DNA of 42,622 nucleotides from the NCBI GenBank assembly GCA_010906935.1, contig JAAFHC010000017.1, forward strand, positions 1-42,622, read 5' to 3'. Positions 1 to 42,622 of this stretch are shown here, piece by piece. The notes below the pieces were generated by a model. It made no database searches. It had not been told where the DNA came from and saw nothing but the letters and a program-made list of their open reading frames with translations. A program made the translations under genes and the position numbers. This DNA comes from Gelidibacter sp. (GTDB taxonomy: Bacteria > Bacteroidota > Bacteroidia > Flavobacteriales > Flavobacteriaceae). The first letter of the stretch is position 1. Each line of letters begins with the position of its first letter.

Positions 1-1824
1 GCTTTAAAATCATTGCCGGCAGGTTCTATTGAAAAAATTGAAGTCATCACAAATCCGGGCGCAAAGTATGATGCTTCTGCATTAAGTGTTATCAATATCA
101 TTCTAAAAAAAGGAAAAGACGAAGGTTTAAACTCTTCAATAACAGCAACTGGCGGTTATAAAGATTATTATGGAGGATTAATTACTTTAAACAATAAATC
201 AAAAAACCTAAACTTTTTTTTCAATACGTCCTTCAATCACAGCAATCCAGTGATATCAGCCTCTTCAGAAAATGAATATTTTTTGAATAATGTTACAACT
301 TCATTTTTGAATGAAAACAGTGAATTCAACAGTAAAAAGGATGCTTTTTACGGTACCATTGGCACAGATTTCTATTTATCAAAAAGCACAACGCTTTCAA
401 CAAGCATAAATTTTCAAAATATAATTAATAAAAGCAACACACTAACGACTTCAAATATTTTTGACGCTTCAATGACTCCTACAACTTCCAATGACAGGAC
501 GCATATTGGAAAATTGGAAAATGAAATGTTTGAATTTGTGGTTGATTTTGAACACAATTTTAAAAAAGAAGGCCAGCAGTTAACTTCCAGCATCTTATTT
601 TCAAAAGATATTTACGATATCACCAATACAATATCCAACACCAATGCAGCTTTCACTAACCAAGCCTACACCGAAAAAAATAAGCTGCAGAATACTTCAT
701 TTGAAATAAATTTTATAAGTCCAATCGGCAAAACTTCTGCCTATTCTTTTGGATATAAAGGAAATATTGGAAAAGTGCCTTTCAGGTATTCCAGCGTCAC
801 AGATGATCGCAATATTGATTATTCCGAAAATTTGAACGCCGTATTTGTTGAATTTGAAAATGAAAGTGAAAAATTTTATTATGGATTAGGACTCAGAGCT
901 GAATTTTTGGAATTAAAAGCCGATTATTTATATTTAAATACCTCTCAAAAAAACAATTTTGATAAAATTTTTCCAACCGTTTATTTAAAATATACGCTAA
1001 GCGATTCAAAAAGTTTAAGCTTAAGTTATTCCAAAAAAATGTTCTCGCCTTCCTATCAAAGTTTACAGCCTTTTGAACAAAAATATAGCGAGACATCATC
1101 ATATATTGGAAATCCGGCATTGAACCCAATTTATATTGATGCTTCAAATTTAGGATATATGTATAATGGCAATAAAATAATGTTTTCATCTTCACTGTTT
1201 TTTAACAGGTATAATGATTATTGGGAAAATGTGACTTACGAAACTGGCGAACAAATAAATGGGGTAAATAAAATTATCACGACCCCCGTAAATGTTGGAA
1301 AATTAGACTATTATGGTATTGATGTGACAACAACTTATAAACCTGCCAAGATTTTAAACTTTACAGGAAATATAAACCTTTACAATTTGGATCAATCAGG
1401 AATTTATGAATCGGTAAATTTAGCCAATGAAACCATTGTTAAAAATTACAATCACGCCAGTTTTAATGGTTCATTCAGCCTACTTACCCAATTAAAAATA
1501 CCGAAAGCATTTGATTTTCAAATAAATGCAAAACATTTTTTAATTTCAAAAGGTGCCTATTCCACAAGAAAAGCCTATACTTACGCAAGTGCAGCAATCA
1601 ATAAAGATTTCTTCAATAAAGACGCGTCTATTAGTTTAACTGTTGATGATTTATTTAAATCGTACAAAACCGATAGAGATCGATTTGATACCAACTATTT
1701 TTCAAAAAGTGTTATCGAAGATAAATACAGAACCATCTTGCTTTCTTTTACTTATAGATTTAACCAAAGTAAAAAAGACAGAAGAATTGATTTTGAGAAA
1801 AAGGAATTCAAACCCAATTACTAA
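1..1824 (+). CDS. Outer membrane beta-barrel / TonB-dependent receptor-like protein, 5' truncated by the window
   Basis: Frame stays open to base 1 (ALKSLPAGSIEKIEVITNPGAKYDAS...); plug-like motif 'IEKIEVITNPGAKYD...INIILKKGK' and beta-barrel C-terminus ending 'LSFTYRFNQ'; parallels the 2424-4907 gene. Confidence 0.85.
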   Translation, partial: ALKSLPAGSIEKIEVITNPGAKYDASALSVINIILKKGKDEGLNSSITATGGYKDYYGGLITLNNKSKNLNFFFNTSFNHSNPVISASSENEYFLNNVTTSFLNENSEFNSKKDAFYGTIGTDFYLSKSTTLSTSINFQNIINKSNTLTTSNIFDASMTPTTSNDRTHIGKLENEMFEFVVDFEHNFKKEGQQLTSSILFSKDIYDITNTISNTNAAFTNQAYTEKNKLQNTSFEINFISPIGKTSAYSFGYKGNIGKVPFRYSSVTDDRNIDYSENLNAVFVEFENESEKFYYGLGLRAEFLELKADYLYLNTSQKNNFDKIFPTVYLKYTLSDSKSLSLSYSKKMFSPSYQSLQPFEQKYSETSSYIGNPALNPIYIDASNLGYMYNGNKIMFSSSLFFNRYNDYWENVTYETGEQINGVNKIITTPVNVGKLDYYGIDVTTTYKPAKILNFTGNINLYNLDQSGIYESVNLANETIVKNYNHASFNGSFSLLTQLKIPKAFDFQINAKHFLISKGAYSTRKAYTYASAAINKDFFNKDASISLTVDDLFKSYKTDRDRFDTNYFSKSVIEDKYRTILLSFTYRFNQSKKDRRIDFEKKEFKPNY

Positions 1825-1850
1825 TTGTTATTTTTGAACAACTAAAATTC

Positions 1851-2189
1851 ATGAAAATTTATCACAATCCGCGTTGTGGAAAAAGCAGAGAAGGTTTGAC
1901 CATATTACAGGAATCTAAATTATCTTTTGAAATTATCAATTATTTAGAAAATCCACTTTCAACAGTCGAATTAACTGAGATTATTAAATTATTGGGCATT
2001 GCTCCCATTGATTTGGTTCGAAAAAATGAAGCTATTTGGAAAGAAAATTATAAATCCAAAAACCTGTCAGATTCCGAAATCATCAATGCCATGGTTAAAA
2101 ATCCAAAACTCATTGAACGGCCAATTGTAATTAACAATCGCAGAGCTGTAATTGGACGCCCGCCAGAACTCATAAAATCCATTTTATAA
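1851..2189 (+). CDS. arsC: ArsC-family (glutaredoxin-type arsenate reductase-like) protein
   Basis: 112 aa 'MKIYHNPRCGKSREGLTIL...NPKLIERPIVI...AVIGRPPE': CxxS-type active site and ArsC family motifs. Confidence 0.85.
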   Translation: MKIYHNPRCGKSREGLTILQESKLSFEIINYLENPLSTVELTEIIKLLGIAPIDLVRKNEAIWKENYKSKNLSDSEIINAMVKNPKLIERPIVINNRRAVIGRPPELIKSIL

Positions 2190-2201
2190 ATTTTATGAGT
2201 T
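2167..2201 (+). terminator. Stem-loop overlapping the arsC-like stop codon
   Basis: AACTCATAAAAT / ATTTTATGAGTT inverted repeat (12-bp arms, 11-nt loop). Confidence 0.4.
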
Positions 2202-2423
2202 TATTAACAGTTTTAGGCTGTTAAAAATTGAAATATTCTTTATTATCTATTTCATTCATTTATTTTTTAGTTTACTTATAATCATTAAGTTACATATTTA
2301 TTAAACACTAAATTAGCATCGTTAAAACTTTTCATTTCCATTCGCACTCGTTAACACTAGTTAACATAAAAGCATTTGGGCAACCACTATATTTGTACCA
2401 TCATTAAACTTTAAAACCAATTC

Positions 2424-4907
2424 ATGAAAAAAAATATATTTTTATTTATATTTAGCCTATTCATACTTAATTTAGGCGCAACAAATACCACCAATCCTAT
2501 CGAAAAAATTGCTTTAACAGGAAAAGTTGTAGATAAAGACACCAAACAGCCTTTAGAATACGCCACCATCGTTATTAAATCTTTAGATGGCAAAATTATA
2601 ACCGGCGGTATCACTGATGCAAAAGGAGAATTTAATATTCAAGTTGTAAAAGGCGTTTACGATATTTCTGTCGAATTTATTTCCTTTAAAACAAAGACAT
2701 TCAAAAGCAAAGAAATTTCTGGAAATACTGATTTAGATACCATTACGTTGGAAGTTGATGCCCAAACTTTAAATGAAGTGGTGGTTATTGCTGAAAAAAG
2801 CACTGTTGAAATTAGACTAGACAAAAAAATATACAATGTTGGGAAAGACATGACCGTAAAAGGCGGAACTGCCAGCGATGTGTTAGACAATGTGCCTTCG
2901 GTTTCTGTGGATGTAGAAGGAAATGTAAGTTTGAGAGGCAGTGAAAACGTGCGTATTTTAATCAATGGAAAACCATCAGGTTTGGTAGGTATGAGCAGTA
3001 CAGACGCGTTGCGTCAATTGCCAGCTGACGCCATTGAAAAAGTGGAAGTTATTACGAGCCCGTCGGCGCGTTATGATGCTGAAGGAACTGCAGGAATCTT
3101 AAATATCATTCTTAGAAAAGGAAAAGCGATTGGATTTAACGGCTCTGTTTCTGCTTCCGCAGGAATTCCAGATAATTATGGTCTTTCAGCCAATTTAAAT
3201 TACAGAACAAATAAAGCAAATTATTTCGCGAGCGGTGGATATAATTACAGAAATGCTCCGGGAAGCTCAAAAAGCGCTGTAACCTATTTATTTCCTTCAG
3301 TAAACCAGCCAAAGTATAGAAATGAAACTACAGATTACGACCGAAAAAACGACAGCTATAATGCCCGATTTGGGACGGAATATTTTTTAACTGACAAAAC
3401 ATCTTTGACCGGAACCATTTTATATCGTGAATCTGATGGTGAAGACTTGTCAACAAACACAAGTAAGGAATACGATGCCAATAAAATTTTGACCCGCACC
3501 AATAAACGGGTTGAAATTGAAAATGAAAAAGATATCACTAAAGAGTATGCTTTAAACTTTATGCACGATTTTAATAAAGACGGACATAAATTAACGTTAG
3601 ATTTTCAATATGAAAATAGTATTGAAAATAGCAATGCGTTTATTTCCGACAGCAATCCAGAAAGAAATTCAACCGACAATGAAACTAAAAATATTTTAAT
3701 TAAAGGTGATTATGTATTGCCAATAGGTGAAAATTCACAATTTGAATTTGGTTTTAATACCGATTTAAATAAATTAAATGCTGATTATTTGGTTGAAGAA
3801 TTTAATGATTCTACAAATCAATTTGAAAATAATACCAATTTTTCCAATACTTTGGATTTTGAACAAAATGTATATGCCGTTTATTCTCAATATGGAAATA
3901 AAGTCAATAAATTTTCTTACTTGTTAGGGTTGAGGATGGAAAATACAGACAGAAAAATTAGCTTATTGCAAACCAATGAAAATTTCGACAAAAATTTCAC
4001 TGAATTTTTTCCAACAGTTAATTTAGGATTGGAATTTAGCGATTCAGAAAGCGTAACGTTGGGATATAACAGAAGGTTAAGCCGACCGCGCCATTGGTTT
4101 TTAAATCCGTTCGAATCACGCACCAGTCAAACCTATGTCAGAACAGGAAATGTTAATTTAGACCCGACTTATACCAACGCATTCGATTTGGGATATTTAA
4201 AAAGATGGGAAAAATTAACTTTGAATTCATCAGTTTATTATCAACATGCTATTAATAATATTGAAATGGCGCAAAAGGAAGAATGGAGAGATCCCAAAGG
4301 TAATACAATCATATATGATCCATTGAACCCAGATACTGATCCAGAACAAAACCCAGACTTAACACTTGTAATTATTACCACTCCTATTAATTTAAGTTCA
4401 CAAGACCGATATGGTTTTGAATTTACCACCAATTACAGCCCCCTTAAATGGTGGAAAATCACCAACAGTTTCAACTTTTTTAAATCAGTAACTAGTGGAG
4501 ATTATAATGGCATAAATTATGATTCTGAAAATGTGAGTTGGTTTACCCGATTGAATTCCAGAATTTCTTTACCTGGCGGAATAGATTGGCAAACAAGCGG
4601 CATGTATATGGGACCTTCAGAAAGTGCTCGATCTAAAAGAAAAGCCATGGTTAGTTTAAATTTAGCCTTCAGTAAAGATATATTAAAAGAAAAAGGCACT
4701 TTGGCTTTAAATGTTAGTGATTTGTTAAATACACGAAAACGAGAATCTACCGATTATTCTCCAACAACGATTGCTGAAAATGAGTTTCAATGGCGTAAAA
4801 GACAAGTTATGTTGAATTTCACTTATAGATTTAATCAAAAGAAAAAACCACAAAGACAAGAGCGCGACGAAAATGGTGGCGGAGATGACGGAATGTTTGG
4901 AGGATAA
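2424..4907 (+). CDS. TonB-dependent receptor / outer membrane beta-barrel protein with N-terminal carboxypeptidase-like regulatory domain
   Basis: 827 aa; signal peptide; 'GKVVDKDTKQPLEYATIVIKS' CarboxypepD-reg-like domain; plug 'LRQLPADAIEKVEVITSPSARYDAEGTAGILNIILRKGK'; barrel C-terminus. Confidence 0.9.
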   Translation: MKKNIFLFIFSLFILNLGATNTTNPIEKIALTGKVVDKDTKQPLEYATIVIKSLDGKIITGGITDAKGEFNIQVVKGVYDISVEFISFKTKTFKSKEISGNTDLDTITLEVDAQTLNEVVVIAEKSTVEIRLDKKIYNVGKDMTVKGGTASDVLDNVPSVSVDVEGNVSLRGSENVRILINGKPSGLVGMSSTDALRQLPADAIEKVEVITSPSARYDAEGTAGILNIILRKGKAIGFNGSVSASAGIPDNYGLSANLNYRTNKANYFASGGYNYRNAPGSSKSAVTYLFPSVNQPKYRNETTDYDRKNDSYNARFGTEYFLTDKTSLTGTILYRESDGEDLSTNTSKEYDANKILTRTNKRVEIENEKDITKEYALNFMHDFNKDGHKLTLDFQYENSIENSNAFISDSNPERNSTDNETKNILIKGDYVLPIGENSQFEFGFNTDLNKLNADYLVEEFNDSTNQFENNTNFSNTLDFEQNVYAVYSQYGNKVNKFSYLLGLRMENTDRKISLLQTNENFDKNFTEFFPTVNLGLEFSDSESVTLGYNRRLSRPRHWFLNPFESRTSQTYVRTGNVNLDPTYTNAFDLGYLKRWEKLTLNSSVYYQHAINNIEMAQKEEWRDPKGNTIIYDPLNPDTDPEQNPDLTLVIITTPINLSSQDRYGFEFTTNYSPLKWWKITNSFNFFKSVTSGDYNGINYDSENVSWFTRLNSRISLPGGIDWQTSGMYMGPSESARSKRKAMVSLNLAFSKDILKEKGTLALNVSDLLNTRKRESTDYSPTTIAENEFQWRKRQVMLNFTYRFNQKKKPQRQERDENGGGDDGMFGG

Positions 4908-4917
4908 ATTAATCAAC

Positions 4918-4949
4918 AAAAAAGGGCAATTTTTCAATTGCCCTTTTTT
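4918..4949 (+). terminator. Rho-independent terminator (possibly bidirectional)
   Basis: AAAAAAGGGCAAT-TTTTC-AATTGCCCTTTTTT hairpin between convergent genes. Confidence 0.85.
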
Positions 4950-4969
4950 TATATCATATAATTAAAATA

Positions 4970-5140
4970 TTATTGTTTTCTAGCTGCCGCTTTATCTTCC
5001 TTTCTATATTTCCAAGATTCTTTAAAATACCCGAACAACCAATAAGGAATTACGAAGGTTATTAAAAAAATCATTAACCAAAATCCCATCGTGAAAATGG
5101 TTAAGAAAACTAAAAATCCTGAAAACTGCGATAAATCCAT
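4970..5140 (-). CDS. Small (56 aa) predicted membrane protein, absent from the supplied ORF track
   Basis: Manual minus-strand translation MDLSQFSGFLVFLTIFTMGFWLMIFLITFVIPYWLFGYFKESWKYRKEDKAAARKQ*: long hydrophobic helix and basic tail; TATTTTTG promoter-like element at 5177..5170. Confidence 0.6.
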   Translation of the reverse strand: MDLSQFSGFLVFLTIFTMGFWLMIFLITFVIPYWLFGYFKESWKYRKEDKAAARKQ

Positions 5141-5222
5141 AACTTTTTAAGGTTGTTTTTTAATAATTACAAAAATAGTGTTTATTTTTAATTTATCACA
5201 AAAATTTTATTTTTTTTAAAAG

Positions 5223-5234
5223 TGATATTTCTCA
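5223..5234. promoter_or_regulatory. Candidate Crp/Fnr-type box (TGA-N6-TCA)
   Basis: aagTGAtatttcTCAcc in the divergent intergenic region between the 56-aa ORF and fumC. Confidence 0.4.
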
Positions 5235-5394
5235 CCAAATGAATCAAAAAAAATGGGCAACTTTGATAGACTAAAAAGTGAGAATTGGTAACTTTGTCAT
5301 TTACTGATGAGTTATAAGTTTGCTAAATACTTGATCCCAGTTACCGAATACTTAAAAATTCAATTGACAAATAAAAAACAATAATTATTTACAT

Positions 5395-6792
5395 ATGAAA
5401 TATAGAATAGAAAAAGACACTATGGGAAATGTTGAAGTTCCTGCCAATAAATATTGGGGTGCCCAAACAGAACGTTCTCGAAACAATTTCAAAATTGGGC
5501 CTACAGCCTCCATGCCATTAGAAATTATTTACGGATTTGCTTACCTTAAAAAAGCGGCTGCTCATGCAAATTGTGAATTAGGCGTGCTTCCAGAAAAAAA
5601 ACGAGATATCATTTCAGCTGTTTGCGATGAAATTTTAGAAGGAAAACACGACGACCAATTTCCATTGGTTATTTGGCAAACCGGCTCCGGAACCCAAAGC
5701 AATATGAATTGCAATGAAGTGATTGCAAATCGCGCCCACGAAATGTTAGGTGGTGTTATTGGCGAAGGCGAAAAAACCATTCAACCTAATGACGATGTAA
5801 ACAAATCACAATCGAGCAATGATACTTTCCCAACAGGAATGCATATTGCCTGTTATAAAATGATTATTGACATTACCATTCCGGGAGTTGAAAAATTGCG
5901 CGATACTTTAAAAGCGAAATCTGAAGCATTTAAAGATGTGGTAAAAATTGGCCGTACACATTTAATGGACGCAACGCCGTTAACAGTCGGACAAGAATTC
6001 TCTGGCTATGTTTCGCAATTAGACCACGGTTTAAGAGCGTTAAAAAACACCCTATCGCATTTATCTGAATTGGCTTTAGGAGGAACCGCTGTTGGTACCG
6101 GAATGAATACGCCAAAAGGATACGATGTTTTGGTAGCTAAAAAAATAGCGGAATTTACCGGATTGCCTTTTATCACTGCCGAAAATAAATTTGAAGCACT
6201 GGCTTCGCACGATGCCATTGTGGAAAGTCACGGTGCCTTAAAATTATTGGCGGTTTCCTTAAACAAAATTGCGAACGATATTCGTATGATGGCTTCCGGA
6301 CCACGCTCAGGTATTGGGGAATTAATTATTCCAGCAAACGAACCAGGAAGTTCAATTATGCCAGGAAAAGTAAATCCAACCCAAGCTGAAGCTTTAACCA
6401 TGGTTTGCGCACAAGTAATGGGTAACGACGTAGCCATAACCATTGGCGGAACTCAAGGCCATTATGAGTTAAATGTTTTTAAACCAATTATGGCTGTTAA
6501 CTTTTTGCAATCGGCCCGTTTACTTGGTGATGCCTGCGCTAGTTTTGACGAACATTGCGCTGTTGGTATTGAACCAAATTATTCGCGTATTACTGAATTG
6601 GTAAACAATTCGTTAATGTTGGTCACTGCCTTAAATACCAAAATCGGATATTATAAAGCCGCCGAAATAGCGAATACCGCGCATACAAACGGAACAACTT
6701 TAAAAGAAGAAGCTGTGCGTTTGGGCTATGTTACTGCGGAAGAATATGATGCTTGGGTAAAACCCGAAGAAATGATTGGTACGCTTAAATAG
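5395..6792 (+). CDS. fumC: Class II fumarate hydratase
   Basis: 465 aa; '[18 protein letters not shown]', fumarase signature '[15 protein letters not shown]'. Confidence 0.97.
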
Positions 6793-6851
6793 TTTGAAGT
6801 TTCAAACTTCAAATTTGAAAATGAAGTTTCAAGTTTCAAGTTTGAAAATTT

Positions 6852-6951
6852 AACTTTTAACTTTTAACTTTTAACTTTTAACTTTTAACTTTTAACTTTT
6901 AACTTTTAACTTTTAACTTTTAACTTTTAACTTTTAACTTTTTTTAACTTT
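6852..6951. repeat. Tandem heptanucleotide array (AACTTTT)n
   Basis: 12 perfect consecutive copies of AACTTTT from 6852 to 6935, then two slightly expanded copies; preceded by TTTCAAGTTTGAA-like imperfect repeats. Confidence 0.97.
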
Positions 6952-6952
6952 T

Positions 6953-6998
6953 AATCACAAAAAAAGCATTGAAAATTTTCAATGCTTTTTTTGTGATT
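6953..6998. terminator. Bidirectional terminator (46-bp perfect palindrome)
   Basis: AATCACAAAAAAAGCATTGAAAA|TTTTCAATGCTTTTTTTGTGATT between convergent fumC and ackA. Confidence 0.85.
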
Positions 6999-7010
6999 TT
7001 ATTTTTTGAT

Positions 7011-8195
7011 CTAATTTAACAACTCAAAAGACTGTTTTGCAATTTCAACCTCTTCATTGGTTGGCACAATCAAAATTTTTGTTTTTGAATTTTCAGTATG
7101 AATTTCAGTGAGTATTTTTGCCCTGATATTATTTTTTTCTTCATCCAACGCTATTCCGAAATAGTCCATATTAGTACAAACCAACTTTCTAATAAAACTT
7201 GAATTTTCGCCAATTCCGGCAGTAAAAACAATGGCATCTAAACCGTTCATCGCGGCAGCATACGCGCCAATATATTTTTTAATTCGGTAAGCATTCATAT
7301 CCAATGCCAACTGACATTCTTTATTTCCTTTTTCTGCTTCCGATTCAATATCGCGTAAATCGCTGTAACCTGTCAGCCCAAACATACCGCTTTCTTTTTG
7401 AAGCAAATTATTTACTTCATCAAGCGAATAGCCCAAATTATTGACCAAATGAAAAATAATAGCGTGATCAATATCGCCGCTTCTGGTTCCCATAATAAGT
7501 CCGGTAACCGGTCCGAAACCAAGTGTGTGGTCAATACTTTTTCCATTTTTAACCGCAGTCATACTGCAGCCATTTCCCAAATGAATGGTAACTAATTTTG
7601 AATTTTCAATGCCCAAATGTGCAATGGCTTGTTCAGAAACATATTTATGGCTTGTTCCGTGGAAACCATACAAACGAATATTATTTTCGACCAAAAATTT
7701 TGTAGGAATTGCGTATTTATATGCTTCAACCGGAATAGTTTGGTGAAAAGCCGTATCGAAAACGGCAATTTGTTTTGCATTGGGAAAAAATGATTCTGCA
7801 ACAACAATGCCTTCATAATTTGCAGGATTGTGTTGAGGCGCCAACGAAAATAATTTTTTTATTTTGTCTTTAACAACTTGATTGATAATGGTTGTGTTTG
7901 AAAAAGTGCTTCCGCCGTGAACAACTCTGTGCCCAACTGCTTCTATTTCTAAAGTAGATTTTATAACCCCCACTTTTTCATCCAACAAAAAGTTGACAAC
8001 TTTTTCCAAACCAACAGTGTGATTTGGAATATCCATCACTTCATCAATTTTGGTATGATTTGACTTATAATGGATTTCAGCATCTTTTGAGCCAATCCGC
8101 TCCACCAATCCCGAACAAATAACTTCTTCTTCAGGCATCCTAAATAATTGATATTTAATAGATGAACTTCCTGAATTTATAACTAATATCTTCAT
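7011..8195 (-). CDS. ackA: Acetate kinase
   Basis: 394 aa; 'MKILVINSGSSSIKYQLF', 'GFHGTSHKYVS', 'VFTAGIGENS'. Confidence 0.97.
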   Translation of the reverse strand: MKILVINSGSSSIKYQLFRMPEEEVICSGLVERIGSKDAEIHYKSNHTKIDEVMDIPNHTVGLEKVVNFLLDEKVGVIKSTLEIEAVGHRVVHGGSTFSNTTIINQVVKDKIKKLFSLAPQHNPANYEGIVVAESFFPNAKQIAVFDTAFHQTIPVEAYKYAIPTKFLVENNIRLYGFHGTSHKYVSEQAIAHLGIENSKLVTIHLGNGCSMTAVKNGKSIDHTLGFGPVTGLIMGTRSGDIDHAIIFHLVNNLGYSLDEVNNLLQKESGMFGLTGYSDLRDIESEAEKGNKECQLALDMNAYRIKKYIGAYAAAMNGLDAIVFTAGIGENSSFIRKLVCTNMDYFGIALDEEKNNIRAKILTEIHTENSKTKILIVPTNEEVEIAKQSFELLN

Positions 8196-10289
8196 TTAAA
8201 ATCCTTGTGCTTGTATTGCTGTTAATATTACGGTATTAAAAATATCGTCTACCGTACACCCTCTACTTAAATCGTTTACCGGTTTGTTTAAACCCTGCAA
8301 CATCGGTCCGATTGCCAACGCGCCAGTTTCTCTTTGAACGGCTTTATACGTGTTGTTTCCTGTGTTTAAATCGGGAAAAATTAACACGTTTGCTTGCCCT
8401 GCTACTTCAGAATCGGGCATTTTGCTTTTTCCAATTCTTGCATCAACTGCTGCATCATATTGAATTGGTCCTTCTACTTTTAAATCTGGTCGTTTTTCTT
8501 TAATAATTTCTGTGGCTCTTCTTACTTTTTCAACATCTTCTCCTTTACCGGAGTCTCCCGATGAATAGGAAAGCATCGCTATTTTTGGCTCAATTCCGAA
8601 GTTAATACTTGAATCGGCCGAAGAAATTGCAATTTCTGCCAACTGCTCAGAAGTTGGGTTTGGGTTGATGGCGCAATCGCCAAAAACGGAAACTCTGTCT
8701 TCCAAACACATAAAAAAGATGGAAGAAACCACTGAAACGCCTGGTTTGGTTTTAATAAACTGTAATGCAGGTTTAATAGTGTGCTGTGTGGTATGTGCCG
8801 CCCCAGAAACCATTCCGTCAGCCAAACCTTTGTGTACCATCATGGTTCCAAAATAAGAAACGTCTCCCATTAAATCCTCAGCCATATCAATGGTTAAGCC
8901 TTTAGTTTTCCTTAATTCATATAAAGTATTGCTAAAATCTTTATAATATTCAGATTCAATAGGGTTGATAATTTTCACTTTGTCCAAATCCAATTTCAGC
9001 CCTAAATGAAGTATTTTATTTTCAATATCACTTTTATTTCCTAAAATTGTTAAATCAACAATATCACTTTGAACCAATCGGGCTGCAGCTGTTAAAATTC
9101 TGTCGTCATTTCCTTCAGGAAGCACGATGTGTTTTCGCACTGTTTTTGCACGTTTCAATAAATTATATTGAAACATTCTTGGCGTAATACCGCTGCTTTT
9201 GAAGGTAATTAATTTCTCATTCAGCTTTTCAAATTCAACATATTTGTCAAATGTAGATAATGAAATATTAATCTTTTCTTTATTTTCGGCATACATATGA
9301 GAGCGAACCGCCCCAATTTTATTGGCCACATCAAATGTTCCTTCACCAACTGTTAATATTGGAACAATTTGAGCCAAACCTTCAATTAATCTTATAATAG
9401 GTTCTTCAGGAAGAATTCCGCCAGTTAAAACAATTCCTGAAATTGCAGGATAATTGGTAGAAATATTGGCCTGTAAAGCCCCTAAAATAATGTCGGCTCT
9501 GTCGCCCGGCGTAATAATCAAACAATTTTCTTCCAACTGTTTTAAATAGTTTCGCAATTGCATTGCCCCTACTTTAAAACTTGTGGTTTGGTTATTTATA
9601 AGTTCTTTGCCAAATAAAATTTTGGCATCAATAGCTTTTGCAATTTCTTTTATGGTTGGATTGTTTAACGAAGCTATTAAAGGAATTACATTGACAAAAA
9701 CATCTTTTGGCAAGTTTTTTTCAACGCCGTTTTTTACAATTTCAATATTTCTTTCCTGAACTTTGTTTGCAATAACCGCCAAAACCTCCACTTCTTTTTC
9801 TCTAAATGAATCATAGGCTAAATGCAGTCCTTCAATAAATTCCTCTAAAGTTTTCCCAATACCGCTTGAAACGATGATTGCCGGAATTCCCAAATTTTTT
9901 GCAATTAATATGTTCGCATCCAATTCAATGGCCATTCCTTCTCCAGAAAAGTCAGAGCCTTCAACCAACATAAAGTCATTTTTTTCTTCTAATGCTTTGT
10001 ATTTTGAAATAATAGTGTCGAATATTTCGCCTTCTTTTCCATTATTCCGCATATTTATAAATTCGCTACGCGTAAAAGCAAAAGCATCATTTGGATCGAT
10101 GTCCAATTGAAAATGGGAAATAATGGTGTTGATATGGTTGTCCTTCTTTCCCTTCTTGACATTGTCGATAATCGGCCTAAAATAACCGACTTTTGCGGTT
10201 TTTCCCAACAGCATTCTCATCAATCCCAAAGTGACAATTGACTTACCACTGTTAGCTTCACTTGTTGCTATATATATGGCTTTCTTCAT
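8196..10289 (-). CDS. pta: Phosphate acetyltransferase (long form with BioD/DRTGG-like N-terminal region)
   Basis: 697 aa; N-terminal P-loop-like 'TSEANSGKSIVTLGL', C-terminal 'VLPEGNDDRILTAAARL...GDCAINPNPTSEQLAEIA'; abuts ackA. Confidence 0.96.
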   Translation of the reverse strand: MKKAIYIATSEANSGKSIVTLGLMRMLLGKTAKVGYFRPIIDNVKKGKKDNHINTIISHFQLDIDPNDAFAFTRSEFINMRNNGKEGEIFDTIISKYKALEEKNDFMLVEGSDFSGEGMAIELDANILIAKNLGIPAIIVSSGIGKTLEEFIEGLHLAYDSFREKEVEVLAVIANKVQERNIEIVKNGVEKNLPKDVFVNVIPLIASLNNPTIKEIAKAIDAKILFGKELINNQTTSFKVGAMQLRNYLKQLEENCLIITPGDRADIILGALQANISTNYPAISGIVLTGGILPEEPIIRLIEGLAQIVPILTVGEGTFDVANKIGAVRSHMYAENKEKINISLSTFDKYVEFEKLNEKLITFKSSGITPRMFQYNLLKRAKTVRKHIVLPEGNDDRILTAAARLVQSDIVDLTILGNKSDIENKILHLGLKLDLDKVKIINPIESEYYKDFSNTLYELRKTKGLTIDMAEDLMGDVSYFGTMMVHKGLADGMVSGAAHTTQHTIKPALQFIKTKPGVSVVSSIFFMCLEDRVSVFGDCAINPNPTSEQLAEIAISSADSSINFGIEPKIAMLSYSSGDSGKGEDVEKVRRATEIIKEKRPDLKVEGPIQYDAAVDARIGKSKMPDSEVAGQANVLIFPDLNTGNNTYKAVQRETGALAIGPMLQGLNKPVNDLSRGCTVDDIFNTVILTAIQAQGF

Positions 10290-10305
10290 TTTTTAAAATT
10301 TTGTG

Positions 10306-10347
10306 CAAAGATACGCTATCTAAGCTTTATTTATATGATAAATGTCC
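10306..10347 (-). promoter_or_regulatory. Candidate pta-ackA promoter with upstream Fnr-like box
   Basis: Minus strand GGACATTTATCA-(22 nt)-TATCTTTG; same 42-nt geometry as the ccoI and ccoS promoters. Confidence 0.5.
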
Positions 10348-10444
10348 TAAAAAACAGCATTTTCCTTAAGTTAAAATCAATATAAAAAGTCTGTTTTATG
10401 CTTTCAAAAATTGCCGTATATTTGAGCTAAGATTTTTTGTAAAT

Positions 10445-11680
10445 ATGACAACATTAATTACCAATATTAAAGAATTGCTACAGGTTGAAAGCGTGCCGAA
10501 AAAAATGGTTTGCGGGGCAGCAATGAAATTTCTACCCACCATTAAAAATGCTTTTTTATTGATTGAAAATGAGGTGATAAAAGATTTTGGCAAGATGGAA
10601 AATTTACCCATTATTCTAGCTGAAAACACCCTTGACGCCAGCGAAAAAATAGTGCTTCCAACCTGGTGCGACAGTCATACGCACATTGTTTATGCCGGAA
10701 ATAGGGAACAAGAATTTATTGATAGAATTCATGGACTTTCTTATGAAGAAATTGCGAATAATGGCGGCGGAATTTTAAATTCAGCCATAAAATTACAACA
10801 AACATCCGAAGAAGATTTATACCAACAATCTGCAAAACGCATTGAAGAAGTGATGAAATTGGGCACTGGTGCCGTTGAAATTAAATCGGGTTACGGATTG
10901 ACAAAGGACGCTGAATTAAAAATGTTGCGTGTTATAAAAAAGTTGAATGACAACTACCCAATTACCATCAAGTCCACTTTTTTGGCCGCTCATGCGCTGC
11001 CTTCAGAATTTAAAACCAACAAAAGTGGTTATTTAGATGTTGTGATTCATGAAATTTTACCGATGGTGGCAGTAGAAAATTTAGCCGAATATATTGATGT
11101 TTTTTGCGAAACTGGCTATTTTTCTGTTGATGATACCGACAGAATCCTTGAAGCCGGTGCAAAATACGGACTGATGCCAAAAATTCATGTAAATCAGTTT
11201 ACGGCAATTGGCGGTGTTCAGGTTGGTGTTAAACACAAAGCGCTTTCTGTTGATCATTTGGAATTGATGCGAGATGAAGATATTGAAGTTTTAAAAAATA
11301 CTGATACTATGCCTGTTGCTTTACCTTCATGTTCCTATTTTTTAAGCATTCCTTATACGCCGGCAAGAAAAATAATTGATGCCGGTTTGCCTTTGGCATT
11401 GGCTACCGATTACAATCCGGGTTCAACACCATCAGGAAATATGAACTTTGTAATTTCTACAGCTTGCATTAAAATGAAAATGACTCCGGAAGAAGCTATA
11501 AATGCAGCAACAATTAATGGCGCTTACGCAATGGGTTTGGAAAAAACCCACGGAAGTATTTGTAAAGGAAAAAAAGCAAATTTTATCATTACCAAAGAAA
11601 TTCCAAGCTACGGGTTTATTCCATACTCATTTGGAAATCAACATATTGATAAGGTGTTTATCGAAGGTAAAGAAATTTAA
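10445..11680 (+). CDS. hutI: Imidazolonepropionase
   Basis: 411 aa; 'LPTWCDSHTHIVYAGNREQEF', 'LATDYNPGSTPSGNM'. Confidence 0.95.
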   Translation: MTTLITNIKELLQVESVPKKMVCGAAMKFLPTIKNAFLLIENEVIKDFGKMENLPIILAENTLDASEKIVLPTWCDSHTHIVYAGNREQEFIDRIHGLSYEEIANNGGGILNSAIKLQQTSEEDLYQQSAKRIEEVMKLGTGAVEIKSGYGLTKDAELKMLRVIKKLNDNYPITIKSTFLAAHALPSEFKTNKSGYLDVVIHEILPMVAVENLAEYIDVFCETGYFSVDDTDRILEAGAKYGLMPKIHVNQFTAIGGVQVGVKHKALSVDHLELMRDEDIEVLKNTDTMPVALPSCSYFLSIPYTPARKIIDAGLPLALATDYNPGSTPSGNMNFVISTACIKMKMTPEEAINAATINGAYAMGLEKTHGSICKGKKANFIITKEIPSYGFIPYSFGNQHIDKVFIEGKEI

Positions 11681-12465
11681 ATTTCTCTTTTTTTATCGTA
11701 TGGAATACTACTTAAAATATGGTTAATGGCCACTACCCGAGCATACGTTTTTTTATTCGCTTTTATTATTTTCCAGTCAACAATGCCTTCTTTTGTTTTT
11801 GCAAACATTTTATTTTTATAGTAGGTATAAACATCCCATAATTCTTGGGCCTTTTCATCAACAGGCGTTATTTTCCATTGTTTTAATGGGTCGCCTTTTA
11901 ATTCCTCGAAACGTTTGGCCTGCTCTTTTTTGGAGATTGACATATAAATTTTCACCAAATGAATGCCCGATTCTGTAATCATTCGCTCAAATTCGTTTAC
12001 CTGATTCATGAAAATTTCATATTCATGTTGCGTACAAAAACCGTTTACTGGCGCAACTACTGCTCTATTATACCAACTTCTGTCGAAAAAAACGATTTCA
12101 CCGGCCTTTGGAAATTGAATAACATACCGCTGAAAATACCACTGTGAGCGCTCATCTTCCGTAGGTTTTGGCAAAGCCACTATGCGATAATGCCGAGGAT
12201 TCATCCGTTCGGTTGCACGCCTAATGGCACCACCTTTTCCGGCTACATCCCTTCCTTCGAAAATAATCATGATTCGTTCATTTTCTTCAATGGCCCAGGT
12301 TTGTAATCGGATGAGTTCAACCTGAAGTTTTTTTAATTTATTTTCATATTTAACAAAACGAACAGCTTTCTCTAAATTATAGGGCTCTTTTGAAAATAAA
12401 GCCCTTAAACCCTTATTCGTATTAAGAATCTCAACTTCTTCTGCAGTTAATTTATAGGAGTGCAT
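11677..12465 (-). CDS. ppk2: Polyphosphate kinase 2 family protein (paralog B)
   Basis: 262 aa; Walker A 'FEGRDVAGKGG', 'FFDRSWYNRAVVAPVNGF'. Confidence 0.9.
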   Translation of the reverse strand: MHSYKLTAEEVEILNTNKGLRALFSKEPYNLEKAVRFVKYENKLKKLQVELIRLQTWAIEENERIMIIFEGRDVAGKGGAIRRATERMNPRHYRIVALPKPTEDERSQWYFQRYVIQFPKAGEIVFFDRSWYNRAVVAPVNGFCTQHEYEIFMNQVNEFERMITESGIHLVKIYMSISKKEQAKRFEELKGDPLKQWKITPVDEKAQELWDVYTYYKNKMFAKTKEGIVDWKIIKANKKTYARVVAINHILSSIPYDKKREI

Positions 12466-12467
12466 AA

Positions 12468-13325
12468 TTAATCTATTTGTTTGGCTGAACGGTAATAACG
12501 CATCACAATATTTGGATCTGGAAACAATATGGTTGATGCATTTTCTTTTCCTTCATAGTTAAATTGAGACAACACGTATCGGATACTTTCCAAACGCGCC
12601 AATTTTTTATCGTTTGCCTTAACGGTAATCCATGGACTATAGCTGGTGTGGGTTCGGCTATACATTTGTTCTTTATAATGCGTATATTGATCCCAAAGTT
12701 CCTGACTTTTCCGGTCGACCGGACTAAATTTCCAGCGTTTTAGTGGTGTTGCAATGCGCGCATTAAAACGGGTCAATTGCTCTTCTTTTGAAATAGAAAA
12801 CCAAAATTTTATCAAAACCATTCCGTCTTCATACATCATATGTTCAAATTCAGAAACCTGAACCATAAAATTTCGATATTGAGTTTCTGTGCAAAATCCC
12901 ATAACAGGCTCAACAACTGCTCTATTGTACCAACTTCTGTCGAAAAATACAATTTCTCCAGTGTTTGGCATTTCTTTAATATAACGTCTAAAATACCATT
13001 GGCCACGCTCAATTTCAGTAGGTTTGGTCAAAGCAACTACATTCATTGCCCTTGGATTTAAATGTTCTGTAAACCGGCGAATATTCCCTCCTTTTCCAGC
13101 GGCATCCCTTCCTTCAAAAATGATGGCCACCCGCATTTTATTTTTTGCAATCCACTGTTGTAGCTTCACCAATTCAATTTGTAAATTGCGCAGCTCTTCT
13201 TCATAAAACAATCGTTTTGCCACCTTATCAAAAGGAATATTTTTTTCCTTAATAAGTTTTAAAAGTTCTTCGTTTGATGACACTCTTTCAAAATCTTCGA
13301 TGGTCAATTTAGGAGTTTCTTTCAT
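12468..13325 (-). CDS. ppk2: Polyphosphate kinase 2 family protein (paralog A)
   Basis: 285 aa; Walker A 'FEGRDAAGKGG', 'FFDRSWYNRAVVEPVMGF'. Confidence 0.92.
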   Translation of the reverse strand: MKETPKLTIEDFERVSSNEELLKLIKEKNIPFDKVAKRLFYEEELRNLQIELVKLQQWIAKNKMRVAIIFEGRDAAGKGGNIRRFTEHLNPRAMNVVALTKPTEIERGQWYFRRYIKEMPNTGEIVFFDRSWYNRAVVEPVMGFCTETQYRNFMVQVSEFEHMMYEDGMVLIKFWFSISKEEQLTRFNARIATPLKRWKFSPVDRKSQELWDQYTHYKEQMYSRTHTSYSPWITVKANDKKLARLESIRYVLSQFNYEGKENASTILFPDPNIVMRYYRSAKQID

Positions 13326-13330
13326 CTTTT

Positions 13331-13428
13331 TAAATTTTGTTTTTTAGCTGTAACAGTTGCAGCCTGCCTGCCGGCAGGTTCGCCAATAATCATTTCTTTA
13401 AGCATCAAAATTCGATATGTTCGTTTTA
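13331..13428. repeat. Dispersed repeat copy A (with GC-rich palindrome insert)
   Basis: Aligns with 33470-33553: 'taaatttt(g/a)ttttttagc..aacagttgc' 27/30, 'gttcgcca' 8/8, 'tcaaaatt..cgttt.a' 20/24; carries CCTGCCGGCAGG palindrome at 13367-13378. Confidence 0.6.
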
Positions 13429-14153
13429 CAATGGTCTATTTTTTCATAGGTCATACAAATTTCTGGATCACTCAATGGTTGCAGTTTTGCATCAGAAGGT
13501 GAAAAATAAGGAATTCCTAGTCCAAGACCACGCAAAATAAATAATAATCCGATGATAATCACAAAAACAGGGATTATTTTTTGAAATTTAGTACGTAAAG
13601 ACACGCTAACAAAATTCCCCAACAATACTGCTGCGGTCATCATTGGAATTGTTCCAACCCCAAATAATGCCATATATAATGCTCCCTGAACAGGATTTCC
13701 AGTTGAAATTGAGCCAATTACAGCAATATAAACCAAGCCACAAGGCAAAAAACCGTTAAAAAAACCTATTGAGAATAAGGCTTTATTTGTTTTTTTATTT
13801 AGATAAATTCCTAGATTGTATTTGACCTTGGCAATAATTTTATACAGCGGTTTTGAAAAATTGTATTTATTAAAAACAGAAACCGGAGTTAGGATGGTTA
13901 GAATCATTATAACGCCCATTAAAATTGATAAACGTTGCTGAAAACCAGCCAAATACAATCCTTTTCCTATAAAACCAAAAAGCAACCCTATGATAGAATA
14001 ACTTAATAATCGACCAAAATGATATAAGAATGTTTGGAAAATTAATGATGTTTTTGACGACCTGTTTACCGGAATAATGAATGCGATTGGCCCGCACATT
14101 CCAATACAGTGAAAACCGCCTGCCAAACCAAAAATAAGCGCAGTCCAAAGCAT
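13398..14153 (-). CDS. Sulfite exporter TauE/SafE (cytochrome biogenesis-type) membrane protein
   Basis: 251 aa; 'GLAGGFHCIGMCGPIAF', 'GFFNGFLPCGLVY'; follows ccoG-ccoH. Confidence 0.85.
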   Translation of the reverse strand: MLWTALIFGLAGGFHCIGMCGPIAFIIPVNRSSKTSLIFQTFLYHFGRLLSYSIIGLLFGFIGKGLYLAGFQQRLSILMGVIMILTILTPVSVFNKYNFSKPLYKIIAKVKYNLGIYLNKKTNKALFSIGFFNGFLPCGLVYIAVIGSISTGNPVQGALYMALFGVGTIPMMTAAVLLGNFVSVSLRTKFQKIIPVFVIIIGLLFILRGLGLGIPYFSPSDAKLQPLSDPEICMTYEKIDHCKTNISNFDA

Positions 14154-14154
14154 A

Positions 14155-14607
14155 TTAGTACATTAATTTCTCCTTAAATAAATAAGTATTGCTGTTAATA
14201 GTCCATTCAATTTTCACATTCCAAATTCCTTGCACCAAATTATCATCCGATATTAAATAGTCAGTGGATGTTAATTTTATGGGAAGTTGAAAATCAATTT
14301 TATCGTTAGATGGTCTTTGAAATGAAATTGTTCCAGTTATTTTTTCGGGATCAAATTCCGCAGGAAATTTAATTAACAAGCCTTCAGCAACTTTGGTTAA
14401 AGAGACATCTTCATTTAAGGCTGCAGCTTTATTCAATTTATCAATTTCCTGTTGGTAATTCATTTCGTCTTTATAATAATCATCGGAAACCAAATGATGG
14501 TCATATTCAGGCAAAAAAGTAGCCTTAAAAACGAATGACAAAATGAATATGATAAATGCCGATAAGGCAAGAACAATGCCTGTAGGCCAACTAATTTTAA
14601 ACTTCAT
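14155..14607 (-). CDS. ccoH: FixH/CcoH family protein
   Basis: 150 aa; N-terminal TM 'WPTGIVLALSAFIIFILSFVFKA', 'DHHLVSDDYYKDEMNYQQEID'. Confidence 0.85.
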   Translation of the reverse strand: MKFKISWPTGIVLALSAFIIFILSFVFKATFLPEYDHHLVSDDYYKDEMNYQQEIDKLNKAAALNEDVSLTKVAEGLLIKFPAEFDPEKITGTISFQRPSNDKIDFQLPIKLTSTDYLISDDNLVQGIWNVKIEWTINSNTYLFKEKLMY

Positions 14608-16059
14608 CTAATTAATTTTTATAGGTCCTGCAAAATTGGTGGAGGTTGCTTCAATAAGTTTTCCTTCTGAATACACCCCAACTTTTAACTTTTCATTTGA
14701 CGAATTTAGGTCTTTTTTTTCAATTTCAATAAACAATGTACCTTCCTTCAATCCTTGTTTTTCCACTTTGGAAAGTCCGCCTATCATGTCAACTTTTCCG
14801 TTATGTGAAATTAATTTAATATCAATATTCTCAATATTCTTATTGGTTTTATTAATCAATTTAAATGTATAAACATTTTTTACGGTAGTTTCCGTAGTTT
14901 GAAATATTTGCCCTGGCAGTCTTAAAATAGTGGCTTCCACATCATTTCGTAAAAACAACATTGTAATAAGAACAACGACCAATACCGTTAATAACGCCGA
15001 ATAAGCGATTAAACGTGCATTAAATTTAAATTTTTCCTTTTTTTCTATATCATCTTCGGAAGCATAGCGTATCAACCCTCTTTCAAAACCAACTTTGTCC
15101 ATGATTTCATCGCAAGCATCAATACAAGCTGTGCAATTTATGCATTCCAATTGCGTTCCGTTTCTGATGTCGATTCCTGTTGGGCATACCTGAACGCATT
15201 GCATACATTCAACACAATCTCCATAACCGGATTGATCCCTATTTTCGCCTTTACGAAGAGGTTTTCTGCCCTTTTCGCCCTCACCTCTCACAAAATCATA
15301 CGCCACATTAATGGATTTATTGTCTAAAAGAACGCCTTGCAATCTTCCGTACGGACAAACAATGATACATACTTGTTCCCTAAACCAAGCGAAAACAAAA
15401 TAGAATACCATGGTAAAAACCAACAGCTTTACCAAAGTTCCAATATGGTTAAAAGGGCCATCGGTAATGTGTTCAATTAAAACATCGCTGCCAATAAAAT
15501 AAGCAAAGAAAACATTTGCAATTATAAATGATATTAGAAAAAAAGCAATCCATTTTGTAACGCGTTTTCTAATTTTCTCCCCGTTCCAAGCTTGTTTATC
15601 TAGTTTAATTTGTTTGGTTCTGTCTCCATCAATTAAATATTCCACTTTTCTGAAAATCATTTCCATAAAAATAGTTTGCGGACAAATCCATCCACAAAAT
15701 ATTCGGCCAAAAACCACGGTGAATAAAATGATAAACACCACACTCACTAACAAAGAAATGACCAGTAAGTGAAAATCTTGCGGCCAAAAAGGGAATCCGA
15801 AGATGTGAAATTTCCTTTCAATGACATTAAAAAGCAAAAACTGATTTCCATTAATTTTAACAAATGGCGCCGCAAACATAAATGCCAAAAGCACCCAACC
15901 CACCATTGTTCTATAATTGTAAAATTTTCCTTTTGGTTTCTTCGGAAAAATAAAATTACGTTTTCCGCTTTCGTCTATGGTTCCAATGGAGTCTCTAAAT
16001 CTTTCTTTATTTTCTGTTTTCATGCTAAGTTTAAAAGGCAATTCACTATTTTTAATCAA
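14608..16059 (-). CDS. ccoG: Cytochrome c oxidase accessory protein CcoG (polyferredoxin)
   Basis: 483 aa; two ferredoxin-type clusters 'CVECMQCVQVCPTGIDIRNGTQLECINCTACIDACDEIM', TM helices. Confidence 0.95.
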   Translation of the reverse strand: MIKNSELPFKLSMKTENKERFRDSIGTIDESGKRNFIFPKKPKGKFYNYRTMVGWVLLAFMFAAPFVKINGNQFLLFNVIERKFHIFGFPFWPQDFHLLVISLLVSVVFIILFTVVFGRIFCGWICPQTIFMEMIFRKVEYLIDGDRTKQIKLDKQAWNGEKIRKRVTKWIAFFLISFIIANVFFAYFIGSDVLIEHITDGPFNHIGTLVKLLVFTMVFYFVFAWFREQVCIIVCPYGRLQGVLLDNKSINVAYDFVRGEGEKGRKPLRKGENRDQSGYGDCVECMQCVQVCPTGIDIRNGTQLECINCTACIDACDEIMDKVGFERGLIRYASEDDIEKKEKFKFNARLIAYSALLTVLVVVLITMLFLRNDVEATILRLPGQIFQTTETTVKNVYTFKLINKTNKNIENIDIKLISHNGKVDMIGGLSKVEKQGLKEGTLFIEIEKKDLNSSNEKLKVGVYSEGKLIEATSTNFAGPIKIN

Positions 16060-16143
16060 TCTGTAAAATTAAGATTAATTAATCAACCTTCTGGTTACAA
16101 ATACAACAAAATAAAAAAAGAGTCTATTTTTAACTTATTATAT

Positions 16144-16182
16144 TTAAATAGAAAAACCCTCAAAAGAGGGTTTTTCTATTTA
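16144..16182 (-). terminator. Terminator between ccoP and ccoG
   Basis: TAAATAGAAAAACCCTC-AAAA-GAGGGTTTTTCTATTTA hairpin. Confidence 0.75.
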
Positions 16183-16199
16183 AAATATGATCCTCTCTA

Positions 16200-16844
16200 T
16201 TATTCTGCCGGCCAAACAATATCACCTTCTGCCGGTTTTGGTACTGCGGGTGTTGTTCCCTGCATGGATATAACATAACTTGCCAATTGGATTCTTTCTT
16301 CTCTTGTAATGGTACTTTCCCAAGCAATCATTCCTTTTCCTGGTCTTCCTCCATTTGTTAAAGTGTTAAATATACTTTTTACGTCACCTCCTAAAATCCA
16401 TTTATTGTCTGTTAAATTTGGACCAATACTTCCGCCTAAATCTGCTAAATGACAAACAACACAAGTTTTGGCGGTAAACAGTTCTTTTCCTTTTGCCAAA
16501 TTTTCAGGATCCGTAAAAGCAACAATGTTAGCATCATCAAATAACTGAGGATTTGCGGCTTTATAAGCTTCAATTTCAGTTTTTGCATTGGTCATTTCAT
16601 CATTAAACTCGTCGGCCTGGCTGTATTTATTGAAACCAAATACCATTATCAAATAAAAAATACTAATAGCTATGGTGATGTAAAAACCTGCCAGCCACCA
16701 AGGCGGCAAAACATTGTCGAGTTCCTTAATGCCATCATAATCGTGATCGAGCATAATGTCTTCTTCGGTTCCTAAATCGTGTGCTTTTGTCATAGATTTC
16801 ATAAATCTCTTCCACCACGATGTATTTTCTGAATTCTTATTCAT
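16200..16844 (-). CDS. ccoP: cbb3-type cytochrome c oxidase subunit III (CcoP), single c-haem motif
   Basis: 214 aa; TM near N-terminus; one CVVCH motif; 'GGSIGPNLTDNKWI', 'GMIAWES'. Confidence 0.92.
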   Translation of the reverse strand: MNKNSENTSWWKRFMKSMTKAHDLGTEEDIMLDHDYDGIKELDNVLPPWWLAGFYITIAISIFYLIMVFGFNKYSQADEFNDEMTNAKTEIEAYKAANPQLFDDANIVAFTDPENLAKGKELFTAKTCVVCHLADLGGSIGPNLTDNKWILGGDVKSIFNTLTNGGRPGKGMIAWESTITREERIQLASYVISMQGTTPAVPKPAEGDIVWPAE

Positions 16845-17034
16845 AATTATTTTCTTTACTGTTAGTGTTGTTATCTAAAGGAAATTGGCTTATTTCATCG
16901 ATATTTTTTTTAGGCATTTTTATAACAATGATTAACATTGTGACAAAAACAATAAAAAACAGCAACAATGCAACTATGGGGTAAATTTCAATTCCTTCCA
17001 TTCCATCAAAATTATGTGATATAAATCTTAACAT
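16837..17034 (-). CDS. ccoQ: CcoQ-like small membrane protein
   Basis: 65 aa single-TM protein between ccoNO and ccoP. Confidence 0.7.
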   Translation of the reverse strand: MLRFISHNFDGMEGIEIYPIVALLLFFIVFVTMLIIVIKMPKKNIDEISQFPLDNNTNSKENNYE

Positions 17035-17039
17035 ATTAA

Positions 17040-19214
17040 TTATTTTTTTAATGCTGTTGAAGTATTTGCTTTAATATCGGTTCCTAAACGTTGTAAATAG
17101 GCAATAAGAGCTACAATTTCCTTATTTTGAATATTGCTTGAGCCATAATTTTTTACATATTCAGGATCTTGTCTTAAATTATTTTCTATTTCTTTTGCCT
17201 GAGTTAACAATGCTTGTTTGGCGCCAGCAATTTCTTCATCAGTATAAGGAACTCCCAATGTCACCAATGCTTTCATTTTGCTTTCTAAATTTGAGGCATT
17301 CATATCATTTTTAATCAACCATGAATAACGTGGCATAATGGAACCCGGTGATGTAGAACGCGGATCTAACATATGGTTAAAGTGCCAGTTATCATTATAC
17401 TTTCCTCCTATTCTGTGAACATCAGGCCCAGTTCTTCGTGAACCCCACAAGAATGGGAAATCGTAAATAAACTCACCTGCTTTTGAATATTCACCATAGC
17501 GCTCAACTTCTGAACGGAATGGACGAATCATTTGAGAGTGGCAATTGTTACATCCTTCGCGAATATAAATATCCCTTCCTTCCAATTCCAATGGCGTATA
17601 TGGTTTTACGCTTGAAATTGTAGGAACATTTGATTTCACCAACATCACAGGAATAATTTCAACCAACCCTCCAATTAAAATGGCTACAGTAGTTAATATT
17701 GTAAACAATACGGTTCTTCTTTCTAACCAAGTATGCCATCCTTCACCGGCAACTCTCTGTCCGCTAATTTTTTTCAAAGGCGCAGCTTCAGCCAATTCAT
17801 CTTCAACAGGAGAACCTGCTCTGGCAGTTTTAATCACATTAATTGCCAATAAAATAAAACCTGTTAAATAAAGTGTGCCACCAATAGCACGCATCATATA
17901 CATTGGGATTATTTTTGTTACAGTTTCTAAAAAGTTACCGTAAACCAATGTTCCATCTGGATTAAAATCTTTCCACATTAAAGCTTGCATAAAGCCAGCT
18001 ACATAAAGCGGAATTGCATAGAATAGAATACCTATTGTGCCAATCCAAAAATGTGCATTTGCCAATTTTTTTGAATATAATGGGGTTTTCCAAAGTTTTT
18101 CAGCCAACCAATAAACAATACCTGCAGCCATAAATCCGTTCCAGGCTAAGGCGGCAATATGTACGTGACCAACAATCCAATCGGTATAATGTCCAATTGC
18201 ATTTACATTTTTGAATGATAACATTGGCCCTTCAAAAGTTGCCATGCCATAACCGGTAATTGCAACTACAAAGAATTTTAAAACCGGATTTTCCCTAACT
18301 TTATCCCAGGCGCCACGTAACGTAAGCAATCCGTTAATCATACCTCCCCATGATGGGAAAATTAACATTACAGAAAATACAGTTCCAAGGTTTTGTGCCC
18401 ATTCCGGCAAAGCTGTGTATAATAAATGGTGAGGTCCAGCCCAGATATACAAAAATATCAATGTCCAAAAGTGAATAATTGACAATCTGTATGAATAAAT
18501 CGGTCTGTTTGCAACTTTTGGAACAAAATAATACATTAAACCCAAAACTGGTGTGGTTAAGAAAAATGCAACTGCATTATGTCCATACCACCACTGTATA
18601 AGCGCATCTTGAACACCTGAATAAACCGAGTAGCTTTTAAACGCCGATACAGGCATTTCTAAATTGTTAAAAATATAAAGTACCGCTATGGTTATAAAGG
18701 TTGCTATGTAGAACCAAATAGCAACGTAAATATGGCGTTGTCTTCTTTTTAGTATGGTTCCAATCAAATTAATACCAAATACCACCCAAATTACAACTAC
18801 AGCAATGTCAATAGGCCACTCTAATTCAGCATATTCTTTTGATGAGGTAAAACCTAATGGCAAAGTAATTGCCGCCGCAACAATAATTGCCTGCCAACCC
18901 CAAAAATGAATTCTGCTTAAAACATCGTTAAACATTCTCGCTTTAAGCAATCTTTGTGTAGAATAATAAATTCCTAAAAAAATTGAATTGCCTACAAAAG
19001 CAAAAATTACTGCATTTGTGTGCAATGGTCTTAAACGGCCAAAGCTTAACCAGGAAATGGCGTTATCCGATCCTGTAAATTCCAATAAACCCGGGTATAT
19101 AAAAAGCAACGCTACTGTAAGCCCTACCAACATACCTACAATTCCCCATAGAACTGTGGCCCAAAGAAACATTTTTACGATTTTATTGTCATAATAAAAT
19201 TGTTCTTTTTCCAT
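17040..19214 (-). CDS. ccoNO: cbb3-type cytochrome c oxidase fused subunits I/II (CcoN-CcoO)
   Basis: 724 aa; haem-copper oxidase subunit I helices ('RPLHTNAVIFAFVGN', 'HWIVGHVHIAALAWNG'-like region) followed by CcoO 'CNNCHSQMIRPFRSEVERYGEYSKAGEFIYDFPFLWGSRRTGPD'. Confidence 0.96.
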   Translation of the reverse strand: MEKEQFYYDNKIVKMFLWATVLWGIVGMLVGLTVALLFIYPGLLEFTGSDNAISWLSFGRLRPLHTNAVIFAFVGNSIFLGIYYSTQRLLKARMFNDVLSRIHFWGWQAIIVAAAITLPLGFTSSKEYAELEWPIDIAVVVIWVVFGINLIGTILKRRQRHIYVAIWFYIATFITIAVLYIFNNLEMPVSAFKSYSVYSGVQDALIQWWYGHNAVAFFLTTPVLGLMYYFVPKVANRPIYSYRLSIIHFWTLIFLYIWAGPHHLLYTALPEWAQNLGTVFSVMLIFPSWGGMINGLLTLRGAWDKVRENPVLKFFVVAITGYGMATFEGPMLSFKNVNAIGHYTDWIVGHVHIAALAWNGFMAAGIVYWLAEKLWKTPLYSKKLANAHFWIGTIGILFYAIPLYVAGFMQALMWKDFNPDGTLVYGNFLETVTKIIPMYMMRAIGGTLYLTGFILLAINVIKTARAGSPVEDELAEAAPLKKISGQRVAGEGWHTWLERRTVLFTILTTVAILIGGLVEIIPVMLVKSNVPTISSVKPYTPLELEGRDIYIREGCNNCHSQMIRPFRSEVERYGEYSKAGEFIYDFPFLWGSRRTGPDVHRIGGKYNDNWHFNHMLDPRSTSPGSIMPRYSWLIKNDMNASNLESKMKALVTLGVPYTDEEIAGAKQALLTQAKEIENNLRQDPEYVKNYGSSNIQNKEIVALIAYLQRLGTDIKANTSTALKK

Positions 19215-19224
19215 ACTTGTTTGA

Positions 19225-19437
19225 TTAATTGTTAGTTATTTTTGATTGATTTTGATTGCTATTTGATTCCTTTTCATCTTTTTTCTTACCAATAACCAAT
19301 TCGTCATCAAACAACATGCGAACAGAAGGCGTATAGGTGTCATCGTACTGACCAGATTTAACTGACTTGATAAATGCAAAGAAAAAAATTAAGGCCACAA
19401 CAATGCTTACGCCTATTGTGATATAAAGTACTTCCAT
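19225..19437 (-). CDS. ccoS: cbb3 oxidase assembly protein CcoS
   Basis: 70 aa; 'IGVSIVVALIFFFAFIKSVKSGQYDDTYTPSVRML'. Confidence 0.9.
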   Translation of the reverse strand: MEVLYITIGVSIVVALIFFFAFIKSVKSGQYDDTYTPSVRMLFDDELVIGKKKDEKESNSNQNQSKITNN

Positions 19438-19479
19438 TTTTTAGTTAATAAAAATTTAAGCTGTTGGATTAAATTAATA

Positions 19480-19521
19480 CAAATATAGATTTTACTTCCG
19501 ATAATAAAATGATATTTGTCA
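19480..19521 (-). promoter_or_regulatory. Candidate ccoS-NO-Q-P promoter with upstream Fnr-like box
   Basis: Minus strand TGACAAATATCA-(22 nt)-TATATTTG. Confidence 0.6.
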
Positions 19522-19528
19522 CACAAAC

Positions 19529-21931
19529 TTAAGTCTTTTTCTGATTGAATCTGAACTCTTTCAAATATTTTTTTGATACTATATTTGTCATAATTGTCAC
19601 AAAAATCACAATGGTTATAGAACTTATAGGCATTAAAATAGCAGCAACTATAGGCGTTAATGCGCCTGTTAATGCAAAATACAATCCTATTACATTATAA
19701 CAAAACGCCAACAAAAAACTAGTCTTAATAATTGTCATGGTTTTATTCGAAATAGTTAACAACTTTGGCAAATTGTTAAAAAATTGCGCATCAAGTATGC
19801 CATCACATGCAGGCGAAAATACATTTACATTTTCAGAGATTACAATTCCAACATTGCTTTGCGCCAATGCCCCTGCATCATTTAGCCCATCTCCAACCAT
19901 CATTACTTTCTCTCCGTTTTGCTGCAATTTTTTAATATACTCCAATTTATTTTCAGGTTTCTGATTAAATTGAAATAAGGTGTTTTTAGGCAGAAATTTT
20001 TCTAAATATTCTTTTTCCCCATCATTATCACCTGAAAGAATTACCAATTTATATTTTTTTGAAAGTGCTTCAAAAACGCCTTTTGTTCCTTCCCTATAAC
20101 TATTTTTGAAAATGTAACTTCCTTTAAACTGATTGTTTATTGCGATATGAATGGCTGTTTCGTTGGTTTCAGAAGAAGTTGCACCAACAAAACTTGCAGA
20201 GCCTAATTTGATATCCATCGTATTTAAGATTGCATGGATGCCTTTTCCAAGCTGTTCGTCAAAATAAGACGGTTTTTCTGTTGAAATTTCGTCCTGAATA
20301 TAATCGTAAAGCGATCTGCTTAAAGGATGGTTTGAAGCTCTTAAAACACTTTTAACAGCTTTAATTTCCTCTATGCTTAATATATCACCCCTATAAATCA
20401 AATGTGATTTATCTGTAGAAGTTATGGTGCCGGTTTTATCAAAAATAATGGTGTCAATTTTAGCAAGGTTTTCAACGGTTTCGGCATTTTTCAAATAAAA
20501 TTTATGATAACCGAAAATTCGTAAAATATTACCGATTGCAAATGGCGCCGACAATGCCAAAGCACAAGGACAGGCAATAATGAGTACGGCGGTAACCACA
20601 TTAAATACCATGGAAGCATTATAAAAATACCAAAAAACTCCTCCTAAAAATGAAATGGTTAAAATATTGATGGTGAACAGTTTACTTATCGTGTCGGTGA
20701 TGTTTTTTATAGAGTGATCGGTTGTTTTATTAAAAACATCGTTGCTCCACAACTGTGTTAAATAACTTTGTGAAATTGTGTTTATAACTTCCATTTCTAT
20801 AGCGCCTGCTGTTTGTTTTCCTCCCGCAAAAAGTTTATCGCCCGATTGTTTGGTTACCGGCATCGACTCCCCGGTTACAAAGCTGTAATCAATCGATGCA
20901 TTTCCGTTGATCAAAATTCCGTCAACAGGAATTAACTCTTGATTTCTAATTAATAACCGATTGCCTTTTTCAATATCTTGTACGGGAATATTTTTTTCTA
21001 TTCCGTCTGCCAATTTTGTGACTGCAATTGGAAAATAGGATTTATAGTCGCGTTCAAAGGACAAAAAGTTGTAGGTTTTTTGCTGAAAAAATTTACCCAA
21101 TAGCAAAAAGAACACCAATCCAGCCAAACTGTCAAAAAAACCTGTGCCAATATCAAATGCAATTTCAATGGTACTTCTTATAAACAATACAGAAACTCCT
21201 AAGGCGATGGGAACATCAATGTTTAAAATTTTATGTGAAAGTCCTTTATAGGCAGAAATATAATAATTTTTAGCAGAATAGAAAACTACCGGAATGGCCA
21301 TAGCAAACATGAGCCATCTAAATAGATGCTTGTATTTTTCCAACCAAAATTCATCTGCATCAAAATATTCCGGGAACGACAACAACATAATATTTCCGAA
21401 ACAAAAAGCTGCTATAGAAACCTGATAAATCAGCGTTTTATCAACCTTATTTTTAATGGCATCCGCATCATCCAAACTTATATAAGGCTCATAACCTATT
21501 GAAGTCATTAATTCTGCCAGTTGTTTTAAACTGGTTGCTTTATTTTTGAACGTAATTCTTACAGTTTTTTTCGGAAAATTAACCATTGAAGTAGTCACTC
21601 CACTATTTAATTTCGTTAAATTTTCGAGAATCCAAATACAAGAACTGCAATGAATACTTGGGATAAAAAATTCAACTACGGAAGTTTCCGTATCATTAAA
21701 TTCGAGCAGTTTTTCAATGATAGCTTCATTTTCGAGATAATTGTACTTGCCTTTTATATCGGATGGAATCGTTCCTGGTGTAGATTGTAAGTCGTAATAA
21801 CAACCTAACTCGTTGTTGCTTAGTATTTCATAAACTGTTTTACATCCATTGCAGCAAAATTGCTTTTCATCAAAAATTTTTAGCGTTTTTCCGCAGGATG
21901 CACCGCAATGATAACAATTGTTTATATTCAT
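19529..21931 (-). CDS. ccoI: Heavy-metal (copper) translocating P-type ATPase, CcoI/FixI-like
   Basis: 800 aa; 'CYHCGASCGK...CCNGCKTVY' N-terminal domain, HMA-like 'CSSCIW', CPC motif, 'DKTGTIT', 'GDGLNDAGAL'; upstream of ccoS. Confidence 0.93.
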   Translation of the reverse strand: MNINNCYHCGASCGKTLKIFDEKQFCCNGCKTVYEILSNNELGCYYDLQSTPGTIPSDIKGKYNYLENEAIIEKLLEFNDTETSVVEFFIPSIHCSSCIWILENLTKLNSGVTTSMVNFPKKTVRITFKNKATSLKQLAELMTSIGYEPYISLDDADAIKNKVDKTLIYQVSIAAFCFGNIMLLSFPEYFDADEFWLEKYKHLFRWLMFAMAIPVVFYSAKNYYISAYKGLSHKILNIDVPIALGVSVLFIRSTIEIAFDIGTGFFDSLAGLVFFLLLGKFFQQKTYNFLSFERDYKSYFPIAVTKLADGIEKNIPVQDIEKGNRLLIRNQELIPVDGILINGNASIDYSFVTGESMPVTKQSGDKLFAGGKQTAGAIEMEVINTISQSYLTQLWSNDVFNKTTDHSIKNITDTISKLFTINILTISFLGGVFWYFYNASMVFNVVTAVLIIACPCALALSAPFAIGNILRIFGYHKFYLKNAETVENLAKIDTIIFDKTGTITSTDKSHLIYRGDILSIEEIKAVKSVLRASNHPLSRSLYDYIQDEISTEKPSYFDEQLGKGIHAILNTMDIKLGSASFVGATSSETNETAIHIAINNQFKGSYIFKNSYREGTKGVFEALSKKYKLVILSGDNDGEKEYLEKFLPKNTLFQFNQKPENKLEYIKKLQQNGEKVMMVGDGLNDAGALAQSNVGIVISENVNVFSPACDGILDAQFFNNLPKLLTISNKTMTIIKTSFLLAFCYNVIGLYFALTGALTPIVAAILMPISSITIVIFVTIMTNIVSKKYLKEFRFNQKKT

Positions 21932-21950
21932 TCTAAATTCTAATTCCCCG

Positions 21951-21992
21951 CAAAAATATTCATTTATTATTTCCTATAAATGACATTTATCA
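21951..21992 (-). promoter_or_regulatory. Candidate ccoI promoter with upstream Fnr-like box
   Basis: Minus strand TGATAAATGTCA-(22 nt)-TATTTTTG; box lies between ccoI and the fnr-like gene. Confidence 0.6.
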
Positions 21993-22045
21993 TTTATTTT
22001 TGTACCTTTACAAATGTTACTACTTAACTAAATTCTTTTTTTAGT

Positions 22046-22732
22046 ATGTCAAATTGTTCACATTGTATTATGAAGCGTTTTAACGCTCTTAAAACTTTAA
22101 CGCATGACGAATTAGAAAGATTTTCAGATCACAAAACATCACTTATCATAAAGAAAGGTGAGAATCTAATGACTGAAGGTAATTCTATCAACGGATTATA
22201 TTGTATTCAGGATGGAAAATGTAAATTGACTAAATTGAATACAAATGGTAAAGAACAAATTATAAAATTTGTTAAAGGCGGTGATATTTTAGGGCACCGC
22301 TCTATTTTAAGTGAAGAACCTGTTGGATTAAATGCAACCGCTTTGGAAGATATGCGCGTTTGTTTTATACCTAAAGGTGATATTTTAGAATCTATCAAGG
22401 ATAATCCCCAATTTTCTTTAAATTTAATCAAAAATATTTCGCTTCAATTAAGCCATGCTAATACTGCTATTTCACAAATGGCCCAAAAACCAGTAAAAGA
22501 CAGGTTAGCGGAGACTCTATTAAGTTTGGAAGAAATATTTGGTGTTGACAATGAAGATTGCATAGATGTTATTTTAACAAGGGAAGAAATTGCAAATACC
22601 ATTGGCACTGCTACTGAATCTGCCATAAGATTGTTATCCAACTTAAAAAAGGATGGCGTAATTGATTTACTTGGCAAAAAAATTAAAATTTTAAACAAAA
22701 ATTCGCTTAAAAATATCTCTGAAGGATATTGA
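22046..22732 (+). CDS. fnr: Crp/Fnr family transcriptional regulator with N-terminal CxxC
   Basis: 228 aa; MSNCSHC N-terminus, cNMP-binding-like fold, HTH 'TREEIANTIGTATESAIRLLSNLKKDGVI'. Confidence 0.9.
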   Translation: MSNCSHCIMKRFNALKTLTHDELERFSDHKTSLIIKKGENLMTEGNSINGLYCIQDGKCKLTKLNTNGKEQIIKFVKGGDILGHRSILSEEPVGLNATALEDMRVCFIPKGDILESIKDNPQFSLNLIKNISLQLSHANTAISQMAQKPVKDRLAETLLSLEEIFGVDNEDCIDVILTREEIANTIGTATESAIRLLSNLKKDGVIDLLGKKIKILNKNSLKNISEGY

Positions 22733-22754
22733 TAATGAATTGATTCTCCTTCAT

Positions 22755-22795
22755 AAAAAAAAGCCTTTTAGATTTTGTCTAAAAGGCTTTTTTTT
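22755..22795. terminator. Terminator between convergent fnr-like and CFAT-like genes
   Basis: AAAAAAAAGCCTTTTAGA-TTTTG-TCTAAAAGGCTTTTTTTT. Confidence 0.88.
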
Positions 22796-22809
22796 GAATA
22801 TGCTTTTTT

Positions 22810-24060
22810 TTATTGCGCCATCATAGCTGCTGCAATGCGTTTGTAAATACCAGCTTCTAATTTAGACCGAATGGCTGAAAAAGCTTCAATAGTTACTTTA
22901 ACATCTTCCAAATTATGTGTTGTTGTTGGGATCAATCTCAAAATAATCAATCCTTTTGGAATTACGGGATAAACTACAATGGAACAAAATATGCCATAAT
23001 TTTCACGTAAGTCATTTACCATGGCCATAGCTTCAGGAATATCACCTTCTAAAAACACTGGAGTGACACAAGAATTTGTTTTTCCAATGTTAAAACCTTG
23101 ATCTTTTAAACCATTTTGAAGTGCATGAACATTCTCCCACAACTTTTCTTTAAGTTCGGGCATTGTTCTTAACATATCTAGGCGTTTTAATGCACCAATT
23201 ACCATTGGCATTGGCAAAGATTTGGCAAACATTTGTGAACGCATATTGTATTTTAAATACTGAATAATATCCTTATCTGCAGCGAAAAATGCGCCAAATC
23301 CGGCCATAGATTTAGCAAATGTTGAAAAATATACATCTATACCATCTTGCACGCCTTGCTCAAAACCTGTACCTCTTCCGTCTTCACCTTGTGTTCCAAA
23401 TCCGTGAGCGTCATCAACTAAAAATCTAAAGTCGTATTTTTCTTTAAGCGCAACAATTTCTTTTAATTTTCCCTGCTCACCACGCATTCCAAAAACACCT
23501 TCAGAAATAACAAGTATTCCTCCATTTGTTTCCTCGGCAATTTTTGTGGCTCTTTGCAAGTTTTTTTCTAAACTTTCAATGTTGTTGTGTTGAAATGTAA
23601 ATCTTTTTCCGGGATGTAATCTAACGCCGTCAATAATACAAGCATGCGCATCCATATCATAAACAATTACATCATTTTTGGTAACTAGAGCATCTATGGC
23701 GGAAACCATTCCCTGATAACCGAAATTCACCAAATATGCAGATTCTTTATGTTCAAATTCTGCCAATTCTTTTTCTAATTGTTCGTGGTATTTTGTATGG
23801 CCCGACATCATTCTCGCACCCATTGGGTAAGCCATTCCGTATTGTGCAGCAGCTTCAGCATCTGCTTTTCTAACTTCTGGGTGATTTGCCAATCCGAGGT
23901 AATCATTAATACTCCAAGTGATTACATCTTTACCGTTGAAAGTCATTCTATTAGAGATTTCCCCCTCTAATTTTGGAAAAACGTAGTATCCTTCAGCTTG
24001 TTCAGCCCATTTCCCTAATGGACCCTTATCTTTTATAATTCTTTCAAATAAATCTTTCAT
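22810..24060 (-). CDS. PLP-dependent alpha-oxoamine synthase family acyltransferase (SPT / cysteate fatty-acyltransferase-like)
   Basis: 416 aa; 'DYLGLANHPEV', 'GARMMSGHTKYHEQLEKELA', 'VDDAHGFGTQG', 'STFAKSMAGFGAF'. Confidence 0.8.
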   Translation of the reverse strand: MKDLFERIIKDKGPLGKWAEQAEGYYVFPKLEGEISNRMTFNGKDVITWSINDYLGLANHPEVRKADAEAAAQYGMAYPMGARMMSGHTKYHEQLEKELAEFEHKESAYLVNFGYQGMVSAIDALVTKNDVIVYDMDAHACIIDGVRLHPGKRFTFQHNNIESLEKNLQRATKIAEETNGGILVISEGVFGMRGEQGKLKEIVALKEKYDFRFLVDDAHGFGTQGEDGRGTGFEQGVQDGIDVYFSTFAKSMAGFGAFFAADKDIIQYLKYNMRSQMFAKSLPMPMVIGALKRLDMLRTMPELKEKLWENVHALQNGLKDQGFNIGKTNSCVTPVFLEGDIPEAMAMVNDLRENYGIFCSIVVYPVIPKGLIILRLIPTTTHNLEDVKVTIEAFSAIRSKLEAGIYKRIAAAMMAQ

Positions 24061-24154
24061 TATATGTTTTTTTTGATAAAATATAATTTACCTACTTACA
24101 TTTATAAGCGTACAAAGTACGTGATTTTTTTTCTCCTAATCAAATGTTATGAAA

Positions 24155-24195
24155 CAAAAAAAGGGGTTAGAAATTAATTTCTAAACCCTTTTTTG
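24155..24195 (-). terminator. Terminator downstream of the cysteine-synthase-like gene
   Basis: AAAAAAGGGGTTAGAAA-TTAA-TTTCTAAACCCTTTTTT (one mismatch). Confidence 0.8.
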
Positions 24196-24208
24196 ACATA
24201 TTTATTGG

Positions 24209-25246
24209 CTACTTAATATATTCAACTACAAGTAGCTCTTGCTTTTGTGAGTCAAAAAAGCCTTGCTCTTTCATCCATTCATCGCTGTAAATTTTTTCCA
24301 TATAACGAGAACCATGATCTGGTAAAATTAAGACTACTTTGGAATTTTCATCAAACATTCCCTGCTCGGCGTATTGCATAGCTGCCTGCATTACAGCACC
24401 ACTTGTATAACCGGTAAATAAACCTTCCGTTAGTGCAAGTTCTCTGGCTCTATGAGCTGCTGCTTCATCTGTTACTTTTTCAAAAACGTCAATAGAATCA
24501 AAATCTGTGGCAGTAGGAATTAAATTTTTTCCCAACCCTTCAATTCTATATGGATAAATTTCATTTTTATCGAACTCTCCTGTTTCGTGAAATTTCTTTA
24601 AAATTGAGCCAAACGCATCAACACCTAAAGTTTTAATGTTGGGATTTTGTTCTTTTAAATATTTAGAAACGCCTGAAATTGTTCCACCGGTGCCACTTGC
24701 GGCTATCAAATGCGTTATTTTGCCATTGGTTTGTTTCCAAATTTCCGGTCCGGTTGAACTGTAATGCGCATCCACATTTAACTTGTTAAAATATTGATTG
24801 ATATATACTGAATTTGCTGTTTCTGCATGCAATCTTTTAGCAACTTGATAATATGAGCGTGGGTCGTCTGCATCTACATGTGCCGGACAAACATACACTT
24901 TAGCGCCCATAGCTTTCAACATATTTATTTTACCCGGTGAAGCTTTAGAACTTACTGCCAATATACAGTTATATCCTTTTATCACACTCACCATCGCAAG
25001 GCTAAATCCTGTATTGCCAGAGGTAGTTTCAATTATTGTACTGCCTGGTTTTAATATCCCTTGCTTCTCAGCTTCTTCAATAATATGAACGGCAATCCTA
25101 TCTTTCATAGAATGCCCAGGATTAAATCCTTCATACTTTACATAAAAAGTGCCGGGAAGGTCTTTGGTGATTTTGTTTAGCTTAATTAAGGGAGTATTGC
25201 CTATTAGGTCTAAAATATTGTTACTTATACCTATATTTTCTGCCAT
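24209..25246 (-). CDS. PLP-dependent cysteine synthase family protein (cysteine / possibly cysteate synthase)
   Basis: 345 aa; '[12 protein letters not shown]', '[12 protein letters not shown]', '[13 protein letters not shown]', '[10 protein letters not shown]'. Confidence 0.85.
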
Positions 25247-25333
25247 TTTTTAAAATTTAATTCAGATATAATATTTTAAATACGAATTTATGAATAATAA
25301 TCTATTCTGCAAATTTAATAATTTTTTTTAAAT

Positions 25334-27394
25334 TTACGTTCTTCCTTCCAAATCAATCACAAAACTGTAATCTCTTGCCGTTTCTTTTAAGGAATCAAAT
25401 CGTCCTGAAGCCCCACCATGACCGGCTTCCATGTCAATATGTATGATTAAAATATTTTCATCAATTTTTAATTCTCGGAGCTTGGCTACCCATTTTGCAG
25501 GTTCAAAATATTGAACTTGTGAATCATGCAAACCTGTTGTAACCAACATATTAGGGTATTTTTGCTTAGAAACATTGTCGTAAGGCGAATATGATTTCAT
25601 ATAATCATAATAGGTTTTTTTATTCGGATTTCCCCATTCATCATATTCTCCGGTAGTTAGGGGTATACTATCATCTAACATTGTTGTCACAATATCAACA
25701 AAAGGCACCGCTGCGATGATTCCGTTAAACAATTCAGGATTCATATTAATGACAGTTCCCACTAATAATCCACCAGCAGAACCGCCACTTGCATATAAAT
25801 GTGCACTTGAAGTATATTGTTTTTCAATTAAAAATTTTGCGCAATCAATAAAATCTGTGAAAGTATTTTTTTTATGCAATAACTTGCCTTTTTCGTACCA
25901 TTTACGACCTAAATATTCGCCGCCTCTTACGTGGGCAATTGCAAATACAAAACCTCTATCCAATAAACTTAAACGTGTTGTGCTAAATCCCGCATCAATA
26001 GAGTGTCCGTAAGAACCATATCCATATAAAAGCAACGGGGTGTCTTTTGTCAATGGCGTATTTTTATGATGCACCAATGATATCGGAATTTTACTTCCGT
26101 CATGGGATGTTGCCCAAACGCGCTCACTGATGTAATTTTTTTTATCAAACTTTCCACCCAATACTTCCTGTTCTTTTTTTATTTCCTTTGTTTTTGACAC
26201 TACATCAAAATCTATAATTGAACTTGGAGTTGTCATTGAATTATATACGTAACGAATCACATTGGTATCAAATTCCGGATTGTTATAAACACCTGCGGAA
26301 TAAGTTTCTTCATTAAAAGGAAGGTAAAAATCTTCAGTTTTATCCCAACGAATAATTCTAATTTTATTCAACCCGTTTGAACGCTCTTCAACCACCAAAA
26401 AATCTTTAAAAATAGAAATATCTTCCAACAAAACATCTTCTCTGTGCGGTAAAACCTCCACCCAATTTTCTACGGAAGTTGCGTTTTCAGAGGTTTTCAT
26501 TAATTTAAAATTGGTAGCCTTATCTTTATTGGTAAGTATGTAAAAATCGCCGTTGTAATGTGCAATATCATACTCAAGATTTCGCGCTCTTTTTTGAAAT
26601 AGTCTGAATTCCCCTGTTGGATTGTCGGCTTCCAAAATACGGTATTCGGATGAAACTGTGCTGTGAGAGCCAATAATAATATATTTTTCAGATTTTGAAG
26701 TGTAAACAAACGCATTAAATGCCGCTCCCGTTTCACAATAAACTTCAACGTCCTGAGATGGATCTGTTCCCAAAACATGCCGAAATATTTTTTCGCTTCT
26801 TAAGGTCTTTGGATTTTGAAGCGTATAAAACACGGTTTTATTGTCACTTGCCCAAGCTGCGCCTCCTGTGGTGTTTTCAATTTTTTCAGGAAACAATTCG
26901 CCTGTTTCCAAATTTTTAAATTGCAAAGCATACTGCCTTCCGCCAACGGTATCCACAGCGTAAACAGCCAATTCATTGTTTGGGCTAATGGACAATCCAG
27001 CCAATTTAAAATGGTTAAATCCTTTTCCCAGTTCGTTCACATCGAACATAATTTGCTCCTGTGTATCTAAACTTTCTTTTTTACGGGAATAAATTGGGTA
27101 CTGATTGCCTTTTTCAAAACGGGTAATATAATAGTAGTTCTTTTTTTTATAAGGAACCGACTCATCATCTTCCTTAATCCGGGATTTCATCTCTTGAAAC
27201 AAATCTTCCTGAAATTGCTTTGTATGAGCCGTTTTAGCTTCATAATAGGCATTTTCAGAATTTAAATAATCTATTACCTCTTGGTTTTTCCGATCATTTA
27301 ACCAATAATAATTGTCAATTCTTACATCCCCATGAATTTCCAACTTCTTCGCTAACTTTTTCGCTTTTGGGGGCAATATATTTTTCTTCGTCAT
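25334..27394 (-). CDS. Prolyl oligopeptidase family serine peptidase (oligopeptidase B-like)
   Basis: 686 aa; 'GGSAGGLLVGTVINMNPELF' nucleophile elbow, C-terminal 'DMEAGHGGASGRFD'. Confidence 0.92.
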   Translation of the reverse strand: MTKKNILPPKAKKLAKKLEIHGDVRIDNYYWLNDRKNQEVIDYLNSENAYYEAKTAHTKQFQEDLFQEMKSRIKEDDESVPYKKKNYYYITRFEKGNQYPIYSRKKESLDTQEQIMFDVNELGKGFNHFKLAGLSISPNNELAVYAVDTVGGRQYALQFKNLETGELFPEKIENTTGGAAWASDNKTVFYTLQNPKTLRSEKIFRHVLGTDPSQDVEVYCETGAAFNAFVYTSKSEKYIIIGSHSTVSSEYRILEADNPTGEFRLFQKRARNLEYDIAHYNGDFYILTNKDKATNFKLMKTSENATSVENWVEVLPHREDVLLEDISIFKDFLVVEERSNGLNKIRIIRWDKTEDFYLPFNEETYSAGVYNNPEFDTNVIRYVYNSMTTPSSIIDFDVVSKTKEIKKEQEVLGGKFDKKNYISERVWATSHDGSKIPISLVHHKNTPLTKDTPLLLYGYGSYGHSIDAGFSTTRLSLLDRGFVFAIAHVRGGEYLGRKWYEKGKLLHKKNTFTDFIDCAKFLIEKQYTSSAHLYASGGSAGGLLVGTVINMNPELFNGIIAAVPFVDIVTTMLDDSIPLTTGEYDEWGNPNKKTYYDYMKSYSPYDNVSKQKYPNMLVTTGLHDSQVQYFEPAKWVAKLRELKIDENILIIHIDMEAGHGGASGRFDSLKETARDYSFVIDLEGRT

Positions 27395-27525
27395 CTAAAT
27401 AATTTCAATAATTTGCAAAAATAATCATTTTGAGTGGGTTACGGATGCAATTGCGCTAAAATGTTTGTAGTATGATCGCATAAGAAACAAAAGTTGCCAA
27501 GTTTGTTTTTTGTTATTACGCGGCA

Positions 27526-28971
27526 TTATTCATTAAAAAAAGCATCGGTAAAACCAATTAAATACACTTTTTCCTGAGCTCTAGTTACGGCAGTGTACAA
27601 CCATCTTAAATATTCAATATTTTGGCCGTCGGGTAAATAAGGCTGTTCAATAAATACCGTTTTCCATTGTCCGCCCTGAGATTTATGGCAAGTAACGGCA
27701 TAGGCGAATTTAATTTGTAAAGCATTGAAGAAATTGTTTTTTTTTATGGACAATAACTGCTTGTATTTGGATTTTTCTTGAGCATAATCTTTGGCAACTT
27801 CCTGATACAATCTGTTAGATTCATCATAAGAAAGTGAAGGCGATTCAGATGTTAAGGTATCCAATAACAATACGGTTTCAAATGGTTTTTGATTCGGATA
27901 ATCTATCATCCTAATTTTTACTTCAGCAAATCGAAAACCATATAATTCCTTAATACTGAAAATTTCCAATATTTCACAAATATCACCATTGGCAATAAAT
28001 CCGGCTTCACTTGAATCTTCCAACCAAAAATAATTGTTTTTAACAATCATAATATAGTCGCCCGAGGAGATTTCGTTTTCCTGCCCGCGGATTTTACTTC
28101 TAATTTGTTGGTTGTATTGGTTGGCGCGTTTATTTGAACGCACAATAAAAGTGGTGTCTTCCACGCCAATATTTGTATAGGCGGTATTTATGGCGTCTTC
28201 AATATCATATCCATCAATTAAACGGATTAAATCAGGATAACCCAATTGAAATTGAAAATCAGTAAATCCGTTATTTGCCAAAATAAGTCGCAATTCCGTA
28301 GCGTTCAATAAAATTCCAGAGTCGGCATGCTGACGCATCACTTCGCTTAATTCAATTTCTACCACTTCTTTTTGGTAGTTTAAAGCAAGCTTATGTGCAT
28401 CTAATGCCGGACTAATTGCTAATTTTACCGGAGGCAACTGGGCGGTATCACCTATTAAAACCAATTTACAGTTCACACCAGCGTACACATAGGAGATTAA
28501 ATCATCTAATAAAGACCCAGCTTCAAACAATTTTGCACCAATAGGCGCGTCGGAAATCATAGAAGCTTCATCAACAAAAAATATGGTGTTTGAATGTTTA
28601 TTTGTTTGCAATGTAAAATCAACACCACCCGATTTATTTTTTTTTGGAAAATAAATTTTTTTATGAATTGTAAATGCCGGTTTGCTTGAATATCCAGAAA
28701 TAACCTTCGCCGCTCTGCCCGTTGGGGCCAGTAAAATCGACTTTTTTCCAATCCGCCATAAATTATTCACCACGGTGCTAATGGTAGTAGTTTTACCGGT
28801 TCCGGCATATCCCTTGATAATAAATATGGCATTATTATTATTTTCAAGAATAAAATCTGTCAGCTTTGTAAGTAAAGAATCTTGAGAATTTGTGGGTTCA
28901 AAGGGAAACTTTTCAACCAGATTGCTATAGAATTCATGTGCCGTTTTTGTCATATTTAAAATAAAAACCAA
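27526..28971 (-). CDS. ATP-dependent RecD-like DNA helicase
   Basis: 481 aa; 'IIKGYAGTGKTTTISTVV', 'FVDEASMIS', 'VTCHKSQGGQWKTVFIEQP', 'LYTAVTRAQEKVYLIG'. Start could be downstream at MTKTAHEF. Confidence 0.9.
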   Translation of the reverse strand: MVFILNMTKTAHEFYSNLVEKFPFEPTNSQDSLLTKLTDFILENNNNAIFIIKGYAGTGKTTTISTVVNNLWRIGKKSILLAPTGRAAKVISGYSSKPAFTIHKKIYFPKKNKSGGVDFTLQTNKHSNTIFFVDEASMISDAPIGAKLFEAGSLLDDLISYVYAGVNCKLVLIGDTAQLPPVKLAISPALDAHKLALNYQKEVVEIELSEVMRQHADSGILLNATELRLILANNGFTDFQFQLGYPDLIRLIDGYDIEDAINTAYTNIGVEDTTFIVRSNKRANQYNQQIRSKIRGQENEISSGDYIMIVKNNYFWLEDSSEAGFIANGDICEILEIFSIKELYGFRFAEVKIRMIDYPNQKPFETVLLLDTLTSESPSLSYDESNRLYQEVAKDYAQEKSKYKQLLSIKKNNFFNALQIKFAYAVTCHKSQGGQWKTVFIEQPYLPDGQNIEYLRWLYTAVTRAQEKVYLIGFTDAFFNE

Positions 28972-29058
28972 ATATACAAATTGATTTATGCTTAAAAATT
29001 TTTCTCATTAAAAAAAATTTGTAGATTTGCGTACACACATAAAAAAAGAAAAATACAG

Positions 29059-29790
29059 ATGATAACAGTTTTGATTATAGTAATAGGCATTGTAGTTACA
29101 GCTTTTCTAGCGTATGCAATAGTAAATTTTATTCCAAGAAAATTGCATTGGGTAATTTCAATACTATTGATTGCCATCGCAATTTTTTTAGTTTACAAAA
29201 TTAATTTTGAAATTACTAAACCGATAAAATTCAATACAGAAAAAAAGGAAAAGTATGCTAAAGTAATCAATAAATTAAAAATTATTCGTGATGCAGAAGT
29301 TGCGTACAAAAAAGTAAACGGAAATTACACTACTGATGGCGAGGCACTTATACAATTTATTGAAAACGGAAAATATGCATTAACCCAAACTAGATACGTT
29401 CCTAAAACGATATCAATTGGTGGCGGAATCACAAAAACAGTTGAAGAAAGAGTTGTAGATACCATTGGATACGAAGACGTGAAAAACGCCTTTAGTGGTA
29501 AAGATTATAAAAATATGATGAAAATTCCTGGAACCGATCAAAATTTCAAAATTGAAATTGGTGAAATTGAAAAAATTGTAGGCTTAAAAGCGCCAGTTTT
29601 TGAAGTGAAAGTTGATAAATCTTTAATTTTGGCCGGTATGGATGAAAATCTTATGAAACAAGAAAAAGAGGCCATTGGCGGTGAAGAAGTTAGAGGGGAA
29701 TTTATTAGAGTTGGTTCATTAACCGATGTTAGTGAGGACGGTAACTGGCCTCCATATTATGATAAAGGAGATAAAAAGATTAACGAATAA
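29059..29790 (+). CDS. Conserved hypothetical membrane-anchored protein
   Basis: 243 aa; two N-terminal TM segments, then a soluble domain. Confidence 0.7.
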   Translation: MITVLIIVIGIVVTAFLAYAIVNFIPRKLHWVISILLIAIAIFLVYKINFEITKPIKFNTEKKEKYAKVINKLKIIRDAEVAYKKVNGNYTTDGEALIQFIENGKYALTQTRYVPKTISIGGGITKTVEERVVDTIGYEDVKNAFSGKDYKNMMKIPGTDQNFKIEIGEIEKIVGLKAPVFEVKVDKSLILAGMDENLMKQEKEAIGGEEVRGEFIRVGSLTDVSEDGNWPPYYDKGDKKINE

Positions 29791-30604
29791 CGATATAGAT
29801 TTTTTAAATCTAGAAGATAACTATTTATCCATCCAACTTAGTTTGGATGGATTTTCTTTTTGTGTTTATAATAAAATTCATGATAAAGTTGGTGCCTTTG
29901 GGGTTTATGAATTTGATAACAGCAAGGGTTCTCCATTTAAACAACTGGAATGCGTTAAAGAATTGTTTGCCAAAGAAAAAGTACTTCAACTAAACTATAA
30001 ATCGGTATTTGTTACCCATTTTAACAATTTGGTCACCCAAGTTCCTCGCCCATTATTTAACAAAAACAGCTTAGAACAATATTTACAGTATACGGTAAAA
30101 GTTCTTGAAAACGATTTTATTGCATATGATGAACTGAACAATTCAGAAATCATAAATGTGTACATTCCGTTTGTAAATGTCAATAATTTTTTGCTGGATA
30201 CTTATGAATCATTCACTTACAAACACTCCTCAACGGTATTGATTGAAAATTTACTGAACGAATACAAAAATTCAGAAGGTAGTTTTTGCTTTGTGAATGT
30301 CACAGGCAAACATTTTGAAATTGTGGTCATTCAAAATAAAAAATTAGCACTGTATAATTTTTTCAGTTTCACCACCAAAGAAGATTTTATTTACTATATC
30401 CTTTTTACAGCCGAGCAATTAAATTTAAATCCGGAAGAATTTGAGTTGATTCTTATGGGAGATATTGAAAAAGAATCTGAAATATTTGATATTGTGTATC
30501 AATATATCAGAAATATAAAGTTTTATGTTCCAAACAATGCCGATTTGCAATTAAATGAAATACCCTCACATTCAAATTTTACCTTATTAAACCAATTTAA
30601 ATAA
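29759..30604 (+). CDS. DUF3822-like protein (start within upstream ORF; track start 29726)
   Basis: 282-292 aa; located immediately upstream of rsmD; internal ATG at 29759 reduces overlap with the 29059-29790 ORF. Confidence 0.7.
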   Translation: MIKEIKRLTNNDIDFLNLEDNYLSIQLSLDGFSFCVYNKIHDKVGAFGVYEFDNSKGSPFKQLECVKELFAKEKVLQLNYKSVFVTHFNNLVTQVPRPLFNKNSLEQYLQYTVKVLENDFIAYDELNNSEIINVYIPFVNVNNFLLDTYESFTYKHSSTVLIENLLNEYKNSEGSFCFVNVTGKHFEIVVIQNKKLALYNFFSFTTKEDFIYYILFTAEQLNLNPEEFELILMGDIEKESEIFDIVYQYIRNIKFYVPNNADLQLNEIPSHSNFTLLNQFK

Positions 30605-31153
30605 ATGCGCATTATTTCAGGAATACATAAAAGCAAACGCATACAGGCACCTAAAAATTTACCTGTAAGGCCAACAACCGACATGGCCAAGGAGGCGTTG
30701 TTTAACATTCTTAATAATTTGTATTATTTTAATGATATTTCGGTGTTGGATTTATTTTCGGGAACCGGAAATATAAGTTACGAATTTGGATCGAGAGGCA
30801 CAGAAAATATTACGGCGGTTGATGTTCATGCCGGTTGCATCCAATTTATCAACACCACGGCCAAATCACTGGATTTATCTATTACCACAGTTAAAAGTGA
30901 TGTTTTTAACTATTTAGAAAAGACCAATTCAAAATTTGATATCATTTTTGCCGATGCACCTTATGAATTTGAACTTGCGTTGTTTGAAAAAATTGTTGCG
31001 TTGGTTTTTGACAATAATTTGCTCACGGAAGATGGCATTTTGGTTGTAGAGCACTCAAAACAAACCGATTTTAAAAACCACGAACGATTAAGTTACCAAA
31101 AAAAATATGGCGGTAACATGTTCAGTTTTTTTGAAAATACAGCGTTGGTCTAG
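30605..31153 (+). CDS. rsmD: RsmD-family 16S rRNA guanine-N2 methyltransferase
   Basis: 182 aa; 'MRIISGIHKSKRIQAP...RPTTDMAKEALFNIL', 'VLDLFSGTGNISYEF', 'FADAPYEF'. Confidence 0.92.
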   Translation: MRIISGIHKSKRIQAPKNLPVRPTTDMAKEALFNILNNLYYFNDISVLDLFSGTGNISYEFGSRGTENITAVDVHAGCIQFINTTAKSLDLSITTVKSDVFNYLEKTNSKFDIIFADAPYEFELALFEKIVALVFDNNLLTEDGILVVEHSKQTDFKNHERLSYQKKYGGNMFSFFENTALV

Positions 31154-32103
31154 AATAAAGATTCTATAATTTGTTTTTCGGTAATTCCCTCCGCTTCAGC
31201 TTTGTAATTTCGCACTATTCGGTGGCGCAATATGGCATAAGCCACAGATTGCACATCTTCAATATCTGGTGAATATTTGTTACTTACGGCCGCATTTGCT
31301 TTTGCCCCTAAAATTAAGAATTGCGAAGCTCTTGGTCCTGCACCCCAATCTATATAATCATTGACCATTTTGGTTGAATAAGATGTGTTTGGACGCGTTT
31401 TAGACACCAATGTCACTGCATATTCTATCACATTGTCAGCAACAGGGATTCTTCTGATTAACCGTTGAAAATTTATAATTTCTTCGGCAGAAAGAATGGT
31501 GCCAACAACTTTTTTAACATCGTTGGTGGTGCTTTTTACCACTTCAACTTCTTCGCTAAAACTTGGATAATCTAAATTTATGGAAAACATAAATCGGTCT
31601 AATTGGGCTTCAGGCAACGGGTATGTTCCCTCCTGCTCAATCGGATTTTGTGTGGCCAATACAAAAAACGGGGTTGCCAATTTGTGTTGATGACCAGAAA
31701 TGGTTATAGACCGCTCTTGCATCGCTTCCAATAAAGCGGCTTGCGTTTTTGGCGGTGTTCTGTTGATTTCGTCAGCCAAAATAATATTGCTGAAAATAGG
31801 TCCTTTTAAAAACTTGAAATGCGTTGTTTCATCTAAAATTTCACTTCCTAAAATATCGGAAGGCATTAAATCGGGTGTAAACTGAATACGTTTAAAATCG
31901 AGTCCCAACGTTTCTGAAATGGTTTGCACCATAAGTGTTTTGGCCAAGCCTGGAACGCCGATAAGCAATGAATGTCCGCCGCATAAAATGGAAAGCAAAA
32001 TATGGTTTACGGCTTCTTGTTGCCCAATAATTACCTTCCCAATTTCTTGTTTAAGCGCTTTATGTTTTTCAACCAATTCCTTTAATGCAGCAACATCTGA
32101 CAT
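31150..32103 (-). CDS. MoxR family AAA+ ATPase
   Basis: 317 aa; 'LIGVPGLAKTLMVQTI', 'ILADEINRTPPKTQAALLEAMQE', 'ATQNPIEQEGTYPLPEAQLDRFM'. Confidence 0.95.
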   Translation of the reverse strand: MSDVAALKELVEKHKALKQEIGKVIIGQQEAVNHILLSILCGGHSLLIGVPGLAKTLMVQTISETLGLDFKRIQFTPDLMPSDILGSEILDETTHFKFLKGPIFSNIILADEINRTPPKTQAALLEAMQERSITISGHQHKLATPFFVLATQNPIEQEGTYPLPEAQLDRFMFSINLDYPSFSEEVEVVKSTTNDVKKVVGTILSAEEIINFQRLIRRIPVADNVIEYAVTLVSKTRPNTSYSTKMVNDYIDWGAGPRASQFLILGAKANAAVSNKYSPDIEDVQSVAYAILRHRIVRNYKAEAEGITEKQIIESLF

Positions 32104-32105
32104 AT

Positions 32106-33464
32106 TTAGTCCTTTTTCCAGTTATTTTTAAAATCGCAGGCTTTATAATCGTTGTTTATTTTAATGTAAGTATCCTTAATTTTGTCTTTCGACCACTTTT
32201 CTACAGTTTCTTCCTGTTTTTTCTGCAAGGTTAATTGTTGAATTTTTTCGTAATCTTTGGTGAAATTTGCGGTATGCGCATCGTCTTTGCTTTTTACTAA
32301 AATTATTTTGTGCATTTTAGATTCTCCCCTTACTTCATCATAAAAAGGCAGGGTAATTTCAGCAGTTTTTAAGCTGCTAATTTTATTGTAAAGATTTGGA
32401 TCCATTCTTGTTAAATCAAAACGGGTATCATTTGTTTGCGGATTCAATAACAAGCCGCTATTGTTTTTGGTGTCTTTATCTTCAGAGTATTTTACCACCG
32501 CTTCTTCAAAAGTAATTTCTGCATTAAGTATTTGTTCCCTAATTTTTGCCAATTCATTAAATGACGTTTCTAATTCAGCCTTGCTTATTTTTGGCTGAAT
32601 TAAAATATGTCGAACATCGCGTTCTTGGCCTTTAATTTTTTCAACTTGAATAATATGAAATCCAAATCCCGATTCAAAAGGTTCTGAAATTTCGCCTTCA
32701 TCCAAACTAAAAGCCACTTCTTTAAACTCTTTTATAAAACCGCTTTCTCTTGTAATAGTATACAATCCTGCTGCTCCGGGTCCAGTTCCTGAAACTGCTG
32801 GATCATCAGAATTAATGATTGCTTTCAATCTAAAGCTGAAACCGCTTTCAATTTCTTTTTTTATTTCATTCAATTTATCAATCACCCTGTTGGTTTCTTC
32901 TTCGGAAGGCTTAATATATTTCACAATTTGAGCCAATTCAATTTCAGCACTAAATTCTGGCAAATTGCCGTCTTTTTCAAGATTTTTAAAATAAGTTCTC
33001 ACCTCTTCTGGCGTCACATCAATTTTTTCGGTAATACTCGCTCTTTCTTTTTGAATAAGCAATTGTTCCTTTTGGATTTCGTACAATTCTTTCCTTAAAT
33101 CTTCTTCATCATTAAATCCATACATTTTCACCACTTTTTCCATGCTTCCAAGTTGTTGTGTGAAGTAAGAAATATTGCGTTCAACCTCAGTATTTATTTC
33201 AACATCAGAAACCACCATACTGTCAATTACTGCATGATGTGCAATCAGTTTCTGAGTCATAATTTCTTCCAATATTTCACAATCGGTAATGTCTAATTTG
33301 CCTTCAATACGCTGTTGTAATTCTTTTTTAAATTTTTCAATATCAGAATCAAGCACAATGTTTTTGCCAACTACCACAGCTACGCCATCTAATTTTATTC
33401 TGTCCTGTGCATTTATTCCCGTAATCAATAACAGTAATGCTATTACAATTGTATTTTGTTTCAT
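32106..33464 (-). CDS. SurA-like periplasmic peptidylprolyl isomerase
   Basis: 452 aa; signal peptide, two parvulin-like domains ('GFHIIQVEKIKGQERDVRHILIQPK'). Confidence 0.9.
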   Translation of the reverse strand: MKQNTIVIALLLLITGINAQDRIKLDGVAVVVGKNIVLDSDIEKFKKELQQRIEGKLDITDCEILEEIMTQKLIAHHAVIDSMVVSDVEINTEVERNISYFTQQLGSMEKVVKMYGFNDEEDLRKELYEIQKEQLLIQKERASITEKIDVTPEEVRTYFKNLEKDGNLPEFSAEIELAQIVKYIKPSEEETNRVIDKLNEIKKEIESGFSFRLKAIINSDDPAVSGTGPGAAGLYTITRESGFIKEFKEVAFSLDEGEISEPFESGFGFHIIQVEKIKGQERDVRHILIQPKISKAELETSFNELAKIREQILNAEITFEEAVVKYSEDKDTKNNSGLLLNPQTNDTRFDLTRMDPNLYNKISSLKTAEITLPFYDEVRGESKMHKIILVKSKDDAHTANFTKDYEKIQQLTLQKKQEETVEKWSKDKIKDTYIKINNDYKACDFKNNWKKD

Positions 33465-33469
33465 TTGTT

Positions 33470-33553
33470 TAAATTTTATTTTTTAGCGGGAACAGTTGCT
33501 GTTCGCCATTTATTATTCGTTTATATGTCAAAATTTGAAATGCTCGTTTCATG
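33470..33553. repeat. Dispersed repeat copy B
   Basis: See 13331-13428; hairpin core GCGGGAACAG-TTG-CTGTTCGCC. Confidence 0.6.
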
Positions 33554-34414
33554 CTAATATATTTCAAATTGTTGTTTTTTTGTTGCATCTTTAATTAATG
33601 TTTCTTCAATATTTCTTAATAATAATAATTTTCGTTGGTGTAAAATCATTTGCTTAATTGCAGGTGTAATATAGCTTTTTGGCGCAATTTCATTACTTTG
33701 TAAAACCTTTTTAATAGTGACCAAATATAAGCTTAATGAATCTTCTTTTTGAATAAAATGATCTTTTTTTAACAACAGCTGTTTGTCTTCTGTTTTTAAA
33801 ACTGGAATCTCATTTATTAAATCGCTATACTTAATCCAAATTGAATCATTTAAATGATGTGAATTCATAAACAGCGACTTTTACTTTTCCTTAAGTTTTT
33901 CAAAATCTTTATTACTTGTTGATTTAAATAGTTTTAATAACTCATTTTTATTTGAATCCTCCTTACCAATTTTTATATACTTTAACTTAATTAATTCTTC
34001 ATTCAATTTGAAAATTTCGTTGTTATTCAAATAAAACTGGTCAATATCATCATTCGTAATTACAGTGTCCAAATATTGTTTTACCACAGCTTCTTTGTAG
34101 GAATTAATAAACAAATCTTCCCGGTATTTTTTAACAAGATCTTCAAACTCGTTTTTCTTGTTTTCTAAATTTAATTGCGCTTTAGACAGCAATAATTGTT
34201 GCTTAATCCAATTATTTATAAAATTATTCACCAAATTAATACTGTCTTGCTTGCTAATGTCTTTTGTAAAAATTGTCATCAAATCATCCTTGTACAAATA
34301 AGTGTCATTCACCCTTGCCACAGTTTGGGGCGTCACCTTTTTTTTGAATGTAAAATAATCACAGGATTGCAAAAGAATTAATGACAATGCTAAATAAAAA
34401 AATATTGGTTTCAT
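33554..34414 (-). pseudogene. Lipoprotein peptidylprolyl isomerase-like gene interrupted by one in-frame TAA (stop at 33883..33881)
   Basis: The 177-aa and 104-aa ORFs are in the same frame (34414-33868=546, divisible by 3). Read-through gives ...FEKLKEK*KSLFMNSHHLNDSIWIKYSDL..., a continuous ~286-aa protein with a lipoprotein signal 'LSLILLQSC'. Confidence 0.7.
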
Positions 34415-34594
34415 CTGTTCTTTTTTATTTGATTTTTATAAGTCATATGGAATTCCCAAAAAACATATCTGTTGGGTTTATAAATCGGTTTATGGTCATT
34501 TCATAAAAGATTTTTCTGCTCTAAAAAGACTTGTTTAAATTTAACAAAATCGGTGCAATTTATTTTTTATTTTCGGTATGTGCTGTTAAAGGAA

Positions 34595-34876
34595 TCACAA
34601 AGAAATAATCCCTTCAATTTTTTCTGCTTCTAAATAAATTGAAATAATATCATCTGAATTTTTCATAATCACATGAATGGAAATACTTGTAAATTTTCCG
34701 GTTTTTGAAGCCGTCTTTGTAATCACAGCGCCTTTAAAATCGAATAAATCCTCCACTTGTTTTATTTTTTTTTCATGGGTGGAAACAATAAATTTAAAAA
34801 GGTATTCCGACGGAAAAATATTGCTTTCGTCCAATTTATTCTTTAACTTTTCGTAAAATTCTGTTCTATTGTCCAT
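34595..34876 (-). CDS. DUF493 family protein
   Basis: 93 aa; 'FKFIVSTHEKKIKQVEDLF...SKTGKFTSISIHVIMKNSDDIISIY'. Confidence 0.8.
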   Translation of the reverse strand: MDNRTEFYEKLKNKLDESNIFPSEYLFKFIVSTHEKKIKQVEDLFDFKGAVITKTASKTGKFTSISIHVIMKNSDDIISIYLEAEKIEGIISL

Positions 34877-34992
34877 TTCTTTTTTTAATATCGGTTTGCA
34901 AATATAATACCGTTTTACGGCTGTTGATATTTAGCTGACAAAATTACAAGATTATATTTAGTATAATTTAACGAATATCTTATTTTTGCAGA

Positions 34993-35526
34993 ATGCAAAC
35001 AAAAATTGTTATCACTGGCGGTCCCGGTACCGGTAAATCGACTGTAATAGAAGAATTGTCCAAACGTAATTTTACGTGTATGCCTGAAATCTCGAGGGAG
35101 GTTACGCTAAATGCCCGACAAAATGGCACAGAACAATTATTTTTGACAAAACCTTTACTGTTTAGTGAATTGTTGTTAGAAGGGCGCGTAAATCAGTATC
35201 TTGAAGCCGAAACAAAAAATAGTGCCATCATTTTTTTCGACAGAGGCATTCCAGATGTGCATGCTTATATGAATTATATCAGCATCGATTACCCAAAAAC
35301 CTATATAAATACAAGCAATTTTTACCGTTACAATTATATTTTTTTGATGGCTCCGTGGGAAGAAATTTATATTACGGACAATGAGCGTTATGAAAATTTT
35401 GAGCAGGCATTGGCCATTCACAACCATCTTGAAAGAACTTATGCCGCCTTAAATTATGTAATTATTGAAGTTCCTACGGGAACCATTAAAGAAAGAACCG
35501 ATTTTATACTAGCTTCCATAAAATAA
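34993..35526 (+). CDS. AAA family ATPase (predicted P-loop kinase-like)
   Basis: 177 aa; 'ITGGPGTGKSTVIEEL', 'IIFFDRGIPDVHAYM'. Confidence 0.85.
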   Translation: MQTKIVITGGPGTGKSTVIEELSKRNFTCMPEISREVTLNARQNGTEQLFLTKPLLFSELLLEGRVNQYLEAETKNSAIIFFDRGIPDVHAYMNYISIDYPKTYINTSNFYRYNYIFLMAPWEEIYITDNERYENFEQALAIHNHLERTYAALNYVIIEVPTGTIKERTDFILASIK

Positions 35527-37421
35527 TGAGTGCGCCGCTTGAAATACTTAAAAAATATTGGGGCTACGACCAATTTATAAGCCCGCAGGAGGAAATTATC
35601 TCGTCCGTTTTAAAGGGTGAAAACACCATTGTTTTATTGCCTACAAGCGGCGGAAAATCAATTTGCTATCAGGTGCCTGCCATGCTTTTAGAAGGTGTTT
35701 GCATTGTAATTTCGCCATTAATTGCCTTGATTCATGACCAAGTTAATTATTTAAAGGAAAAAAATATTAAAGCCATCGCTTTAACGTCACAACTTTCCCA
35801 AGACGAAATTATTATTGCATTTGACAACCTACAGTTTGGCGGTTTTAAATTTTTATACCTTTCTCCTGAAAAACTGCAATCGGATTTTATTCAAGAAAAA
35901 ATTAAACAATTAAACGTTTCGCTTATCGCCATTGATGAAGCACATTGCATTTCGGAATGGGGACACGATTTTAGGCCTTCTTATTTAAAATTAAGCCTGC
36001 TTAAAGAATTGAAACCAGATGCCACTTTTATTGCGCTCACCGCAACTGCTACGCAACGAGTTTTGGAAGACATCCAGCATAACTTAGGGTTAAAAGAAGC
36101 AAAAATCATTAAAAAATCATTCAAACGGGAAAACCTCATTTATCACGTTCGACTTACGGAGGATATTTACGGCAAACTGATTCAAATTTTAGCCAAAATA
36201 AACGCTTCAGTAATCGTTTACACCAACAACCGAAAACAAACCAAAGAAGTTTGCAATTTTTTACTGAAAAATAATTTCAAAAGCAGTTTTTACCACGGCG
36301 GATTGTCCAATACTGAAAAAAACGAAGCCTATACCAATTGGATGAGCGACAAAACACCCATTATGGTGGCGACAAATGCATTTGGAATGGGCATCAATAA
36401 ATCGAATGTTAGGGCTGTTATTCACATAAATATACCAAACAGTCTGGAAAATTACATTCAGGAAGCGGGAAGAGCCGGAAGAGACGGAAAAACCTCTTAC
36501 GCCATCATTTTAGCCAATAAAACAACCCTTTATGAAGCTTCGGCCAAATTTGAAGCCAATACGGCCACAACCAAAACGGTAAAACTAGTTTACAATCATT
36601 TAAATCAGTATTATGCCATTTCATTTGGTGAAATGCCCACACAGTTGTTCAGCTTTTCCTTGCAGGAATTTTGTGTAACCTATACCCTAAACTTGTTGTT
36701 AACCTACAATGCCATTAAAGTTTTGGAGCGGGAAAATATTGTTTTGCTCGATGAAAATTACAACAAAAAATCAACGCTCAAATTTTTGGTCAACAATCAT
36801 CAAATTTTTGATTATTTATACAATCATCCTTCAACAAATGAACTTATTAAACTCATTTTAAGAAGTTATGGAGGCATTTTTGAACATTACACCATTATTA
36901 ATGAATACAAACTTTCCAAAAAATTAAGTTGTTCAAAAAATGAGGTGGTTAGGCAGTTAAAGGAATTACACAACAATGGCATTGTATATTACAGTTATGA
37001 AAACACAACTTCCCGGCTTTCATTTTTAATTGCGAGGGATGATAATTATACCATGAACAGTATTTCAAAAAATATTGAGCAGCAGAATAATTTAAAATCG
37101 GAAAAACTTAAGGCCGTTATTTCCTATATTGAAAACACAAAAACATGCAGAACCAATCAGTTTCTCTCCTATTTTAACGAATATGTAACCGAGCCTTGCG
37201 GCACTTGTGACAATTGTTTGTCGAAAAAAACAAAAAACAATTCAACACAAACCATTTTGGACCAAATCATTGAATTGCTAAAAGATCGCGTGCTTTCTTC
37301 CCAGGAATTGGTTGTGTTGTTAGATTATTCGGAAACTGAAATTTTAAATTCCTTGAAAATCTTATTAGAAAAAAATAAAATAACGATAACTTCGCAAAAT
37401 AAATTTAAACGCACTTTTTAA
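35526..37421 (+). CDS. recQ: RecQ family ATP-dependent DNA helicase
   Basis: 631 aa; 'LLPTSGGKSICYQVPAML', 'AIDEAHCISEWGHDFRPSY', 'QEAGRAGRDG', Zn-binding 'CGTCDNC'. Confidence 0.95.
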   Translation: MSAPLEILKKYWGYDQFISPQEEIISSVLKGENTIVLLPTSGGKSICYQVPAMLLEGVCIVISPLIALIHDQVNYLKEKNIKAIALTSQLSQDEIIIAFDNLQFGGFKFLYLSPEKLQSDFIQEKIKQLNVSLIAIDEAHCISEWGHDFRPSYLKLSLLKELKPDATFIALTATATQRVLEDIQHNLGLKEAKIIKKSFKRENLIYHVRLTEDIYGKLIQILAKINASVIVYTNNRKQTKEVCNFLLKNNFKSSFYHGGLSNTEKNEAYTNWMSDKTPIMVATNAFGMGINKSNVRAVIHINIPNSLENYIQEAGRAGRDGKTSYAIILANKTTLYEASAKFEANTATTKTVKLVYNHLNQYYAISFGEMPTQLFSFSLQEFCVTYTLNLLLTYNAIKVLERENIVLLDENYNKKSTLKFLVNNHQIFDYLYNHPSTNELIKLILRSYGGIFEHYTIINEYKLSKKLSCSKNEVVRQLKELHNNGIVYYSYENTTSRLSFLIARDDNYTMNSISKNIEQQNNLKSEKLKAVISYIENTKTCRTNQFLSYFNEYVTEPCGTCDNCLSKKTKNNSTQTILDQIIELLKDRVLSSQELVVLLDYSETEILNSLKILLEKNKITITSQNKFKRTF

Positions 37422-38365
37422 TGAGAGATCTACGACTTGTATTTATGGGTACTCCAGATTTTGCTGTTGCAACGTTAAACGCTCTTATAAAAGCAAAATT
37501 TAACGTGGTTGGCGTTATTACCGCGCCCGACAAACCTGCCGGAAGAGGCCAAAAAATACAAGAATCTCCCGTAAAAAAATACGCATTAGCGCACAACTTA
37601 ACTGTTTTACAGCCCAGCAATTTAAAAAGTGAAGAATTTTTGACCCAATTAAAAAACTTAAACGCCAATTTACATATTGTTGTTGCTTTTAGAATGTTGC
37701 CGAAAGCTGTATGGCAACTTCCCGAATACGGTACCTTTAATTTACACGCATCGCTTTTGCCAAATTACAGAGGAGCTGCACCCATAAATTGGGCCATCAT
37801 AAACGGTGAAACAAAAACTGGGGTCTCCACTTTTTTTATAGATGAAAAAATTGATACCGGAAACATTATTTTACAAGAGGAAGTTACCATTGGCGATGAT
37901 GAAACTTTAGGGGAATTGCACGACAAATTGATGGAAGTTGGCAGCAGATTGGTGGTAAAAACGGTTCAGCAGATAGAAAAAGGAATTGTAAAAACAATAA
38001 AACAGCCAGAAATTGAAGAAAACCCGGCACCAAAGATATTTACTGAAACGTGTAAAATTAATTGGCATGATTCTTTATCCAATATTTACAACTTAATAAG
38101 AGGTTTAAATCCTTTTCCTACTGCCTGGACAACCTTAATAAATAACAACGAAGAAATTAAGGTTAAAATTTACCATGTAAAAAAGGAGTTAGCATCACAT
38201 CAACATAAAACCGGAACCTTAATTACTTCCAAAAATGAGATCAAAGTCGCGGTAACTGGAGGTTATATCATTCTTGAAAGTTTACAGCTCGCCGGCAAAA
38301 AACAAATGGACAGCAAAAGTTTGTTAAATGGCTTCCGATTTCATGAAAATGCACACATGCAATAA
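37421..38365 (+). CDS. fmt: Methionyl-tRNA formyltransferase
   Basis: 314 aa; 'FMGTPDFAVATLNAL', 'NLHASLLPNYRGAAPINWAIINGE'. Confidence 0.97.
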   Translation: MRDLRLVFMGTPDFAVATLNALIKAKFNVVGVITAPDKPAGRGQKIQESPVKKYALAHNLTVLQPSNLKSEEFLTQLKNLNANLHIVVAFRMLPKAVWQLPEYGTFNLHASLLPNYRGAAPINWAIINGETKTGVSTFFIDEKIDTGNIILQEEVTIGDDETLGELHDKLMEVGSRLVVKTVQQIEKGIVKTIKQPEIEENPAPKIFTETCKINWHDSLSNIYNLIRGLNPFPTAWTTLINNNEEIKVKIYHVKKELASHQHKTGTLITSKNEIKVAVTGGYIILESLQLAGKKQMDSKSLLNGFRFHENAHMQ

Positions 38366-38487
38366 ACCCTATATTTTATTGGGCTTCAGGCATATTTCAC
38401 CAATAATGGCTTAGGTTATTAACATTTACCCTTATTTATTAACAAAAAGTTCACTTTTTTGGGCAAAAACTTGCACAAACCCTTATT

Positions 38488-38517
38488 CCGTATAACTTTG
38501 TTAAGCTAATTAGTAGC
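38488..38517 (+). promoter_or_regulatory. Predicted Bacteroidota-type promoter of the HU gene
   Basis: TTG-(19 nt)-TAACTTTG in 'acttgcacaaacccttattccgtataactttg'; approximate coordinates. Confidence 0.5.
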
Positions 38518-38554
38518 AAAATATGTTTAACCAATTAATTTAACATTTAAATTT

Positions 38555-38827
38555 ATGAACAAATCAGATTTAATTGATGCAATGGCAGCTGATGCCGGTA
38601 TCACAAAAGCAGCCGCGAAAGCAGCTTTAGAATCATTAACAGAAAATGTAACTGGCGCTCTTAAAAAAGGAGATAAAGTAGCTTTAGTTGGATGGGGAAC
38701 TTGGTCTGTTTCTAAAAGAGCAGCAAGAGAAGGAAGAAATCCTCAAACTGGAAAAACAATTAAAATTGCAGCAAAAAACGTTGTAAAATTTAAAGCAGGA
38801 GCTGGACTTAGCGATGCCGTAAACTAA
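38555..38827 (+). CDS. HU family DNA-binding protein
   Basis: 90 aa; '[25 protein letters not shown]', '[26 protein letters not shown]'. Confidence 0.96.
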
Positions 38828-38852
38828 TATGTAAGAATTATTTCTTATAACA

Positions 38853-38889
38853 CTAAACTCTCTAAAAAATACTTAGAGAGTTTTTTTTA
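38853..38889 (+). terminator. Terminator downstream of the HU gene
   Basis: AACTCTCTAA...TTAGAGAGTTTTTTTT. Confidence 0.85.
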
Positions 38890-38928
38890 TTGATAAATTT
38901 TATTATATTTATTAATTCATAATACGAT

Positions 38929-39432
38929 ATGCTAACAAAAAATCCAACAAAAGGGCAATTATTGGTCGCAGAACCTTCTATTTTAAATGACAAAGCATTT
39001 AACCGATCGGTTATTTATTTAACGGAACATGGGGAAGATGGATGTATTGGTTTTATTTTAAACCGACCTTCTAAATTTGTCTTAAACGATTTAATTCCTG
39101 AAATAAATTGTGATTTCAAAATATATAATGGCGGTCCTGTTGAACAAGAAAACCTTTATTTTATTCATAATTCACCCGATTTAATTCCCAACAGCATTCA
39201 AATTGACAAAAATATGTATTGGGGAGGAAATTTTGAGACTTTAACGGCGTTGTTGAACAACCAAGATCTAAAATCTTCCGACATCCGTTTTTTCTTAGGA
39301 TATTCAGGCTGGTCTGTTGATCAGTTGAAAGAAGAATTAGACGAATCTTCATGGGTGGTCACAGAAAATAAATATCCCAATTTACTGCAGGTAAACAGCG
39401 CTACTTTGTGGAAAAATCAATTGATGGATTGA
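38929..39432 (+). CDS. YqgE/AlgH family protein
   Basis: 167 aa; 'GQLLVAEPSILNDKAFNRSVIYLTEHGEDGCIGFILNRP', 'FLGYSGWSVDQLKEEL'. Confidence 0.93.
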   Translation: MLTKNPTKGQLLVAEPSILNDKAFNRSVIYLTEHGEDGCIGFILNRPSKFVLNDLIPEINCDFKIYNGGPVEQENLYFIHNSPDLIPNSIQIDKNMYWGGNFETLTALLNNQDLKSSDIRFFLGYSGWSVDQLKEELDESSWVVTENKYPNLLQVNSATLWKNQLMD

Positions 39433-39485
39433 TGGAGTTTGGCGGCGAATACCAAATTTGGGCAAATGCGCCAAAAAACCCAGCA

Positions 39486-40304
39486 TTAAATTAGCTTATT
39501 TAAGGCCAGAGCCAATTCTTTTGAAACTTTTGTATTGAAGGTGACTTTTTTATACTGTGTTATCGGCTGAATGCCCACAATAACATTCGTGATAAAAATC
39601 TCATCGGCTTTTTGCAAATCGAAAGGTGAAATTTCAGTTTCTTCTATGATGTAATCCTCACTTTTTGAAACCAGCTCGATTATTTTCTTTCTTGTGATTC
39701 CTTTAATACAACCTTCTGTAATTGAAGGTGTTTTAATAGTATTTCCTTTTACCACAAAAATATTTCCGTTGATGGCTTCTACCACTTGTTTTCTTTCATT
39801 CACCAAAATACAATTGTCAAAACCATTTTCAGAAGCATAAATACTGGCCAAAACATTGGTTATTTTGTTGGTTGTTTTTAAAGTTGACAAAATATCGGAA
39901 TTGAGGTAATAATCCTTAAATAGGTCAACACAATAAGTTTCTTTCACCAAAATATGCAATGGTGAAGCAACTATTAAATAATCAATTTGGTTACTGATTG
40001 GATTGTAAAGTCCGCCATCTTTTCTAAAAACAGTCAATCGAACCCTTGCACTTTCCAATTTATTTTCTGTTGCAGTTTTCAGCAATTCACTTTCAAAAAA
40101 TTCCATCGTAAAATTTAATGGAATCTCCAAACGTAACATTCTCATGGAAGCCATTAACCTAAAATAATGGTCTTCTAAAAAATATATTTTTGAATTTACT
40201 ATTTTAATCGTTTCAAAAAGGCCATCGCCATAGTTAAAAACCCTGTTATTGGCATTTAACATTGCTTTCGATTTATCTATCATGATACCATTAAAATTGA
40301 CCAT
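39486..40304 (-). CDS. Class IV aminotransferase (branched-chain aminotransferase / ADC lyase-like)
   Basis: 272 aa; 'NRVFNYGDGLFETIKI', 'EAINGNIFVVKGNTIKTPSITEGCIKGITRKKIIEL'. Confidence 0.88.
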   Translation of the reverse strand: MVNFNGIMIDKSKAMLNANNRVFNYGDGLFETIKIVNSKIYFLEDHYFRLMASMRMLRLEIPLNFTMEFFESELLKTATENKLESARVRLTVFRKDGGLYNPISNQIDYLIVASPLHILVKETYCVDLFKDYYLNSDILSTLKTTNKITNVLASIYASENGFDNCILVNERKQVVEAINGNIFVVKGNTIKTPSITEGCIKGITRKKIIELVSKSEDYIIEETEISPFDLQKADEIFITNVIVGIQPITQYKKVTFNTKVSKELALALNKLI

Positions 40305-40336
40305 ATTTTAAATATTTTGACACAAAACTACATAAA

Positions 40337-40362
40337 AAAACCTTGAAGCTCGTCAAGGTTTT
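40337..40362 (-). terminator. Hairpin terminator between the 40381..40764 and 39486..40304 genes
   Basis: AAAACCTTGA-AGCTCG-TCAAGGTTTT. Confidence 0.7.
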
Positions 40363-40380
40363 ATATAACTCGCTTATTTT

Positions 40381-40764
40381 TTAAGCGCCAATAGTTCTTT
40401 TTAGTTCGTCAATTTGGCTTTCCCAAAACATTTTTGATTCTTCAATGTCATCTTCTATAGCAAAATCGGTAATAATTAATGAAACATCTTTGGTGATTTC
40501 ATCCACTTCAATCTTAAACTCGAAGAAGGTTTTATCATCACCGTCATTGAGCCATTTAAATTTAATTTTTTCATCGGGACGCTCCTGAAGCACTTTGGCT
40601 TTTTCTTCTGACCCATTCCAGATAAAAGTATATATTTCTCCTCTGGAATTTACGTTATCTGCAAACCATTCTGAAAGTCCAGAAGGTGATCCAAAATACT
40701 GGTATAACATATGTGGCGAAGCCTGTATCGGAAATTCCATTTCAAATTTTAATTTTGTAATCAT
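40381..40764 (-). CDS. START-like / SRPBCC domain protein
   Basis: 127 aa; 'EFPIQASPHMLYQYFGSPSGLSEWFADNV', 'FKWLNDGDDKTFFEFKI'. Confidence 0.85.
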   Translation of the reverse strand: MITKLKFEMEFPIQASPHMLYQYFGSPSGLSEWFADNVNSRGEIYTFIWNGSEEKAKVLQERPDEKIKFKWLNDGDDKTFFEFKIEVDEITKDVSLIITDFAIEDDIEESKMFWESQIDELKRTIGA

Positions 40765-40889
40765 AGTCTATTTTTAAAAAGCACAATATATATAAATATT
40801 CTATTTAAAAAAAATTATATTTTATAAATAAACCGGATAATTTTGTTTTAAGCAAGTTTATTTTTTTTATATTTGCACCCTTAATAAAT

Positions 40890-40963
40890 GGCGTGGTAGC
40901 TCAGTTGGTTAGAGCGTCGGATTCATAACCCGGAGGTCTCCAGTTCAATTCTGGATCACGCTA
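40890..40963 (+). tRNA. tRNA-Met (CAT anticodon at 40924-40926)
   Basis: Cloverleaf readable by eye: GGCGTGG TA GCTC..GAGC TCGGA TTCATAA CCCGG AGGTC TCCAG TTCAATT CTGGA TCACGCT A; CCA not encoded. Confidence 0.93.
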
Positions 40964-40982
40964 CAAAATTAACTACTTAATT

Positions 40983-41014
40983 AAAAAAGGTTTAGCTTTC
41001 GCTAAACCTTTTTT
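40983..41014 (+). terminator. Terminator downstream of tRNA-Met
   Basis: AAAAAAGGTTTAGC-TTTC-GCTAAACCTTTTTT. Confidence 0.88.
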
Positions 41015-41067
41015 ACACTCCTATTTAGAAAGAAACCACTACTACTTATAATTAATACATTTATAAA

Positions 41068-41193
41068 TTATTCAAGGAAACCATTATTTTGCCAAGTTTT
41101 AAGATTTTGAATTTGTGTTGCAGATAACATCGACCTATTTTTTGGCATAGTACCTGTTTCAATTTGGTTTAACTGATGAAGGAGGAAATTTAA
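41068..41193 (-). pseudogene. C-terminal remnant of a c-type-cytochrome-domain-like protein
   Basis: Open frame without start: LNFLLHQLNQIETGTMPKNRSMLSATQIQNLKTWQNNGFLE*; resembles the 'MPkg.skLsa.qi..ik.W...G' tail of Bacteroidota cytochrome-c-like lipoproteins. Confidence 0.5.
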
Positions 41194-41229
41194 TTAGAAC
41201 TGAGTTGTTTTAATACTTACCAATAATCA

Positions 41230-41826
41230 TTACGATTTTGCAAAAGAAATAAGCGGTTCAATTTTATTTATATCTGCTAATTTAACCGCTTTTATATAAT
41301 TCTCTCTTGCATTAGATTCTTTTACTAAACTGGATCCTCCCCAGGTAAAAAATGATTTTTTAAATAATTTTTCCATAATTAAATCTGCCATCAAGCGAGA
41401 ATGCCTTCCGTTTCCATTTGAGAAACAATGTATGCTAACCAATCTGTGCTTGAAGCGAATTGCTATTTCTTCTTCAGAATACTTGTTGTTTTCTATCCAA
41501 AACAAACAATCATCCAACAATTGTTTTAAGGAAGTTGGAATTAAATAGCTTATTACTCCAATATTTTTTTCTGATTGCCTGAATTTACCAGCCCAATTCC
41601 AAACATCACCATACATTTTTTTGTGAAGATTTTTTATATACTTTTCTGAAAGTAATTGCTCCTTATTTAACTTTCTATTAAACATCCATTGTATAGCTTT
41701 TTCAATATTTTGCTGTTCAAACTCATCTAATTCCTGCTGAGTACTAATGGATTTTATAATCAGCCCATCATTCTCTTCTTCATCAAGTGGTGTTTGCCCA
41801 TCAATATATTCAATATTTAGTCCCAT
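41230..41826 (-). CDS. Fic family protein, mobile mystery protein B-like (putative toxin)
   Basis: 198 aa; Fic-like motif 'HCFSNGNGRHSR'; N-terminus 'DGQTPLDEEENDGLIIKSISTQQELDEFEQQNI' typical of mobile mystery protein B. Confidence 0.88.
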   Translation of the reverse strand: MGLNIEYIDGQTPLDEEENDGLIIKSISTQQELDEFEQQNIEKAIQWMFNRKLNKEQLLSEKYIKNLHKKMYGDVWNWAGKFRQSEKNIGVISYLIPTSLKQLLDDCLFWIENNKYSEEEIAIRFKHRLVSIHCFSNGNGRHSRLMADLIMEKLFKKSFFTWGGSSLVKESNARENYIKAVKLADINKIEPLISFAKS

Positions 41827-42281
41827 AAATACTTCGGCATTTCGTTTTTAATCTCCATTGTTTTTTGAGCAATCGACTTTTTTATGCGTTCGTTAGAATT
41901 TTGTTGGTCTTCCAAAGTCATCGTTACATTAGTACGCATCACAATTTGTCTTGCAATTTCTTGTGCTCTTTGTTCTATCATTTCCTCCAAACTATTATGT
42001 TTAGAGACAAAACCATATACCAATTTCATATCCAACCCACGTGCAGTTTCGCTTAATGAATTTAATGTAATTGTTCCATTGGCTTCCCTTTCCTCAATTT
42101 CCTTGGTACTTTGGGCAGTAATATTTAAACGATTACCCAACTGTCTTAATGACATTTTGAGTGTTGTACGAATGGTATGTATCCACCCATTTGGAGGTAT
42201 GATTATTGTTCCTAACTCTTTAAATGGAGCTAATTTTCGCTCTGTTTGGTCTAATAATAATAATCTATTTGCATTTTTCAT
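41817..42281 (-). CDS. HTH (Xre-like) protein, mobile mystery protein A-like (putative antitoxin/regulator)
   Basis: 154 aa; 'GWIHTIRTTLKMSLRQLGNRLNITAQSTKEIEEREANGTITLNSL' HTH; overlaps the Fic gene by 10 nt. Confidence 0.87.
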   Translation of the reverse strand: MKNANRLLLLDQTERKLAPFKELGTIIIPPNGWIHTIRTTLKMSLRQLGNRLNITAQSTKEIEEREANGTITLNSLSETARGLDMKLVYGFVSKHNSLEEMIEQRAQEIARQIVMRTNVTMTLEDQQNSNERIKKSIAQKTMEIKNEMPKYLWD

Positions 42282-42361
42282 AAGGGTATAGCCTTAAAAT
42301 TATATCACAAATATAAGGTTATAACCTTAAAAAACAAATTTTATTTTAAGGCTATAACCTT
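42282..42361 (-). promoter_or_regulatory. Operator/promoter region of the HTH-Fic operon with three 14-bp palindromes
   Basis: AAGGGTATAGCCTT (42282-42295), AAGGTTATAACCTT (42315-42328), AAGGCTATAACCTT (42348-42361); minus-strand TTG (42337..42335)-19 nt-TATATTTG (42315..42308). Confidence 0.75.
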
Positions 42362-42519
42362 AAAATACTAAAATACATTACTAACTATGCAACTTCCTCA
42401 AAATTTGATGAAAAAGCCAATATCTAAAAATTTATGGTTTGTAAATTGCAATTAATTAAGAATAATTATAATAACTGACTGTTTTTAAGTAAATTGCAGT
42501 ACAAATATTGTTTAACAAA

Positions 42520-42543
42520 CGAGTACGAAATCGAGTACGATTT
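42520..42543. repeat. Direct repeat with 12-bp period (CGAGTACGAAAT / CGAGTACGATTT)
   Basis: cgagtacga at 42520-42528 and 42532-42540. Confidence 0.7.
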
Positions 42544-42610
42544 CCACAAATATTAAATTAAAGCACTCTAATTATCAATTGTTTACCTTTTTTAAGATTG
42601 TAATTTAATA

Positions 42611-42622
42611 ATTCATAACCCG
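42611..42622 (+). repeat. Second copy of tRNA-Met anticodon-region sequence (putative att site), truncated by the window end
   Basis: ATTCATAACCCG identical to 40921-40932 inside tRNA-Met; matching runs to the last base. Confidence 0.65.

Follow-up and report, generated by a model that had tools for sequence, protein, structure and literature searches.

What acts at the three palindromes that lie directly 5′ of a helix-turn-helix (HTH)–Fic gene pair in Gelidibacter sp., and do they make this operon its own regulatory target? The window analysed here is a stretch of 42,622 nucleotides that forms an entire contig (C243), which places the palindromes ~260 bp from the contig end. Both encoded proteins scored above the curated cut-offs of NCBIfam models TIGR02612 and TIGR02613, which are of the type 'hypoth_equivalog' and carry no function. 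The genes are arranged in the order A then B, with the start codon of MobMystB overlapping the 3′ end of the MobMystA gene:

41817–42281, minus strand: mobile mystery protein A (MobMystA, TIGR02612), 154 aa, 131.8 bits against a curated cut-off of 122.6; a 434/Xre-like HTH protein, predicted autorepressor and antitoxin.
41230–41826, minus strand: mobile mystery protein B (MobMystB, TIGR02613), 198 aa, 243.1 bits against a cut-off of 124.4; Fic protein (PF02661), predicted toxin.

The initial annotation of this DNA had placed three near-identical palindromes at 42282, 42315 and 42348, the middle one perfect, and proposed that the HTH protein represses its own operon through them. Spacing and symmetry were both borne out. 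Three AAGGNTATANCCTT palindromes start exactly 33 bp apart 5′ of the MobMystA/B operon, their sequence as a predicted MobMystA target being AAGGYTATAACCTT:

42282–42295, unstranded: proximal operator O1, AAGGGTATAGCCTT, 6/7 pairs (one mismatch), adjoining the HTH start codon.
42315–42328, unstranded: middle operator O2, AAGGTTATAACCTT, a perfect palindrome (no mismatch) within the promoter spacer.
42348–42361, unstranded: distal operator O3, AAGGCTATAACCTT, 6/7 pairs (one mismatch), upstream of the −33 element.

This arrangement was beyond chance at the level of both the window and the genome. When at most one mismatch was allowed, the pattern matched three times in the window, in each case at an array site (chance expectation 0.10), and three or more matches occurred in 0/100 shuffles of the window. 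Across the 3.3-Mb genome, the only exact matches were the three array sites; one-mismatch matches were scattered and no more frequent than those of a reversed control pattern. A scan of the window without a preset motif, for three palindromic 18-mers that resemble one another and lie anywhere between 20 and 60 bp apart, also ranked the array first, the next entries representing a 7-bp tandem repeat. At positions 6849–6942 of the window, the 7-bp unit TTTAACT is perfectly repeated in tandem for 13.4 copies, beside two 27-bp repeats. The proposal that the sites occupy the same face of the helix about three turns apart held approximately: 33 bp equates to 3.14 turns at 10.5 bp per turn, so that successive sites lie roughly on one face, but the alignment is not exact and some relatives use 32 bp.

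The array also coincides with a promoter-like string on the minus strand (TTTG-N19-TATATTTG, 42338 to 42308), which places O2 in the 19-nt spacer, touching the −7 element. The first base of the ATG is 42281 and O1 begins directly beside it, at 42282. These coordinates agree with the earlier description of a middle site between a −33 TTG and a −7 element with a 19-nt spacer, a distal site upstream and a proximal site at the start codon. The two promoter elements are as follows:

42335–42338, minus strand: −33 element TTTG, Bacteroidota-type, a promoter match by sequence only.
42308–42315, minus strand: −7 element TATATTTG, Bacteroidota-type, likewise matched, with its TTTG beginning 10 nt away from the centre of O2.

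The same geometry recurred in relatives. In 23/40 arrayed Bacteroidota loci, a TTTG began precisely 10 nt from the centre of an operator, in most cases the middle one of three scored sites; in the other 17/40, this offset had no TTTG.

We compared MobMystA loci from Bacteroidota genomes and proteobacterial plasmids by extracting their upstream DNA and scoring the self-similarity of each promoter by lag against dinucleotide shuffles, with no motif assumed. Among 64 standalone Bacteroidota MobMystA promoters, a lag of 33 was strongest (combined z 19.8), followed by 32 (10.9) and then by a next-best value of 4.9; the best lag was 32 or 33 in 52 of these promoters. Lag 33 was also dominant in the proteobacterial plasmid loci (z 10.0; 10/12 loci), including the Ti plasmid of A. 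fabrum C58, where four ATCAG...CTGAT-type sites lie 33 bp apart. In a set sharing <60% protein identity, from which the window was left out, lag 33 retained a z of 15.5 and the best lag was 32 or 33 in 22/33 loci, about one third of these divergent homologs having no clear 32/33 array. No 32/33 signal was detected upstream of 28 unrelated HTH_3 genes of the same class (z 1.0 for lag 33, −0.7 for lag 32), and chance or a generic feature of HTH promoters was rejected on the basis of these promoters and the shuffles. A lack of repeats in homologous operons had been named at the outset as grounds against autorepression; most of these operons did carry repeats. The 47 loci with a confident array carried three sites (33 loci), four (12) or five (2), and the centre of the proximal operator was most often 7, 12 or 13 bp upstream of the ATG. 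Residue 149 (P versus R) tracked 33- versus 32-bp spacing but seems to follow clade and was given no weight. As the same pitch occurs in Proteobacteria despite different promoter sequences, it is most simply ascribed to the protein and would reflect contacts between neighbouring dimers.

Whilst pitch was conserved, operator sequence varied widely (AAGG, TCAGG, GTCAG, GTAAAC, ATATAC, TGTTGT and others), the operators of relatives being palindromes around a mostly TA-TA-like centre. Covariation between this sequence and the protein was assessed in 39 non-redundant loci, with the following region of MobMystA as the presumed reader:

42084–42122, minus strand: recognition-helix region, residues 54–66, ITAQSTKEIEERE; residues 56, 57, 58 and 61 covary with operator bases.

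Distances between operators correlated with those between recognition helices (Mantel r 0.52), and the helix retained a signal once the rest of the protein was partialled out (partial r 0.29, p 0.002). Column 57 gave the highest partial r of any single column (0.47). Some signal was also retained by segments 44–53 (partial r 0.22) and 67–80 (0.21), and C-terminal residues 119–154 correlated with operator distance too (0.28). The top-ranking base–residue pairs included op4–57, op5–58 and op6–61, these positions being bp2, bp3 and bp4 of the 14-bp core. G5 was present in 18/21 loci with S/T58 versus 0/18 without, and an outer G in 19/22 loci with K/R56 versus 0/17 without. In a tree from which the helix columns had been excluded, the S/T58–G5 and K/R56–outer G traits changed 8–9 and 5–6 times, respectively. 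Supported independent pairs numbered only 2–3, with none opposite for residues 56, 57 and 58, which is too few for significance, and the covariation is partly confounded by descent. By comparison, promoter overlap and helix covariation together indicate that the sites overlap the putative operon promoter and are specific to the predicted antitoxin.

The second part of the question concerns the partner of the HTH protein. Two further features are relevant here:

41904–41924, minus strand: TMTLEDQ, residues 120–126 of MobMystA; M-x-L-E-x-Q, resembling the Fic inhibition motif (S/T)xxxE(G/N).
41395–41430, minus strand: Fic signature HCFSNGNGRHSR of MobMystB, with N where D/E is usual.

Class I Fic antitoxins use the motif (S/T)xxxE(G/N) (PMC5033356), in which the Glu and the second Fic-motif arginine are joined by a salt bridge (PMC5033356; PMC3667792). 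M-x-L-E-x-Q occurred in the C-terminal half of 66/66 Fic-linked MobMystA proteins and in 0/10 orphans linked to MscS-like genes, as scored by an M.LE.Q test, since the more permissive pattern [STN]xxxE produced spurious matches in gapped orphan rows. The residue preceding M was S/T in 49/66, N in 16/66 and H once. Relative to (S/T)xxxE(G/N), the Glu was present in 66/66, whilst the sixth position was G/N in 13/66 and mostly D or A otherwise, the window copy reading TMTLED. This likeness, together with the loss of the segment in Fic-less copies, makes M-x-L-E-x-Q the best candidate for a neutralising element, and it is likely the antitoxin element of MobMystA. The toxin–antitoxin reading proposed for this operon thereby gains independent support from a Fic-inhibition-like motif that every Fic-linked homolog retains and the MscS-linked orphans lack.

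The Fic protein of the window deviates from canonical HxFx(D/E)GNGRxxR, N replacing D/E, and retains both signature arginines. N occupies this position in nearly all MobMystB homologs, one of which (L079) has D. Given that D/E is conserved here in nearly all adenylylating Fic proteins (PMC3667792), the enzymatic activity of MobMystB may differ from theirs. MobMystB also matched PADLOC PDLC04839 (PDC-S04) at 1.1e-23; PDC-S04 is a candidate phage-defence system only. Comparison with solved structures gave weak matches to NmFic and others for MobMystB and no meaningful match for MobMystA, and an AlphaFold model of the HTH protein from its single sequence (pLDDT 40.7) was left unused. In L033, L081, L045, L047 and L084, MobMystB frames were apparently disrupted or cut short, next to a MobMystA that is intact and an operator array.

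Orphan MobMystA genes were found mostly directly 3′ of an MscS-like channel gene (L025, in the same genome as the window at contig C52:1489–1947, and L012–L017, L024, L026 and L027). No Fic gene was detectable beside these ten, the retrieved downstream DNA being short for three of them, and their promoters contained no 32/33-bp array. This suggests that the MscS-linked orphan is a repurposed regulator. A further copy, L018 (same-order genome, 1501–1923), has a precise deletion of TMxLEDQ with no Fic gene nearby.

The closest rival to plain autorepression is conditional cooperativity proper, a general mechanism described in PMC8630535, by which Fic would co-repress with MobMystA at a low toxin ratio and break the array at a high one, like Phd/Doc. 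Such control is widespread, though not general, among autoregulated type II toxin–antitoxin operons. Several fixed-pitch operators in a predicted HTH-antitoxin/Fic operon would suit such a scheme. However, L018, which has neither Fic nor M-x-L-E-x-Q, retains a 33-bp array of three AAAGTTATAACTTT-type sites, so that the array is independent of the toxin in this case, and we consider conditional cooperativity possible but doubtful. Binding of another host regulator, with MobMystA not acting at the sites, is very unlikely. A role for MobMystA there is predicted by comparison of sequences, which leaves room for such a factor, but the genome holds no exact site copies elsewhere, and the arrays accompany the MobMystA gene from one phylum to another, their sequences covarying with its recognition helix. 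A role in RNA, such as translational control of the HTH gene by hairpins, would be in keeping with a proximal palindrome in the probable leader, beside the ATG. This was rejected, as the hairpin in the leader has little stability (−3.2 kcal/mol) and folds no better than shuffles (z −0.11); moreover, O3 is located 5′ of the promoter and a fixed pitch would have no role, which makes the RNA reading highly improbable. Mobile-element features (iterons, recombination or transposase sites) might be expected of genes common on plasmids, but we give them scarcely any credence given arrays 5′ of MobMystA, recurring promoter overlap and a sequence that tracks the HTH.

That MobMystA dimers repress their own operon from an equally spaced array is very probably the correct explanation, and the best of those considered. 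Repression by the HTH protein at three sites, as initially proposed, is strongly supported by comparison, given that the array follows the operon across phyla, covaries with the helix and recurrently overlaps the promoter. The three palindromes would be operators of the MobMystA encoded just downstream, a dimer of which would read each 14–18 bp palindrome by its HTH, with residues 57, 58 and 61 predicted to face successive half-site bases, much as in the 434 repressor. Dimers on adjacent sites, separated by some three turns of the helix, probably make contact and bind jointly; such cooperativity is likely, the fixed pitch being the one pointer to it. Occupied O2 would block the promoter spacer and occupied O1 the leader and start codon, so that together they would make the operon repress itself. 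The Fic partner would be neutralised by the C-terminal TMTLEDQ of MobMystA, a segment predicted to slot into the active site of the Fic protein as the inhibitory helix does in class I Fic antitoxins. If MobMystA were lost or titrated away, the toxin would then be released and the promoter would open again. DNA binding, repression, toxin neutralisation and toxicity are what we infer for MobMystA/B from these comparisons.

The phage 434 repressor has an HTH of the same kind and, as in the MobMystA operators, a 14-bp palindromic core. It reads its operator in the order Gln29, Ser30, Gln33, an order matched by the MobMystA pairs 57/bp2, 58/bp3 and 61/bp4 suggested by covariation. The 434 operators are not known to be set at a 33-bp pitch, nor is the 434 repressor known to carry a Fic-inhibition motif. 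Class I Fic modules (VbhTA, EcFicTA) likewise combine a small upstream protein bearing an (S/T)xxxE(G/N)-like motif with a Fic protein retaining both arginines (PMC5033356, PMC3667792), whereas the MobMystA motif is degenerate and fused to an HTH DNA-binding domain, and the MobMystB signature has N for D/E. The PaaR2/YdaS operators (paaR2-paaA2-parE2) and lambda OR likewise involve a phage-repressor-like regulator and equally spaced palindromes over toxin–antitoxin promoters (PMC8630535). In paaR2-paaA2-parE2, four inverted repeats occupy a 97-bp divergent region and the regulator is a separate protein (PMC8630535), whereas MobMystA is predicted antitoxin and HTH protein in one, with a 33-bp pitch and one putative promoter. 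In open-access text, we found no earlier report of MobMystA operator arrays or of the Fic-inhibition-like motif, and the name 'mobile mystery' appears there in just four papers, once in each.

The mobile mystery A/B pair is widespread, occurring on both plasmids and chromosomes, and its function has so far had no name. The array, the covariation and the motif give it a specific, testable identity as a self-repressing Fic toxin–antitoxin module. More broadly, MobMystA may be a 434-like repressor fused to a class-I-type Fic inhibitory segment and assembling at a fixed 32/33-bp pitch conserved across phyla, with helix and operator co-diversifying to yield many mutually insulated autoregulated Fic modules, a picture for and against which we see the case as evenly balanced. 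The homologs represent a natural series of protein–operator pairs in which repressor specificity evolves at fixed spacing.
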